A stretch of DNA of 56,750 nt from Bacteroidota bacterium (GTDB lineage Bacteria > Bacteroidota > Ignavibacteria > UBA10030 > BY39). Where the stretch lies: assembly GCA_030682385.1 (NCBI GenBank), contig JAUXOG010000090.1:1-56750 (forward strand). Direction: 5' to 3'. Of the stretch, positions 1 to 56,750 are shown piece after piece. The position numbers and the translations under genes were made by a program. The notes under the pieces were generated by a model. The model was not told the DNA's origin, ran no database searches, and saw nothing but the letters and a program-made list of their open reading frames with translations. Numbering within the stretch: the first letter of the stretch is position 1; each line of letters opens with the position of its first letter.

Positions 1-57
1 GTATATTACAAAATTGGTTCACGGCGGAAGTTTATAGTGAACTTGCCGAACTGTTGT

Positions 58-86
58 CCCGATTCGATGTGAAACATCGAATCGGG
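58..86. repeat. 12-bp perfect inverted repeat (hairpin)
   Basis: Perfect 12-bp arms, CCCGATTCGATG and CATCGAATCGGG, around a 5-base loop. There is no T-run after it, so it is not a clear intrinsic terminator. It resembles other short palindromes with a CCCGA/TCGGG edge in this window (42587-42605, 53403-53418). Bases 1-57 may be the 3' tail of a gene cut by the window edge, but no family is recognisable. Confidence 0.6.
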
Positions 87-143
87 AAGTCTCGCTTGCC
101 CTCGTAAATTGAACGCAGAGAGATTTACGGGGTCGGCCCCGCA

Positions 144-186
144 AAAACCCAGCCTCCCGAAAATGGATGCTGGGTTTTGCATTTTT
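144..186 (+). terminator. Intrinsic terminator
   Basis: A 10-bp perfect stem, AAAACCCAGC/GCTGGGTTTT (144-153 and 169-178), is followed by a T-run at 182-186. It would end a transcript entering from the left edge. It sits just ahead of the promoter-like element for the lipoprotein gene that starts at 254. Confidence 0.8.
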
Positions 187-221
187 ATGGGATTTGATTT
201 TTAGTATTTTCTCATTATATT
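181..221 (+). promoter_or_regulatory. Candidate promoter for the lipoprotein gene
   Basis: The 16-mer ATTTTTATGGGATTTG (181-196) is followed 19 bases later by TATATT (216-221). The same 16-mer recurs at 12197-12212, again ahead of a secreted-protein gene and again with a TATAAT-like box about 20 bases on. The TTTG-N19-TA geometry resembles the Bacteroidota -33/-7 promoter. This is inference from two copies. Confidence 0.45.
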
Positions 222-253
222 ATCACCATAAATAACCAAAGAAGAGGTATCGT

Positions 254-1336
254 ATGAAAAGTATGAGTTTTATTCTATGTTTCATATTTATGTTTCTGTT
301 TTTATCTTGCAAAGAAGCTCCGCAAGAATATTCACAAAATTACAGTGATGATCCAACAAATCCTTCAATTCAACCGCGTGTTGTCGGGGTTTGGCTTGAT
401 TCACCTCGACCGTATTGGTGGCGGAAAACAGGAGGTTTGGGGAAGCAGAATGATTCGTTACCGATTGGCTATAGACCTGAGCGGTTACTTGTTCGATTTA
501 ATAAAATAATGTTGAGCTATACGGTTATTCCAAATATTAATTTAACACCGGAAGAAGTTGGGTTTGCACTTTTAAGTACTCGAGGAGGATTTTCATTAGA
601 TGGACAAACATTCGAGTGGCCTGTTTCTGGTAATTTTAAATTAGGCAAATCATATACAATAACAGTAAAAAAAGAGGTTACTGATATTACAAATCTACAT
701 TTATCTCAGGATTATAAGCATTCAATAATACCTGAACAGTTTCTTCGTATTACTTACACTTATCCTGCAGATGGTGATTCGAACGTTTACTCAGGATACT
801 TTTATACTGTGTTTAATTCAGTTATTGATGTTCATTCGCTTTCATCGGGTGTTCAGTTCGTTCCACCAGTGGAAGGGAGATGGGTATCATATGGCAATAA
901 TTATGTAGAATTTTTACCACATTTGGGTTTTAAAGGCAATACATGGTACGAAGTCGTTTTTTCGCAAGCTGTAAAGGATACATTTAACAATTATCTTAAA
1001 CATAGATTTAAAATAAAATTTAAAACGGTTCGATTTCAATTATCATATACATATCCTTATAATGGCGAGCAAAATGTAAATCGTAATAGTAGCGTATGCT
1101 GTAATTTTACAACCTCATTAGACACGTCAACTATAAGACAAAATTTTAATATGACTCCGGCAGTAAGCGGTACTTTCAATTATTATTCTAATAATATTGG
1201 GTACTGTTTTAATCCAACAGGGGGGTTAGACCAAAATACTACTTATACTGTAACAATATCAACTGGCTTGCGTTCAAAAACAGGAGATAATTTATCCTCT
1301 CCTTATGTCTTTTCGTTCACGACCGGAAGCAATTAG
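254..1336 (+). CDS. Lipoprotein with three SbsA/Big_5-type Ig-like domains
   Basis: 360 aa. A hydrophobic N-terminus ends in a lipobox (LFLSC, Cys19), so it is predicted to be a lipoprotein. Three tandem modules follow at about residues 70-165, 166-262 and 263-360. Each is a bacterial Ig-like domain of the SbsA/Big_5 kind, with phrases such as TYTYPADGDSNV and SYTYPYNGEQNV opening a module and NTTYTVTIS near its end. Such domains usually form extended stalks or adhesive surface parts; no catalytic domain is visible. An AGAAGAGG ribosome binding site precedes the ATG. It lies downstream of a terminator and a promoter-like element and is probably transcribed alone or with the DUF4920 gene 55 bp downstream. 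The family call is firm; the specific role is unknown. Confidence 0.85.
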   Translation: MKSMSFILCFIFMFLFLSCKEAPQEYSQNYSDDPTNPSIQPRVVGVWLDSPRPYWWRKTGGLGKQNDSLPIGYRPERLLVRFNKIMLSYTVIPNINLTPEEVGFALLSTRGGFSLDGQTFEWPVSGNFKLGKSYTITVKKEVTDITNLHLSQDYKHSIIPEQFLRITYTYPADGDSNVYSGYFYTVFNSVIDVHSLSSGVQFVPPVEGRWVSYGNNYVEFLPHLGFKGNTWYEVVFSQAVKDTFNNYLKHRFKIKFKTVRFQLSYTYPYNGEQNVNRNSSVCCNFTTSLDTSTIRQNFNMTPAVSGTFNYYSNNIGYCFNPTGGLDQNTTYTVTISTGLRSKTGDNLSSPYVFSFTTGSN

Positions 1337-1391
1337 AAATATTATTTAAATTCACACAAATAACCATAAACAAAATTAAAAGGAATGATTC

Positions 1392-1937
1392 ATGAAAACA
1401 AAAACTATCTTAATTATCACAATCATAATTTCATTATTCGCATCTTTCTTATCTTTTGCGGATGAAAAACCATCAAAAAATTATGGCAAAGATTTAACCG
1501 CAAAAAAAGTAACTAAATTCAAAGATGCTGTAAGTAATCCGGGTAAATTCAAGAGCAAGGACATTCTTGTTGAAGGAACCGTAAAATCTGTCTGTCAAAC
1601 AAAAGGCTGCTGGATGGAGATTACGGATGGCAAAGAGATAATGCGAGTTAAATTCGAAGGATATAGTTTCTTTGTTCCATACGATTCAAAAGGGAAGAAA
1701 GTAAAAATCCAAGGGAAAGTAAATCGCGAAACAGTTAAGGAAGCAACTTACAAACATTGGCTCGAAGAAGCAGGAGAACCGGCAGAATTTATTGATAAAA
1801 TAAAAGGCGACCAGAAAGTTGTTATGTTCACGGCAACAGGTGTCGTTATGGAACAGGGGAGCGAGTTTACACCCGAGCAACTCGATAAAATTCAGGGTAA
1901 AACTAAGAAAGAAGACTCCGAAGGTCATAACCACTGA
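1392..1937 (+). CDS. DUF4920 domain-containing exported protein
   Basis: 181 aa with a signal peptide (about residues 1-23, cut after SFA). The body matches the DUF4920 family: an OB-like beta region containing CQTKGCWM (Cys68, Cys73) and MRVKFEGYSFFVPYDSKGK. The Cys-x4-Cys-Trp motif suggests a metal or redox site, but I know of no established biochemical role for the family. The C-terminus is charged and ends EGHNH. The start is supported by AAAAGGAATG about 6 bases before the ATG. A strong intrinsic terminator follows at 2012-2045. Confidence 0.85.
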   Translation: MKTKTILIITIIISLFASFLSFADEKPSKNYGKDLTAKKVTKFKDAVSNPGKFKSKDILVEGTVKSVCQTKGCWMEITDGKEIMRVKFEGYSFFVPYDSKGKKVKIQGKVNRETVKEATYKHWLEEAGEPAEFIDKIKGDQKVVMFTATGVVMEQGSEFTPEQLDKIQGKTKKEDSEGHNH

Positions 1938-2011
1938 TTGAATTTTGACGTCATCGTCAGAATGTGATTTGTGTCAGAACTTTTAAAAAGCTGAAGTTAT
2001 AATACAGAGCG

Positions 2012-2045
2012 AAAAAGCCGACTTTAATTTGGAGTCGGCTTTTTT
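2012..2045 (+). terminator. Intrinsic terminator after the DUF4920 gene
   Basis: Stem AGCCGACT (2016-2023) pairs with AGTCGGCT (2033-2040), flanked by A5 upstream and T5 downstream. This is a classic, possibly bidirectional, rho-independent terminator. Confidence 0.9.
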
Positions 2046-2114
2046 AGTTTAATTAGTGACTGTTGACACAGTGCATATAGTTAAATATTATTTTATTGGG
2101 GCAGAGGTAATGAA

Positions 2115-2267
2115 ATGGACAAAATAAAATATTACTTTTCGCCCATTCCCAAACAAGTCAAAGAAGATTGGGAACAAATTCTAATTCAGGAATTAGAAAA
2201 CCAACGTTATTTTACCATCGTTTATATGGAACTGGTAGAATCCGAAATATTAATCTGCATCCAATAA
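2115..2267 (+). CDS. Small ORF, 50 aa, unrecognised
   Basis: ATG at 2115 with a well-placed GCAGAGGTAA upstream. It encodes a 50-residue product that begins MDKIKYYFSPIPKQVK, has an acidic middle and a hydrophobic end (ESEILICIQ). No family is recognised. It is followed 14 bp later by a second small ORF with its own ribosome binding site, so the two may be a small operon. The call rests only on the ribosome binding site and the open frame. Confidence 0.35.
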   Translation: MDKIKYYFSPIPKQVKEDWEQILIQELENQRYFTIVYMELVESEILICIQ

Positions 2268-2281
2268 AAATGAGGTCGCTT

Positions 2282-2431
2282 ATGAAAACAATCACTATCA
2301 CAGCTCTATTGGCAGCACTTGTTGCTATTCCACTACTGTTAAAATATAAAAAATCGAAACTGCTGCCCCCCTATGAAGATGAAAATAAACGCTACGATAT
2401 CGACGATTATATTTCCACAGTAGGTTTATAA
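2282..2431 (+). CDS. Small single-pass membrane protein, 49 aa
   Basis: The ATG at 2282 follows AATGAGGTCGCTT, a good Shine-Dalgarno. The same frame is open further upstream (from 2168), but that part overlaps the preceding small ORF. The product has one hydrophobic segment (residues 4-18), a basic stop-transfer patch (KYKKSK) and an acidic tail (YEDENKRYDIDDY). No family is recognised. The gene ends 4 bp before the convergent stop of the prohibitin-like gene. Confidence 0.45.
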   Translation: MKTITITALLAALVAIPLLLKYKKSKLLPPYEDENKRYDIDDYISTVGL

Positions 2432-2435
2432 ACCG

Positions 2436-3326
2436 TTACTTTGTATCTAAAATTATTGGGAGACCGTCTTTTCCGCTGCCAATTATAACGATTTTTGAAT
2501 TTTGCGATTCGGCTATTTTTATCGTTGCTTCGATTCCCTTCCATCTCAATAACGGATCGCTAATACCTTGGGCAACAATTTTTTGGAAGTTTGAAATACC
2601 TTGAGCTTCAATAGCTTTTCGGTCGGCTTCCTGTTTTTCTTTAGTTAACACCCACTGCATGCGTTGACTTTCTTGTTCGGCGCGGAGTTTTTCCTCGATA
2701 GCCGCAGTTAAACCAGCGGGAAGTACAACTTGCCTTAACGGAGTTACCTCAATTGTGATTCCTCGTGGGGCTACTAAATTTTGTAATCCTGCAGTGATCT
2801 GTTGTCCAAGAATTTCGCGCTCTGATGTATAAAGAGCCTTTGCTTCATAGCCAGCCGTAACTCCGCGGGTTACAGAACGAAATTGTGGTTCTAATATAAT
2901 TCCAACGTAATTTTCACCGACTGTCTTATAAACCTCAGCAGCTTTATCAGGGTTTAAATGGAAAAGTGCACTAATTTCTAAACCGACCGCTAAACCCTCC
3001 TTCGATGGAACCTCCATCCTTTCTTTTATCTCTTGAGTTTTGATTGACATTTTGATTACACGTGCAAGCGGATTTACAAAATTTACACCCGCTTTTAGCG
3101 TGTTTTCTGATACATTTCCCAAGAAATCAACAACACCGACATTACCCGCTGGGATAACAGTAAATATTTGTGTAATTGACAGAATAAACGCTACCACCGT
3201 TACTATTTGTGCGATTCCCGCACTGCCTTGGTAAACTTTGTTACCTTCAGTTTTAAATTTTCGGCTCGCGTTTTTCCAAGTAATAAAAGCTACAATAACT
3301 ACGATAATAAAGAATATAAATAACAT
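2436..3326 (-). CDS. Prohibitin-family SPFH/Band 7 membrane protein
   Basis: About 296 aa. Two hydrophobic segments lie near the N-terminus (about residues 2-18 and 40-60). A Band 7 domain follows (IPAGNVGVVDFLGNV through VVLPAGLTAAI), then a charged coiled-coil-like stretch (EEKLRAEQESQRMQ, EKQEADRKAIEAQG) and a C-terminal assembly segment. Prohibitins form large membrane rings and influence AAA-protease activity or membrane order. On the minus strand ATGGAGGAACAAATG offers two in-frame ATGs. I chose the second (3326) because GGAGG lies five bases before it; starting at 3338 would add four residues. It is divergent from the LD-carboxypeptidase gene, with a shared promoter region at about 3327-3452. 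Confidence 0.9.
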   Translation of the reverse strand: MLFIFFIIVVIVAFITWKNASRKFKTEGNKVYQGSAGIAQIVTVVAFILSITQIFTVIPAGNVGVVDFLGNVSENTLKAGVNFVNPLARVIKMSIKTQEIKERMEVPSKEGLAVGLEISALFHLNPDKAAEVYKTVGENYVGIILEPQFRSVTRGVTAGYEAKALYTSEREILGQQITAGLQNLVAPRGITIEVTPLRQVVLPAGLTAAIEEKLRAEQESQRMQWVLTKEKQEADRKAIEAQGISNFQKIVAQGISDPLLRWKGIEATIKIAESQNSKIVIIGSGKDGLPIILDTK

Positions 3327-3452
3327 TTGTTCCTCCATTTGTTTGTTTCATAAATACTGATAAATTATTTGATTCAATTTAGTAAAAAGAAAGGGAATCT
3401 GCAAAACTTTGATTTTACATCAAATTATTTTTATGTTTGAATAAAATTAATT

Positions 3453-4388
3453 ATGACTATTTTAAAACCTAAAGCTCTCAAAAAGGGGGATACTATCGGT
3501 ATCGTTGCACCGGCAAGTCCTCATAGTTCAAATGATAAACTTACTAATGGAATAAGATATTTTGAACAACTTGGTTATAAAGTCGTAATTGGAAAACATA
3601 TTAATGATAAAATGGGATACTTGGCTGGCACAGATAAAAGTCGCGCAAGTGATATAAATAATTTCTTAAATGATAAAAAAATCAAAGCTATTTTTTGTAC
3701 TCGCGGCGGTTATGGTTCGCACCGTATTCTTGATCTAATAGATTATGACATCATCAAACGAAATCCTAAAATATTTGTCGGCTACAGCGACATTACGGCG
3801 TTGCAACTTGCAATTTTTAAAAAAACAGGGTTGGTCACTTTCGCAGGACCGATGGTGATTCCCGATTTATCAGAAAAATTATCCATAGATTCTGAAGAAC
3901 ATTTTTGGAAATGTTTAACTTCTCCAATTCCTGTGGGTGTTATTAATTTGTTTAAAAATCAAACACTAAAGGTTTTGACGCACGGAAAAGTTACCGGCAA
4001 AATTTTAGGTGGTAATCTTTCAGTTATTACGGCATTAGCAGGTACATCATATCTTCCATCATTTAAAAATTCAATTTTAACTTTGGAAGATATCGAAGAA
4101 CGTCCCTACCGAATCGATAGAATGTTGCATCAACTAAAATTAGCGGGCTTATTAAATAATCTTTCAGGAGTAATATCAGGTGATTTTTCGACTTGCCTTC
4201 CTGAGAAAGATAAACCTTCATTAAAATTAGAAGAAATATTTAAATCGGTTCTTAAAAAGATTCCAATAATGATGGATTTTAAATTTGGACACATTAGGAA
4301 TTCGATTACTATTCCGTATGGAATTAATGTGAAATTAGATACTAAAAAGAACGAAATCTCATTCTTAGAGAATGCAGTTATCGATTAA
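3453..4388 (+). CDS. LD-carboxypeptidase (MEROPS S66, LdcA/MccF type)
   Basis: 311 aa, the normal family length. It is a serine peptidase that trims tetrapeptide stems in peptidoglycan recycling; some relatives (MccF) cleave microcin C instead. Visible features: N-terminal KKGDTIGIVAPASPHS, the nucleophile motif GYSD with Ser112, GGNLSVI near 186-192, Glu212 in LTLEDIEERPYRID and His280 in KFGHIRNSITIPYG. These fit the Ser-Glu-His triad. No signal peptide is seen, consistent with cytoplasmic recycling. The ribosome binding site before the ATG is weak. The nearest downstream genes are purN-purH, with no sign of coupling. Confidence 0.92.
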   Translation: MTILKPKALKKGDTIGIVAPASPHSSNDKLTNGIRYFEQLGYKVVIGKHINDKMGYLAGTDKSRASDINNFLNDKKIKAIFCTRGGYGSHRILDLIDYDIIKRNPKIFVGYSDITALQLAIFKKTGLVTFAGPMVIPDLSEKLSIDSEEHFWKCLTSPIPVGVINLFKNQTLKVLTHGKVTGKILGGNLSVITALAGTSYLPSFKNSILTLEDIEERPYRIDRMLHQLKLAGLLNNLSGVISGDFSTCLPEKDKPSLKLEEIFKSVLKKIPIMMDFKFGHIRNSITIPYGINVKLDTKKNEISFLENAVID

Positions 4389-4437
4389 TTTTTCTTATTA
4401 TTTGTTTTTTTGATTATTCGTTAAATTATCGTTAAAT

Positions 4438-5106
4438 TTGTATCAGAAAATTGAATTTGTCAATTTGGCAGACAAACTTAAAATAGCGGTGTTGGCATCC
4501 GGCAGAGGTTCGAATTTTCAAGCGTTGCTCGAATCTATTGAAACCGGTTTAATCAGGAACGCTGGAGTTGTTTGCGTGATAAGCAATAATTCGGATGCCG
4601 GTGTGTTGACGATTGCAAGAAGCAAAAATATTCCTGCTCATCACATTTCGCGAAAGCAATTTCGGACCGATGCCGAATTTAACAACACCATACTGAATGT
4701 TCTTTCGATGTATGAAGTAAATTTTATTGTTCTTACAGGTTATATGAAACTTCTTGATGTTTCAATCATCGAGAGGTTTCAAAAAAGAATTATTAATATC
4801 CATCCCGCATTGCTTCCACAGTTCGGCGGTAAAGGGATGTATGGCAGGTTTGTTCACGATGCAGTAATTGCAAGCGGCGCAAAATTTTCCGGAGCAACTG
4901 TTCACATTGTGGACGGAATATATGATCATGGTTCGATTGTATTGCAGGAAAGAATTGCTTTGGATGAAAACGAAACATCCGAAACGCTCGCTGCTAAAGT
5001 GTTGGAGATTGAACATAGAATATTACCTCAAGCAGTCAGGTTGTTTGCCGAAGGTAAAGTTGAAATTACAAATGGAAAAATAAAAATTCAAAATAATGAT
5101 GGATGA
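4438..5106 (+). CDS. purN: Phosphoribosylglycinamide formyltransferase
   Basis: GAR transformylase transfers a formyl group from 10-formyl-THF to GAR, step three of purine synthesis. The core starts at LKIAVLASGRGSNFQALL; catalytic residues are visible as Asn120 and His122 in NIHPALLP and an Asp in IYDHGSIV. There is no ATG near the expected N-terminus. The first in-frame candidates are TTG at 4438 and TTG at 4465, so the gene probably uses a non-AUG start and the exact position is uncertain. The 3' end overlaps purH by 11 bp, suggesting translational coupling of two consecutive pathway enzymes. Confidence 0.92.
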   Translation: MYQKIEFVNLADKLKIAVLASGRGSNFQALLESIETGLIRNAGVVCVISNNSDAGVLTIARSKNIPAHHISRKQFRTDAEFNNTILNVLSMYEVNFIVLTGYMKLLDVSIIERFQKRIINIHPALLPQFGGKGMYGRFVHDAVIASGAKFSGATVHIVDGIYDHGSIVLQERIALDENETSETLAAKVLEIEHRILPQAVRLFAEGKVEITNGKIKIQNNDG

Positions 5107-6658
5107 TTTTGAAATAAAAGATTTAGTGCGAATAAACCGTGTGCTGATTAGTGTATCAGAAAAAACCGGTATTACCGACTTTGCAAGAAGATTATTGAAA
5201 TGGAACGTCGAGATAATTTCGACTGGCGGGACGTTGAAGGTTTTGCAAGCAGAAGGTATTCCAGCTAAATCGGTTTCCGGAATTACGGGCTTCCCTGAAA
5301 TTCTGGATGGCAGAGTAAAAACGTTGAATCCTAAAATTCATGCCGCACTGTTGGAAGTTTCCGATAACCCGGTGCACCAAAAAGAATTGACTGAATTGAA
5401 CATTCAGCCGATAGATTTGATAGTTGTAAATTTATACCCCTTCGAAAAAACAGTGGCGCAACCGAATATCACATTTCCCGAAGCTATCGAGCAGATCGAT
5501 GTTGGCGGACCGACGATGCTGCGTGCCGCTGCAAAGAATTTTAAATTCAAAACTGCCGTCGTTAATCCGAGCCGGTATCATAGTATTCTTGAAGAAATGG
5601 AGAAATATAACGGCTGCATAAGTTTGCCGACACGGTTGGAATTAGCACAGGAAGTATTTCAGCATACAGCACGCTACGATGCCCTGATTGCAAAATATTA
5701 TGCTGCTCACAGCGAAAACAAATCGATAATGCCTGAAACATTTTCGATTGTTTTAAGAAAAGTAAGCGAACTCCGTTACGGGGAAAATCCGCACCAGGCA
5801 GCCGCGCTCTACGGTGATTTCTATAACTACTTCGAAAAAATTCACGGCAAAGAGTTGTCATTCAACAACATCGTTGATATTGAAGCCGCGATGGAATTGG
5901 TTGATGAGTTCGAAAAACCGACTGCTGCAATCATTAAGCATACTAATCCTTGCGGCGTTGGTTCCGACGATCAGCTCGCAGAAGCTTATAACAAAGCGCT
6001 CGCTACTGATCCAAAAGCTGCGTTTGGCGGTGTGATTGCATTCAACAGAACTCTCGATTATAAAACAGCGAGTTTAGTAAACGATCTTTTTACTGAAGTA
6101 ATAATCGCCCCCGCTTTCGATCCTGAAGTATTGGAGTTTATGCGAAGAAAAAAAGACAGACGTTTAATAAGGTATATCAAATCGATTGATGAAGAATTGA
6201 ATATAAAAAAAATTGCAGGCGGTTTATTGGTTCAGGAATTCGATAAAGAAAAACTGAACAAAGATCGATTCAAAGTCGTAACAAATCGTCAACCGACTGA
6301 TGCGGAATATGATGCAATGCTTTATGGCTGGCGTGTCGTTAAACATTTAAAATCGAATGCCATCGTAATTTCGACTTCAGACAGGACAATCGGTGTTGGC
6401 GCCGGACAGATGTCGCGTGTCGATTCCACAAAATTCGCTATACTGAAATCTAAAAAAGCAAAATTAGAAACAAAAGGAACTGCTATGGCATCGGATGGTT
6501 TTTTCCCTTTTCCGGACAGCGTCAAGGAAGCATTCAAAGCCGGTGTTACAGCGGTGATACAACCCGGTGGTTCAATACGCGATGCCGAAGTGATTAAGAT
6601 CGCTAATGATAAAAATATGACAATGGTATTCACCGGCATTCGTCATTTTAAACATTAA
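5096..6658 (+). CDS. purH: Bifunctional AICAR transformylase/IMP cyclohydrolase
   Basis: 520 aa, full length. It catalyses the last two steps of de novo IMP synthesis. The N-terminal cyclohydrolase (MGS-like) domain spans about residues 10-150 (ISVSEKTGITDFARRL, GGPTMLRAAAKNF). The C-terminal transformylase carries LRYGENPHQAAALYG, AAIIKHTNPCGVG and the terminal IANDKNMTMVFTGIRHFKH. ATG ATG occurs at 5096/5099 and either may be used. It overlaps the end of purN, so the two form an operon. Confidence 0.97.
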   Translation: MMDDFEIKDLVRINRVLISVSEKTGITDFARRLLKWNVEIISTGGTLKVLQAEGIPAKSVSGITGFPEILDGRVKTLNPKIHAALLEVSDNPVHQKELTELNIQPIDLIVVNLYPFEKTVAQPNITFPEAIEQIDVGGPTMLRAAAKNFKFKTAVVNPSRYHSILEEMEKYNGCISLPTRLELAQEVFQHTARYDALIAKYYAAHSENKSIMPETFSIVLRKVSELRYGENPHQAAALYGDFYNYFEKIHGKELSFNNIVDIEAAMELVDEFEKPTAAIIKHTNPCGVGSDDQLAEAYNKALATDPKAAFGGVIAFNRTLDYKTASLVNDLFTEVIIAPAFDPEVLEFMRRKKDRRLIRYIKSIDEELNIKKIAGGLLVQEFDKEKLNKDRFKVVTNRQPTDAEYDAMLYGWRVVKHLKSNAIVISTSDRTIGVGAGQMSRVDSTKFAILKSKKAKLETKGTAMASDGFFPFPDSVKEAFKAGVTAVIQPGGSIRDAEVIKIANDKNMTMVFTGIRHFKH

Positions 6659-6693
6659 TTAACACTAACTAAAAATTTTAAATAAATACAACA

Positions 6694-7719
6694 ATGGGAA
6701 TATTTTCGTTTTTCTCTGCCGATCTCGCAATTGATTTAGGAACTGCAAATACTTTAATATTTATGAAAGGTAAAGGTGTCGTATTAAACGAGCCTTCGAT
6801 AGTTGCCTTCGATAGAAACACAAAAAAGATTGTTGCAATAGGCAACGAGGCACGTGAGATGTTAGGAAGAACCCACCGTGATATCCGAACTATCAGACCT
6901 ATGAGAGACGGTGTAATTGCCGACTTTGAAATTGCCGAAGGAATGCTTCGTGAATTCATAAAAAAAATTCATTCGAGTTGGCTGCCAAGCAGGCGGATTG
7001 TTATTTGCGTTCCAAGCGGAGTTACCGAAGTTGAAAAACGCGCCGTTCGAGATTCTGCCGAACACGCGGGAGCCAAAGAAGTTCACCTGCTCGCCGAACC
7101 AATGGCTGCTGCTATCGGTGTCGGTCTTGATGTCGATGCCCCTGTTGGGAATATGATCGTTGATATCGGAGGTGGAACTACTGAAATTGCTGTTATAGCA
7201 CTTTCAGGAATTGTGAACGAAGAATCAGTTCGCATCGCAGGTGATGAAATGAACAATGCAATAATTCAATTTTTTAAAAAGAACCATAATATTCTTATCG
7301 GTGAGCGAACAGCCGAAGCAATAAAGTGCGAAGTAGGTTCTGCTATGCCGTTGGAAGAAGAAATTACAATTCAAGTTAAAGGTCGCGACCTTGTCAACGG
7401 TATTCCTAAAACTACGGATGGTTCGTCGGTTGAAATACGTGAAGCATTGAACGAAGCTGTTCAGCAAATTGTAGATGCGGTTAAATTAACTCTCGAACGG
7501 ACTCAGCCGGAACTCGCTGCCGATATTTTAGATCGTGGTATAATGCTGTCGGGCGGTGGTGCATTGTTAAAAGGGCTTGACGAAAGAATACGCCTTGAAA
7601 CAAGTTTACCGGTTCACGTTTGCGAAGACCCGCTGACTGCTGTCGTTCGGGGAACGGGTAAAGTGTTAGAAAATCTTAACCACTACTCAAGAGTTTTAAT
7701 CAAACAACGGAGGTATTAA
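6694..7719 (+). CDS. mreB: Rod shape-determining protein MreB
   Basis: 341 aa actin-like ATPase that forms membrane-associated filaments organising the elongasome. It begins MGIFSFFSADLAIDLGTANT. The phosphate loop is present (DIGGGTTEIAVIAL), as is the adenosine motif (MLSGGGALLKGLDERI). It is first gene of the classic mreB-mreC-mreD-mrdA-rodA order, with only 35 bp to purH upstream and 33 bp to mreC downstream. Its length and motifs are typical, so function is assigned with high confidence. Confidence 0.98.
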   Translation: MGIFSFFSADLAIDLGTANTLIFMKGKGVVLNEPSIVAFDRNTKKIVAIGNEAREMLGRTHRDIRTIRPMRDGVIADFEIAEGMLREFIKKIHSSWLPSRRIVICVPSGVTEVEKRAVRDSAEHAGAKEVHLLAEPMAAAIGVGLDVDAPVGNMIVDIGGGTTEIAVIALSGIVNEESVRIAGDEMNNAIIQFFKKNHNILIGERTAEAIKCEVGSAMPLEEEITIQVKGRDLVNGIPKTTDGSSVEIREALNEAVQQIVDAVKLTLERTQPELAADILDRGIMLSGGGALLKGLDERIRLETSLPVHVCEDPLTAVVRGTGKVLENLNHYSRVLIKQRRY

Positions 7720-7752
7720 CGGAACTCATTCTAATCGTCAATATAAATTTTA

Positions 7753-8589
7753 ATGCAAAGAATTTTAACATTACTAATAGAATTTAAAGAATATTTTATT
7801 CTTACACTTCTTGTTTTGTTCTCTATAATTTTACTCACCTTAAACGATAATCCACAATTAAAAGCTATTCGATCCTACACAGTTGCCACGATAGGAATAA
7901 TTCAAAATACATTGGCGATGGTTCCGAATATATTTGAGTTACAAAGGGAAAACGAAGTACTCCGTAAATTAAATGTTACACTTCTCGACGAAGTTAGCCG
8001 GCTCCGTGAAGCAAAATTAGAGAACACCCGTCTGCGTGAATTGTTAGGTCTTAAAGAAAAAATTAAATACAAATTTGTCGCAGCCGACGTCATCGGGAAA
8101 ACCCTTCATTTGCAACGGAATACAATAACTTTAAATGTTGGTAGGAATAATGGCGTAAATGTAGATATGCCAGTTGTTTCTGAACAAGGTATTGCCGGAA
8201 GAATAGTAGCAGTTAGTTCCAATTATTCTATCGCCCAACTTTTATTGAATAAAGATTTCCGCACTAGTGTAAAAATTCAGCGGAGCCGGGTAGATGGGAT
8301 TTTAGGTTGGGATGGTAGTGATAGGTTGATGATAAAAAACGTTTCAAAAAAGCAGGATGTGAAAGTCGGCGATGCTGCAATTACATCTGAGTATAGCAAA
8401 ATATTCCCACCTGATATCAAAGTAGGTGTTGTAATTTCGGTTGATGAAAATCCGGTTACTTTGTTTAAAGATATTTTAATAGAACCGAGCGTTGACTTTA
8501 CACGCCTCGAACAGGTTTTTGTGATTACCTCGACTGTTGATACTCAACGGGTAAACTTAGAAAGTAAATTTATGGAACGAAAAAAATAA
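7753..8589 (+). CDS. mreC: Rod shape-determining protein MreC
   Basis: 278 aa. An N-terminal membrane anchor (about residues 13-33) is followed by a coiled coil (about 65-100, rich in LRKLNVTLLDEVSRLREAK) and the beta-rich periplasmic domain (VIGKTLHLQRNTITLNVG, VVSEQGIAGRIVAV, IQRSRVDGILGWDG). MreC links MreB to PBP2 and RodA. Its stop codon overlaps the mreD start in TAATG, so translation is probably coupled. Confidence 0.96.
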   Translation: MQRILTLLIEFKEYFILTLLVLFSIILLTLNDNPQLKAIRSYTVATIGIIQNTLAMVPNIFELQRENEVLRKLNVTLLDEVSRLREAKLENTRLRELLGLKEKIKYKFVAADVIGKTLHLQRNTITLNVGRNNGVNVDMPVVSEQGIAGRIVAVSSNYSIAQLLLNKDFRTSVKIQRSRVDGILGWDGSDRLMIKNVSKKQDVKVGDAAITSEYSKIFPPDIKVGVVISVDENPVTLFKDILIEPSVDFTRLEQVFVITSTVDTQRVNLESKFMERKK

Positions 8590-9080
8590 TGAGCAGATAT
8601 ATTAAATTTATTTTCATCTCAATCATTTTTATTGTTCTTCAAACTACGGTTGCTAATATAATTTCAATCAGAGGAATCTCTCCCGACTTCTTACTTATTT
8701 GGATTGTGCTAATTGCTATCCGATACGGGCAGATTGAAAGCACTCTGTTCGGATTTGCAATCGGGCTTCTTTACGATTTAGCAACCGGTGGTGTTATCGG
8801 TCTTTCCTCACTCAGTAAATCAGTAAGCGGATTTATGGCGGGTTATTTCTTTAATGAGAATAAAACAGAAATTACACTTAGCACTTATCGTTTCTTGTTG
8901 ATTGTTTTACTTACTTCATTGATACATAATTTATTTTATTATCTGATATATCTTCAAGGAAGCGAAATAAATACCTTCAGGTCGATTGTTATGATTGGTG
9001 GAATTACAGCTCTTTACACGACAACTATTAGTTTGCTGCCAGTGTTTATATTTATGAGAAAATATTCGTTTATAAGATGA
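8589..9080 (+). CDS. mreD: Rod shape-determining protein MreD
   Basis: 163 aa, polytopic, with about five hydrophobic segments and the family phrase GISPDFLLIWIVLIAI near residues 29-44. It is a small integral membrane member of the elongasome. Both ends overlap their neighbours: TAATG with mreC, and ATGA with the PBP2 gene (9077). Assignment rests on membrane topology, motif and operon position. Confidence 0.95.
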   Translation: MSRYIKFIFISIIFIVLQTTVANIISIRGISPDFLLIWIVLIAIRYGQIESTLFGFAIGLLYDLATGGVIGLSSLSKSVSGFMAGYFFNENKTEITLSTYRFLLIVLLTSLIHNLFYYLIYLQGSEINTFRSIVMIGGITALYTTTISLLPVFIFMRKYSFIR

Positions 9081-10900
9081 CTGATAATTTTACATATCAT
9101 TCACGGAAAAATGTATTTTATGTAATACTTGGAATTGTATTTATTGTTTTTTTTGTACGACTAATTCAGTTGCAATTTTTATATAGCGAAAAATACGGTA
9201 AAATGTCGGCTGAAAACGCTATCCGCAATGTGGCTGTCGCTCCTTTAAGAGGTTATATGTACGACAGAAATGGAATTTTGGTAGTAGATAACCGTCCTGC
9301 TTATAATGTTACCGTTACACCGGTCGAATTTGAGAATAAGAATCTCGAACTTCTAACTGAAATATTAAAAATGGAAAAGGAAGAAGTTCTTGAACGGATA
9401 GAAAAGGGAAAAAAATATAATCGATTTTCCCCCGTAAAAATTAAACGCGATGTTGATTTCCAAACTCTTTCGTTCGTCGAGGAATATAGCGGACAGCTCA
9501 AAGGTATCGAATACCAATTCGAACCAAAACGGTATTATCCTACAAAAGCTCACGGTTCGCATTTGGTCGGATATATAAAAGAAATAACAGAATCTCAATT
9601 ACAAAAATTAGGAGATTTCTATCGGCAGGGGGATATAATTGGCGCATCGGGACTTGAAGCCGGTTACGAAAAATATTTACGCGGTAAAAAAGGATTTGAA
9701 TTAATTACTGTCGATGCTGAAGGTAAAATTATTGGCAACTTTAACGATGGTAAAAGTGATATCCAACCCGTTGAAGGAGATGATCTTGAATTAACCCTCG
9801 ATATAAAAGTTCAGGCATTAGCCGAATCGCTGCTCTCAGATAAGAGAGGTGCGGTTGTTGCAATCGATCCAACCGACGGTGGAATTATTGCATTAGTCAG
9901 CAAGCCGGATTTTAACCCCGAATTGCTTAGCGGTGTAACGCCGTTTAGCGTGTGGCAGCAGTTGAATACAGACCCAGCCAAACCACTTTTCAACAGAGCT
10001 ACTTTGACCAAATATCCGCCCGGTTCAACTTTTAAAATGTTATTAGCGTTAGCAGCCCTGCAAGAAGGGATCATCGACGAAAACTGGAGAGTAAACTGCC
10101 GCGGTAGTTTTACTTTTGGTAATAAAGTTTTTAAGGATATGCACGTTCACGGGTCAACCAATGTTGTCGAAGCAATTCAACGTTCGTGCAATGTATTCTT
10201 TTACCAACTGATGTTAAAAACGGGATTGCCAACCTGGACGAAATATGGAAAACAATTTGGTTTTGGTGCGCCAACAGGGATTGATATACTCGAGGAAAAT
10301 TCCGGACTTCTTCCATCCGAAGAATATTACAACCGACGTTACGGCAAGGGTAGGTGGACACAAGGATATTTGGTTAGTTTAGGAATTGGACAAGGTGAAC
10401 TTGGCGTGTCGCCGCTTCAATTAGCGGCTTATGCAATGGCACTTGCAAACGAAGGTAAATATTATAAGCCGCACGTAGTCGATAAAATTAAAGAAAAAGA
10501 AAGTAAAAAAATTATTAAAGTTGAACCCGTAATGCGGCAAATAAATTTAAAAAATGAAGTCTGGAATGCAGTTCGTGAGGGATTATACCGTGCTGTGAAT
10601 GTCGCTGGGGGAACCGGAGCTGCAGCCCGTGTTCCCGGGATAAATGTAGCCGGAAAAACCGGAACTGCTCAAAACCCACACGGCAAAGACCACGCATGGT
10701 TTATCGGCTTTGCACCATACGAGAATCCGAAAATCGCTATTTGCGTTTTAGTCGAAAATGTCGGATATGGCGGCGTATTCGCTGCACCAATCGCCGGACT
10801 TTGTATCGAGCAGTTTTTATACGGCGAAATTATACGAAATAAACTGAATCAACCTAAAATTATTTTAACCAAAACTGAAGCGGAACAAATTCGCGACTGA
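9077..10900 (+). CDS. mrdA: Penicillin-binding protein 2 (elongasome transpeptidase)
   Basis: 607 aa class B PBP. One N-terminal transmembrane helix (about residues 14-32) is followed by the dimerisation/pedestal domain (RNVAVAPLRGYMYDRNGILVVDN) and the transpeptidase domain. Catalytic motifs: SxxK as STFK (Ser317, Lys320), SxN as SCN in IQRSCNVFFYQ, and KTGT in VAGKTGTAQNPHG. It cross-links lateral-wall peptidoglycan with RodA, whose gene starts 3 bp downstream. The ATGA overlap with mreD indicates coupling. Confidence 0.97.
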   Translation: MTDNFTYHSRKNVFYVILGIVFIVFFVRLIQLQFLYSEKYGKMSAENAIRNVAVAPLRGYMYDRNGILVVDNRPAYNVTVTPVEFENKNLELLTEILKMEKEEVLERIEKGKKYNRFSPVKIKRDVDFQTLSFVEEYSGQLKGIEYQFEPKRYYPTKAHGSHLVGYIKEITESQLQKLGDFYRQGDIIGASGLEAGYEKYLRGKKGFELITVDAEGKIIGNFNDGKSDIQPVEGDDLELTLDIKVQALAESLLSDKRGAVVAIDPTDGGIIALVSKPDFNPELLSGVTPFSVWQQLNTDPAKPLFNRATLTKYPPGSTFKMLLALAALQEGIIDENWRVNCRGSFTFGNKVFKDMHVHGSTNVVEAIQRSCNVFFYQLMLKTGLPTWTKYGKQFGFGAPTGIDILEENSGLLPSEEYYNRRYGKGRWTQGYLVSLGIGQGELGVSPLQLAAYAMALANEGKYYKPHVVDKIKEKESKKIIKVEPVMRQINLKNEVWNAVREGLYRAVNVAGGTGAAARVPGINVAGKTGTAQNPHGKDHAWFIGFAPYENPKIAICVLVENVGYGGVFAAPIAGLCIEQFLYGEIIRNKLNQPKIILTKTEAEQIRD

Positions 10901-10902
10901 TT

Positions 10903-12120
10903 ATGCAAAACTGGTTTTCTGAAAATATTAATCTTGGAATTCTGATTTCTACTCTGCTATTAGTTCTCATCGGACTTGGTTCAATCTATTCAGCAACTTA
11001 TGATGCAGGTGCCTCCGATTTTTTTAACAGACAGCTAATCTGGGCGGGTATTGGCTTGGTTGCTATGCTGATTGTTATGTTCATTCCTTTCCGTACACTG
11101 CAATTGATCTCATATCCGTTGTATATATTTTCGATTCTATTGTTAATCGGTGTACTGATTTTTGGAAAAACTGTTGCGGGTTCTAAAAGCTGGTTTGGAT
11201 TCGGGTCATTCGGACTCCAACCTTCCGAGTTTGTAAAAGTAACTTGTGTGCTGGCGCTTGCTACTTATCTTTCGGATAAAAAAATAAATTTATCCCGATT
11301 TAAAAACCTATTAGTCGCCGTTTCAATAGTTTTAATACCTATTGCACTTATCATACGTCAACCGGATGTGGGCACTGCTATTATTTATGTTTTAATGCTT
11401 ATTCCGGTTTTGTATTGGGCGGGTGCATCGTTGACTTTAATGCTCATAATAATTTCACCCGCAGCAGCGGCAGTTGCTGCGTTGTTTGGAATAACTCCTT
11501 TCTTGATCGTTCTTGGAACGCTTCTAATTACTTTCTTTGTGTTGAAAGAAAATAAATTAATTTCTGCTATTATATTTTCGATAACTGTGTTAGTTGGTGT
11601 TTCGGTGCAATTTATATATGGCAAGTTAGCTCCTTACCAGCAAAAGCGAATCGATACGTTTTTAAATCCCGAAGCCGATCCATTAGGATCAGGTTACAAC
11701 GTGATTCAGTCGAAAGTGGCTATAGGTTCGGGGGGTGTTTTTGGGAAAGGATTTTTGGAAGGGAGTCAAACGCAGTTGAATTTTATACCGGCTCAATGGA
11801 CTGATTTCATATACTGCGTTCCGGCAGAGGAGTTTGGTTTTGTAGGTTCAATTTTAATTTTAATTCTCTTTGCTTATATTCTCTTCAGAAGCATTAACGT
11901 TGCTTCGACAGCTAAGAGCAGATTTGCAAGCTTGGTTACAATGGGTGTCGTGTCAATTTTTTCGGCTCATATTTTAATTAACATTGGAATGGTAATGGGA
12001 ATAATGCCGGTTATCGGAGTTCCGCTTCCTCTTTTGAGTTACGGCGGCTCGTTTCTCCTTTCTTCAATGTTGATGGTTGGCTTACTCCTTAATATGTATA
12101 TAAATAGGAAAGAATACTAA
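10903..12120 (+). CDS. rodA: Rod shape-determining protein RodA (SEDS glycosyltransferase)
   Basis: 405 aa with about ten hydrophobic helices. SEDS family signatures are present: FGLQPSEFVKV, IIRQPDVGTAIIYV, and the C-terminal GVPLPLLSYGGSFLLSSM. RodA polymerises peptidoglycan glycan strands as the partner of PBP2. It is the last gene of the mre operon. No clear intrinsic terminator follows; the next 190 bp are AT-rich and contain the promoter-like element at 12197-12238. Confidence 0.97.
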   Translation: MQNWFSENINLGILISTLLLVLIGLGSIYSATYDAGASDFFNRQLIWAGIGLVAMLIVMFIPFRTLQLISYPLYIFSILLLIGVLIFGKTVAGSKSWFGFGSFGLQPSEFVKVTCVLALATYLSDKKINLSRFKNLLVAVSIVLIPIALIIRQPDVGTAIIYVLMLIPVLYWAGASLTLMLIIISPAAAAVAALFGITPFLIVLGTLLITFFVLKENKLISAIIFSITVLVGVSVQFIYGKLAPYQQKRIDTFLNPEADPLGSGYNVIQSKVAIGSGGVFGKGFLEGSQTQLNFIPAQWTDFIYCVPAEEFGFVGSILILILFAYILFRSINVASTAKSRFASLVTMGVVSIFSAHILINIGMVMGIMPVIGVPLPLLSYGGSFLLSSMLMVGLLLNMYINRKEY

Positions 12121-12196
12121 AAATAATTGATTGAGATTTATGAATTGTAGGAAGATTGAAGTATGGCTCAGTGGTAAATATTTCGTATTATAATTC

Positions 12197-12238
12197 ATTT
12201 TTATGGGATTTGCATTTAATTTTAAATAATAATATAAT
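12197..12238 (+). promoter_or_regulatory. Candidate promoter for a short T9SS protein gene
   Basis: Exact second copy of the 16-mer ATTTTTATGGGATTTG (12197-12212), with TATAAT at 12233-12238. Read as a sigma-70 type promoter it is TTGCAT-N17-TATAAT. It lies about 70 bp before the ATG at 12309. Nothing else is seen in 12121-12308. Confidence 0.5.
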
Positions 12239-12308
12239 ACAATCAGTTATAGATTATTTTGAATGTTTGTTTTAAAAAACATATATAAAAACAAAATATG
12301 GAAGAAGT

Positions 12309-12368
12309 ATGATAAACAAAATTTTTATAGTGATCATTATATTTATTTTTTTAAATCCAACAAATTAA
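12309..12368 (+). pseudogene. Detached signal-peptide fragment of the following gene
   Basis: ATG at 12309 (after GGAAGAAGT) opens a 19-codon frame that is a typical signal-peptide start (MINKIFIVIIIFIFL) and then stops. Reading on in the +1 frame from about 12354 gives IQQINKQNFSLLATVGKDTT, which runs without a stop into the frame of the next gene. One extra A in the AAA after the T7 run (12346-12352) would explain it. It may be a real frameshift or an assembly error in a homopolymer. Confidence 0.5.
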
Positions 12369-12441
12369 TAAACAAAATTTTTCTTTATTAGCTACAGTAG
12401 GAAAAGACACAACTTTTTATGTCGATCAAGAAGTAATTATA

Positions 12442-12879
12442 ATGTCCTCATACCAAGGACCGGCCGGCACTGATACAGCTAAATATTATATAACTGCTGA
12501 TTATGGTATCGAAACATTTCCGTCAAACACTGTAAATGTTCAATATCATGGATTGTACGAAAGAGAGGGTGAGTTAAAAATTGTAGTAAACGATTCAACT
12601 AAACCAAAATATTTTTCTCTCGGGACTAACTACCCTAATCCCTTTAATCCATCCACTATAATTAAGTACAATATTCCAGAAGTCTGCTATGTTACTTTAA
12701 AAGTTTATAATACTTTAGGTAAGGAAATAGCAACATTAGTCAATGAAATTCAGGATGCTGGCTATAAAGAAATAAACTTTGGTGCATCTGCCAATGGTGG
12801 ATTACCGAGCGGTGTTTATTTTTATCGTTTATATGCTGGCAATTTTGTGTCCATAAATAAGATGCTTTTATTAAGATGA
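12442..12879 (+). CDS. Short T9SS type A sorting-domain protein (5' end probably frameshifted)
   Basis: 145 aa from the first in-frame ATG; the real protein probably starts at 12309 in another frame. The C-terminal 90 residues are a type IX secretion sorting domain: LGTNYPNPFNPSTIIKYNIP, LKVYNTLGKEIATLVNEI, GLPSGVYFYRLYAG and the terminal KMLLLR. The N-terminal part (MSSYQGPAGTDTAKYYITAD) is short and unrecognised. As read, it has no signal peptide and could not be exported, which supports a frameshift near 12350. It is immediately followed by another exported-protein gene. Confidence 0.75.
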   Translation: MSSYQGPAGTDTAKYYITADYGIETFPSNTVNVQYHGLYEREGELKIVVNDSTKPKYFSLGTNYPNPFNPSTIIKYNIPEVCYVTLKVYNTLGKEIATLVNEIQDAGYKEINFGASANGGLPSGVYFYRLYAGNFVSINKMLLLR

Positions 12880-12893
12880 ATAGGAGGTGTAAA

Positions 12894-14717
12894 ATGTTTA
12901 AACATAAAATTTTCGTAATAATAATTTTATCACTCTTTCACTTTTTATCAAATGTATCATTTTCTGGTATTAAAATAATTGTAAAACCTGGTTGGAATTT
13001 AATCTCAATCCCTTATGATTCATCATACAAGGTAGCAGAAAATTTTCCTACAGCCATTTCGAAAGCCTATAATTATGATAACCGATATATGATATGTGAT
13101 ACGATAGTTGGTGGTTTAGGATATTGGTTAAAATTTCCGGCGGTTGATTCAATATCTATAGACGGAGGTGGAAATATTTATGATACCGTTAAGGTGAATG
13201 CAGGATGGAATATGATTGGTTCTGTACATAAAATAATTCCCAAACATTTAATCACGACACATCCTGAAGGAATTATTTTATCGCATTATTATAAATACAA
13301 CCCATCTGTAGGTTATGAAATTGCCGATACCGTTAAACCTGGTGAAGGATACTGGGTTAAGTGCAGTTCGCCGGGGACAATAATATTTACTCTGCGTCCA
13401 AAGTTAATTTCGCCTACAAACAATTCAAGTAATCAACCCAGGGCAATAAGTTTTAAATGGCAAAGTTTGATATATGCTAATTTTTATCATATCCAGGTTG
13501 CTGCAGATTCAATGTTTAACTATTTAATTCTTGAAGATTCTGTATTATCAGATACCTATAGAAGTTTGTGTAACCTTGAATATGCAAGTAATTACTATTG
13601 GCGAGTAAGAGGGTATTCCGACAATGTCTGGGGCAAATGGTCGGATCTATGGAAATTTCATACATGTATACAACCCGAACCGCTCTCTAACGACTTGTCG
13701 CTTTTTACTTTTACATCCCAGCCAGCTGGTCTAAAGCTGATAAATCCTAACACATTCGAGGCTGTCGACAGCATCTCTATTCCTAATTATCTATCGATGA
13801 TGGTTCTTCCGATTACACCAATTGAGTTTTCACCGGGGGACTCAATATGGTACACAATTTTAGGTTTTGGGAATCCTGATTATGATAGTTTGTATGCTGT
13901 AGATGCTTTCTCTAATCAAATTTTAAAGAGTAGAGAAAGACCTGCTGGCTATCATTTCGTAATGGATAAGGATAAACAATACATAATTCATACAAAAACA
14001 TCAGGCGGAATTGATTTTGTTGATAGACAAACTTTTTCATTGATTCATACTGACACAATTAAAATGCAGAAGCTAAGAGCATCCCCGACCGTAAATAAAT
14101 TATACGGTTTTTCAAGTTATGAGCCTTTTACAGATATAATTGTTTACAATATCGATTCCTTTAAAGTTGAAAAAATAATTACAATTGATACTTCATGGTA
14201 TAGCCTTTACCGCATGAGGGATTTAAATATTTCACCGGATGGTAGGTATATCTTTATTAGTGTATGGACAAGTGGCCGCCCTTGCTGCTATCAAGGGACG
14301 TTCTATACCTATGATTTAGAAAACGACTCATTAGTTGCCAAATATCCATGTGGACGCAATGCACAAATTGAGGTCAGTCCTGACGGTAGATTTGCTTATA
14401 TAAGTGACCCATGGCCTTATACTGATGATTATTGGGGGATAAGAGAAATACTGAGGTATAATGTTTCTTCGCGTGAGATGGAAACATTTATAAAATGGGG
14501 GAGAGATTTTCCCGGAGTTACAAAAGTTATTGACACTAAACAAATAATTATATCACCAGATAGTAGATTTATTTTTATTCACGCGAGAAGAGGTGGTGAG
14601 TTATGTAATGGACGTCAGGTTAACTTAATTAAAATCGATGTCGAGTCGAAAGATATTGTATCAGCAACTTACTTATATGAAATATTAGGAATGAAGTTTG
14701 GAAAATACATGAAATAA
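12894..14717 (+). CDS. Exported protein with FN3-like module and propeller-like repeats
   Basis: About 607 aa. The start is set at 12894, where AGGAGGTG lies six bases before ATG; an in-frame ATG at 12876 overlaps the previous stop and has no ribosome binding site. Signal peptide is about residues 1-24. Next come two short PGWNLISIPYD/AGWNMIGSVHK modules, each with a GYW phrase (GLGYWLKFPA, GEGYWVKCS), as in many T9SS cargo proteins. A fibronectin-III-like domain follows at about 175-265 (YYWRVRGYSDNVWGKWSDLW). The rest resembles a beta-propeller with repeated phrases (NISPDGRYIFISV, EVSPDGRFAYISD, IISPDSRFIFIHA). There is no recognisable sorting domain at the C-terminus (ends GMKFGKYMK), so it may be periplasmic or truncated. 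Substrate unknown. Confidence 0.75.
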   Translation: MFKHKIFVIIILSLFHFLSNVSFSGIKIIVKPGWNLISIPYDSSYKVAENFPTAISKAYNYDNRYMICDTIVGGLGYWLKFPAVDSISIDGGGNIYDTVKVNAGWNMIGSVHKIIPKHLITTHPEGIILSHYYKYNPSVGYEIADTVKPGEGYWVKCSSPGTIIFTLRPKLISPTNNSSNQPRAISFKWQSLIYANFYHIQVAADSMFNYLILEDSVLSDTYRSLCNLEYASNYYWRVRGYSDNVWGKWSDLWKFHTCIQPEPLSNDLSLFTFTSQPAGLKLINPNTFEAVDSISIPNYLSMMVLPITPIEFSPGDSIWYTILGFGNPDYDSLYAVDAFSNQILKSRERPAGYHFVMDKDKQYIIHTKTSGGIDFVDRQTFSLIHTDTIKMQKLRASPTVNKLYGFSSYEPFTDIIVYNIDSFKVEKIITIDTSWYSLYRMRDLNISPDGRYIFISVWTSGRPCCYQGTFYTYDLENDSLVAKYPCGRNAQIEVSPDGRFAYISDPWPYTDDYWGIREILRYNVSSREMETFIKWGRDFPGVTKVIDTKQIIISPDSRFIFIHARRGGELCNGRQVNLIKIDVESKDIVSATYLYEILGMKFGKYMK

Positions 14718-14775
14718 ATTAAATTGTTTGGAGAGGAAAGAGATGTATTAATTCTACATGCATTAGTATTCTATT

Positions 14776-17214
14776 ATGAAAAATATTCAAAAGAAAATCG
14801 AAGTCCCGGTCAGTAAATTACGCTGGCGGTTTGATCCAAGTAAATTAAAAATCAAATCATTCGATGATATAAAACCATCGAAGGAAATTATCGGACAAGA
14901 ACGTGCGTTGAGGGCGCTGCGTTTAGGGCTGGAGATGAAGCATTTCGGTTATAACGTTTTTGTTGCCGGATTCTCAGGGACAGGGAGAACCACCACAATC
15001 AAACGACTTTTAAAAGAATTTGAAGATAAGAAAACAGATCTTTCCGATTTCTGTTACGTTCATAATTTCGATAATCCTGACCAACCGATTCTGGTACAGA
15101 TAAAAGCCGGCGAAGGGAGTGCTTTTAAAAAAGAGATGACTGATTTTCTCGATGACTTGTTAAGAGATATACCCGCGGTGTTCGAGAGCAAACGTTTTCA
15201 GGAGGAACGGAAGAGAATTTTAGAACACTTTCAGAGCCGGCAACGGACTGTCCTGAAAGAATTCGAAAAAAAAGTTAGGGCAAAAGGATTCGAAGTTGTT
15301 CAGGTTCAGGTTGGGACTACTGTGAGACCCGATGTTGTACCTGTTATCAACGATGCACCGGTCAATTTCGAACAAATTGATACGATGATACAGCAAGGCG
15401 AAATTACACGTGAACGTGTAGAGGAACTATATCAGGGACGCCGTAATCTTGAATCGCAAATGGAAATTATCATGCGCGAAATGCGGAACATCGAACGCAA
15501 ACTTAACGAATCGATAGATGATTTAGGCGTCAAATCGGTTTTACCGATTGTTCGGGAACACGTCGATCTGATTTGTAAAAAATTTTCCTGCGAAAAATTA
15601 TTCGGTTTTATGGAAAATCTTGAAGAGAATATACTATCGAATTTAAATCGTTTCAATCCGCGTCCTCCATCTCAGCCGGTTATGCCGGGTGAACAATCGC
15701 CATCTGAAGAAGACGAGTTCATCGAATTCAAAGTAAATGTGTTTGTTGATAATTCTAAGACTGAAGGAGCACCGATAATAATAGAAACAAATCCTCGGTA
15801 TAAAAATATATTCGGAACAATCGAGCGTGAAGTGGATAAAAACGGTGTGTGGCGTTCAAATTTTACGATGATTAAAGCTGGTTCGTTATTAAAAGCAAAC
15901 GGAGGTTACTTAATTTTAAACGCTCTCGATACTCTAATCGAACCTGGTGTTTGGCAAACTCTGAAACGGACGCTGCGTAATCAGCATTTGGAAATCCAAT
16001 CTGTTGAAACCGGTGTGTTCGGCGCTTCATCTGCATTAAAGCCGCAGCCAATCAAATTAGATGTTAAGGTAGTGATGATAGGCGATGCCTACATTTATAG
16101 CATATTGTATGATGCAGATGATGATTTCAAGAAAGTATTTAAAGTTCGTGCCGATTTTGATGTCGTGATGGAAAAGAACAATTCTTCCATCAACAATTAT
16201 TTGAATTTCATTAAGATGATTAGCGATGAAGAAAAACTCAAATCGTTCGATAAATCTGCGATTTGCGAAGTAATCGAATATGGTGTGAGGTTAGCAGGGA
16301 GACAGAAGAAACTTTCCACCAGATTTAATTTAGTTGCCAATGTCTTGCGTGAATCGAATTACTGGGCGATGAAAGATAAAGCTGTAATGATTACAGTCAA
16401 ACACGTTCGCAAAGCATTAGACGAAAAAGCTTTCCGTTTAAAAATGATCGAGGAAAAAATTCAGGAAATGATCCTCGACGGAACTATTTTAATTGACAGC
16501 AAAGGTTCAGTTGTCGGACAAGTAAACGGATTATCGGTTTATGATTTTGGAGAATACTCTTTTGGAAAACCATCGCGCATAACTGTTACTACTGCAATGG
16601 GTAAGGCAGGCGTAATCAACATCGAGAGAGAAGCCGAACTGAGCGGACCTACGCACAACAAAGGCGTGTATATTTTGAGTGGTTACTTACGCAGTAATTA
16701 TGCTCAAAACAAACCACTTGTAATGAGTGCAAGCGTAGCTTTCGAGCAATCGTACGGCGGCGTGGATGGCGATAGTGCTTCATCGGCTGAAATTTATGCA
16801 ATTCTTTCGAGTTTAGCCGGAATCCCGTTACGACAAGACATCGCTGTAACCGGTTCTGTAAATCAACGCGGCGAAATCCAACCGATAGGCGGGATTAATG
16901 AAAAAATCGAAGGCTTCTTCGACATTTGCAAAGCTCGCGGGCTGTCTGGTAAGCAAGGTGTGTTAATACCTTTTCAAAATATTGCCGACCTGATGCTGAT
17001 GCACGATGTGATTGATGAAATTAAGAAGGGAAAGTTCCACGTTTATGCTATCAAAACAATTGATGAAGGAATTGAATTATTAACAGGGATTCCGGGGGGT
17101 AAAAAATTAAAAAGCGGAGAATATCCGAAAGGAACAATTCATCATTTAGTAGATGAACGGCTTACTGAGTTTGCAAAACGTTGGAAGGAAATCGAAACAG
17201 ACGAGAAGGAGTAA
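14776..17214 (+). CDS. Lon-family ATP-dependent protease (AAA_32 plus S16 domains)
   Basis: 812 aa. An N-terminal AAA module has GQERALRALRLGLEM and a variant P-loop, AGFSGTGRTTTIKRL, with Arg in place of the usual Walker A Lys, as is common in this subfamily. A charged coiled-coil insertion (about 120-300) precedes the rest of the ATPase. The C-terminal S16 protease domain has the dyad Ser667 (GGVDGDSASSAE) and Lys710 (IGGINEKIEGF). There is no substrate-binding N-domain of classical Lon, so this is the LonB-like soluble subgroup rather than LonA. The downstream HDAC-like gene starts 5 bp after the stop, so the two are probably co-transcribed. Confidence 0.93.
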   Translation: MKNIQKKIEVPVSKLRWRFDPSKLKIKSFDDIKPSKEIIGQERALRALRLGLEMKHFGYNVFVAGFSGTGRTTTIKRLLKEFEDKKTDLSDFCYVHNFDNPDQPILVQIKAGEGSAFKKEMTDFLDDLLRDIPAVFESKRFQEERKRILEHFQSRQRTVLKEFEKKVRAKGFEVVQVQVGTTVRPDVVPVINDAPVNFEQIDTMIQQGEITRERVEELYQGRRNLESQMEIIMREMRNIERKLNESIDDLGVKSVLPIVREHVDLICKKFSCEKLFGFMENLEENILSNLNRFNPRPPSQPVMPGEQSPSEEDEFIEFKVNVFVDNSKTEGAPIIIETNPRYKNIFGTIEREVDKNGVWRSNFTMIKAGSLLKANGGYLILNALDTLIEPGVWQTLKRTLRNQHLEIQSVETGVFGASSALKPQPIKLDVKVVMIGDAYIYSILYDADDDFKKVFKVRADFDVVMEKNNSSINNYLNFIKMISDEEKLKSFDKSAICEVIEYGVRLAGRQKKLSTRFNLVANVLRESNYWAMKDKAVMITVKHVRKALDEKAFRLKMIEEKIQEMILDGTILIDSKGSVVGQVNGLSVYDFGEYSFGKPSRITVTTAMGKAGVINIEREAELSGPTHNKGVYILSGYLRSNYAQNKPLVMSASVAFEQSYGGVDGDSASSAEIYAILSSLAGIPLRQDIAVTGSVNQRGEIQPIGGINEKIEGFFDICKARGLSGKQGVLIPFQNIADLMLMHDVIDEIKKGKFHVYAIKTIDEGIELLTGIPGGKKLKSGEYPKGTIHHLVDERLTEFAKRWKEIETDEKE

Positions 17215-17219
17215 CCAGT

Positions 17220-18185
17220 TTGCCAACGAAGTCGAAAACCGGTTTTGTTTATCACGATCAATTTTTACTACACCACACAGGTATCGGTCACCCTGAAAAA
17301 CCTGAAAGATTAAAAGCGATTGTATCGCATTTACAAACCACCGGCTTGTGGAATAATCTTCAACATCTCTTCATCGATTCTGCACCTACAGAAACAATTC
17401 GGCTTGTGCATTCTTCTCAGCATATAAAATTCGTAAAAGACAGGTGTGATCAAATAGGTGAGTCGGGTACTGGATTTCTTGATCAGGGAGATACGACTGT
17501 TTCCTCAAACTCGTACGACGTTGCTCTTCTTGCCGCCGGCGGAGTTATCGCAGCAGTCGATGCTGTGTGCAGCGGTGTTTTAACAAATGCTTTTTGCGCC
17601 ATCCGACCGCCGGGTCACCATGCCGAAACAAATACTCCGATGGGGTTTTGCCTCTTTAACAACGTTGCAATTGCAGCACGCTATGCTCAGAATAAATTTA
17701 ACGTTCGAAATGTTGCAATAATCGATTGGGATGTTCATCACGGAAACGGCACGCAGGAAATATTTTACAACGACCCCTCTGTTTTTTATATCAGTACACA
17801 TCAATATCCTTTTTATCCCGGAACAGGTGCGAGATCCGAAAGAGGTAGCGGCAAAGGCGAAGGTTTTACTCTTAACTGTCCGATGAAAGCCGGAAGCAGC
17901 GAAGCCGATTACTTGCAAACATTCAAAAACGAAATCGTTCCTGTACTGAATACCTACCGGCCCGAACTGATTCTGATATCGGCAGGATTTGATGCTCATC
18001 TGGATGATCCTCTCGCAAATATCAATCTGACGGAAAATTCATTCGGCATATTTACTGAAATTTTATCGGAAGCTGCTGCGAAATATTCCGACAAAAAAAT
18101 AGTTTCCATTTTAGAGGGAGGATACAATTTAAACGCATTGAGTAAAAGTGTTCAAAAACATCTTGAAATTTTAATGAAACCTTGA
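17220..18185 (+). CDS. Histone deacetylase-superfamily deacetylase (AcuC/class II-like)
   Basis: About 322 aa. A TTG start at 17220 is chosen because AAGGAG lies eight bases upstream; an ATG at 17181 lies inside the Lon gene. It is a zinc amidohydrolase of the arginase/deacetylase fold. Visible motifs: RPPGHHAETNTPMGFCLFNN (tandem catalytic His), IDWDVHHGNGTQ (metal Asp and His), AGFDAHLDDP (metal Asp) and LEGGYNL (catalytic Tyr). Substrates in bacteria include acetylated lysines and acetylated polyamines; which applies here cannot be told. It lies between a Lon-type protease and a cyclase-like membrane protein with minimal spacing. Confidence 0.92.
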   Translation: MPTKSKTGFVYHDQFLLHHTGIGHPEKPERLKAIVSHLQTTGLWNNLQHLFIDSAPTETIRLVHSSQHIKFVKDRCDQIGESGTGFLDQGDTTVSSNSYDVALLAAGGVIAAVDAVCSGVLTNAFCAIRPPGHHAETNTPMGFCLFNNVAIAARYAQNKFNVRNVAIIDWDVHHGNGTQEIFYNDPSVFYISTHQYPFYPGTGARSERGSGKGEGFTLNCPMKAGSSEADYLQTFKNEIVPVLNTYRPELILISAGFDAHLDDPLANINLTENSFGIFTEILSEAAAKYSDKKIVSILEGGYNLNALSKSVQKHLEILMKP

Positions 18186-18196
18186 AAGGCAGCAAA

Positions 18197-19249
18197 ATGT
18201 CGAAGACTAAAGCTATAGCAACCGAACAACTCGATTATACTATAAGCGGAATTAAATTAAAATATGGTATTACAGAAATCATTTTGATGATAGGGTCACA
18301 TTTTTTTAAAATACTTTCATACATAGTTACTTTCATAATTATACTTTCAATCGCAGCCGTTGTTATTCCATATATTGACGGAGCAAAGCAATATCCGATG
18401 TTCCAGTTTATCGCAAAGTCTGCTGACACTGCAACCACTCTGTTGCGTCAGCAAATTCCAACAAAAATAAAGGGGCACGAGGTGGGAATTTGGATGATCA
18501 TTATCGGCGCGTTAATTCTTAAAAGCTCATCCAGAAGTTTTTCAGAGAAGTTGGGTGAAAAAGTTTATTTTATACACTTCAAAAGAAAATATAATTTTTG
18601 GAAATCGCAGCAGCATATTAAAAAAGGGTCTGCAATTACAAGTAAATTAGACCAAACTTTGAATGATTTAGAAAATGCAAAACCTAAAGACAGGGAAGAA
18701 ATATTAAAACAGTTTATAGAAACAAAGAAAAAATTGGATGCGATGGGGAGGGATTTAGCTTTCCTCTCGATTGATGTAGTTGAATCTACAAAGATGAAAG
18801 AGGGTGAGGAGAAAGCTTTTGTTGAACATGATTTCAGAGAATTTAAACGTTTTGTTGATGGCGTGTTACTTTCAAATGATGTTTTGAAAACTACCTGGAC
18901 GCCCGATGGAGTTATGTCGTGCTTTGAACGTGTCGATCAAGCTGTTACTGCCGGGAGGCATGTAATTATCGGACTTGATGCGTTCAATAGAAATATAAAA
19001 AGTATGAGGCGCGATTTTGTTGTGCGGGGTGGTGTGAATTCGGGATTTGTTTATTACGACGAAAGCTTACCACTTGAAGAAATTGCCGACCGGGTAATTG
19101 ATATTGCAGGGCATTTCCAAAAGCATGCGAAGCCGAATTCAATTTGGATAGCTAAGCCATCGATCGAGCCGCTTGCAACTCGCGATGGTTTCCGTCCTAC
19201 TACCGAAGTCGTGGATGGTTACGAGGTTTATGAGTGGAAGAAAGATTGA
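18197..19249 (+). CDS. Membrane protein with class III adenylate/guanylate cyclase-like domain
   Basis: About 350 aa. The ATG at 18197 follows GAAAGGCAGCAAA; a TTG at 18182 would add five residues and overlap the deacetylase gene. Two transmembrane segments lie at about residues 22-56 and 88-105, then a coiled region (LDQTLNDLENAKPKDREEIL). The C-terminal domain (about 180-350) looks like a cyclase homology domain: LAFLSIDVVESTKM, TWTPDGVMSCF, RGGVNSGFVYYDE and VIDIAGHFQKHAKP. The first Asp of the metal pair (SIDVVEST) is present and a second Asp is in TPDGVM. Whether it makes a cyclic nucleotide is untested. Confidence 0.8.
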   Translation: MSKTKAIATEQLDYTISGIKLKYGITEIILMIGSHFFKILSYIVTFIIILSIAAVVIPYIDGAKQYPMFQFIAKSADTATTLLRQQIPTKIKGHEVGIWMIIIGALILKSSSRSFSEKLGEKVYFIHFKRKYNFWKSQQHIKKGSAITSKLDQTLNDLENAKPKDREEILKQFIETKKKLDAMGRDLAFLSIDVVESTKMKEGEEKAFVEHDFREFKRFVDGVLLSNDVLKTTWTPDGVMSCFERVDQAVTAGRHVIIGLDAFNRNIKSMRRDFVVRGGVNSGFVYYDESLPLEEIADRVIDIAGHFQKHAKPNSIWIAKPSIEPLATRDGFRPTTEVVDGYEVYEWKKD

Positions 19250-19327
19250 CGATAGTCATCGAATCGATTTCTCTCCACGTGGTGTCCTAAGAAATAAGAA
19301 TCTTATAATCCGATTTTTTTTAAGAAA

Positions 19328-19957
19328 TTAAATCAAACAGATAATCCTTGATTCATCTGACCATTGCCCGACTTCATTATCTTTTATTAGATATCGCATA
19401 CGATATATGCGCGTCTCGGGTGTATCGGGATTAACGCTTGCCCGCTTATCTTCATAAGGCGATACGTTATCTTTTCCTAATAACGAAAAATTAGTTTCGT
19501 TACCACGCTTGCTTTGTATTACAACCCCGTCGAATTCCGATTTTATCCAATCGAGTCTAACCCTGTCGGGCATTATGGTAGGTGTAAAGGTTGGCTTCAT
19601 GTTTTCGAGTGGTAAACCTTTTCCAAAACCTACTTCTACAGGAACCACACCCAGGTCTTCACCAATCGATTTAGTATAACCCGGCTGGCGTTTAAGTATT
19701 ACAACTTTATCGCGAATACGTTTTTCCATCTGATCGAAAAAATTGTTTTTCTGTTTAACCAATGCCTGCGTGGTGGTTCTACTGTTTTCTACGTCTGTAA
19801 TTTGCTTTGTGGCATCGGTAAGATCAGTTTGAAATTGTGAAATATCGGCTGGCGTTAAACCGATTGTTGCGGCATGAACCTGAGCTTTGTCGATAAAATT
19901 ATCGAACCAAACTAGAAAGCGTTCGTCCGTTTTCGGAAAGTAATCCTTGTTAGGCAT
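19328..19957 (-). CDS. Unrecognised 209-aa protein with FN3-like tail
   Basis: A very strong AGGAGG sits seven bases before the ATG. No signal peptide. The N-terminal half (about 1-90) is alpha-helical and charged (FLVWFDNFIDKAQVHAATIG, DLTDATKQITDVENSRTTTQ). The C-terminal part (about 120-209) is beta-rich and ends YRMRYLIKDNEVGQWSDESR, resembling the last strands of a fibronectin-III domain. I do not recognise the family or a function. The 845 bp upstream contain no convincing gene but hold paired palindromes, a degenerate 21-bp tandem array and a MITE. The convergent cyclase-like gene ends 78 bp away. Confidence 0.7.
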   Translation of the reverse strand: MPNKDYFPKTDERFLVWFDNFIDKAQVHAATIGLTPADISQFQTDLTDATKQITDVENSRTTTQALVKQKNNFFDQMEKRIRDKVVILKRQPGYTKSIGEDLGVVPVEVGFGKGLPLENMKPTFTPTIMPDRVRLDWIKSEFDGVVIQSKRGNETNFSLLGKDNVSPYEDKRASVNPDTPETRIYRMRYLIKDNEVGQWSDESRIICLI

Positions 19958-19987
19958 AATATCCTCCTATTGTTTTTGTTTTTGTTT

Positions 19988-20017
19988 TCCGCCAAAGGCG
20001 GATCCGCCTATGGCGGA
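19988..20017. repeat. Two tandem 15-bp GC-rich palindromes
   Basis: Two head-to-tail units of TCCGCC-NNN-GGCGGA (19988-20002 with AAA loop, 20003-20017 with TAT loop). The same 15-bp unit occurs inside MITE copy A (20614-20628) and in an attC-like site (23452-23466). They lie about 30 bp upstream of the minus-strand gene start at 19957. Confidence 0.8.
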
Positions 20018-20054
20018 GTTATTTGTGTCGAAGTATTTACAAAAACTCCCTGTA

Positions 20055-20411
20055 TCAAATCCCGAATTGCTTATACAATATCCCGAAATAACTTTTCCAA
20101 AATCTGTAACCCCATGTTGAAGGTTTAAAATGTTTGTCGGTAGGTTAAAAAGTGTTGCGGGATTCCTATGACTGTAAAGATAAATAAACCGTATATGAGA
20201 GACATCCCGCGAGGGGACGTGGGTTTGAAACAGACACACATCGTAATCCGAGGAGAGATGAAGGAAGGGGAAAAAAGGTATCGGGGTTTGGAATAACCAT
20301 TTTGGGATTTGGAAAGAAGAGTTTGGGAAGGGGTAAAACTGTTTCGGGAAAGTTCCGAGACAGAAGAGAAAAGCCCCTGAACTAAATGGGAAAGTAAATA
20401 TCTTCGTTTTT
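20055..20411. repeat. Degenerate 21-bp tandem repeat array
   Basis: About 17 units of exactly 21 bp. The register is clearest at 20265-20390, where GGG ends units at 20285, 20306, 20327, 20348 and 20390, and units open with AAGGGG, GTTTGG, ATTTGG, AAGGGG and AAAG. Upstream, the unit at 20223-20243 opens GTTTGAAA, and CCCG occurs at 20061 and 20082, again 21 bp apart. Units are heavily diverged. A minus-strand frame through 20125-20469 is open, but its peptide is low-complexity with no usable ribosome binding site, so I treat the array as non-coding. Nothing else is seen between the array and the MITE at 20526. Confidence 0.7.
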
Positions 20412-20525
20412 TAGTCATTTTAGACGTTTTTATTGAATGAATATAGCTGGGAGGCGGACCTGTCTGCATGCCACACAGGTAAACTGCGGTGTTGTAAAAC
20501 TGTATTTCAATATAATATGTTATTA

Positions 20526-20658
20526 ACTGAAGTTACGCAGAATCGACTTTTTGTCATGTTGAGCGAAGCGAAACATCTAAAAACAGCTCAAAATTGAGGT
20601 TTAAGATTCTTCATCCGCCTTTGGCGGATTCAGAATGACTGTTCTGCGTAACTTCAGT
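20526..20658 (+). mobile_element. MITE copy A (133 bp, non-autonomous)
   Basis: Terminal inverted repeats ACTGAAGTTACGCAGAA / TTCTGCGTAACTTCAGT (17 bp, perfect) are flanked by a 5-bp direct repeat TATTA (20521-20525 and 20659-20663). There is no ORF. The interior carries TGTCATGTTGAGCGAAGCG and, near the right end, a 15-bp TCCGCC-TTT-GGCGGA palindrome absent from copy B at the equivalent position. The transposase family is not identifiable from the inverted repeat alone. Confidence 0.9.
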
Positions 20659-20765
20659 TATTAACCATAAGTCAAGAAAAAAATTTTATAAAACACTTGA
20701 CTGAAACTCAAAAATAATATATATTAACTCAAGTTTATATAAAAACGCAATGCGTACTTACAGTA

Positions 20766-20772
20766 GTTATGC
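20766..20772 (+). other. Core site GTTATGC opening cassette 1
   Basis: GTTATGCGATAGCAC is complementary at 14 of 15 positions to GTGCCATCGCATAAC at the end of the AbiV-like gene. It is therefore the left junction of cassette 1. No left partner (RYYYAAC) is found upstream, so this could be the right half of an attI or of a truncated attC. MITE copy A ends 108 bp upstream. Confidence 0.65.
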
Positions 20773-20802
20773 GATAGCACGTATTCTTAAACGACAGGAC
20801 CG

Positions 20803-21453
20803 GTGAACAAAATGAATGAAGCTAAACTATTTCGGTTAGTGTGGCTGGCATTCCAAAACGCGTTACGACTCCATGAGGACTCCCAGATTCTATATCATAG
20901 AAAGTCATATCCGAGTGCTTTTTTCGTCTCAGTCCTTGCAGCGGAAGAGTATGGCAAGATGCAGATGCTCGATTTTCTGTACGAGAATAACTATCAATCT
21001 GATCCAGATGTCGAGAATCAGGTTCTCCGTGAAATCTATTCTCACATGTGGAAACAGCATCATTTCCGTCAAGATGTGTGGTCATTTCTGTTCGGAGGTT
21101 CCCTGCATAGGAAGCTTCCAGTGGATAATCTTGAGAGCCTTAAGCAGAAAGCGATCTATGTAGGTCTGCCACGCAGCAAACGAAAAATCAATCTCAGAGG
21201 ACGAATCATTGCCCCTTTTGATGTTTCAGCGAAACAGGCGCAAAAGCAGATTACGCTTCTAAATGACTTGCTGCTGGAGCGAGTTCTTGGAGTCCGAGCA
21301 GGGTATTACTCTTGGGACACTCTGGAGGTTGAAGGGTTTTCAAAGAAACGCTTTGCTGACAGACTAATGAATCGTTGGACATATTCTGGCAGGGCTGCCA
21401 TAAAGAGGTTCAAAAAAAGGTATCGAATAACAGGAAGACGTGCCATCGCATAA
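20803..21453 (+). CDS. AbiV-family abortive infection protein (HEPN-like)
   Basis: 216 aa. The N-terminal helical domain has the AbiV signature AFFVSVLAAEEYGKMQMLDF, with Glu48-Glu49 and Gly51-Lys52, in a helical frame of the kind seen in HEPN-like small defence proteins. AbiV of Lactococcus blocks phage translation; here the role is inferred only from family likeness. The C-terminus is strongly basic (RAAIKRFKKRYRITGRRA). The start may be GTG at 20803 or ATG at 20812; neither has an ideal ribosome binding site. It is the only gene of cassette 1, and the attC-like inverse core overlaps its last codons. Composition is richer in G+C than flanking genes, consistent with transfer. Confidence 0.75.
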   Translation: MNKMNEAKLFRLVWLAFQNALRLHEDSQILYHRKSYPSAFFVSVLAAEEYGKMQMLDFLYENNYQSDPDVENQVLREIYSHMWKQHHFRQDVWSFLFGGSLHRKLPVDNLESLKQKAIYVGLPRSKRKINLRGRIIAPFDVSAKQAQKQITLLNDLLLERVLGVRAGYYSWDTLEVEGFSKKRFADRLMNRWTYSGRAAIKRFKKRYRITGRRAIA

Positions 21454-21550
21454 CACCGAAAAACTACGACGCTAGTTCATTTGGTAAGTCAACGCACATG
21501 CTTACGCACGACAATGAATATAGAACTCGCTCATCCGCCCCACGTTAGGC
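21448..21550 (+). other. attC-like site 1 (103 bp)
   Basis: Runs from GCATAAC (21448-21454) to GTTAGGC (21544-21550). The left shoulder ACTACGACGCTAG resembles the shoulders of the other sites (AACAACGCCGCTGG, ATAACGACGCTGG). Inner pairing is modest (AGTTC/GAACT). It separates the AbiV-like gene from the WD40 gene. Confidence 0.65.
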
Positions 21551-21590
21551 GCAATTGTTTTGCTCTCACAACAGAAAGGAAAATAGTAAC

Positions 21591-22568
21591 ATGAAGAAGT
21601 CTAAGCTCTACTCGTTTCTAATCTTAGTTGGACTTTGCTCGGTAGTGTTTGCTCAAAAAAAAGAGCCTATACTTCTTACTACGCTAACTGGACACACGGA
21701 GAAAGTCAGTTCGCTTGCCATTAGCTCGGATGGCCATTGGCTTGCCAGCGGTAGCGACAGTAAAGATATTTTTGGCGAGCACGGCACATTTGAAATTATC
21801 ATCTGGAATTTAAAGACAAACAAAATTCTGTACCATCTTTCTGGACACGAAGCGTCAATCCAGTCTCTGGCTTTCAACCCTGATGGAAGCACTCTCGTAA
21901 GCGGCGACTCCAAAGGAACCCTCAAGGTCTGGGATGTTCTAACAGGTCTAGAAATAACATCATCAAAGGAGAATGAGTGGCTCAACACTCTGGTTTTCAC
22001 TCCAAATGGCAAACTCATTATTGGGGAAGAGAATTTTGCCAAGAAGCTCAAGGTATGGACAGCAAATCCGCTTCAGCTGATAGCACAGATTACGGTGGGT
22101 GTGGAAACTAACAACATTGACATAAGCCCGACTGGCGAGATGATTGCCATCGGGTGCTACAAGCAGTTCAAGATATGGTCATTTCCTCAAAAAGATTTCC
22201 TAAAGTCAAATGACTTTGAATCTCGCATTCACTGTGTCAAATACTCCCCAAATGGAAAACTGATTGCTGGAGGATTAGGCGAAGGCGACATCGTTCTTTG
22301 GGAGACCGACCAATACACGCCAATTGCAACACTTAAAGGTCACTTTCTACCTGTACTAAGCGTATCATTTAGCAGAGATAATTCTTTGTTGGTCAGTGGC
22401 AGTTCAGACCAAACCATAAGACTCTGGGACATCAAGAAACAGGTGGAGCTTTCTTCACTCGTGAATCAACACAAAGGCAATATAAGCGCTGTTTGTTTTA
22501 GCCCAACAGAGAACGTTTTTTTCTCAACGGGTGAGGACGGTTCAATCAAGGTTTGGAAACTGCGCTAA
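21591..22568 (+). CDS. Exported WD40-repeat protein
   Basis: 325 aa from the ATG at 21591, which follows AAAGGAAAATAGTAAC; an upstream in-frame TTG would spoil the signal peptide. Signal peptide is about residues 1-22 (cut after VFA). Six to seven WD40 blades follow, with repeated phrases such as SSLAISSDGHWLASGS, QSLAFNPDGSTLVSGD, VLSVSFSRDNSLLVSGSSDQ and SAVCFSPTENVFFSTGEDGS, each closing IRLWD/IKVWK. WD40 propellers are binding scaffolds; no partner domain is fused. It opens cassette 2 and is followed by a membrane-protein gene with no attC between them, so the two travel as one unit. Confidence 0.85.
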   Translation: MKKSKLYSFLILVGLCSVVFAQKKEPILLTTLTGHTEKVSSLAISSDGHWLASGSDSKDIFGEHGTFEIIIWNLKTNKILYHLSGHEASIQSLAFNPDGSTLVSGDSKGTLKVWDVLTGLEITSSKENEWLNTLVFTPNGKLIIGEENFAKKLKVWTANPLQLIAQITVGVETNNIDISPTGEMIAIGCYKQFKIWSFPQKDFLKSNDFESRIHCVKYSPNGKLIAGGLGEGDIVLWETDQYTPIATLKGHFLPVLSVSFSRDNSLLVSGSSDQTIRLWDIKKQVELSSLVNQHKGNISAVCFSPTENVFFSTGEDGSIKVWKLR

Positions 22569-22596
22569 CACACTGCTCGCATATGGAGAAATCACA

Positions 22597-23160
22597 ATGA
22601 ATGATAAACCAACATTTCCCTGGAAAAAAACGATCATAGTGTCTGCATCCTTCGGCGCTGTCTTTGCAATTGTTTCGGCACTTTTTTTAGTCGCTTATCT
22701 TTGGTTTGAATCACGCCCGAAGCCTCCGATCCCTTGGAACAAAAGTGCACTTGTCGCAGCTTACGATTTCCTCGATACAGAAGGAGATGACAACTCACTC
22801 GTTTTCTCATACACTCTTGAGAACAACACAGATGCCGATTATAATGCCACCGAAAGCCAATCTCTTACAATAATGGCAAACATTGAAGATCAGAACATCC
22901 TGAGACAATCGGCTGGTAAAAATGATCCAATAAAACTTGATTACCCCATCTTTGTGCCTTCCAAGCATAAAGTCCGTATCAAAGTTCATTTCGGGTACTC
23001 CCTCGAACATCCTATCAAGCCAAGAGGTGTGAACGAAGATAAAAAAGTGTTTCGTAAATCTCTTGAGAGTTACTTAAATACAGAAGCACCGTCTCTTCAC
23101 GGCTTTGTCATCTTTGATCACTCAAGGAGATTTGAGATTTCCTTACCAAAGGGATGGTGA
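22597..23160 (+). CDS. Single-pass membrane protein, unrecognised, second gene of cassette 2
   Basis: 187 aa from ATG 22597, preceded by TATGGAGAAATCAC; the frame is open upstream but there overlaps the WD40 gene. One transmembrane segment (about residues 14-36), short cytoplasmic N-terminus (MNDKPTFPWKK), then a soluble beta-rich domain (SLVFSYTLENNTDADYNATE through GFVIFDHSRRFEISLP). That looks like an extracytoplasmic binding domain, but I do not recognise a family. Gap to the WD40 gene is 28 bp with no attC, so they are probably co-expressed partners. Confidence 0.65.
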   Translation: MNDKPTFPWKKTIIVSASFGAVFAIVSALFLVAYLWFESRPKPPIPWNKSALVAAYDFLDTEGDDNSLVFSYTLENNTDADYNATESQSLTIMANIEDQNILRQSAGKNDPIKLDYPIFVPSKHKVRIKVHFGYSLEHPIKPRGVNEDKKVFRKSLESYLNTEAPSLHGFVIFDHSRRFEISLPKGW

Positions 23161-23188
23161 CTGTGACCTCAGCAAGCAAAACAACTGC

Positions 23189-23324
23189 GCCTAACAGCAG
23201 GCATTACGATGCTCACTTATTTTGAAAATATGGAAATTAAAGTGCTCATTCCATTTGTTTTGCCGCAAGAGGAATGAGTTAATTATAGCGGCAAAACAAA
23301 CGGCGTGCTTACAAAACGTTGGGC
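23189..23324 (+). other. attC-like site 2 (136 bp)
   Basis: From GCCTAAC (23189-23195) to GTTGGGC (23318-23324). A 13-bp stem TTTGTTTTGCCGC/GCGGCAAAACAAA lies in its centre. The preceding TGCGCCTAAC is the exact complement of the 10 bases GTTAGGCGCA that open cassette 2. Confidence 0.6.
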
Positions 23325-23500
23325 AGACATTCGCTCGCGTTCGCTCGCGCATAAGCGTCTGCCCAACGGCGAGCGGGCTTCGCCCTCGTTGGGCGACAAG
23401 CTTCGCTTCGCGAACGTCGCCCAACATCGGGAACAACGGCAAACGCTCCCTTCCGCCTTCGGCGGAGGTCGCGCTTCGTTGTTCCCGCTCGCCGTTAGGC
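23318..23500 (+). other. Two gene-less mini-cassettes or nested attC hairpins
   Basis: GTTGGGCAGAC (from 23318) pairs with GTCTGCCCAAC (to 23367), and GTTGGGCGAC (from 23388) pairs with GTCGCCCAAC (to 23425). Each unit therefore obeys the cassette complementarity rule but has room for no gene. The second closes with an 82-bp attC-like site, 23419-23500, with an 11-bp stem CGGGAACAACG/CGTTGTTCCCG and a TCCGCC-TTC-GGCGGA palindrome (23452-23466) at its tip. The first closes with only a 34-bp hairpin (23361-23394), short for an attC. This accounts for the gene-free 369 bp before the next ORF. Confidence 0.5.
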
Positions 23501-23529
23501 GAAATGCCTTTTAAATTATTGGTGTAAAT

Positions 23530-23937
23530 ATGATAAACTGGTCTCGTGTTTTGAAAATCATAGCAAAGATATTGGGCGTTTGTCTAGTACTTTGGGGAAT
23601 TGCGTTCGGTGTATTTGGAATTATTCTTGGCATTGACCTATATATCCCTGGGCTAGAAGCCAAATTTCTCGCAATATTAATATGTATATATGCAATCGGT
23701 ACAGGTATTCTGTATTGGCTTCCCAACGAAAACGTCCTCCCCCACAAAAAGATTTATCTCATGCTTACACTTATCCCGTTTGTGGGCGGGATCATTATGT
23801 CAGCATATGAAGTTCTAATACATGGTATCGATTCTCCTTTTGTGGAGGATCTAGCAATCTTTTGGGTCTTAATAATGATATGTTTGTCTTTAGCAGCTCC
23901 TGTTTCTCTTCTACTTCACATGAAATCAAAACAATAA
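23530..23937 (+). CDS. Four-helix membrane protein, unrecognised (cassette 3)
   Basis: 135 aa with four hydrophobic segments at about residues 12-36, 42-62, 75-95 and 106-130. The third starts YLMLTLIPFVGGIIMSAYEV. No catalytic motif or family is recognised. The ATG lies 36 bp after the cassette core GTTAGGC, typical spacing for a cassette gene, with a weak GGTG ribosome binding site. The attC-like site begins 24 bp after the stop. It could be a defence effector or immunity protein, as small membrane proteins in such arrays often are, but that is speculation. Confidence 0.65.
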   Translation: MINWSRVLKIIAKILGVCLVLWGIAFGVFGIILGIDLYIPGLEAKFLAILICIYAIGTGILYWLPNENVLPHKKIYLMLTLIPFVGGIIMSAYEVLIHGIDSPFVEDLAIFWVLIMICLSLAAPVSLLLHMKSKQ

Positions 23938-23961
23938 TAAGAAAAATATACGAGGCACTTC

Positions 23962-24091
23962 GCCTAACACGGCAAACAACGCCGCTGGAAATGTCATGGT
24001 TAGAAAAAGCCTCGCTCAATGCTTTTGCTCACGAGGAATTTGTCATTTGATAGTTCACAAAAGCAATGCGTTGTTTGCCGAAACGTTATGT
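23962..24091 (+). other. attC-like site (130 bp) closing cassette 3
   Basis: GCCTAAC (23962-23968) to GTTATGT (24085-24091), with a 13-bp perfect inner stem CGGCAAACAACGC/GCGTTGTTTGCCG. This is the best-formed attC of the array. GGCACTTCGCCTAAC complements the cassette opening GTTAGGCGAAATGCC at 14 of 15 bases. Confidence 0.75.
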
Positions 24092-24154
24092 GCCATTGTG
24101 CCCGCTAATGATCCGGGAATTTTGTATATTAGATGAAAATTAGAAAGCCAACGA

Positions 24155-25105
24155 ATGACGGTTACAACAATCAAAAAACCGGAGTCCAAAGTTAAATACT
24201 CAACGCCCAATACCACAAGTATTCTAAAAGACAGCGGTCTCTGCCAAGCGAAGGAATACTTCAGGCACAAGGATGTAATTCTCTTCGAGGGCGACACTCT
24301 CAATGAATATCTTTTCAACCGAGAATTTATTGACCTGATCGTTACTTCACCACCATACAACGTTGGCATACAATACAACTCTCACAAAGATGAGCTAACA
24401 TATGAAGATTACTTGGAGTTTTCTGAAAAGTGGTTTCGGAATTGCTATAAGTGGACAAAGCCTCAAGGACGTCTAATTCTTAACATTCCACTTGATAAGA
24501 ACAAAGGTGGTCAACGAAGTGTTGGCGCCGACCTGACTACGATAGCTCAAAAAGTTGGCTGGAAATATCACTCAACAATTGTTTGGAATGAGGGCAATAT
24601 TTCTCGGCGCACAGCTTGGGGTTCTTGGTTGTCCGCATCTGCGCCGTTTGTCATTGCTCCTGTAGAACTCATAGTCGTTCTCTACAAGGATAGCTGGAAG
24701 AAAACAACTGGCAGTAGAGTTTCTGACATCAAACGTCAGGAGTTTATGGATTGGACTAACGGAGTCTGGACATTCAATGGTGAGAGCGGCAAACGAGTCG
24801 GTCATCCTGCTCCTTTTCCCCGAGAACTTCCCCATCGTGCAATCAAATTATTTAGCTTCGTTAGAGACGTTGTCTTTGATCCCTTCTGTGGTAGTGGGAC
24901 AACTCTTATCGAGTCAGCTAACAATAATCGCATCGGTATTGGCGTTGAGATCGACAAACATTACTGTGAATTAGCAAAAAACAGAATCTTGAACGAAACA
25001 GGAACACTCAACTTTGAAAAAGAAACCAATAAGCCAAAGAAACCTAATAATGGAGTATTTCCAAAAACATCCCAACAGAAATATTCCGCATCCGGAAATC
25101 GTTGA
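24155..25105 (+). CDS. Site-specific DNA methyltransferase (TSPPY, beta-class order)
   Basis: 316 aa. It transfers a methyl group from S-adenosylmethionine to an exocyclic amino group (cytosine-N4 or adenine-N6). Catalytic motif IV is TSPPY at residues 64-68; the AdoMet-binding motif I, DPFCGSGTT, comes later at 242-250, the beta-class order. The HPAPFPRELPHR phrase before motif I is common in this group. TSPPY favours N4-cytosine but does not prove it. The 3' end overlaps the HNH nuclease gene by 92 bp in another frame, which ties the two as a modification-restriction pair. It lies 64 bp inside cassette 4. Confidence 0.92.
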   Translation: MTVTTIKKPESKVKYSTPNTTSILKDSGLCQAKEYFRHKDVILFEGDTLNEYLFNREFIDLIVTSPPYNVGIQYNSHKDELTYEDYLEFSEKWFRNCYKWTKPQGRLILNIPLDKNKGGQRSVGADLTTIAQKVGWKYHSTIVWNEGNISRRTAWGSWLSASAPFVIAPVELIVVLYKDSWKKTTGSRVSDIKRQEFMDWTNGVWTFNGESGKRVGHPAPFPRELPHRAIKLFSFVRDVVFDPFCGSGTTLIESANNNRIGIGVEIDKHYCELAKNRILNETGTLNFEKETNKPKKPNNGVFPKTSQQKYSASGNR

Positions 25106-25601
25106 CTGGGCAACTTCTGAGTTAAAGAAACGAACTGGCGAAGTTTTCAGAGACCCTGACAGACAAATCAGACAACTCTCCCAGCAAGGATATCTCATCA
25201 AGGTTTCCAAAGGTGTTTATCGCTATGAACCCGATGCGGTCAATAATCGCGAACTTGAAGAATTTACAGCTTCCCAAAAGAAAATGATTTTTGAACGAGA
25301 TGGTTACAAATGTGTCATTTGCGGTCGAGGTGAGAAAGAAGGTTTTGAATTACACGCTGACCATATCAAGCCAAGGGAACTTGGTGGCAAGGCAACAATC
25401 GAAAATGGTCAGACACTTTGCTCACAGCATAACATTATGAAAAAAGCTCTGAAGCAAACAGAGACAGGAAAGAAAATGTTTATCCGCCTCTATGAATTAG
25501 CGAAGAATGAGAATGAGAAAGAACTTCAAAAGTTTTTCGCTGAAGTCTTGGAAGTCTACGAGAAAAACAAAATCAATTCTCATATAGTCTGGAAAAAATA
25601 A
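25014..25601 (+). CDS. HNH endonuclease, likely restriction partner of the methyltransferase
   Basis: 195 aa. The N-terminal part (about 5-72) resembles a winged helix for DNA binding (LIMEYFQKHPNRNIPHPEIV, QLSQQGYLIKVSKGVYRYEP). The C-terminal HNH domain has Cys100/Cys103 (CVICG), the catalytic HADHIKP (115-121) and Cys136/His139 (CSQHN), a zinc-stapled beta-beta-alpha-metal nuclease. The start may be TTG at 25014 or ATG at 25050; TTG keeps the full first helix. The 92-bp overlap with the methyltransferase gene suggests tight co-expression. Together they look like a compact type II restriction-modification system; target sequence unknown. Confidence 0.85.
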   Translation: MKKKPISQRNLIMEYFQKHPNRNIPHPEIVDWATSELKKRTGEVFRDPDRQIRQLSQQGYLIKVSKGVYRYEPDAVNNRELEEFTASQKKMIFERDGYKCVICGRGEKEGFELHADHIKPRELGGKATIENGQTLCSQHNIMKKALKQTETGKKMFIRLYELAKNENEKELQKFFAEVLEVYEKNKINSHIVWKK

Positions 25602-25621
25602 TTTTAAGCGGGCATAACTAC

Positions 25622-25674
25622 ACATAACAGGCAAAATAACGACGCTGGAGTGGAAATACATTATTTTCTTCCAC
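25622..25674 (+). other. Truncated attC-like half site closing cassette 4
   Basis: CACATAAC (25621-25628) complements the cassette opening GTTATGTG. The left shoulder AACGACGCTGG follows, as in the other sites, with a small GTGGAA/TTCCAC hairpin (25650-25674). No right core (GTTRRRY) is found in the next 250 bp, so the 3' end of the array appears lost. Confidence 0.55.
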
Positions 25675-25908
25675 GGCTACAAACATACAAGTCCTACGGA
25701 CTTGTCCCAGAGAGGTAAAGAATAAAAAAATATCAACTACTACGCAAAGCGAGGGTCCTACTTATTATCCGTGCGAAAAGAAAAATTTAAAAACGATATT
25801 AGAAAAATGGGTGCTGCATTGCGGAAAACAGGGGATTTCTATTCCGACCACAGCCTGGTGAGTCCGATTACAAATCCGACATACTTTATCTCAACTTAAA
25901 CAGATTTC
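25675..25908. other. Gene-free stretch after the cassette array
   Basis: It holds one hairpin, ACAAGTCC/GGACTTGT (25687-25705, 3-base loop), which could act downstream of the minus-strand RND gene but lacks a T-run. No ORF of note and no core site is visible. It marks the junction between array and chromosomal backbone. Confidence 0.5.
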
Positions 25909-28900
25909 TTAGATTGTTGTTTTTTCTTCTTTCTTGAAATAGCCCTTTATCTTTTCGTGCCACTCTTCCAACAGTGAATATGCAGTAGGCACAACCACTA
26001 AGGTAAGGAATGTTGAGATAGTGAGTCCAAATATTATCGCAACAGCTAACGGTCTCCAGAAGCTGGCGCTTTCTGCACCAATTACAAAGTGAAATTCACG
26101 CCAGTCGAAGTCAAAACCCGTCGCCAAAGGCATAACAGCAAGCACTGCCGCCGCCGCTGTAAGCAAAACAGGACGCAGACGAACACGTCCCGCCTCAAGC
26201 AGTGCATCGTCGAGTTTCGTTTCACCTTTACGGTATCGGTGCTTCACGAAGTCTAAAAGAATTATACCATTCCTGACTACGAGTCCTGCAAGCGCAACCG
26301 TGCCTACACCTGTCATGATTACACTTGCAGGCGTTTGTGTTACAATCAATCCGACTAGAACGCCGATTAGTGAGAGAATGACTGAACCCATAATTACAAA
26401 CGGTACTTTCAGCGAATTGAATTCCGTTACCATAATCAAGAAAACTAAAAGCAGAGTAATGATGAAAGCGTTGCTGAGGAAGCTCGCAGCTTTCTGTTGC
26501 TCTTCCTCCGACCCCGTTAATTTAACATTATATCCGGCAGGAATGTTAATTCCAGTTATGCGCGATTTTACTTCGTTTACTACTTCGGATTGTACACGAC
26601 CTTCCACGTCGCCCGAAACGGTGATTACGCGTTTTTGATCCTTACGTCGTATATCCGTTACTGCAGTTGTCCGGCGTATGTCCGCAACAGAAGTTAATGG
26701 AATTGAAAGTAACTGCCCGCGACGATTCATAAAATTGATATGAAGATTTTCAAGGTCGGCAGGCGACGTGCGCTGATCTTCCCTCAGTCGTACTCGGATT
26801 TTATATTCATCCTCACCTACTCTATACTTTGATGCTTCAACGCCTGCGATTGCTGCACGAATAGTCGATGCAATTTGACCTGTGCTCGTCCAGAACAGAC
26901 CTGCTTTCTCACGGTCTATAATGATTTCGACTTCAGGACGTCCGATATTATAATCGTCTTTTAGGTCAACGAGCCCTTGAACATTTTTAATTTTTTCGCG
27001 GATAGCTTTGCTCAAAGATGCAAGTTGTTGATAGTCATCGCCGGATACTTCGATGCTGACCGGTGCACCAACTGGAGGTCCCATCTGTTGTTTTGCGACA
27101 CGCAACTCCACTCCTGCTATTCCTTCGGTTGCTTTACGAACTTCTTCAAGCGTTTGAAAAGTACTTTGCTCGCGTTTAATTTTCTCATAGAAATTGATAG
27201 CTACGCGTCCCTTGTTTGAAGTTCCCTGACCGCCAAAATCAAACGGGTCGTCGGAAGTGCCGATACTCGATGCGAAAAACTCAACATCTTTTTTACCGGG
27301 AATCTGATTCAATCGATCTTCGATAATCTTAGAGATATCGTTAGTTACCTCCAGCGATGTACCCGATGGAGCTTCAATACTGACGCTGACTTGCGTTGGC
27401 TCTGTGTTTGGGAAGAATTCAACTCCTTTGTTTAAGAACACAAAAAGAACTATCACAAAAACAAGAAGCGCAAATGAGGCGATAATTGTAAGTCCTTTTC
27501 GTTCCAGAGTCCATTTTAATGTCTTCACGTATTCACGCTGCATCCAGGGGAAGAATACTTCATCAACCTTATGGTACAGAATTGTGAAAGGATTATACTT
27601 TTTAAACCAATGCGGATGTTCAAGGTTGTACTTTACCTTACGAATTTCTCGCTTATAGTTGATCCACTGAGCGCCCTGCACCGGGCTTATTACATACGCC
27701 ACAAAAAGCGATGCGGTTAACGTGATGATTAGTGTGAACGGAAAATATTTCATAAACTCGCCGACGATACCGGGCCAGAATGCCAACGGCAGAAAAGCAG
27801 ACATCGTGGTTACAGTAGAAGTGAGAACCGGGACGAATACTTCGCCGGCTGCTTTTTTCGCTGCCTGTATTGGATGTTCGTCGTACTCTTGCTGATGACG
27901 ATAGATGTTCTCGATTACTACAATTGCATCGTCAACTAAAATGCCGAGCACCATTACAAGTGAGAACAATACCACCATATTTAAAGTAATACCGAGAGCA
28001 GACATTACAATAAATCCCACAAGCATAGAAAGCGGTATTGCTGTAGAGATGAGTAAAGAATTTTTAAACCCAAAGAACATAAACAGCGCCATCACAACTA
28101 AAAACATTCCGGTCATAATGCTGTTCTCAAGTTCCTTAACCATACGCGTAACGAACCGTGATTGGTCGTTCGAAATATCGAGCTTAATGCCTTCGGGTAA
28201 TTGTTTCTGTTCGTCATTGACAATCTTAGTAACCTCATCAGCGATACGGAGAAGATTTTCGCCTGCGCGTTTCCGAACAGCAAGAGAGACGACTTCCATT
28301 CCATTCAACCGGGCATAAGTCTGCCGATCTTCAAATGAATAGTTCACTGTTGCAACATCGCGCAAATAAATCGGTTTACCATTTTGAATCTTAAGGACGA
28401 TATTTTCAAGAGGTTTTACTTCTTTGAACTCACCCGGGATACGAACTGTAAGATTTTTCTCTTTGGTATCGATTGATCCGCCGGGGATGGATAGATTCTC
28501 ACCGCGAATTGCATTCGACACATCATCGAAACTGACTTGATATGCGTTCATTCTATATACATCGCAATTTACCTGAACCTCCGGCTCCAGTCCGCCGGAA
28601 ATGTCCGCACGAAGTACGCCGGGTATTGCTTCTATCTTATCCTGCAGGTTATCTGCTATCTTTTTGAGCCGTGCAAGTCCGACATTACCACCGACATTGA
28701 CGAACATAATAGGGAATTCGCTGATATTAATTTCAGAGACGACCGGATCAAGGATGTCGTTAGGAAGCTGTGGTCGGGTTGAATTGACTTTGTCCCTTAC
28801 GCGGCGCAGCGCTTCATCAATATCAATTCCTGTGTTGAACTCTACACGAATTGTTGAAAGACCTTCTTTTGATACTGAAGTAATTTGTTTGATATCTTTC

Positions 28901-29121
28901 AAACTTTTCACTGCACGTTCAAGCGGCTGTGTAACCAACCCTTCGATATCTACAGGTGAAACTCCGATGTATGGCGTTGCTACAATGACCCAGGGAATTA
29001 CAACGTCGGGACTTGCTTCGCGCGGAAGCCGGTTGTACGAAGAAAATCCAAACACGATAATCAACACTATTAAAAGGTAAACTACTACTTTATTATCAAC
29101 TGCAATATTCCAGATTTTCAT
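25909..29121 (-). CDS. RND efflux transporter permease (AcrB/HAE1 type)
   Basis: 1070 aa, full length for an inner-membrane proton/drug antiporter of tripartite pumps. Two repeats of a transmembrane bundle and large periplasmic loops are visible. TM4 carries the proton-relay acidic pair in VLGILVDDAIVVIENIYRH. The opening KIWNIAVDNKVVVYLLIVLI and the PREASPDVVIPWVIV phrase are typical. It is the last gene of a tetR-tolC-adaptor-permease operon read leftwards, with 14 bp to the adaptor gene. Substrate cannot be inferred. The N-terminal sequence is closer to the multidrug HAE1/HAE2-like branch than to heavy-metal CusA. Confidence 0.95.
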   Translation of the reverse strand: MKIWNIAVDNKVVVYLLIVLIIVFGFSSYNRLPREASPDVVIPWVIVATPYIGVSPVDIEGLVTQPLERAVKSLKDIKQITSVSKEGLSTIRVEFNTGIDIDEALRRVRDKVNSTRPQLPNDILDPVVSEINISEFPIMFVNVGGNVGLARLKKIADNLQDKIEAIPGVLRADISGGLEPEVQVNCDVYRMNAYQVSFDDVSNAIRGENLSIPGGSIDTKEKNLTVRIPGEFKEVKPLENIVLKIQNGKPIYLRDVATVNYSFEDRQTYARLNGMEVVSLAVRKRAGENLLRIADEVTKIVNDEQKQLPEGIKLDISNDQSRFVTRMVKELENSIMTGMFLVVMALFMFFGFKNSLLISTAIPLSMLVGFIVMSALGITLNMVVLFSLVMVLGILVDDAIVVIENIYRHQQEYDEHPIQAAKKAAGEVFVPVLTSTVTTMSAFLPLAFWPGIVGEFMKYFPFTLIITLTASLFVAYVISPVQGAQWINYKREIRKVKYNLEHPHWFKKYNPFTILYHKVDEVFFPWMQREYVKTLKWTLERKGLTIIASFALLVFVIVLFVFLNKGVEFFPNTEPTQVSVSIEAPSGTSLEVTNDISKIIEDRLNQIPGKKDVEFFASSIGTSDDPFDFGGQGTSNKGRVAINFYEKIKREQSTFQTLEEVRKATEGIAGVELRVAKQQMGPPVGAPVSIEVSGDDYQQLASLSKAIREKIKNVQGLVDLKDDYNIGRPEVEIIIDREKAGLFWTSTGQIASTIRAAIAGVEASKYRVGEDEYKIRVRLREDQRTSPADLENLHINFMNRRGQLLSIPLTSVADIRRTTAVTDIRRKDQKRVITVSGDVEGRVQSEVVNEVKSRITGINIPAGYNVKLTGSEEEQQKAASFLSNAFIITLLLVFLIMVTEFNSLKVPFVIMGSVILSLIGVLVGLIVTQTPASVIMTGVGTVALAGLVVRNGIILLDFVKHRYRKGETKLDDALLEAGRVRLRPVLLTAAAAVLAVMPLATGFDFDWREFHFVIGAESASFWRPLAVAIIFGLTISTFLTLVVVPTAYSLLEEWHEKIKGYFKKEEKTTI

Positions 29122-29135
29122 AATCGATTCTCCGT

Positions 29136-30167
29136 CTATTGAGTTACAACGACAGGTGTGCCGCTGACGAGCTTTTGATATCCACTCACAATTAGATGAT
29201 CACCCGGATTCAATCCTTCTAACACTTCAATCATATTGCCCTGTCGCCCGCCAAGCTTCAAACTTCGTTCCTCCGCTTTACCGCCATTGTTCACGTACAC
29301 AATTGAACGGTTACGGTCAACAAGTTGAACGATATTCGAGCTAACGAGCACTGCACTCGATTTTGTCTCGCGTAATAATTTTACTTTAGCAACCATTTCA
29401 GGTTTAATTTTTCGGGACGAGTTGGACGTTACAAGCTCTACCATTAGTGTGCGGTTTACCGCAGATACAGTTGAACTGACGAAAGCCAATTTTCCTTTAA
29501 TAGTATCTCCCGGAACTGCATCGAAAGTTACAATTGCCGGCGTACCGACTGAAATTGTACCGGAGTAAAGTTCAGGGATTTCGGCTTGAATCTTTATCAC
29601 TGAAGTGTTAACAACGCGCGCTATCGGAACACCGGGCGGCGCAAATTCACCTTCGTTAGGGAATGTGTTTTCCACAACGCCGTCGAACGGACTACGAATT
29701 TGTGTACGCTCCCAACGGGCTTTCATTAAATCGGCATTCGCTTTCGCAGCATCACGACCGTATTCTAAATTCTTCAACTGCAGTTCACTAATACCTTGTT
29801 CGTCGAAAACTTTTTGTTGCTTACCAAGATTTAATTCAGCCATCTTGTATTGCGATTCAGCGGCATCGTAGCCCGCCTTAATCACTTCGTCTTTAAGCAC
29901 CACAATCAGGTCACCTTTCTTAACCTGCTGTCCTCTTTTTACTTTCCATTCTTTGACGACTCCACTTTCCTCTGGACTTAAATTCGCATCTTCGTAAGCT
30001 TTGACGGTTCCAGCAACTTGGATTGCATCACTCAGTTGTGTTGGCTTCACGATTTCGGTACGTATATTAACCGGTTGTATCTTATGTTCGTTGTTACTTT
30101 CTTTCGGCTTATTACACGAAGAGATCGCGAATACAGAAATAATTAAAACTACTATTACTTTCTTCAT
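29136..30167 (-). CDS. RND efflux periplasmic adaptor (membrane fusion protein)
   Basis: 343 aa lipoprotein: N-terminal lipobox AISSC (Cys18). Order of parts: barrel-sandwich half-motif (AYEDANLSPEESGVVKEWKV, GQQVKKGDLIVVLKD), alpha hairpin (about 95-155), second lipoyl half (IRSPFDGVVENTFPNEGEFA), beta barrel and membrane-proximal domain. It bridges the permease and the TolC-like channel in the periplasm. Gap to tolC is 26 bp; same operon. Confidence 0.95.
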   Translation of the reverse strand: MKKVIVVLIISVFAISSCNKPKESNNEHKIQPVNIRTEIVKPTQLSDAIQVAGTVKAYEDANLSPEESGVVKEWKVKRGQQVKKGDLIVVLKDEVIKAGYDAAESQYKMAELNLGKQQKVFDEQGISELQLKNLEYGRDAAKANADLMKARWERTQIRSPFDGVVENTFPNEGEFAPPGVPIARVVNTSVIKIQAEIPELYSGTISVGTPAIVTFDAVPGDTIKGKLAFVSSTVSAVNRTLMVELVTSNSSRKIKPEMVAKVKLLRETKSSAVLVSSNIVQLVDRNRSIVYVNNGGKAEERSLKLGGRQGNMIEVLEGLNPGDHLIVSGYQKLVSGTPVVVTQ

Positions 30168-30193
30168 TGATATATTCCTTCTTTATAATTTCA

Positions 30194-31588
30194 TTAATCA
30201 TTCATTTCGATAACATAGCTCGGTAAACGCCCGATAAGCTGGTCTAAATCTGCCGATGCATTGAGATAATCGTACACCGCCTGAATACGGTTGACTTTCG
30301 ATTGCGTGAGGGCAAGTTGTGCATCGTTTACCTCAAGTTGTGTTGCGGAATTGTTGAGAAATTTTGTAGTAACAATTTTATATCCTCGCTCAGCCATTTC
30401 GACTGTTTTTTCTTGCGCTTCAACTCGTTTCTTTGCCTGTTGCAAATTTCCGATAATTGAATGCAATGCAGTCTGCAGATTTTTTTCAAGATTGTTAAGT
30501 TGCTCCTCACTCTTGCGTTTATCAAGCTGTGCCTGCTGAACCCGTGCATAAGTTTGTAAACCCTGGAAGAGATTCAAGGAAAAAGAGAGTCCGAATTGAG
30601 AGCTTTTATAAAAATCATTCGTTGAAAAATTGAATTTATTCATCGCCGCCTGATATTGATATGAACCGAAAGCCGCAATAGTAGGTAAATAATTTGAGCG
30701 TTCGGCGCTAATAATAGCCCCGTTTAGTTCAATTTGACGCTTTACAACGCTTAGGTTTGGATTCAAGTCCTGGACGAGATCTTCTGCCCGCTCCATTAAC
30801 GATGCGTCAACATTCTCAAAATGCAAGCTGTCTGCGAGTTCAAAATTTTCTTTAGTCGATATCCCGATTGTGTTTCGCAGGGCATCACGAGCGAGATTGA
30901 AATTGGTTTCACTTTGGATGACGACCGGTCGAAGATTTTCGACGCCGACGGAAGCGCGCAGTTCATCATACTCTGAAACAATACCTTGATCTTTCATCAG
31001 TTGAACATTCTTAAGATTATCCTCTGCATTCTTTAAGCTTGAATGCATCAGCTCCAGAGCTTTGCGAGCGAGCAGTGCACTATAATATGCTTTTTTCACT
31101 TTTGTTACAGTTTCTACCTGCTTAACTTGAAAGAGATCTCGTGCAAGATTCGAATAAACTTGTGAAGCTCCAATTCCAACAAAGATTGCACCATTAAAAA
31201 GAATCTGCTTGACGTTTAGCGAGGCACTTGCCGTGAATCCGGGCGTGAATGAAACCGGAACCAATTTTCCTGTTGGCTTCGGGATTGTGGAATCTATTTC
31301 CTTCATAAAGCCATACAAAAAAACATCCGGGAAAAATGTTACGGGCTTATCTATAAAATGCATGTACTGCCCCGATACATCCACGGAGGGCATAGCGTAT
31401 CCCCACGCCTCGAGGACCCGTGCATCGGATCGTTTTACGTCGAGACGTACAGATTCAAGGTCGGAATTTTGTTTTATTGCTAATCGTATAGCTTCTTCCA
31501 TGCTTAGCCGGCGGGTTTCTGAGTCTTGCGAGTGTGCCGGGACAATCAGCAGCAAGTATAAAAGTAAGAAGTTCAATTTATTCCTCAT
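30194..31588 (-). CDS. TolC-family outer membrane efflux channel
   Basis: 464 aa with a signal peptide (about 1-20, cut after AHS). Two homologous halves, each with long helices, typical of outer membrane efflux proteins: LSMEEAIRLAIKQNSDLESV at the start and QLALTQSKVNRIQAVYDYLN near the end. The start ATG lies directly after the tetR stop (TAAATG), so translation is probably coupled to the regulator. Confidence 0.94.
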   Translation of the reverse strand: MRNKLNFLLLYLLLIVPAHSQDSETRRLSMEEAIRLAIKQNSDLESVRLDVKRSDARVLEAWGYAMPSVDVSGQYMHFIDKPVTFFPDVFLYGFMKEIDSTIPKPTGKLVPVSFTPGFTASASLNVKQILFNGAIFVGIGASQVYSNLARDLFQVKQVETVTKVKKAYYSALLARKALELMHSSLKNAEDNLKNVQLMKDQGIVSEYDELRASVGVENLRPVVIQSETNFNLARDALRNTIGISTKENFELADSLHFENVDASLMERAEDLVQDLNPNLSVVKRQIELNGAIISAERSNYLPTIAAFGSYQYQAAMNKFNFSTNDFYKSSQFGLSFSLNLFQGLQTYARVQQAQLDKRKSEEQLNNLEKNLQTALHSIIGNLQQAKKRVEAQEKTVEMAERGYKIVTTKFLNNSATQLEVNDAQLALTQSKVNRIQAVYDYLNASADLDQLIGRLPSYVIEMND

Positions 31589-32200
31589 TTATTTTTTTAA
31601 TCCGTTTATAATTAGTTCAGTTAAGAAGAGCGAATCGTCTTCGATAGATTTATAATTGATTTCATTTGTTGCTTTGCTTTTGCACAGGACTTTCGTTGCG
31701 ATTGATTCGATAGCCGAGACGAATATGTTTGCCGCTCTGTGGGTATCAACTTTTTTCAATTCACCTCTTTGCAGTCCATCCGAAAAAATTTTTACAACTA
31801 TCAGAATTTGTTTCTCAAAAAATTCACGATAGAGCAATTCTGATATTGGTTTGAATTCTAAAATAGAATTTACAGTTAGGTTATGGATGTTAATCATCTT
31901 CTGAAGATATGCGAGACGGGTTTTTATGTAAGTTGTAAGTTGGTCGTGGACATCGTTGGTGGTAAATACTTTATTTTCCAATTCTTTTATTAATTCATCC
32001 GTCTCTGATTTTACAACATCTTTAAAAAGTTCTTCCTTGCTCTCGTAGTAATAATAGAGGGAAGCTTTTTTCATACCGACCGCGTTGGCAACATCATCAA
32101 GTGTAGTTTTGGCAAATCCGAACCTGCCAAACACTTGTTTAGCGGCTGCGAGAATTTGGTTTTTCTTTAAATCTTGTGAAATTTCCTGATTTTCAGGCAT
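31589..32200 (-). CDS. TetR-family transcriptional regulator of the efflux operon
   Basis: 203 aa. An N-terminal helix-turn-helix (residues about 14-60: ILAAAKQVFGRFGFAKTTLDDVANAVGMKKASLYYYYESKE, with the usual KxSLYYYY recognition helix end) and a divergent C-terminal ligand domain. It is the first gene of the operon. A 27-bp palindrome at 32219-32245 lies just upstream of its start, so it probably represses its own operon until a pump substrate binds. Ligand unknown. Confidence 0.94.
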   Translation of the reverse strand: MPENQEISQDLKKNQILAAAKQVFGRFGFAKTTLDDVANAVGMKKASLYYYYESKEELFKDVVKSETDELIKELENKVFTTNDVHDQLTTYIKTRLAYLQKMINIHNLTVNSILEFKPISELLYREFFEKQILIVVKIFSDGLQRGELKKVDTHRAANIFVSAIESIATKVLCKSKATNEINYKSIEDDSLFLTELIINGLKK

Positions 32201-32218
32201 TTTTAGTTCTTTAAATTG

Positions 32219-32245
32219 TTCGACTAATAAAATTATTTAGTCGAA
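32219..32245. promoter_or_regulatory. Likely TetR operator for the efflux operon
   Basis: Perfect palindrome with 9-bp arms TTCGACTAA and TTAGTCGAA separated by 9 bp of A/T. It lies 19 bp upstream of the tetR start codon, within the expected promoter/leader. Its size and position fit a TetR dimer site. The remaining 32246-32440 shows only AT-rich DNA, including TATTATATT on the minus strand as a possible -10 region. Confidence 0.75.
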
Positions 32246-32440
32246 TATATGAATGTTAGAATATAATAGCAAATTGCATCGGTAGTATAAATGGTAGGAA
32301 GAGGAAATATGGATTGATGGATGAATGGAGTGTTGGAGTATTTGAAAATCAGGATTACCAGAAAAGGTATCGGAGTGCAGTGGGTAATTCACACTTAATG
32401 AATTTACTCATTTCCATTTTTTAAAAATATTATTTAAATG

Positions 32441-33247
32441 TTACTTTATAACACCTGCATTTGGACTTGCTAACGTAACACTAGCCCAGAGCTTCAACGA
32501 TTCTGGCGGATTGTTTCCACCATGAGATATACCTTTACCTTGTGATTTTTTTCCACCACCGGACATTCCTCCTTGAGATCTACCACCTTTGTTTGGCATA
32601 TCATCGGGTCTTTCTTTCATGGATGGTTCAGTTACTTCAAAACCTATTCCGATTTCGTTCCCCGGCTTTGTGTTGATGGCAAAAGGATGTTCAGGACTTA
32701 TGGAGAGTGGAACTTTTAATTCGTAAACCAGACGACCTGATGTTCGTCTTAACTGAACTTCGATTCCATCTGTTCCGGGAGCTAAAGTTTTAAATCGTTC
32801 ATCTTTTCCGGGACCGACGATTTCCATCTCGCTTGTACCTTGTTGAAAAAATTGTTCCTCATCGAAAGCACTACCACCTTCCAAGCCCTGCATCATTTGC
32901 CTGCGTCCATCTTGCATTCCTATGGGGAAGTGAATTCCGAAAGTTTTATCTGTGCCTCCGTTCGCATTCAACCAAACTGTAAGACCTAATCCCATCACTT
33001 GGCGTTCTATTTCACGGTCGGAGAGGACGCAAGTAATGTATAAATATTTCTCGTCGTTTAAGACTCCCCAAGCCATTTTTCCTTTTTTAAGCGACATCAG
33101 ACTACCTTGCCATTCTGCATCAGAGCCATCTATGGTGATTTCGCGATCCAGCCAATTACTGCTAAATTCGAGATTATTACACCCCGAACTCATTAGGACT
33201 AAACCAATTAGAATAGATAAATATAAAACAACGTTTTGATTTTTCAT
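32441..33247 (-). CDS. Lipoprotein with CBM9-like/DOMON-type domain
   Basis: 268 aa. Lipobox at SSGC (Cys23). Residues about 35-175 resemble a family 9 carbohydrate-binding-like fold: ITIDGSDAEWQGSL, DEKYLYITCVLSD and GLTVWLNANGGTDKTFGIHF are family-type phrases. The region 215-250 is glycine- and serine-rich and low complexity (GGRSQGGMSGGGKKSQGKGI). It could bind a sugar or a metal-containing ligand at the surface; function unknown. It stands alone between the efflux operon and a toxin-antitoxin remnant. Confidence 0.75.
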   Translation of the reverse strand: MKNQNVVLYLSILIGLVLMSSGCNNLEFSSNWLDREITIDGSDAEWQGSLMSLKKGKMAWGVLNDEKYLYITCVLSDREIERQVMGLGLTVWLNANGGTDKTFGIHFPIGMQDGRRQMMQGLEGGSAFDEEQFFQQGTSEMEIVGPGKDERFKTLAPGTDGIEVQLRRTSGRLVYELKVPLSISPEHPFAINTKPGNEIGIGFEVTEPSMKERPDDMPNKGGRSQGGMSGGGKKSQGKGISHGGNNPPESLKLWASVTLASPNAGVIK

Positions 33248-33321
33248 GATATTATTGATGAGGATATTTCAGTCGGAGCGTTGCTGGGTTATTAATTTGT
33301 TTCGTTCGCTATAATCAAAGT

Positions 33322-33667
33322 TCACAAGCCCATACAATACCTAACTGCGTTTTCAATTTTTTCCATTATTTCATCAGAAACTCTTCCCGCCGATTTTTCT
33401 GGAAATCTTGTAGGATCTAAAGACCGAATTTGAAAACATAAGAAAACTGTTTCTATTGGCAATCCGCTCTCTGCTGAAGGCACACGTACATTAGTCGGAT
33501 AATCGAGAAATATGTTCACTTTTTGTTCCAACAACAACCGTTACCACGAGCGGAAGTTTATTTATGGCATCAATCGACAGAACTAATACTGGGCGCTCGC
33601 CTGCCTGTTCTCTTCCCTTGACAGGATTCAAACCTACAAAATAAATCTCTCCTCGATGAATTGCCAT
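33322..33667 (-). pseudogene. MazF/PemK-type mRNA interferase, frameshifted
   Basis: The ATG at 33667 opens MAIHRGEIYFVGLNPVKG, then GERPVLVLSIDAINK and PLVVTVVVGTK, a textbook MazF/PemK start. After an A5 run on the coding strand (33520-33524) that frame stops, while the rest continues in another frame as NIFLDYPTNVRVPSAESGLP through IRSLDPTRFPEK to 33322. Removing one A restores an intact protein of about 114 aa. So it is a recent frameshift, an assembly error, or (less likely) phase-variable slippage. The antitoxin stop overlaps the toxin start in TAATG. Confidence 0.8.
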
Positions 33668-33903
33668 TATACTTTCCCCAATCCATCCAATTCTGTTATA
33701 ACAAATTCCTCATCCATCTTTTTCAATTCGCTTTGGAGTTCTGGATCAGACGCCATTGCAGTAAGTTGATTTTCTAAAATGGCTTTTTCTTTTAATTTGC
33801 TTTCTCGTAAACCATGTGCAAGTTGCTCAATCAACCACAATTGTTCATCGTATGATAATTGATTTATTTTGTTTTTAATTTCGTATAATACAGTTGGATT
33901 CAT
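33667..33903 (-). CDS. Putative antitoxin of the MazF-like toxin
   Basis: 78 aa, acidic and helical: an N-terminal helix (LYEIKNKINQLSYDEQLWLI) and an acidic C-terminal tail (ELKKMDEEFVITELDGLGKV). No classical AbrB/MazE fold is evident, but small helical antitoxins of this kind commonly precede MazF/PemK genes. Its TAA overlaps the toxin ATG. Assignment is mostly from context. Confidence 0.65.
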   Translation of the reverse strand: MNPTVLYEIKNKINQLSYDEQLWLIEQLAHGLRESKLKEKAILENQLTAMASDPELQSELKKMDEEFVITELDGLGKV

Positions 33904-33944
33904 AAAATTTTCTGATCTATTTGCATCAAGAATTTTAATTATCT

Positions 33945-34067
33945 ACTGAAGTTACGCAGAATTGACTTTTTGTCATGTTGAGCGAAGCGAAACATCTAAA
34001 AATAGCTCGAATTTGAGGTTTAAGATTCTTCACTTCGTTCAGAATGACTCTTTTGCGTAACTTCAGT
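33945..34067 (+). mobile_element. MITE copy B (123 bp)
   Basis: Left end ACTGAAGTTACGCAGAA; right end with one change (TTTTGCGTAACTTCAGT). 5-bp target duplication TATCT at 33940-33944 and 34068-34072. From the left end its first 77 bases match the visible part of copy D exactly, and copy A closely. No coding capacity. It accounts for most of the 300-bp gap at 33904-34202. Confidence 0.9.
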
Positions 34068-34202
34068 TATCTATGTGAAATATAAAGAATGCACTTGTTA
34101 TTGTCAAATACTGAACAAAGAAACAAATGGCGGCTTATTGGAAAAGGTTTCGGCGTGCAGTGGGAAGAAATTGATGAGGATTATTCATTTCGTTCGATGT
34201 AG

Positions 34203-34484
34203 TTATACTACACTTTTGTTTCGGTAATAATACTCCCGCATACTATCAATTATTTTATTCATTTTTGCTTCATCAAAATCATACTTATAGAAACATCTAA
34301 ACAACTCTATCTTCAAATCAATTTCAGATATTTCAGGATTTTTCTCTTTAATCCTGTTTTCAATTATTTTCCTTGATAATTCAGTCAGCTCAAAAAGATT
34401 CAGTAATCTTTCTCTGAGTGGTATTGAATTAATTATCTCAAATTGTTTTTTTAAAATATGTTTAGGTGTATCATTCATCATCAA
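34203..34484 (-). CDS. Small helical partner of the nucleotidyltransferase, unrecognised
   Basis: 93 aa, predicted all-helical (IINSIPLRERLLNLFELTEL, NPEISEIDLKIELFRCFYKY). Its start overlaps the end of the nucleotidyltransferase gene by 14 bp, so the two are co-translated. The arrangement suggests a two-gene nucleotidyltransferase module, possibly toxin-antitoxin-like; neither role nor family of this member is established here. Confidence 0.65.
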   Translation of the reverse strand: MMMNDTPKHILKKQFEIINSIPLRERLLNLFELTELSRKIIENRIKEKNPEISEIDLKIELFRCFYKYDFDEAKMNKIIDSMREYYYRNKSVV

Positions 34485-35004
34485 ACAAATTAAATGTATT
34501 TAATTTCAATTTAGTACACCATTTTTTAATGTATTCAGTATCCTTTTCAGTATTCAACAGCAAGTTTTGTATATCAAATATTTGGCGGTCGCTCTGATAT
34601 TCCTGTATCCAATTTATTTTTGAGATTATAAGGTCTTCAATGCTTATTACCCAAATCCAGGTATCAAACTCTTTTATGCGTTTTCTCCTATTAAATGCAA
34701 GATTATGATACTCATTGTTTTTTCTTATTATGAAATCTATTTTAAAACCTGTTTGATGGTCAATAATGTTAAACATTCCTTCTGTTTTAATTGCATCTTT
34801 TATTGTTGCCTTATCATAGTAACTATCGGGAAACAAGGATATAAACTTCTCAGTCATACCTTCACCTAATTCAATTACGATATCAATATCTCTTGTCATT
34901 CTTGGTATCGCATAGGTATTTAATGCTATGCTTCCAGAGATCATGTAATGGATATTCTGTTTTTCTAACGATTCACAAGTATTTTTAAGTAATTCTAAAA
35001 TCAT
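34471..35004 (-). CDS. Nucleotidyltransferase-fold protein (AbiEii/MNT-like)
   Basis: 177 aa. Minimal nucleotidyltransferase core: GSIALNTYAIPRMTRDIDIVIE, with Gly24-Ser25 and the metal-binding Asp39 and Asp41 of the DxD motif, and a likely third carboxylate at Asp90 (GFKIDFIIRK). A helical C-terminus follows. Relatives act as toxins or as antitoxin-modifying enzymes in type IV/VII systems, or are orphan genes. The overlap with a 93-aa helical protein favours a paired module. It lies 42 bp downstream of uvrA on the same strand. Confidence 0.78.
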   Translation of the reverse strand: MILELLKNTCESLEKQNIHYMISGSIALNTYAIPRMTRDIDIVIELGEGMTEKFISLFPDSYYDKATIKDAIKTEGMFNIIDHQTGFKIDFIIRKNNEYHNLAFNRRKRIKEFDTWIWVISIEDLIISKINWIQEYQSDRQIFDIQNLLLNTEKDTEYIKKWCTKLKLNTFNLFDDE

Positions 35005-35046
35005 TTCTTTGTGTTGTAAAATGTACTTCTTAAAACTATGAAAATT

Positions 35047-37911
35047 TTACTTTCTTTCAAAATGAATATATTTTTTTAGAAACTTCCCAGTATGTGAATT
35101 ATGATTCGCCACAACTTCTTCAGGTGTTCCAACCGCAACAACATGCCCTCCATCCTCACCTGCCTCGGGGCCTAAATCAATTATCCAATCGGCGCATTTA
35201 ATTACATCCATATTATGTTCGATGATGAGAACTGAGTGCCCGTTCATAATCAGTGCGTCGAAGCATGTCAAAAGTTTTGCAATGTCGTCGAAATGTAAAC
35301 CTGTTGTCGGTTCGTCGAAGATAAAAAGTTTTCTCCCTTCTGTGTTTTGTGCCAACAAGTGAGCAGCTAATTTTATCCGTTGTGCTTCGCCACCTGATAG
35401 TGTTGTTGCCTGTTGACCAAGCCGGATGTATCCAAGTCCGACGTCGTTTAAAATCTGTAATTGTTTAACTATCCGCCGTGCTGAAACATCGCCGCTGAAA
35501 AAAGTTATTGCTTCCGAAACAGTTAGGTTCAAAACATCGCTTATGTTTTTACTATGGTATTTTACTTCGAGTATTTCTTTCTTAAAGCGTTTACCTTTGC
35601 AAACATCGCAGGTTAGTTGCAAGTCGGCGAGGAACTGCATCTCGATGACTTGAATTCCGCTTCCTTCACAAGCATCGCAGCGGCCGGCGGCAACGTTGAA
35701 CGAAAAACTTCCAGGCGTGTATCCACGGATTTTTGCAGCTTGCGTATTTGCAAAAATATTTCGTATCAAATCGAAAACTTTTATATAAGTTACAGGGTTA
35801 GAGCGCGGCGTTCGACCAATCGGGGATTGGTCAACTAATTCAACACCGTCTAAAAATTGGCTCCCCTGCAGATGCTTCAGTTTTTCAGAAACAAAGTTTT
35901 CTGAATTCACACCATTGCTTGCTTTGATATTCTTGAGAGCCGGATAAAGTATATCCATTACCAATGTGCTTTTACCGGAACCGCTCACGCCGGTGATACA
36001 GACGAATTTATTCAGAGGAATTTCGACATCAACGTTTTTCAGATTGTTTGCAGAGGCATCTTTAATAATAAGACTTTTCGTTTCATTAATTCGGCGATTT
36101 TTTGGCAGCGGGATTGCAAGCTTTCCGCTCAAATACTTGCCGGTAAGCGATATTGCATCTCTTTTGATTTCATCGTAAGTCCCTTGAAATACTACACTTC
36201 CGCCGTTTTCTCCAGCTCCCGGTCCTAAATCAAGAATCATATCTGCCGATTTCATCATATCCGAATCGTGTTCAACGACTATCACAGTATTGCCCACATC
36301 TCGTATCGATTTCAGAATTCCGATAAGTTTGTCGTTATCACGCGGGTGCAATCCGATACTCGGTTCATCTAAAACATAAACAGCTCCCATTAACGACGAT
36401 CCTAAAGATGTAGCTAAATTAATCCGCTGCGATTCGCCCCCCGAAAGAGTGTTCGATAACCGGTCGAGTGTGAGATATCCGATACCGACATCAACAAGAT
36501 ATTTCAGACGCCGTTTCAATTCTTCTAAAATTCTATTGGCAATATTAAAATCGAATTCACTTAATTGCATCGTATCAAAAAAAACGAACGCCTGATCAAT
36601 CGTCATCCGAACAACATCGAAAATAGTTTTATCTGCAATACGAATGTTTAATGCTTCTTTTCTAACACGTGAACCGCCGCAATCCTGACAAGTTGTATAA
36701 CCACGGAAGCGGCTTAAAAAATATCTGTAATGTATTTTATAAGATTTGCTTTCGATGAACTTAAAAAATTTGTAAAGACCGGCAAAACCTTTCCAACCGT
36801 TTAGAATGATGTTGATTTCTTCTTTAGTTAAATCATAAAACGGAACATCTAAACGAATTCCTGCATCGTCAGCAATTATGATTAAATCTTCAAGATATTT
36901 TTTCCATTTGGGTGTTGTCCAAGGTTGTATGGCGCCATCACGAATAGTTTTCGATTTGTTCGGTATTACCAAATCTAAATCTATCCCTACCGATTTCCCG
37001 AAACCTTGGCAAGCAGGGCAAGCCCCATAAGGATTGTTGAACGAAAACAAACGCGGGTCAGGTTCTTCATACTCGATGCTGCAATCAGCACAATTAAAAT
37101 GTTGGTTGAACCGTAGAGTTTTATCATTCTCTAGAACTTTTAAAATCAGATTACCATTTCCAAGATTAAATGCTGTTTCAATCGAATCTGCAAGCCGTGT
37201 AGTGTCGTCCGATTTTCTGAAAATTATTCTATCTACTACTACGAAAATATCGCTTTTGCTTAACTCTTTTGTGCAAAGTTTTGTTGAGGATGTTTCGGTC
37301 AAATCTACCAACTCGTTTTTACAAAAGATACGTACAAATCCCTGCTTCTTGATATTCTCGATTTCTTTCTTAAAACTTGCTTTGGTGTGAATTTGCAAAG
37401 GGAACATTACATACAGGCGTGATTCGGAAAGATCGGCAAGCTCTGTCTCTAATTTGGAGAGTACTGTTTTCACCGAGTCGTGTTGAACAAGTTTTCCGCA
37501 TTTGTGGCAAAAGGTTTTTCCGATTCGTGCAAAGAGAAGTCGTAGATAGTCGTAAATCTCAGTCGTCGTACCGACTGTCGAGCGGGGATTGCGTGTTGCT
37601 GTTCTTTGCTCAATTGCAATAGCCGGACTCAAACCCTCGATGGAATCAACATCCGGTTTATCCATCCGTTCAAGGAATTGGCGGGCATAAGCCGATAAAC
37701 TTTCAACAAAGCGTCTCTGTCCTTCAGCGTAGATTGTATCAAAAGCTAAACTCGACTTTCCCGAACCGCTGACTCCTGTAAATACAATGAGTTTGTTGCG
37801 GGGGAGTTCTAAATTAATGCTTTTTAGATTATGAACGCGAGCACCGCGGATGATGATGGATTTCATCCGGGAGATAATTTTCTCTGATTTCTTATTAACG
37901 ATTCTACTCAT
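35047..37911 (-). CDS. uvrA: Excinuclease ABC subunit A
   Basis: 954 aa DNA-damage recognition ATPase of nucleotide excision repair. Two ABC modules: Walker A GVSGSGKSS and GVSGSGKST; signatures LSGGESQRINLA and LSGGEAQRIKLA. Zinc modules include CHKCGK, the CADC/CPAC pair and the CDAC/CDVC pair around the FLADLQLTCDVCKGKRF region. The first ATG (37911) adds 15 residues before the conserved MKSIIIRGARVHNLK; a start at 37866 is possible, and neither has a good ribosome binding site. Divergent from the M16 gene, with a 116-bp shared upstream region. Confidence 0.97.
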   Translation of the reverse strand: MSRIVNKKSEKIISRMKSIIIRGARVHNLKSINLELPRNKLIVFTGVSGSGKSSLAFDTIYAEGQRRFVESLSAYARQFLERMDKPDVDSIEGLSPAIAIEQRTATRNPRSTVGTTTEIYDYLRLLFARIGKTFCHKCGKLVQHDSVKTVLSKLETELADLSESRLYVMFPLQIHTKASFKKEIENIKKQGFVRIFCKNELVDLTETSSTKLCTKELSKSDIFVVVDRIIFRKSDDTTRLADSIETAFNLGNGNLILKVLENDKTLRFNQHFNCADCSIEYEEPDPRLFSFNNPYGACPACQGFGKSVGIDLDLVIPNKSKTIRDGAIQPWTTPKWKKYLEDLIIIADDAGIRLDVPFYDLTKEEINIILNGWKGFAGLYKFFKFIESKSYKIHYRYFLSRFRGYTTCQDCGGSRVRKEALNIRIADKTIFDVVRMTIDQAFVFFDTMQLSEFDFNIANRILEELKRRLKYLVDVGIGYLTLDRLSNTLSGGESQRINLATSLGSSLMGAVYVLDEPSIGLHPRDNDKLIGILKSIRDVGNTVIVVEHDSDMMKSADMILDLGPGAGENGGSVVFQGTYDEIKRDAISLTGKYLSGKLAIPLPKNRRINETKSLIIKDASANNLKNVDVEIPLNKFVCITGVSGSGKSTLVMDILYPALKNIKASNGVNSENFVSEKLKHLQGSQFLDGVELVDQSPIGRTPRSNPVTYIKVFDLIRNIFANTQAAKIRGYTPGSFSFNVAAGRCDACEGSGIQVIEMQFLADLQLTCDVCKGKRFKKEILEVKYHSKNISDVLNLTVSEAITFFSGDVSARRIVKQLQILNDVGLGYIRLGQQATTLSGGEAQRIKLAAHLLAQNTEGRKLFIFDEPTTGLHFDDIAKLLTCFDALIMNGHSVLIIEHNMDVIKCADWIIDLGPEAGEDGGHVVAVGTPEEVVANHNSHTGKFLKKYIHFERK

Positions 37912-38027
37912 TTATTTTAAAATAAGAAAATTCTTCCTTTAATTGCAATTCATAAAATCCTTTCTTAACTTTATTCCGCTTAATTTGATTTTATCTTTTC
38001 ATTATTTATATCCATAATGGAGTTTCT

Positions 38028-39368
38028 ATGTTCAAATATTTTCTGTTATTATTTATGATTATCTCAAATTCATTTTCTCAACTCAACATCAAGTTTGAAA
38101 AGTATGTTTTGCCGAATGGCTTGAACGTGATTCTTCACGAAGATCACAGTGTACCGATCGTTGCAGTTAATATTTGGTATCACGTAGGCTCAGGTCGCGA
38201 GAAAGTCGGAAAATCGGGCTTTGCACATTTGTTCGAGCACATGCTATTTCAAGGTTCGCAGAATGTGGAAAAAGGGGATCATTTCAAACTCTTGCAAGAT
38301 GCCGGCGGGACGGTAAATGGTTCAACAAACACCGACCGCACTAATTACTGGGAAGTTGTGCCGAGCAATTTTTTAGAGCTTGCACTTTTTTTAGAATCGG
38401 ATAGAATGGGTTTCCTTACTGAAACGATGACACAAGATAAACTCGATAATCAGCGCGATGTTGTAAAAAATGAGCGCCGTCAAAATTACGAAAACCAACC
38501 TTACGGAATGGCTTCAAAAGTAATCAGCGAAAATCTTTACCCGCCGGATCATCCATATCATTGGCTGACTATCGGGACGCAGGAAGATTTGAGCAACGCC
38601 ACACTCGATGATGTAAAAGATTTTTTCAGGGAATACTATGCACCGAATAATGCGAGCTTGTGCATCGGTGGCGATATAAATCCGAAAGATGTGAAAATAC
38701 TTGTAGAAAAATATTTCGGTGAAATACCGTCGGGCAAAATAATCGAGAAAGTAAAACCCTCGGTACCTGCTTTAACAGAAAATAAATATTTATTACTTGA
38801 AGATAATGTGCAACTGCCCCGTTTGTATATTAGTTGGATTACCGAACCGCATTTTACCGATGGTGAACCGGCGCTTGATATTTTAGCGGATGTGATTTCG
38901 AGGGGAAAAAATTCGCGCCTGTATAAATCGCTTGTTTACGAAAAACAAATTGCACAGGATGTAATGGCTTATAATAATAGTGCCGAAATTTCAGGTTCAT
39001 TTACAATAGTTGCAACTGCCAAACCGGGAATTTCATTGAAACAAATCGAAGAAGCCATTTATTCCGAAATTGAAAAAATAAAAGCCGGAGGAATTACACA
39101 ACGCGAACTTGACCGCTCGAAGAATGAACTCGAAGCGAGTTCTATTTATCGCTTGCAATCGGTGGGTGGTTTCGGTGGCAAAACCGATCAGCTAAATAGG
39201 TATAATGTTTTCATGGGCGATCCCGGTTATTTCAACAAAGATTTGGAACGATACAGAAAAGTTAAACCGGATGAAGTGAAGAACGCAGCTAACAAATTTT
39301 TAAAACAAACGGGTAAAGTAGTTCTTAGTATCGTTCCAAAAGACAAAAAAGAATTACAAGCACAATAA
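38028..39368 (+). CDS. M16 zinc metallopeptidase (active subunit)
   Basis: 446 aa with a signal peptide (about 1-18). It has the inverted zinc motif HxxEH: HLFEH at residues 67-71, in GKSGFAHLFEHMLFQG. Downstream glutamates of the family are present (VVKNERRQNYENQPYG). The pitrilysin-like fold continues to the C-terminus. Predicted periplasmic peptidase. The next gene, 18 bp on, encodes a homologous protein lacking the zinc ligands, a common active/inactive heterodimer arrangement. Confidence 0.94.
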   Translation: MFKYFLLLFMIISNSFSQLNIKFEKYVLPNGLNVILHEDHSVPIVAVNIWYHVGSGREKVGKSGFAHLFEHMLFQGSQNVEKGDHFKLLQDAGGTVNGSTNTDRTNYWEVVPSNFLELALFLESDRMGFLTETMTQDKLDNQRDVVKNERRQNYENQPYGMASKVISENLYPPDHPYHWLTIGTQEDLSNATLDDVKDFFREYYAPNNASLCIGGDINPKDVKILVEKYFGEIPSGKIIEKVKPSVPALTENKYLLLEDNVQLPRLYISWITEPHFTDGEPALDILADVISRGKNSRLYKSLVYEKQIAQDVMAYNNSAEISGSFTIVATAKPGISLKQIEEAIYSEIEKIKAGGITQRELDRSKNELEASSIYRLQSVGGFGGKTDQLNRYNVFMGDPGYFNKDLERYRKVKPDEVKNAANKFLKQTGKVVLSIVPKDKKELQAQ

Positions 39369-39386
39369 TGAAAAGGAGTATTAAAA

Positions 39387-40814
39387 ATGAAATTTATAAA
39401 ATTCTTTTTGGTAATATTAATTTTTGTGGGAACTATGCAATCGCAAGTTGACCGCTCGCAAAAACCTAAAGAAGGAAAGACCCCTTCGTTCTCACTCCCT
39501 AAAATTCAAAAAGGTGTACTATCGAATGGTTTAAAACTGATGCTTGTTGAACAGAGCGAACTGCCGATAGTGCAAATGCAGTTTGTTTTTCAAGCAGGCG
39601 CCACTTATGATCCGGTTGAAAAACCGGGTCTCTTCAATCTAATGATGCGGATGATGGATGCTGGGACAAAAAAACGGTCATTGCTTGAAATTTCCGATGA
39701 ATTTGCGTTTTTAGGTTCCCGTTTTAGTGCAAGTACAAATTATGATGGAAGTTTCATTTCGGTAACATCTTTGAAAAAGGATCTCGAAAAAACTTTAGAG
39801 ATTGCCGCCGATATATTGCAGAATTCAATTTTTCCGGAGATTGAATTTACGCGTATCAAAAACGAAACGCTGACCGGGTTAACTCAGCAGAAGGATCGTC
39901 CTGAAGTAATTGCAGGTAAAGTATTCTCAAAAATTTTGTATGGCGACCGGCATCCATACGGAAACCCTGTTGATGGAACTGAGGAGAGTGTAAAAAATAT
40001 TTCGGTTGAAGATGTGCGGGCGTTTTTCGAGAATTACATTCATCCCGATAATGCAACTTTGATTGTTGCAGGCGATGTGAAGATGAATGAGCTAAAATCT
40101 TTGCTCGAAAATAAATTGATAACCTGGAAGAATGGCGAAACTAAAATTGAAAATATTCCGGCGGCTGAAGCAGTGTTTGTTCCCGGTATTTACATAGTCG
40201 ATAAAGCGAAGGCGCCGCAATCGCAAATCCGAGTTGGCAGTATCGGTGTTCGCCGCAATACTCCCGATTATTTTGCTCTCGAAGTTATGAATATGATTTT
40301 AGGCGGAGCTTTCAATAGTCGTATTAACTGGAATCTGCGTGAACAAAAAGGTTATACTTATGGAGCGCGCTCGAGTTTTGCGTATCGGAAAGAAGCCGGA
40401 CCGTTCAGTGCAGGCGGGGGATTTAAATCGAGTGTAACTGATAGTTGTGTTTACGAAATTTTAGCTGAGATTAAGAAGATGCGCGATTCCGATGTTGCGG
40501 TTGATGAGTTAGAATTTGCAAAAAATAGTTTGGTGCGCGGTTTCCCACGAACATTTGAAACACTTGGACAAATTGCGGGTTATTTAGGAAGTTTGGTTTT
40601 ATATAATTTGCCCGACGATTATTACAACTCGTACATTCAAAATATTGAGAAGGTTACTATTCAAGATGTTCGCACTGTAAGCGAAAAATATTTACAACAC
40701 GATAAAATGGCTGTTGTGATTGTTGGTGATGTTGAACTGAATAAATCGGCATTAGAGAAATTAAATTTAGGAAAAGTGAACTTGCTTGATGCAAATGGGA
40801 AGTGTGCCGAATAA
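39387..40814 (+). CDS. M16-family protein without zinc ligands (non-catalytic partner)
   Basis: 475 aa, signal peptide about residues 1-19. The fold matches M16 peptidases (LSNGLKLMLVEQSELPIVQM, QFVFQAGATYDPVEKPGLFN), but where HxxEH is expected the sequence is NLMMRMMD. It is therefore predicted catalytically inactive and to complete the chamber with the preceding subunit. An AAAGGAG ribosome binding site precedes ATG. A degenerate TGCCAC/CACTAAA repeat starts just after its stop. Confidence 0.93.
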   Translation: MKFIKFFLVILIFVGTMQSQVDRSQKPKEGKTPSFSLPKIQKGVLSNGLKLMLVEQSELPIVQMQFVFQAGATYDPVEKPGLFNLMMRMMDAGTKKRSLLEISDEFAFLGSRFSASTNYDGSFISVTSLKKDLEKTLEIAADILQNSIFPEIEFTRIKNETLTGLTQQKDRPEVIAGKVFSKILYGDRHPYGNPVDGTEESVKNISVEDVRAFFENYIHPDNATLIVAGDVKMNELKSLLENKLITWKNGETKIENIPAAEAVFVPGIYIVDKAKAPQSQIRVGSIGVRRNTPDYFALEVMNMILGGAFNSRINWNLREQKGYTYGARSSFAYRKEAGPFSAGGGFKSSVTDSCVYEILAEIKKMRDSDVAVDELEFAKNSLVRGFPRTFETLGQIAGYLGSLVLYNLPDDYYNSYIQNIEKVTIQDVRTVSEKYLQHDKMAVVIVGDVELNKSALEKLNLGKVNLLDANGKCAE

Positions 40815-40850
40815 TATGTGCCACGAATTTCACTAAATTGCACTAAAACA

Positions 40851-41975
40851 ATGATTAATAAAGTAAAAGTAAATATTCCAAACAACGACAAAAAGTCGTA
40901 CTATATTCATATCGGTCCGTCAGCTGACGGATCATTATCCTATACGGCTGCCGATATTGCAAAACGATTCCCAAGGTCGAAATGTTTTATTATCACCGAT
41001 ACAAATGTCGAAAAACTTTACGCGCGTGAGTTCAATAAACTGATTGCCGGACAAGGTATTGCATCTGAAATAATCTCTTTCCCTTATGGCGAAAAATCTA
41101 AAACACGGAAGACAAAAGAGTATATAGAAAACCAATTAATAAAATCAGGAGCTAACAGAAACTCAGTAATAATTGCACTCGGTGGCGGAGTTGTAGGCGA
41201 TATCGCGGGCTTTGTTGCCGCAACTCTGTTTAGAGGAGTTCCGTTTATTCAAATTCCAACAACATTACTTGCGCAGGTCGATAGCAGCGTTGGGGGTAAA
41301 GTTGGTGTAAACCACCCGCTTGGAAAAAACCTGATTGGTGCATTTTACCAACCCGATGCTGTGTATATCGATGTTTCGACGTTGACAACACTCTCCGATG
41401 CAGAGTACAGGAATGGTTTAGCTGAAGTGGTTAAATACGGTGCAGCGCTTGATATAAAATTGTTTGAACTACTCGCACGGAATGCCGATAAAATTCTTTC
41501 CCGTGATACAAAGTTGTTGAAGAATATCATCGAGCGTTGCTGCGAATTAAAAGCTGAAGTAGTTAACAAAGATGAAAAAGAAAAATCGTACAGACGAATT
41601 TTGAATTTCGGACATACGATTGGTCATGCGGTAGAAAAATTAAGCCATTACAAAATTCCTCACGGTGCTGCTGTATCAATCGGAATGGTTGCAGAAGCTG
41701 AAATGGCTTTTCGTTTGAAAATTCTGGATCGCAAATCGGTAGTTAAACTTAAAATGTTGCTAACACATTTGGGGCTGCCAATTGACTTACCGAAAAATTA
41801 TAGCGTTCCCGATTATGTCAAAGCCACACAAACAGATAAAAAAGCAGTTGAGGATAAAATTTTATACACACTGATAGATAAAATCGGCAGTGGAGTGATC
41901 GATGTTCCGTTAACTTCTGATGATGTTGAAGCATTATTGATTTCACGTAACTATTCAGCAAAATTCAGATTATAA
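40851..41975 (+). CDS. aroB: 3-dehydroquinate synthase
   Basis: About 374 aa from ATG 40851; an in-frame GTG at 40818 lies in repeat-like DNA and would add an unrelated tail. It converts DAHP to 3-dehydroquinate with NAD and a divalent metal. Visible: IALGGGVVGDIAGFVAATLF, QIPTTLLAQVDSSVGGKVGV, GLAEVVKYG (metal Glu) and NFGHTIGHAVE plus PHGAAVSIGM (metal His). First gene of a shikimate cluster. Its stop overlaps the GxxExxY gene start (TAATG). Confidence 0.95.
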   Translation: MINKVKVNIPNNDKKSYYIHIGPSADGSLSYTAADIAKRFPRSKCFIITDTNVEKLYAREFNKLIAGQGIASEIISFPYGEKSKTRKTKEYIENQLIKSGANRNSVIIALGGGVVGDIAGFVAATLFRGVPFIQIPTTLLAQVDSSVGGKVGVNHPLGKNLIGAFYQPDAVYIDVSTLTTLSDAEYRNGLAEVVKYGAALDIKLFELLARNADKILSRDTKLLKNIIERCCELKAEVVNKDEKEKSYRRILNFGHTIGHAVEKLSHYKIPHGAAVSIGMVAEAEMAFRLKILDRKSVVKLKMLLTHLGLPIDLPKNYSVPDYVKATQTDKKAVEDKILYTLIDKIGSGVIDVPLTSDDVEALLISRNYSAKFRL

Positions 41976-42343
41976 TGAATCATATGCCACAAAATCACAA
42001 AGACACGAAAACACACCAAAAGAAATTCGAATCATTGTCTGAAGAATTGGAAATAATCGGATCAAAGATTGTTGATGCCGCTTATACCGTTCACAAAACT
42101 CTTGGACCAGGTTTGCTAGAAAAAGTATATGAAATCTGCTTATGTCACGAATTAACAAAAAGGGGGTTAAAATATATACGCCAGATTGATATTCCAATTG
42201 TTTATGACGGCATTACGTTTCAAGAGGGATTAAGATTGGATGTTCTAGTTGAGGATAAAATAATTTGTGAAATTAAAGCAGTGGATTTAATCAACTTTAA
42301 TGTTGTTAATATAGGACAAGGAATCAAGCGATATGTTTTATGA
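41975..42343 (+). CDS. GxxExxY family protein, internally shortened
   Basis: 122 aa. The family signature is GPGLLEKVYEICL, followed by the nuclease-like core DVLVEDKIICEIKAV (D-x(n)-E-x-K). Directly after KAVD it jumps to LINFNVVNIGQGIKRYVL, skipping the roughly 22-residue helix normally found here (QLLxYLKLxxxxxG), so an internal in-frame deletion is likely. The first codons read through a TGCCAC/CACAAAGACAC repeat, and a related repeat in inverse orientation follows the stop (42359-42381). This suggests the gene arrived as a small mobile unit between aroB and aroDE. Confidence 0.8.
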   Translation: MNHMPQNHKDTKTHQKKFESLSEELEIIGSKIVDAAYTVHKTLGPGLLEKVYEICLCHELTKRGLKYIRQIDIPIVYDGITFQEGLRLDVLVEDKIICEIKAVDLINFNVVNIGQGIKRYVL

Positions 42344-42412
42344 TTTTAATGGAATTTTGTGCTTTAGTGTTTTAGTGGCAATAATTTCAAGACTAAAAAA
42401 TAACCGTATTTT

Positions 42413-43828
42413 ATGATTTGCGTTAGTATAGCCCCAAAAAATATGAAAGAAGCCCGCAGTTTGCTGATAAAAGCGGGAGAATTAGCTGACGTTGTTGAGA
42501 TACGTGTTGAAAATATAGTTGACCTTGATATTGAGCACCTCTTATTTCAGCCGCGTCCTGATGTAATTATAACAAACCGCCCATCCATCCCGACAAAGTC
42601 GGGATCAGAAAAAAAACGAATTGCTCTATTATATAAGGCAATCAAGGCAGGGGCTGAATATGTGGACATCGAGAGAACGGCAGGGAAAATTGTGGTATCG
42701 GATATAGTAAGATTTGCTAGCCAATGTAAAACTCAAGTTATTATTTCGTATCATAATTTTTCACATACTTCATCAGAAGATATATTGGATGTATATATAA
42801 GATTGAAAGCGGCTCGCCCGCATATCATAAAACTTGTAACTTATGCGAATAAGATATACGACAATCTCAGAATATTTAATTTATTGCAAACGGCGATAAA
42901 GGGACACTATCGAATGTCCTGTTTTTGTATGGGAGAAAAAGGTGAAATCAGCCGAATACTCGCACCTCGCTTTGGCGGATACATAACCTATTGTTCTCTC
43001 GACGAGGGAGATGAAACCGCACCGGGTCAAATTCCTGTAAAAAAATTATTGGATGTTTATAACTACAGATCCATTAATGAACAAACTAAAATTTTCGGAT
43101 TAGTGGGGAATCCGGTTTCTCATAGCCGTGGTATTTATATTCACAACAAATATTTTAAGCAAAATAATTTGAACGCGGTGTATGTAAATTTTTTAGCGGA
43201 TGATTTCGGAAATTTTTTTAGTGCATACTCAAAGTATTTGCAAGGTCTCAGCGTTACAATTCCACATAAAGAGAAAGCAACTAGATTAATGGAAAGCCGG
43301 TCTTATGAGGCGGAAGCCACCGGTTCGGTGAATACAATCATAAAGGAAGCCGACAGCTTTAAAGGCTACAATACCGATGCCCTAGCGGCTGTCCTGATTT
43401 TTGAAAAATTATTAAACGGTAAATCGGTAGCTGTGTTAGGTACCGGCGGCACTGCCCGCAGCGCCATTTATGCTGCAAAAAAGTGTGGTGCCAGCGTCCA
43501 CATATTTGGGAGGGATTTGAAAAAAGCTAATATGCTTGCCCTTAATTTTGAATGTGAATACAGTCCGTTCGACGAAATCCAGAAAATTAAATTTATGGAT
43601 GTAATAATTAATACTACTCCGGTTGGTATGGAACCGGATTCTGACGCATCACCGATTCCCCAAAATCTGTTAAATAAAGAAATGTTAGTTGTTGATTTTG
43701 TTTATACACCAGAGATTACAAAACTCTTAAGCGATGCTCATCAATGCGGCTGCCAAATTATTCCGGGAACAAAAATATTTGAGACGCAGGCAAAGTTACA
43801 ACAAGAACTTTTTAAATCTGTAATATGA
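42413..43828 (+). CDS. aroDE: Fused 3-dehydroquinate dehydratase (type I)/shikimate dehydrogenase
   Basis: 471 aa. AroD domain is about residues 1-214, with the Schiff-base Lys140 (HIIKLVTYAN) and general base His114 (ISYHNFSHT). AroE domain is about 226-471, with GNPVSHSRG, Lys286 (SVTIPHKEKA), Asp322 (GYNTDALAA) and the NADP loop GTGGTAR (343-349). It performs steps three and four of the pathway. A perfect 19-bp palindrome ATCCCGAC-AAA-GTCGGGAT (42587-42605) lies in frame and encodes part of RPSIPTKSGSEKK, a likely small insertion. The 3' end overlaps aroA by 4 bp (ATGA). Confidence 0.95.
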   Translation: MICVSIAPKNMKEARSLLIKAGELADVVEIRVENIVDLDIEHLLFQPRPDVIITNRPSIPTKSGSEKKRIALLYKAIKAGAEYVDIERTAGKIVVSDIVRFASQCKTQVIISYHNFSHTSSEDILDVYIRLKAARPHIIKLVTYANKIYDNLRIFNLLQTAIKGHYRMSCFCMGEKGEISRILAPRFGGYITYCSLDEGDETAPGQIPVKKLLDVYNYRSINEQTKIFGLVGNPVSHSRGIYIHNKYFKQNNLNAVYVNFLADDFGNFFSAYSKYLQGLSVTIPHKEKATRLMESRSYEAEATGSVNTIIKEADSFKGYNTDALAAVLIFEKLLNGKSVAVLGTGGTARSAIYAAKKCGASVHIFGRDLKKANMLALNFECEYSPFDEIQKIKFMDVIINTTPVGMEPDSDASPIPQNLLNKEMLVVDFVYTPEITKLLSDAHQCGCQIIPGTKIFETQAKLQQELFKSVI

Positions 43829-45120
43829 CAACAGTAGAAAACATCAACGCCGTAGTTCGTGTGCCTACATCAAAGAGTATAACAAACCGGGCATTGATTG
43901 CCGCAGCTTTAGCAAATGGAGTTTCGGAGGTTGTAGATTTCTCAACCGCTGACGATTGCCGGCTTATGATAGAGGCGTTGCGGAAATTCGGTGTCAGCAT
44001 CGAAGAAATTGGCAACAAGTTGATTGTTACCGGAACCGGAGGAAAAATTAAAGCGTCTGATTCCGATATATTTGTCGGAAATGCAGGCACTACAATGCGG
44101 TTTCTTGCAGGACTCGCAGCATTAGCTGATGGTTCTACTATAATATATGGCGACGAGCGGATGAACTTACGACCGATTGGCGATTTAACCACCGCACTTG
44201 AGCAGCTTGGAATTCGGATAGAAACAAACAACGGCTACCCACCTGTTAAAATTGTTGGCGGAGAATTAAAGGGGGGAACCGTTCACATCGACGCTTCTAA
44301 GAGCAGCCAGTTTGTTTCCTCTATATTATTGATTGCACCTTATGCAATACAAGATGTCGATTTGGTACTGGGCGATCGAGCCCGCTCGACTATGCCGTTC
44401 GGGCGAGTTGCCTCAAAACCATATCTTGATATAACTCGTGTTGTAATGCAATCATTTGGCGCTGATGTTCAAGAAAAAACAAACGGCTACTATATTAGTA
44501 GTACAAAACGATACCAGCCGGCTACATATATAATAGAGGGGGATTATTCATCGGCTTCTTATTTTTTTGCAGCCGCAGCAGTAACCGGTGGAAAAGTTAC
44601 AGTGCAAAACTTAAATCCGCATTCAAAACAAGGTGATGCCGGTTTTTTGGAAGTCCTACAAAAAATGGGATGCAAAATAATAAAGGATGTTTCTGGGATT
44701 ACGGTTGTTGGCTGCCCTGAACTATCAGGTATTACAATTGATATGAACGAAATGCCCGATATGGTTCCAACTTTAGCAGTAATGGCTTTATTTGCAAATG
44801 GAAAGACTAAAATAGAGAACGTTGCTCATCTGCGTTATAAAGAATCGGACCGTTTGTACTCACTTGCAACCGAAATCCGCAAGTTAGGTGTTGAAGTAAC
44901 AGAGTTTGATGACGGGCTTGAAATTGTGCCGAAGGGAAAATATATTGGTGTTGTAATAGAAACTTATAACGACCACCGTATAGCTATGAGTTTTGCGATT
45001 GCGGGTTTAAAAATCCCCGGTATCAAAATTATAAATCCCGGTTGTGTAAAAAAATCGTTCCCCGATTTTTGGGATGAGTTTAGCCAACATTTTCCTCCCC
45101 ATTGTAAAGGGGGAGGTTAG
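43825..45120 (+). CDS. aroA: EPSP synthase (3-phosphoshikimate 1-carboxyvinyltransferase)
   Basis: 431 aa. Class motifs visible: VPTSKSITNRALIAAALANG, GNAGTTMRFLAGLAAL, YKESDRLYSLATEIRKLG and YNDHRIAMSFAIAGL. It adds the enolpyruvyl group of PEP to shikimate-3-phosphate. The start overlaps aroDE (ATGA). The last residues (HFPPHCKGGG) are encoded by a CCTCCCC...GGGGGAGG palindrome (45094-45116), so the natural C-terminus seems replaced or extended by a repeat; the catalytic body is intact. Confidence 0.96.
   Translation: MTTVENINAVVRVPTSKSITNRALIAAALANGVSEVVDFSTADDCRLMIEALRKFGVSIEEIGNKLIVTGTGGKIKASDSDIFVGNAGTTMRFLAGLAALADGSTIIYGDERMNLRPIGDLTTALEQLGIRIETNNGYPPVKIVGGELKGGTVHIDASKSSQFVSSILLIAPYAIQDVDLVLGDRARSTMPFGRVASKPYLDITRVVMQSFGADVQEKTNGYYISSTKRYQPATYIIEGDYSSASYFFAAAAVTGGKVTVQNLNPHSKQGDAGFLEVLQKMGCKIIKDVSGITVVGCPELSGITIDMNEMPDMVPTLAVMALFANGKTKIENVAHLRYKESDRLYSLATEIRKLGVEVTEFDDGLEIVPKGKYIGVVIETYNDHRIAMSFAIAGLKIPGIKIINPGCVKKSFPDFWDEFSQHFPPHCKGGG
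45094..45116. repeat. CCTCCCC palindromic repeat, copy 1
   Basis: CCTCCCC (45094-45100) and its inverse (45109-45116) at the very end of aroA. Related copies are at 45502-45524 and 52269-52291. Confidence 0.7.
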
Positions 45121-45294
45121 GAGGGTGTCTCATGGACAAGATTAGGTTACGAGCCCGCGAGTTAAGAAAACACCAAACGTATGCTGAAAAATTGTTATGG
45201 AATCTGCTTCGTAACAAATCTCTTGGCGTTAAATTTAGACGGCAGCACTGTATCGGTAATTATATTGTTGATTTTTATTGTTCGGAATTGAGAT

Positions 45295-45312
45295 TAGTAA
45301 CTTCAGTTAGTA
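45295..45312. mobile_element. MITE excision footprint
   Basis: TAGTA (45295-45299), ACTTCAGT (45300-45307), TAGTA (45308-45312). The 8-bp core equals the terminal 8 bases of the MITE family's right end, and TAGTA is a duplicated 5-bp target, matching the TATTA, TATCT and TACTA seen beside intact copies. Removing 13 bp restores the DUF559 frame. Confidence 0.8.
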
Positions 45313-45501
45313 ATTGAAGTTGATGGCGATGTGCACGATTTAGACGATGTAAAAGAATATGATAGAAACAGACAAAAATATATAGAAACCTCTGGCTACA
45401 AAGTAATCCGGTTTCAAAACGAAAAAGTAATAAACGAAACTGACAGAACTTTGAGAGAAATAGCCGAGGTTGTTTATGAAATTAAACACACCCCACCCGT
45501 G

Positions 45502-45524
45502 CCCTCCCCTCATAGAGGGGAGGG
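45502..45524. repeat. CCCTCCCC palindromic repeat, copy 2
   Basis: CCCTCCCCT (45502-45510) and AGGGGAGGG (45516-45524), 9-bp arms. It lies in the tail of the broken DUF559 gene, 27 bp before the aroC start codons. Confidence 0.75.
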
Positions 45525-45553
45525 TTTGGGAGGGGTTTGAGAAAGATAAAATG

Positions 45554-46792
45554 ATGTCAGGTAATACATACGGTGAAAAATTCAGGGTTACAACATTCGG
45601 CGAAAGCCACGGCAAATCTGTAGGTGTTGTAATTGATGGCGTTCCATCGAAGTTAGAATTGTCCCACGAAGATATACAAAAAGAGCTTGACCGACGACGC
45701 CCCGGACAAAGCATTATTACAACCCAGCGGCAGGAAGAGGATAGAGCAGAAATTTTAAGCGGAGTTTTCGAAGGTAAAACACTCGGCACTCCGATTTGCA
45801 TAATCGTTTGGAACAAGGAAAAGCGTTCCGAAGATTATGAAAATATCAAAAACATCTTCCGTCCAGGACACGCCGATTTTTCGTACTATTCAAAATATGG
45901 AATATACGATTACCGCGGCGGCGGACGTGCATCGGGGAGAGAAACTATCGGTCGTGTTGCCGCAGGTGCAATAGCAAAAAAAATATTAGCTCAGCACAAA
46001 ATAAAAATTATCGCATACACAAAATCGGTTGCAGGTATTGAAGCGAAAAATATTGATTACCGCGAGATAGAAAAAAATTCCGTTCGCTGTCCCGATTCTA
46101 ATGCTGCAAAAAAAATGGAAAAGAAAATTTTAGAAGCAATGAAGGCGGGCGACTCGGTTGGCGGGATTGTTGAGGTTGTCGTTCAAGGCTGTCCGCCCGG
46201 ATTAGGCGAGCCGGTGTTCAACAAACTTGATGCTGAACTTGCTAAGGCGATGCTTTCGATTCCGGCTGTAAAAGGATTTGAGATTGGTTCGGGTTTTCAT
46301 TCGGCAGAAATTTATGGAAGCGAAAACAATGATGAATTTTATTTCGATAAAAAACTAAAGCGGATTCGGACACGCACCAACAATGCCGGCGGCGTTTTAG
46401 GTGGTATAACTACGGGTGAAGATATTATTTTTCGTATAGCCGTTAAGCCAACCTCATCAATTGGGTTGACTCAAAAAACTATCGGTTTGGATGGTACCCT
46501 AAAAACAATAAAAATTGAAGGGCGTCCCGCCTGCGTGCCGGAACGTATAGAAAAAATTCCTACAGAAGGTGTACCTGAACTCATAGAAGAGATTACTACG
46601 GCGGGCAGGCCCGCCTGCGTAACGGAAAATATATCAGAAATCACTACGGCGGGCAGGCCCGCCTGCGTGCCGGAACTGGAAACAGAAATCACTACGGCGG
46701 GCAGGCATGATCCCTGCATTTGTCCGCGGGTTGTTCCGGTGGCTGAGGCTATGACGGCTATTGTCATCGCTAATTATTTGTTTGTAAAATGA
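45554..46792 (+). CDS. aroC: Chorismate synthase with a 60-residue in-frame repeat insertion
   Basis: 412 aa from ATG 45554 (ATG 45551 also possible); an upstream in-frame ATG would add a tail encoded by repeat DNA. It makes chorismate from EPSP with reduced FMN. Conserved blocks: [42 protein letters not shown] and [15 protein letters not shown]. The expected C-terminal phrase [18 protein letters not shown] is split after GR by 60 residues (about 325-384; DNA 46526-46705). Removing them gives 352 aa, the usual length. Last gene of the shikimate cluster. It is probably functional if the loop is tolerated, but untested. Confidence 0.95.
46526..46705 (+). repeat. Palindromic 48-bp repeat insertion inside aroC
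   Basis: 180 bp, exactly 60 codons. Two near-identical 48-bp units (16 residues each, [16 protein letters not shown] and [16 protein letters not shown]) and an earlier diverged longer unit. Each carries the palindrome GGCGGGC-AG-GCCCGCC. Every unit restarts with Gly-Arg, so the original GR is duplicated at each step. Confidence 0.85.
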
Positions 46793-46907
46793 ATAAGGAA
46801 CATTGATGACTTAAAGGCTTGGTTTAAGGTGGTGGAAGTTCGTAAAAATTTATTGATTTTATTATCTTCCAATAATTATTTTTTTTAAAAATTTATTCAA
46901 AAAATAC

Positions 46908-46935
46908 TTGACTTCTATTAAAAAAGCATTATATT
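46908..46935 (+). promoter_or_regulatory. Candidate promoter P1 of the large T9SS protein gene
   Basis: TTGACT (46908-46913), 16-bp spacer, TATATT (46930-46935). It lies in AT-rich DNA similar to P2 (both contain TTTTTTTTAAAAA shortly before ...ACTTGAC). Confidence 0.5.
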
Positions 46936-46995
46936 TATATCAGATTTTAAAGGTTATAATAAATATTTTTTTTAAAAAATATTTAAAGAAAACAC

Positions 46996-47024
46996 TTGAC
47001 AGTTGTTCAAAAAAGTATTAGATT
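46996..47024 (+). promoter_or_regulatory. Candidate promoter P2 of the large T9SS protein gene
   Basis: TTGACA (46996-47001), 17-bp spacer, TAGATT (47019-47024): near-consensus. It starts 88 bp after P1 and shares its flanking sequence, so the pair looks like a promoter duplication. Confidence 0.6.
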
Positions 47025-47356
47025 GCTTTAGAAAATAAGTTACCCGAAAACAAATAAGTTCCCTCGCCTTTTGTATTTACGAGTTTAAAGGTATCAAGCG
47101 CGCAATTGAAGATTTTAAAAGTAAGATCAATAATTTATTTATTAAACTAAAATTAGTACTCAATTAGTATCGAATGAATATTGTTACAACTAACCAAACA
47201 AAACAATCGAAAGGGGTGATTGCCCGGAATACATTTCTTCTCCATCAGAGATTTCCCTATTTTTATATACAATAAATAACAATACAAAAAAACAATTAAC
47301 CTTAATTCATGTTTCAATTAATCAATCAACAATCAAAAAATCTATAGGAGGATTTT
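47025..47356 (+). other. Long untranslated leader before the T9SS protein
   Basis: About 320 nt between P2 and the ATG. It contains CGAAAGGGGTGATTGCCCGG (about 47208-47227) and ends in a strong TATAGGAGGATTTT ribosome binding site. No ORF of note. A long leader may carry regulation; I do not recognise a known riboswitch. Confidence 0.45.
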
Positions 47357-50300
47357 ATGAATCGTTTCCTTAATTTATTTTTAGCGATTACCATTTTAGT
47401 ACTAGCTACTTCGATGGTATTTGCTATCGGTGGTAAGGATAGTAAGAATCCGCAATCGACTCAACTACTTCAACGTGAAGTAATTGGCGACGATGCGAAT
47501 GAACATATTCGACCACCACATATCGATACTTATGTAATGCCCAAGAGCAGGGGCAAAGTAGCTCTCGCCGGTACTTATACTATCGGTGTCGGTGGTAACT
47601 ATGAGATGCTCAGACATGCAGTGGCTGCATTACAAGCCGAAGGTGTAAGCGCACCAGTTACTTTTGAATTTATTGATGCCGCTTATACTGATACCGGTCA
47701 AACAATTGGTGGTTATGTCGGGCAAGGTCCGGCTAACCTTGTTACATTCAAACCCGCCACTGGCATAGTTACTAATCTTAAATTTTCCGGTGGTACAGGT
47801 ACGGCAAGTTACACGGGGCTTTCTGGTGGATTCAACTTCCGTAATGCCTCGGGTATTACTTTGGACGGATCTAACTCCGCTGGTGATGACAGGAGTCTGA
47901 CAATCGAATGCGATACAGTTGGTGTTAATACTCAAGGTAGAGCTCCATTGGGTATGTACCGAGGTTGCAATAATATTACTGTTAAAAATATGGTAGTAAA
48001 GGGTAACCGTCGTGCAGTGTCAAATGCTTGGGGTCTTATATCTAACGATAATTTAGGTATGGGTGCTTTCGGAGCTCAGTATAATATCACATATCATAAT
48101 AACCATTTCAAACAAGGTAATGCTATAGCATTTGTCCGCGGTGCGGGTTCGGGTGCTATCGCAGGAATACCAGCCGATTATAATTATACATTTACGAACA
48201 ATATATTCGGCGGACAAAACAGCACTCAAGTATTAGACCATATGGCTGGAGGTCTTAATCTCCAGGAAAACGTTAACAATGTTTTAATCGATAATAACGA
48301 TTTTTACGGTATGAAGATCGCAGGCACTCCGATACCAGTTCAAATTCGCGGCGGAAATGCCAATGTCGTCGTGTCGAACAACAAATTTCATAACATCGTT
48401 ACACTATCTGGTGCAAATCGACCAATATGTTTACTCATCGGTAACACAACCACCGCTGGAACCGGTATCGCACCAAGAGTTACAGCGAAAATTTATAATA
48501 ATATGTTTTATGATATTCACAATTATGCCACCAGTGCACCAGGGCGCGGATTTAACTGGGTTACTTATAATAACACGAGTGGAACCAATGGAACGGGCAG
48601 TACAGTTGAATATTATCACAATACTCTAAACCTTAATTTAGCAGCCGGCGAAACATTCGGCGTTACTGCGTTTATTTTTGATGGTAACTGGGCGGGTGGC
48701 AATACTACTTATTCTGACGAGATTGCTCTCAAAAATAATATATTTTCTTCTATCCGCGCAACTAGCTTTACAAGGACATATCTAATGTTCGCGGAAGGTG
48801 CACCGGGTATGCTCAATATGACAGCGGATTATAATTTATACTACCAGGTTGATGCCGGCTCTTTCGCTCAATTTCCAAATCCATGGCCCACCGGTGGTGC
48901 ATATGTGGGAACGTACGAAGATTGGAAAACCGCAACCGGTTTTGATGAAAACAGTAAACAAGAAAACCCGGTTTTTGCTAGTACAACAAGTGCCCATATC
49001 AGTACAACACAAGGAGATGCATCGCCCGCAGATCAAATGGGAACACTTTTGACTCCACCAATCACTCATGATATCGATGGACAGTTACGCGCAGACTATA
49101 CACCGGTAGATGTCGGCGCCCATGCGTTTATTCCTGTCCCTTGGGATTATGACGCCTACCCAGTAAGCGTACTCGGTCCCGAATTAGAAGGTGTAAAAGT
49201 TAACGCCAATGCTTTCCCTTCTGTTAGAGTTAAAAATAATGGAATCAACGTGCTAACAATTCCGGTAAGAGTAAAAATAGTTGGTACATCGTATGATGTA
49301 GTTGAAAATGTAGTTGATGTTCCGGCTCTCAGTATGGCTGATTATACATTTACAACAACATTCACTTCCTCAGTTGCGGGCGACTATACTATAGAGGTAA
49401 CAACTGAATATGTTGGAGATCAAAATCCAGATAATAATGGCCCTATTACAAGGAATTTATTTGTAGTACCTGAAGTACCAATTCCATCAACCGGTTATTT
49501 TAACAACTTTGATGTAGTGTCCAAAGCAACGGGGTTAGTGCAAGGCGGATGGCTTTCTGCTGCTACTTCGCCTGGTGCTGATAATTGGCTGCTTGGAACA
49601 CCCGCAAAAGCAACAATAAACAGTGCATATTCAGCCCCAAACAGTTTTGTAACAGGTCCTTTAAATGCCAATTATGCAGTTAGTTGGTATGCGGCTGTTT
49701 ATTCACCATTTTTTAATTTAAGCGCTTTAACTAATCCGATTGTCCGATTTGCAATTGCATACAAAACTGAACCTGAGTGGGATGCTGCAATATTCGAATA
49801 TTCATTAGACGGAGATACCTGGGAGAGGGCATTTAAACCTAATGCCATCAACTGGTATAATATGCTTGAAGGCGAAGATCTGGTTTTTGGACCCCCAGCT
49901 TGGTCGGGTGCGGAAGATGTTAACCCGGGTGGTTGGAGAATTGCAACGATCACATTACCAGAATTGGCTGGTGAGAGTATTGTACGATTCAGGCTCAATT
50001 TCGGTTCAGATGGTTACGAAGTTGATGAAGGTGTAGCTTTCGATAACTTCGAAATTATGAACGGTTCAATTCTTGCCGGTATGAAGTTCTTGGATGTCAA
50101 TAGAAACGGTGAGAGGAATATCGGTGAACCAGGTATTGCGGATTGGGTTCTCGACTTAGCTCCTTACAACTATACAGCAGTAACCGATGCCGATGGTAAT
50201 TATCAATTCACCGAGAACATCGTCCCTGGTAATTATACTGTTTATGAAAACGAAGTTGCCGGATGGGTACAAACATATCCTACAACTGTACCACCAACTT

Positions 50301-52252
50301 ACGAATTAACTGTTTCCAGTGGTGTCAATTATAATGATTTAGATTTCGGTAACTACTTTACTAATGCTTCAATTTCAGGTATGAAGTTCGAAGACTTAAA
50401 TGGTAACGGTATAAAAGAAGCTGGCGAACCCGGACTTGAAGGCTGGACTATCAATTTAGTTGGTCCAACACCAGGCACCGTAGTTTCAGGTGTAGGTGGA
50501 ACTTATAGTTTCAATAACTTACTCCCCGGTGATTATACAGTGTCCGAAGTTCTTCAAGCGGGTTGGGTAAAAACTTTACCAATCGCTGCATCTTATGCAG
50601 TAACACTCGACCTTGGCGGTCAAGCTGTTACAGGTAAAGATTTCGGTAACTTTAAATTAGCAGCTATTAGCGGTAAAGTATTCTTAGACTTTAACCGTAA
50701 CGGTGTGTTTAATGCCGGTGAACCGGGTGTTGACGGCGTTACAGCTAATTTAGGTTCTCAAACCACTGCTACAGCGGGTGGTGGATTATTTAATTTTGCT
50801 GCACCTGTTGGCTCATATACATTAAGTATAGTCGTTCCGGCAGGCAGATATCTTATTGCACCGGTTAGTGGAAATTATCCGGTTAATGTTAATGCAAGCG
50901 GCGTAGTATTTGCCGGCGACTTTGCTATTAACTACAATGAAGATCAGGCAATGTATCGCTCATTTAAACATGAAGATGTTGTTGCATTAGTCAACGGAAA
51001 ACTTCCTAAAGCTATAAAGCCAAAACATAATGGCGGCTATTGGGAATTTACAGTCACAAATCCATTAACAGAAACAGCTACAGAATTACACATCCAATTT
51101 AAAAACGATGTGAACTCTACACGCCCCATGGGTCATGAACCATTTACAGCAGTAGCTGGCGATACAAAGAAAAAATTCGACTTCAGCGGCGGAAGCGGTG
51201 TTGCAGCGGGTCAATCGATCACAATAACAGGATACAGCGCCAAAGGTAAGCCACAGCAGATTAAAAAATACTGGTTTGGTGCTGATCCAAAGAAATCACC
51301 TGCTATCAATCAACTACCAGCATTTTCATATCTCGAATTCCCAATGCCAACTTACGCAAACTTGATTAACGAAACGTTTGCCGATGGTGGCTTTGGTGCC
51401 GGATTACTCGTTGGTATAGTTGGCGATCCGAAAACAACCGGATGGGTACTTATGGCTAAATCGGGCGATGTTCAAAAATCGCTGCTCGATAAAACAGGTA
51501 TTCACACTGGAGACGCAGGATTTTTTGTAACATTAGGAACAAAACCATTCTTAAAAGGACAAAAATCGTTACCGCCTGCAAAGCACAATAATAAATTATT
51601 TGCAGAAATTGTTGCTCTGAAGTTAGGTATCGCAGCAAGTGCTACCTCGCATACACTCCCCGGCTTTGGTGAATTAGTTTATCAAGGTTCAGTTGTTGCA
51701 CATCATGGTAAAAAGGTTACAACTATTGCAAACCAAGCCAGTGATGCTATGACGCTGAAAGCAGGAGACGCAGCTGGATACTTTACTGCGATTCGCGAAA
51801 TCAATGCAGCATTTGCGGGTGACTTTGATACCTCGAGTTATGGTGGCGTCAAAACAGTTCTTAGCGGTGTCAAGAAACTTGCCGATGTTTCCGTACTGCG
51901 TGCAGGCGATGGCACCATAGTTACAATCAATACACCAAACGAAGGTAACTACAGTCAAGTACCTGATATTTTTGAGTTAGCTCAAAACTATCCAAACCCG
52001 TTCAACCCATCAACAACTATACAGTTCATATTACCTGAAGATGCAATCGTAACCTTGAAAGTTTATAACGTTCTCGGTCAGGAAGTTGCAACTTTAGCTA
52101 ATCGCGAACTATTTACCGAAGGTAGTAACGACTTAGAATTTGAAGCCGGCAATTTATCGTCCGGTATTTATTTCTATCAAATTACAGCCGAAGGTGTAGG
52201 CGAGAATGCTGGCAAGTTCACACAAGTCAAGAAGATGGTCTTGATGAAGTAA
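47357..52252 (+). CDS. Giant T9SS-exported multidomain surface protein
   Basis: 1631 aa. Signal peptide about 1-24. Residues about 70-590 are rich in N- and G-containing turns, as in right-handed beta-helices (NITVKNMVVKGNRR, NNVLIDNNDFYGM, NVVVSNNKFHNIV). A CARDB-like domain is at about 610-700 (VRVKNNGINVLTIPVRVKIV). A jelly-roll-like region follows (DNWLLGTPAKATINSAYSAP). Three SdrD-B/Cna-B-like repeats start GMKFLDVNRNGERNIGEPGI, GMKFEDLNGNGIKEAGEPGL and GKVFLDFNRNGVFNAGEPGV. The last 95 residues are a type A sorting domain (LAQNYPNPFNPSTTIQFILP, ending KKMVLMK). Predicted outer-surface or secreted; ligand unknown. Confidence 0.9.
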   Translation: MNRFLNLFLAITILVLATSMVFAIGGKDSKNPQSTQLLQREVIGDDANEHIRPPHIDTYVMPKSRGKVALAGTYTIGVGGNYEMLRHAVAALQAEGVSAPVTFEFIDAAYTDTGQTIGGYVGQGPANLVTFKPATGIVTNLKFSGGTGTASYTGLSGGFNFRNASGITLDGSNSAGDDRSLTIECDTVGVNTQGRAPLGMYRGCNNITVKNMVVKGNRRAVSNAWGLISNDNLGMGAFGAQYNITYHNNHFKQGNAIAFVRGAGSGAIAGIPADYNYTFTNNIFGGQNSTQVLDHMAGGLNLQENVNNVLIDNNDFYGMKIAGTPIPVQIRGGNANVVVSNNKFHNIVTLSGANRPICLLIGNTTTAGTGIAPRVTAKIYNNMFYDIHNYATSAPGRGFNWVTYNNTSGTNGTGSTVEYYHNTLNLNLAAGETFGVTAFIFDGNWAGGNTTYSDEIALKNNIFSSIRATSFTRTYLMFAEGAPGMLNMTADYNLYYQVDAGSFAQFPNPWPTGGAYVGTYEDWKTATGFDENSKQENPVFASTTSAHISTTQGDASPADQMGTLLTPPITHDIDGQLRADYTPVDVGAHAFIPVPWDYDAYPVSVLGPELEGVKVNANAFPSVRVKNNGINVLTIPVRVKIVGTSYDVVENVVDVPALSMADYTFTTTFTSSVAGDYTIEVTTEYVGDQNPDNNGPITRNLFVVPEVPIPSTGYFNNFDVVSKATGLVQGGWLSAATSPGADNWLLGTPAKATINSAYSAPNSFVTGPLNANYAVSWYAAVYSPFFNLSALTNPIVRFAIAYKTEPEWDAAIFEYSLDGDTWERAFKPNAINWYNMLEGEDLVFGPPAWSGAEDVNPGGWRIATITLPELAGESIVRFRLNFGSDGYEVDEGVAFDNFEIMNGSILAGMKFLDVNRNGERNIGEPGIADWVLDLAPYNYTAVTDADGNYQFTENIVPGNYTVYENEVAGWVQTYPTTVPPTYELTVSSGVNYNDLDFGNYFTNASISGMKFEDLNGNGIKEAGEPGLEGWTINLVGPTPGTVVSGVGGTYSFNNLLPGDYTVSEVLQAGWVKTLPIAASYAVTLDLGGQAVTGKDFGNFKLAAISGKVFLDFNRNGVFNAGEPGVDGVTANLGSQTTATAGGGLFNFAAPVGSYTLSIVVPAGRYLIAPVSGNYPVNVNASGVVFAGDFAINYNEDQAMYRSFKHEDVVALVNGKLPKAIKPKHNGGYWEFTVTNPLTETATELHIQFKNDVNSTRPMGHEPFTAVAGDTKKKFDFSGGSGVAAGQSITITGYSAKGKPQQIKKYWFGADPKKSPAINQLPAFSYLEFPMPTYANLINETFADGGFGAGLLVGIVGDPKTTGWVLMAKSGDVQKSLLDKTGIHTGDAGFFVTLGTKPFLKGQKSLPPAKHNNKLFAEIVALKLGIAASATSHTLPGFGELVYQGSVVAHHGKKVTTIANQASDAMTLKAGDAAGYFTAIREINAAFAGDFDTSSYGGVKTVLSGVKKLADVSVLRAGDGTIVTINTPNEGNYSQVPDIFELAQNYPNPFNPSTTIQFILPEDAIVTLKVYNVLGQEVATLANRELFTEGSNDLEFEAGNLSSGIYFYQITAEGVGENAGKFTQVKKMVLMK

Positions 52253-52268
52253 CAACCCCACCCTTTTT

Positions 52269-52291
52269 CCCTCCCCTTACATAGGGGAGGG
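52269..52291. repeat. CCCTCCCC palindromic repeat, copy 3
   Basis: CCCTCCCC (52269-52276) and GGGGAGGG (52284-52291), 8-bp arms, just after the stop of the giant surface protein gene. It may slow or end transcription, but no T-run follows. Confidence 0.7.
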
Positions 52292-52309
52292 AAAACGTGG
52301 GTTTAGAAT

Positions 52310-52372
52310 TTATCCTGAGCGAAGGAGTCCGTCCCGAAGGCTTTCGGGAGCGGACGAACGAGTCGAAGGATT
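52310..52372. repeat. Nested palindromic repeat (ATCCTGAGCGAAG type)
   Basis: ATCCTGAGCGAAGGAGTCCG... closes with ...CGAGTCGAAGGAT. At its centre is TCCCGAA-GGCT-TTCGGGA (52332-52349). Related GCTCAGGA/CTTCGAC phrases occur inside the coding sequence at 56480-56540. Confidence 0.6.
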
Positions 52373-52463
52373 GTTCGCTCCGTCTTGCTGGCGGGGCGAA
52401 CAGCTAATAAATTAGTTAATAAAAAAAATATAATTAAAAATAATCCATTATAGGAGAAATTAA

Positions 52464-53324
52464 ATGAAATTAAAAGTTATTAGTGTAGCGATTTTAACAG
52501 TGTTATTAGCTGCAATAATGTTTTCACAAGAGTATAAGATTAAATTAACGGTTGTTGATTCGAAGGTCCCGGTCCCGGAACAATATACCGCCACATTTGG
52601 ATGGCACGTTGATGCGACACATTGTATGGATGTAGCATTAGGAGAATCGGATGGACCGCCGAATCCTCCTGGTTTTAGCATAGCTTTTGCAAAATTTAGG
52701 TCAACCGGTTTAGCTGATTCATGTTATCCGGGGGGAAGTGGTATGGTTGATGGCAATTTAAAACCTTTTGATTTAAGAATGTGGACATTAGGTCAAGCTA
52801 TTAGAGATACATTCCGTTTAGCTTTTACTGAACCAGGGGCGGCAACTTTTCCAATAACCGTTAGTTGGGAAACGATAAGTGAGCCATCTATTCCAAGTTT
52901 AACAATGAAAGAATTTGGCACTGCAGATTTACAAACTGTGAATATGTTAACCGAAACCTCGATGATTATAACAGATGCGGATATTGTCAGGTTAAATATA
53001 TTTACTCAGACTCTATTAAACGTACAAGAAATAGGTGGTTTACCCAACGATTTTAAATTAGAACAAAATTATCCAAATCCTTTCAACCCATCGACAGATG
53101 TTTTATTCTCTATCAAAAATACATCGAATGTAAAAATCAGTGTTTATAATGTAATTGGTCAACTTGTAAATACTTTAGTTGACGAACAAATGAATGCCGG
53201 CAATTATTCTGTTAAGTGGGATGCTACCAATTATGCTAATGGTGTCTATTACATAAAAATGAATACTGTGAACCAAAATGGTGAATTATTTAACAGCGTC
53301 AAAAAATCTGTTTTAATTAAATAA
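52464..53324 (+). CDS. T9SS cargo protein with shared unnamed domain
   Basis: 286 aa. Signal peptide about 1-21 (cut near MFSQ). Residues about 30-190 form a domain (TFGWHVDATHCMDVALGESD, TFRLAFTEPGAATFPITVSW) that also occurs twice in the next protein. The type A sorting domain is at about 195-286 (KLEQNYPNPFNPSTDVLFSI to KKSVLIK). Start supported by TATAGGAGAAATTAA. Its TAA shares the last A with the first base of MITE copy C, so the element landed right at the stop. Confidence 0.85.
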   Translation: MKLKVISVAILTVLLAAIMFSQEYKIKLTVVDSKVPVPEQYTATFGWHVDATHCMDVALGESDGPPNPPGFSIAFAKFRSTGLADSCYPGGSGMVDGNLKPFDLRMWTLGQAIRDTFRLAFTEPGAATFPITVSWETISEPSIPSLTMKEFGTADLQTVNMLTETSMIITDADIVRLNIFTQTLLNVQEIGGLPNDFKLEQNYPNPFNPSTDVLFSIKNTSNVKISVYNVIGQLVNTLVDEQMNAGNYSVKWDATNYANGVYYIKMNTVNQNGELFNSVKKSVLIK

Positions 53325-53455
53325 CTGAAGTTACGCAGAACAGTCATTCTGAACGAAGTGAAGAATCTTAAACCTCAATTTCGAGCTGTTTTTAGATGTT
53401 TCTCCCGACTAGTCGGGATCAACATGACAAAAAGTCGGTTCTGCGTAACATCAGT
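53324..53455 (-). mobile_element. MITE copy C (132 bp, inverse orientation)
   Basis: Left end perfect (ACTGAAGTTACGCAGAA); right end with one change (TTCTGCGTAACATCAGT). Flanks AAATA/AAGTA, a 5-bp duplication with one mismatch. The interior is inverted relative to copies A, B and D and contains a TCCCGACT-AGTCGGGA palindrome (53403-53418) where the others have GCGAAGCG. It separates the two T9SS genes. Confidence 0.88.
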
Positions 53456-53489
53456 AAGTAACAAATCCCTAAAATAATTTGTATAATCA

Positions 53490-56400
53490 GTGCATCATCT
53501 AAATCAAATATATTTTTTAAAAATTATTGTAATTGGTTTGCTGCTGTTTGCAGTTAGTTTAATTGCTGCGGCACAAACCAATTTTATAATTCCATTTCGC
53601 GGCGAATCAGCACTAGGATTGCGTGCAAAATTGTTGGCCGGAGTCCATCCAAACGCAACTTATTGTATAGATGAAAGCGTGATATTGAATTTTGATGATG
53701 GTACGGTCGTCAAAGAAAAAGAATTACCACCGCCAAGTCCAGCGCCCGATATAGAAATTCGATTTAAAGATAGTAGAAGCGGTGCCGGAGCTTGTTTAGG
53801 AAATGGCTTAGATGAAGATATAAAAGCATATACTACTATCGGACGTATCGATACTTTTATGATTAATTATGTTGCCTACATCGATGAATTAGGTAACCCA
53901 CGTGGATATCCGGTAAAGATATATTGGCCCGTAGGTATAAATTTAGTTTGCGATAGTATCAAAATAACTTCTCCAACCGCTGTAAGAATGCGTATGGATA
54001 CAACTACATTTGTAGTTTTATCCGATCCCGATTTTGCATTGATGCGAATTATAAAATATGGCTCGAAACCGTATCCCGAACAACCGCCTTTAAAAGCTAT
54101 TACTTATTCTCCCGTTAAGGATTCAGCTTTAAAAGTCGTAACGCCTGAACTTATATGGAGTTTTGTTCAAAGTGCAATTTCATATAATTATCAAATTGCT
54201 TTAGATGAAAACTTTACAAGCATCGTTATTGACGATTCTACACTCAATCATCAAGTGATAAAACAGTTAAACCCGCTTGGTTATAATAAAAAGTATTACT
54301 GGCGTGTAAGGGCACGGAACCAATACGGATATGGAACGTTTTCAAATACAAACAGTTTTATTACTCCTCAATTACCCGTTCCAACACTTGTTGCGCCTGA
54401 TTCAGCGGCAGCTAACTTAGCTCGTCCAATTAATTTCAGATGGCGAAAACCTGTGGCAATACCACGTTACCATTTACAAATAGCGAATGATATTAACTTT
54501 ACGCAGGTGGTTATTAACGATACGGCTGTAGTTGATACATTCAAGCAAATTAGTCTGATACCCAGCGGACGTACATATTTTTGGCGGGTTCGTAGTTCTG
54601 CCGAAGGAAATTATGGTGTTTTTTCAAACATCCGAACATTCAGTTTACGTTTATATAAACCGGCAGTTCCTGAATTATTGCAACCCGCTCATCGCGACAC
54701 AGGTATTTCGCCGGTTACAACTTTCAAGTGGAAGACAACTCTTGATGCTGTAAGTTATCACATTCAAATTGCAAGCGATACAAATATTACATCAATAGTA
54801 TTCCAAGACTCAACAATAACAGATACATCACGTCTAATCAGTCTAATTCCATTAACAACTTACTTCTGGCGTGTTCGTGCAAAGAACGATTCAGGTATTA
54901 CTAACAGTGGTGTATGGCGGTTTAGAACAAGAATTCCAGTTCCTTCGGCGCCAACTCTTTTTACTCCGGCTAACAACGATACGAATGCATTACTTTCGCC
55001 TACTTTAAATTGGAATTCTGCTCAATATGCTTCACAATATGAGCTTGAAGTGGCACTCGATAATAACTTCACAAATAAAGTTTATACGAATTCAAATCTG
55101 GTCGATTCATCACAACAAATACCAACTCTTATCTCATACATACAATATTACTGGCGTGTGCGGGCAAAAAATTATGTAGGAATAGGAAATTATTCAACTG
55201 TTTGGAATTTTAAAACGATTTTGACTCCTCCCGAAAAGGTTACATTGATATCGCCTTTGAACAATACTATAGATGTAATAACTAATCCTACAGTCCAATG
55301 GAGTTCAGCAACTCGCGGAGTGAAGTATCATTACCAAGTTGATACGGTTATTACCTTTGCAGAACCGTTATTCGAGGATAGCAGTTATTCAGGATTTTTT
55401 AAACAGATTGGCCCGTTAGAGTTGGATAAAAAATATTATTGGCGGGTTCGAAGCTGGAACCGCACAGGTTACGGCGATTATTCCGATACTTTTAATTTTA
55501 TTACTGTTGGGTTACCAAAACCTGTAACACCTGTTCTTAAAGAACCGAGGAATTTAGCTCCGAATATATCGCTCAATCCGACTTTACAATGGGAAGTTTC
55601 TTTGAATGCCGAAGTCTATTTTTTGGAAGTAGCACGTGATTCAATTTTTTCACTTGCGAACCGTGTTTTGTCAGATACTACTATTACAACTAATGAACGG
55701 AAAATCGGATCATTAGCAGAGAAAACAAGATATTATTGGAGAGTTAAAGCAAAAAATAAAGCCGGAATGAGCGAATGGTCGTTGGTATGGAGTTTCAAGA
55801 CTTACGGCGACGAGCCCGCAAATTGGCTTACATCGTTTGTAGTTTTTGAAACCGGAATTGCAAGAGATACAATTCGCTTCGGTGTCCATCCAAATGCTAC
55901 TTATGGAATTGATAATTCGTTAGGTGAGTATATGCTTCCGCCTGTTGAACCCGGCTATTTCGATGCTCGCTGGGTTAGTCCACCCCGAAGATCAGGAATA
56001 CTTGGAGAAGGGTTACGCTTAAATTATATTCCATTTACAAGTTTTACACAGATTGATACATACAAAGTTAGTTTTCAGCCTGGCGTCGGAAGTTATCCTA
56101 TAACTATAAGATGGAATAATTTATTTTTGAAAAATGTGTGCGATAGTATGCAAATGCGCGACGAAATCGGTGGTTTTACCGTGCGTGTTAGAATGGATTT
56201 GGATAATTCAGTTCAAATAACGAATGAAGCTGTAAAAACTTTATTGTTGGTTAAATGGGGCGCTCGTCCGCTTAATGTAAAAATCGAGAGCAACCAAATT
56301 CCTGATGATTTTGTGTTGTATCAAAATTACCCTAACCCATTTAATCCGGCTACTAATATCAGATTTTCAATCAAAAATTCGACCCGCGCAGTATTAACGG

Positions 56401-56624
56401 TCTATAACACTCTTGGCGAATATCTAACAACTTTAACTGATAACTACTTTGTTCCAGGAACTTATAGTGTTGAATGGAATCCTTCGACATCCTTCGGCTC
56501 CGCTCAGGACGGCGGCTCCGCTCAGGACGGCGGCTCAGGACGAGTGGTTGCAAGCGGTGTATATTTTGTAAAAATGAACACAGATAAATATTCTGCAGTA
56601 CAAAAAATGATCCTCCTACGCTAA
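53490..56624 (+). CDS. T9SS cargo protein with six FN3-like repeats between two shared domains
   Basis: 1044 aa. A GTG start at 53490 is the best available; no good ribosome binding site is seen and the MITE ends only 34 bp upstream, so the original start region may be altered. Signal peptide about residues 9-29 (ends IAAAQ). The shared domain appears at about 35-205 (AGVHPNATYCIDESV) and again at about 790-940 (FGVHPNATYGIDNSLGEYML). Between them are six fibronectin-III-like modules, each with a WRVR/WRVK strand. The sorting domain is at about 950-1044. Its loop holds GSAQDGGSAQDGGSG, encoded by an 18-bp repeat (56496-56531). Confidence 0.85.
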   Translation: MHHLNQIYFLKIIVIGLLLFAVSLIAAAQTNFIIPFRGESALGLRAKLLAGVHPNATYCIDESVILNFDDGTVVKEKELPPPSPAPDIEIRFKDSRSGAGACLGNGLDEDIKAYTTIGRIDTFMINYVAYIDELGNPRGYPVKIYWPVGINLVCDSIKITSPTAVRMRMDTTTFVVLSDPDFALMRIIKYGSKPYPEQPPLKAITYSPVKDSALKVVTPELIWSFVQSAISYNYQIALDENFTSIVIDDSTLNHQVIKQLNPLGYNKKYYWRVRARNQYGYGTFSNTNSFITPQLPVPTLVAPDSAAANLARPINFRWRKPVAIPRYHLQIANDINFTQVVINDTAVVDTFKQISLIPSGRTYFWRVRSSAEGNYGVFSNIRTFSLRLYKPAVPELLQPAHRDTGISPVTTFKWKTTLDAVSYHIQIASDTNITSIVFQDSTITDTSRLISLIPLTTYFWRVRAKNDSGITNSGVWRFRTRIPVPSAPTLFTPANNDTNALLSPTLNWNSAQYASQYELEVALDNNFTNKVYTNSNLVDSSQQIPTLISYIQYYWRVRAKNYVGIGNYSTVWNFKTILTPPEKVTLISPLNNTIDVITNPTVQWSSATRGVKYHYQVDTVITFAEPLFEDSSYSGFFKQIGPLELDKKYYWRVRSWNRTGYGDYSDTFNFITVGLPKPVTPVLKEPRNLAPNISLNPTLQWEVSLNAEVYFLEVARDSIFSLANRVLSDTTITTNERKIGSLAEKTRYYWRVKAKNKAGMSEWSLVWSFKTYGDEPANWLTSFVVFETGIARDTIRFGVHPNATYGIDNSLGEYMLPPVEPGYFDARWVSPPRRSGILGEGLRLNYIPFTSFTQIDTYKVSFQPGVGSYPITIRWNNLFLKNVCDSMQMRDEIGGFTVRVRMDLDNSVQITNEAVKTLLLVKWGARPLNVKIESNQIPDDFVLYQNYPNPFNPATNIRFSIKNSTRAVLTVYNTLGEYLTTLTDNYFVPGTYSVEWNPSTSFGSAQDGGSAQDGGSGRVVASGVYFVKMNTDKYSAVQKMILLR
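56496..56531 (+). repeat. 18-bp tandem repeat inside the sorting-domain loop
   Basis: GGCTCCGCTCAGGACGGC twice, plus a partial third copy. It encodes the Ser-Ala-Gln-Asp-Gly-Gly repeat and belongs to the CTTCGGCTCCGCTCAGGA class of dispersed repeats. Confidence 0.8.
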
Positions 56625-56626
56625 AC

Positions 56627-56657
56627 CTGCCCGCTGCAAGCATGCAGGCGGGGCTTC
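56627..56657. repeat. GC-rich hairpin after the last gene
   Basis: CCTGCCCGCTGCA...TGCAGGCGGGG, an imperfect palindrome related in sequence to the GGCGGGCAGG units inside aroC. It lies just behind the stop codon; no T-run. Confidence 0.5.
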
Positions 56658-56673
56658 GGAGGACAAGTTACTA

Positions 56674-56750
56674 ACTGAAGTTACGCAGAATTGACTTTTT
56701 GTCATGTTGAGCGAAGCGAAACATCTAAAAATAGCTCGAATTTGAGGTTT
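56674..56750 (+). mobile_element. MITE copy D, cut by the window end
   Basis: Begins ACTGAAGTTACGCAGAA after TACTA (56669-56673). All 77 visible bases match copy B. Confidence 0.88.

Follow-up and report, generated by a model that had tools for sequence, protein, structure and literature searches.

Plasmid iterons are commonly spaced about two helical turns apart, and eukaryotic satellite DNA keeps its unit length while its sequence turns over in concert, leaving a homogeneous middle and decayed edges. In type III toxin-antitoxin loci a small gene is preceded by a tandem array, with repeats that differ between clusters; a ToxN-type protein is required, as is a terminator that separates repeats from gene, and the clusters of E. 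coli have 3-5.6 repeat units (PMC8860590). The sopC site of the F plasmid consists of twelve 43-bp repeats, and a ParB/SopB dimer binds the 16-bp inverted repeat that each of them contains (PMC9178275). TIGR arrays correspond to 36-nt RNAs with box motifs and spacers, their Tas proteins have a Nop domain, and some TIGR stem-loop arrays have segments that are variable but palindromic (PMC12045711).

We analysed a 56,750-nucleotide stretch of DNA from a Bacteroidota bacterium (contig JAUXOG010000090.1), hereafter called the window. It holds a degenerate 21-bp tandem array of about 16-17 units at 20045..20394, with no strand assigned, which we characterised by lag-21 autocorrelation, by its segments and by its inverted symmetry. 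The lag-21 identity at 20055-20411 is 0.390 compared to 0.266 in dinucleotide shuffles (z 4.95, reached by 0 of 1000 shuffles), and no shuffle matches this score anywhere across lags 2-60. A preliminary description of this DNA had claimed a 21-bp period, and the autocorrelation with its shuffled control shows that the claim is true. Lags 20 and 22 are also high in this region (z 4.2 and 4.1), presumably as a result of short homopolymers. Tandem Repeats Finder misses the array even with a minimum score of 30, and the array is therefore strongly degenerate.

The strongest lag-21 segments lie at about 20270-20394 and about 20045-20161, with a weaker middle between them, and these two better-preserved parts are inverted relative to each other around a centre near 20184 (mirror centre p 0.010). 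On recount, GGG starts at 20283/20284, 20304, 20325, 20346 and 20388 and CCC at 20061 and 20082, confirming the G-triplet and CCCG positions reported earlier. CRISPR was considered and rejected: the units are copies of one another rather than constant repeats split by unique spacers, and we agree with the earlier view that the array is neither CRISPR-like nor a plain microsatellite. Scans of the window found no tRNA and no Rfam match at gathering score.

The array had been placed in a gene-free stretch, which holds for the array itself; however, it lies directly upstream of a 209-aa gene on the minus strand (19328..19957) that had been taken as a mere neighbour. The leader between the array and the start codon (19958..20044, minus strand) contains the palindromic repeat TCCGCCAAAGGCGGATCCGCCTATGGCGGA at 19988-20017. 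The gene belongs to a family without assignment, which we studied through its homologues, a structure model, fibronectin type III (fn3) matches and dN/dS. The AlphaFold2 model (pLDDT 84.7; 90.0 for the N-terminus alone) shows a helix at residues 11-27, a long helix at 36-90, a short helix at 96-102 and a C-terminal domain at 116-209 that is fn3-like (VIA Z about 10-11 over 85-90 residues). With the whole protein as query, the matches listed by Foldseek and VIA are confined to the fn3 part, and a fold search with the N-terminal helices gave no significant match, which counts as no evidence. The protein is probably an oligomer through its long helix. Across Pfam, NCBIfam, PADLOC and PHROG, any one family matches at most 3 of 19 members, and does so weakly; solved structures include no convincing sequence relative. 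In 12 pairs of family members dN/dS is 0.10-0.21, and the family is therefore under purifying selection.

Homologues of the 209-aa gene are present in 5 of 60 relatives (the window's own genome counted) and in 8 of 395 genomes sampled from the phylum. In a distant order, 12 of the 149 genomes examined carry them, and within one family of that order 4 of 60 do. A tally of 130 out of 293 consists mostly of fn3-only matches within large proteins and was left out of the family count. The family is often multicopy, with 17 matches in genome G011, 11 in G010 and 10 in G212 (fragments counted). No relative was found among plasmids, phages and viral contigs.

The finding is a family-wide and phylum-wide association of this protein family with a 21-bp-phased array of free sequence. 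We computed the autocorrelation at lags 6-63, with the lag left unchosen, over the 500 bp upstream of each family gene at 68 loci from one phylum. Family matches lacking the N-terminal part were excluded, as were loci with less than 200 bp upstream (L031, L096, L131, L135 and L145, and in a later set L200 and L203). The best lag is 21 at 28 loci, 42 at 27 and 63 at 5, that is 60 of the 68, and max(z21,z42) exceeds 3 at 54 of them. In the later set, drawn from three newly found genomes, 15 of 17 loci qualify on both measures. The 68-locus survey is the unselected test, to which this set was added afterwards, and the arrays predicted earlier beside homologues of the 209-aa gene are present. In controls, the threshold is exceeded at 1 of 38 starts of other ORFs of at least 200 aa, at 1 of 78 random loci, in 7 of 110 window tiles, within 10 of 63 family genes themselves and in 5 of 61 regions 900-1400 bp downstream of the family start codon, two of these five being downstream arrays. 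The difference between family and other gene starts (Fisher p 1.6e-15) comes with a p-value that is too small because the loci are related.

The array is directly upstream of the gene usually, not always. Four of the 14 loci below threshold (L023, L030, L032 and L120) have an array further upstream, and at L024 and L026 it lies downstream of the family gene. Eight of the 68 genes have neither an upstream array of score at least 36 nor one of this downstream kind.

Arrays range from 6 to 32 units. For symmetry we used 43-46 arrays with a lag-21 score of at least 40, plus two downstream arrays and that of the window; their lag-21 value is circular since they were selected on it. Every one of the 43 arrays selected for lag 21 has its best lag within 36-48 at 42, and mean z is 12.5, 11.9 and 9.8 at lags 21, 42 and 63 compared to 0.8 at lags 20 and 22. 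Within 379,700 bases picked around family genes and gene-less arrays, a score of at least 40 is reached by 18 arrays with lag 21 and by 3 arrays with any other lag in the range 12-33. The 21-bp step is the sole near-universal trait of the arrays. Curvature through A-tracts was also considered and seems unlikely, as GC-rich arrays (for example L022 and L019) have no A-tracts and the mean autocorrelation profile of the 43 arrays has no 10/11-bp periodicity.

Spacing, not sequence, is the conserved trait of the arrays. Comparison of array profiles finds unit sequences unrelated from one locus to the next. Among family homologues down to about 25 % identity the units are fully replaced, and no 20- or 22-bp array was found. 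The earlier suggestion that spacing rather than sequence is under constraint is supported by the 21-bp step kept beside homologues with unrelated units, and the period does persist as sequence diverges. Paralogue pairs whose proteins are 60-94 % identical have arrays no more, or hardly more, alike than background; five protein pairs of 84-94 % identity have a profile similarity of 0.38-0.51, with a background of about 0.34. The close pair L030/L032 (dS 0.11) retains its array at 94.9 % over 355 bp, indicating that arrays diverge gradually but quickly, and at L138/L143 (dS 0.23 over 321 nt) the array is at 48.7 %.

This turnover is framed by conserved sequence. The G011 paralogues L015 and L018 share 85 % DNA identity in the gene, 71.5 % in the 200-bp leader and 49 % in the region from -550 to -200, where unrelated sequence gives 45 %. 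Two pairs in G727, L141/L144 and L138/L143, are conserved in the flank preceding the array and again at the start of the gene, while the array in between is replaced. Within arrays, unit identity is highest in the middle (0.57) and lower at the two edges (0.48 and 0.46), a pattern that unequal exchange would give.

Two side observations concern the surroundings of family genes. At L068, L093 and L094, the stretch 660-1200 bp after the family ATG is 95.6-99.3 % identical between different genera while the family gene is only 81-83 % identical, the next gene in L068 being a 349-aa ORF; either recent transfer or very uneven rates may account for this. In G769, L192 and L195 have a common array consensus and both contigs start about 270 bp before the gene, which points to assemblies breaking off where arrays are nearly identical.

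Many arrays are self-complementary. Judged against column permutation as the sole null, complementarity is concentrated at one (i+j) mod 21 value in 29 of 46 arrays at p<=0.05 and in 21 of 46 at p<=0.005, and in 6 of 10 arrays of the later set. Since 17 of the 46 have no significant complementarity, the property is common but not universal. A mirror-symmetry control is significant in 1 of 43 arrays, and complementarity assessed at the wrong period is found in 12 of 43 at 20 bp and 9 of 43 at 22 bp, compared to 27 of 43 at 21 bp. Some unit consensuses are near-perfect 21-bp palindromes, among them CTCTACGCTCGCAGCGTAGAG (L140) and AGTGCAATTAATTATTGCACT (L029). Arrays of such palindromic units have a dyad every 10.5 bp, one per helical turn and on one face.

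The window array has an inverted symmetry of z 3.5, with 0 of 200 permutations as high. In this array, as in L011, L023 and L037, distant parts are more complementary to one another than units are to themselves, and the between-halves complementarity of the window array fits hairpin formation as well as operators. Long mirrored hairpins reach p<=0.05 in only 8 of 46 arrays, the window's among them, and were rejected as a general array form. Single-unit RNA hairpins were likewise rejected: a first stem test was weak and strand-blind, and covariation within units is clear in few arrays (L138, L095 and L082).

We tentatively interpret the array as a fast-evolving 21-bp-phased satellite, inherited with the coiled-coil/fn3 gene and acting as a DNA-level cis platform of evenly spaced sites. 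The coiled-coil/fn3 protein would assemble on the evenly phased array DNA, and may recognise the form of that DNA (its phase, dyads or extruded hairpins) or make weak contacts rather than read a fixed sequence. Such assembly could lead to autoregulation or build a local nucleoprotein cluster. The arrays would renew themselves through unequal exchange or slippage in 21-bp steps, and such renewal would explain their homogeneous middles and decayed edges. Several observations count against a platform: no recognisable DNA-binding domain appears among the Pfam and structure matches of the 209-aa protein, some arrays are gene-less, 8 of 68 genes are without an array of the upstream or downstream kind, 17 of 46 arrays are without significant complementarity, and the window array pairs between its halves rather than within units. 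The array period can also be inherited in part without selection. We favour a DNA-level platform at two helical turns as the most likely reading, with a functionless satellite and an RNA array as serious rivals.

It is conceivable, with rather less confidence, that the gene family has its own satellite DNA whose function would lie in geometry alone, namely in a step of two turns, often with a dyad at every helical turn, while the bases themselves are free to change; the protein would organise DNA or act in regulation by reading phase and shape rather than sequence. If this is true, each genomic copy owns an array that looks different and is geometrically identical.

Alternatively, the array may be a functionless satellite or mobile repeat that took its step from a common ancestor and rides with the gene or hops beside it, which we regard as somewhat unlikely. 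Rapid turnover and the homogeneous middle with decayed edges agree with such an origin through unequal exchange, and so do dispersed gene-less copies. The array downstream of L026 in G010 has a unit that is found again at three further sites (L216 on C38, L217 on C15 and L218 on C43), which have in common a left flank of about 220 bp (95 % identity), two of the sites being near contig ends, and no family gene is found within the 5.8-11.5 kb of sequence around these arrays. G212 has two more arrays away from the gene, at 2 and 11 kb from a family gene. Either these extra arrays are copies that lack the gene, or the array is to some extent an element in its own right. A functionless repeat is harder to reconcile with units that are fully replaced down to about 25 % identity and yet never give way to 20- or 22-bp arrays, with the strong tie to one gene family (54 of 68 loci versus 1 of 38 other starts) and with complementary symmetry, which is not expected of drift.

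Another explanation, which we likewise hold to be somewhat unlikely, is that transcription of the array yields a structured repeat RNA which would bind the neighbouring protein or hold it in check, like type III toxin-antitoxin or other array RNAs. The array lies upstream of the gene, as does the tandem array that precedes the small gene of type III loci (PMC8860590), and predicted folding is strong: 43 arrays fold better than shuffles with a mean z of -3.8 for the sense and -4.2 for the antisense strand, and the plus strand of the window array has z -3.54. However, this folding is equal on both strands and the G.U bias is inconsistent. Mismatches at paired positions are balanced (G.U 273 versus A.C 280 in 20 arrays) with single arrays leaning strongly one way, a per-array consensus asymmetry test gives p 0.087 in 27 arrays, and no strand skew was found in the arrays. 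Two consensus promoter models, from which host promoters may differ, give no signal above shuffles in 41 flanks, and 1 of 32 leaders has a terminator-like site between array and gene where 0.2 are expected. In addition, no toxin is matched in Pfam, two arrays lie downstream of a gene, and a hairpin RNA would presumably need no exact 21-nt step. The balanced mismatches, the missing strand skew and the empty promoter and terminator scans favour a DNA-level role, as far as sequence can indicate.

A guide or target array of an RNA-guided or defence system not yet described is very unlikely. Its fixed flanks and replaced contents would suit such a system, as would the AbiV, DNA methyltransferase and HNH genes near the window array and the defence genes among some other family neighbours. 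The units, by contrast, are mutual copies with no unique spacers between constant repeats, and no nuclease or Nop domain is found in the 209-aa gene. Neighbours of 20 family loci (82 of 109 listed neighbours scanned) are mixed: some are restriction or defence genes (HsdM, methyltransferases, AbiTii and ApeA), one codes for a Mu-like portal protein and others are housekeeping genes. No constant partner emerges from the 25 families shown for these neighbours. That the arrays encode a heptad-repeat peptide or protein, the seven-codon option of the preliminary description, is scarcely credible and we reject it, for although 21 is divisible by 3 and 25 of 43 arrays are open in one sense frame, column variability is without period 3 (share 0.09, expected 0.10), stop codons close all three sense frames in 18 of 43 arrays, and no family is matched by the 114-aa minus-strand ORF over the window array.

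The window has further features around the array. Beyond it come AbiV, then a WD40 protein, a DNA methyltransferase and an HNH protein; this accessory stretch at 20803-25601 (AbiV, PF18728, E 4.8e-17; an N4/N6 DNA methyltransferase whose 3' end is overlapped by the HNH protein) looks like a small defence island. On the other side, the match between the window and the same-genus genome G001 ends at the end of a 355-aa gene (19242-19249), with other sequence thereafter. A MITE-like element of about 146 bp at 20519-20665 has 35-bp terminal inverted repeats (83 % complementary), with about 40 whole or partial matches each in its own genome and in G001. Two further tandem repeats occur: a 48-bp repeat at 46588-46706 (2.5 copies, 85 % match) that contains the palindromic GGCGGGCAGGCCCGCC, and the perfect 18-bp repeat CGGCTCCGCTCAGGACGG at 56495-56536 (2.3 copies).

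Regulatory and centromeric DNA is normally found through conserved sequence. In the arrays described here, function seems tied to spacing, and their sequence turns over more quickly than that of the gene beside them, which is why ordinary homology searches miss them. The arrays thus offer a natural multicopy bacterial system for asking whether DNA geometry alone can be selected, and an unassigned protein family gains a testable partner in its array.

A literature search, covering few subscription journals and no preprints, yielded no description of such 21-bp arrays, and within the literature and databases searched we found no described system that matches array and gene together. Type III toxin-antitoxin systems (ToxIN and relatives) resemble our loci in the tandem array directly upstream, met at 54 of 68 loci here, and in repeat sequences that differ between clusters there and between loci here. 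They differ in that our arrays have 6-32 units with a constant 21-bp step, and in the terminator between array and gene, found in only 1 of 32 leaders here. Pfam gives no ToxN/AbiQ match for the 209-aa protein at E<1, and none of the 16 families listed at E<0.1 for 19 family members is of that kind; the structure model has a long helix plus an fn3 domain. TIGR-Tas systems also have tandem arrays adjoining a gene, some with variable palindromic segments. Their box motifs and spacers are not found in our arrays, however, and Pfam gives no Nop domain match in the 209-aa family.

Iterons and sopC share with our arrays tandem sites spaced near whole helical turns, here exactly 21 bp. Dyads are found at p<=0.05 in 29 of 46 arrays and not in the other 17, and in the window array they lie between halves rather than within units. 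While one protein reads one conserved sequence in those systems, here the sequence is free and the step is kept; the 209-aa family has no Rep or ParB domain, and the arrays are multicopy on whole-genome contigs with no relative in the plasmid collection. Eukaryotic satellite DNA shows the same kept unit length, sequence turnover and mid-array homogeneity, whereas the arrays described here are short, bacterial and attached to one gene family.

Follow-up and report, generated by a model that had tools for sequence, protein, structure and literature searches.

The genome studied here is 3.38 Mb in size and assembled in 140 contigs; its contig C65, 56,750 nucleotides long, is the window analysed and carries a DUF559 gene between aroA (43825-45120) and aroC (within the open reading frame at 45470-46792). 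The product belongs to a predicted family of Vsr-like or PD-(D/E)XK nucleases (PF04480), but in this gene the reading frame is broken and the two parts lie in different frames (Table 1). The 5' half matches positions 2-57 and the 3' half positions 57-107 of the 109 positions of the Pfam profile, with scores of 68.4 and 47.6 bits, respectively, both above the cut-off of 20.6. Since the halves meet at profile position 57, the parts of the gene must abut at the lesion, with nothing lost between them. The 13 bp found there impose a +1 frameshift. The original prediction had proposed that their removal restores the frame RLV-IEVDGD, and this is indeed what is obtained when the flanks are joined by script: 132 codons with zero stops. 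Across the junction the joined product reads ..IVDFYCSELRLV|IEVDGDVHD.., and it is colinear, with no gap at this point, with 10 intact DUF559 proteins from the same genome and its relatives.

Table 1. Coordinates of the interrupted DUF559 gene, of the scar within it and of the MITE copies in the window.
Feature	Position	Strand	Remark
Intact MITE copy, 133 bp, TSD TATTA	20526..20658	+	
Intact MITE copy, 123 bp, TSD TATCT	33945..34067	+	
DUF559 cassette bracketed by CCTCCCC..GGGGAGG palindromes	45094..45523	+	between aroA and aroC; not in congener
DUF559 gene, 5' part, 61-aa ORF	45132..45317	+	frame departs from homology at the scar
Very probable MITE scar, TAGTA-ACTTCAGT-TAGTA, net insertion 13 bp	45295..45312	+	sole such structure in the window
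Left TSD copy (5 bp, TAGTA)	45295..45299	+	family consensus NANTN
GTAACT, 6-bp microhomology at the deletion junction	45297..45302	+	
Residual MITE terminus (very probable), ACTTCAGT, 8 bp	45300..45307	+	0-3 bp of left end plus 8-5 bp of right end
Right TSD copy (5 bp, TAGTA)	45308..45312	+	
DUF559 gene, 3' part, out of frame, from IEVDGD on, 75 aa	45313..45540	+	
MITE copy, 132 bp, TSD AAATA/AAGTA (one mismatch)	53324..53455	-	
MITE copy cut off by the contig end	56674..56750	+	

The octanucleotide ACTTCAGT that lies between the two copies of TAGTA is identical to the outermost 8 bp of a MITE present in the window as three complete copies and a cut one. The members of this family are ~123-142 bp long, have the terminal inverted repeats (TIRs) ACTGAAGTTACGCARAA / TTYTGCGTAACTTCAGT, and give at least 40 BLAST matches in the genome; the family also occurs in two relatives, G032 and the congeneric G001, the latter with 14 scored matches. 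Perfect 5-bp target duplications (TSDs) flank 29 of the 37 copies in which both junctions are readable, and these give a consensus NANTN, with A at position 2 in 26 of the 29 and T at position 4 in the same number; just over half (15/29) end in TA. The TAGTA of the scar agrees with the family in both the length and the motif of its target. The matching end, the length and motif of the target duplication and the recovery of a frame homologous to intact DUF559 genes make it very likely that the 13 bp derive from a MITE. The structure had been described beforehand as two TAGTA copies around 8 bp of a MITE end. The sequence and the identity of ACTTCAGT with the MITE terminus bear this out, but the derivation of all 8 bp from one end is not the only reading: owing to a 6-bp microhomology, the right end may equally have contributed 8, 7, 6 or 5 bp and the left end the remaining 0, 1, 2 or 3 bp.

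The same genome contains an IS of ~1.18 kb (G000:C108:1727-2909; L080:328-1510) whose ends, ACTGATGTTACGCAAAA and TTTGCGTAACATCAGT, resemble those of the MITE and whose TSD is TATTA. Its 360-aa product matches the NCBIfam IS701 profile NF049921 (312 bits against a cut-off of 250, E=5e-93), and the annotation of a related protein, encoded on a Cyanobacterium plasmid, places it in the ISAba11 group. The IS701 family, in its 2008 definition, comprises elements of 1.4-1.55 kb with 4-bp duplications (PMC2266710); for ISAba11, the reported direct repeats are 5 bp long and AT-rich, for example TATAG and ATTTA (PMC7885321). The IS described here has its transposase family (NF049921) in common with both and its 5-bp duplication in common with ISAba11, whereas its length of 1.18 kb and 5-bp TSD set it apart from IS701 as defined in 2008, with its 4-bp duplications. 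Because of this 5-bp TSD, we place the IS and the MITE with the ISAba11 type rather than with IS701 in the strict sense. Judged by the ends, this IS701/ISAba11-type element is the likely mobiliser of the MITE. The residue in the DUF559 gene has the MITE form, ACTTCAGT, and not the form ACATCAGT that the IS would give, which indicates a scar derived from a MITE. Two further MITE-like elements, of 124 bp (L082:910-1033) and 276 bp (L081:966-1241), carry ACATCAG or a close variant at their ends, as the IS does, and are flanked by duplications of 5 bp (AAATA and TAATG, respectively); they are possibly an older form of the MITE family.

To reconstruct the junction, four MITE copies (123, 133 and 142 bp) were placed in the site by script in both orientations, and the direct repeats of at least 5 bp near the junctions were listed. 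For all four copies, in either orientation, a deletion between two GTAACT repeats reproduces the observed scar exactly. The left repeat is composed of the GTA of the TSD and the ACT with which the element starts; the right one lies within the right TIR (GCGTAACTTCAGT). Among the 79 possible one-ended scars, a 6-bp microhomology occurs in one, namely that observed, and microhomology of 6 bp or more is found in 0.2% of all 2,239 simulated deletion products. As single-stranded DNA, moreover, the MITE strands fold back strongly, with z-scores of -5.5 to -7.2.

We infer the following history of the locus. A MITE, mobilised by the IS701/ISAba11-type transposase, would have inserted between aroA and aroC into a DUF559 gene that was still intact, with duplication of TAGTA and disruption of the gene. 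At some later time, a replication slip between the two GTAACT repeats, which the foldback structure of the MITE would bring together, would have removed nearly the whole element. The outcome of this insertion and subsequent loss would be one TSD copy on either side of 8 bp, a net gain of 13 bp and a +1 frameshift located after the first and before the second acidic residue of the predicted PD-(D/E)XK nuclease site.

Replication slippage across the MITE hairpin, or “nearly precise excision,” is probably the mechanism that produced the scar. The main competing explanation is an imprecise excision by the transposase itself, in which an IS701-type enzyme would cut the MITE unevenly and the junction made by the host would retain either 8 bp from one terminus of the element or 3+5 bp from the two. 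In its favour, the genome has an IS that is a candidate for activity and whose ends match, both TSD copies were retained, as in footprints of the eukaryotic type, and ACT+TCAGT is a possible reading of the residue. In related families, however, DDE transposases cut flush at the element ends, so that an 8-bp remainder is not what such an excision would be expected to leave, and the microhomology that singles out one of the 79 one-ended scars would have no explanation. Since 6 bp of microhomology do sit at the junction, we consider slippage the likelier mechanism and transposase excision rather improbable. There is one consideration that counts against slippage: precise excision at this site would use a longer repeat, of 7 bp (TTAGTAA), and hence slippage would restore the gene more often than it would scar it. 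Such gene-restoring events are also to be expected, and they would leave no trace. The original prediction held that the element can leave imprecisely; its near-complete loss is upheld, but the junction, which fits a 6-bp microhomology deletion, is no demonstration of an exit by its own transposition chemistry.

Two explanations that dispense with the loss of a MITE from the cells were also weighed. The 13 bp could be an ordinary indel, an unrelated small duplication that happens to resemble a MITE end between repeats. This is a single case, small tandem duplications are common, and a rough estimate from pattern-match counts and the 5-mer match probability gives ~0.1 perfect ACTTCAGT scars genome-wide. 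In the window, ACTTCAGT is found 10 times against 1.38 expected on both strands, mostly at MITE ends; as two random 5-mers match with a probability of 0.0012 (the chance control), only ~0.002 TSD-ACTTCAGT-TSD structures are expected there. Against a chance resemblance there is also the agreement in TSD length and target motif, together with the recovered homologous frame, in a genome that has ~40 such MITEs, and we regard such a resemblance as very improbable. Alternatively, the cells might carry an intact MITE at this site, its hairpin having been deleted in the reads or in the assembly. Polymerases can skip hairpins in vitro, and a MITE lies at the end of many contigs in this assembly, but more than 30 other copies were assembled whole, and a jump at GTAACT would demand that a graph assembler use k-mers of 6 or less. 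An artefact of this sort is scarcely to be believed.

The scar lies between the DFYC and IEVDG motifs of DUF559, which supply the acidic residues to the PD-(D/E)XK-like site, and this position makes it very probable that the gene product is dead. It is, in addition, the sole lesion in the DUF559 frame, the remainder of which is undecayed, and the inactivation is for this reason plausibly both recent and caused by the MITE. The earlier attribution of the inactivation to MITE activity thus appears reasonable as to cause, and as to time it yields a relative date only. The accompanying proposal, that imprecise excision was responsible for the frameshift, must be revised: most likely the gene had already been broken by the insertion, and the excision merely failed to repair it. 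A DNA search of 59 relatives gave no match covering the DUF559 gene, and no allele with the MITE in place, nor one free of it, was seen in the congener G001 or among the 59 relatives, the species being represented by one genome. An aroA scan of a database of genome contigs gave only distant aroA genes, of 41-45% identity.

Comparable scars were sought elsewhere. In its own genome, no other ACTTCAGT with perfect direct repeats on both sides is among the places listed by three pattern searches (the listed matches to the W...W and S...W patterns and the first 100 of the 145 places of a broader pattern), nor is there one among the places listed by one pattern search of the congener G001. The search for scars with residues other than ACTTCAGT covered the window and a set of chosen loci. 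Two candidates were rejected: TTCAA-ACTTCAGT-TTTAA (C13:37378), with a flank match of 4/5, lies off the NANTN motif and was taken as chance; a solo TIR at C103 (L054), whose flanks TTATA/TAATA likewise match at only 4/5 positions, reads as a decayed one-sided copy. A broader generalization would be that, wherever a TSD ends in TA, the sequence that it forms with ACT copies the TAACT of the opposite TIR, and that the family therefore decays systematically to frameshifting 8-bp scars (+13 bp) rather than to restored genes. We consider this unlikely; if it were true, the built-in slippage repeat (TSD TA plus ACT) would make MITE insertions hard to reverse.

The closest known parallel is the nearly precise excision of Tn10 and its relatives in Escherichia coli, which, in the work of d'Alencon et al. 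described in PMC12524634, is a copy-choice deletion between short direct repeats. Both would be short-direct-repeat deletions, helped by inverted repeats, that leave part of the element behind; the present case differs in being a natural MITE scar, seen in sequence, with 6-bp repeats of which one spans the TSD/element junction. The family itself resembles other prokaryotic MITEs (PMC10969869) in being short, noncoding and present in many copies, with TIRs, TSDs and IS-derived ends, and it is linked here to an ISAba11-type IS of the same genome. In the literature searched we found no reports of bacterial MITE scars: the words footprint, precise and remnant are absent from the text of the above review, and in a paper on Nostoc azollae the word “footprint” has a different meaning. 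Reports of natural MITE scars in bacteria thus seem to be rare, and the scar described here is a clean natural example, although a single case, of a known kind of event. It illustrates how a MITE can disrupt a gene and afterwards for the most part disappear, and hence some of the unexplained small frameshifts of bacteria may be remnants of lost MITEs. Such remnants would have a testable signature, a 5-bp TSD around ACTTCAGT or ACTGAAGT.

The surroundings of the gene have peculiarities of their own. In the congener G001, aroA adjoins aroC at a distance of ~110 bp, with neither a DUF559 gene nor palindromes there, and the palindrome-bracketed DUF559 gene could be a mobile cassette in its own right. 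There are just five CCTCCCC..GGGGAGG palindromes in the whole genome. The left one of the cassette gives aroA a new C-terminus (..FPPHCKGGG vs ..FEKLYL), and a further one (52270-52290) directly follows the gene of a 1631-aa protein (47357-52252), with no DUF559 gene beside it. Finally, aroC contains tandem 48-bp in-frame repeats (46535-46714), just ahead of a conserved motif, that are absent from the aroC of the congener.
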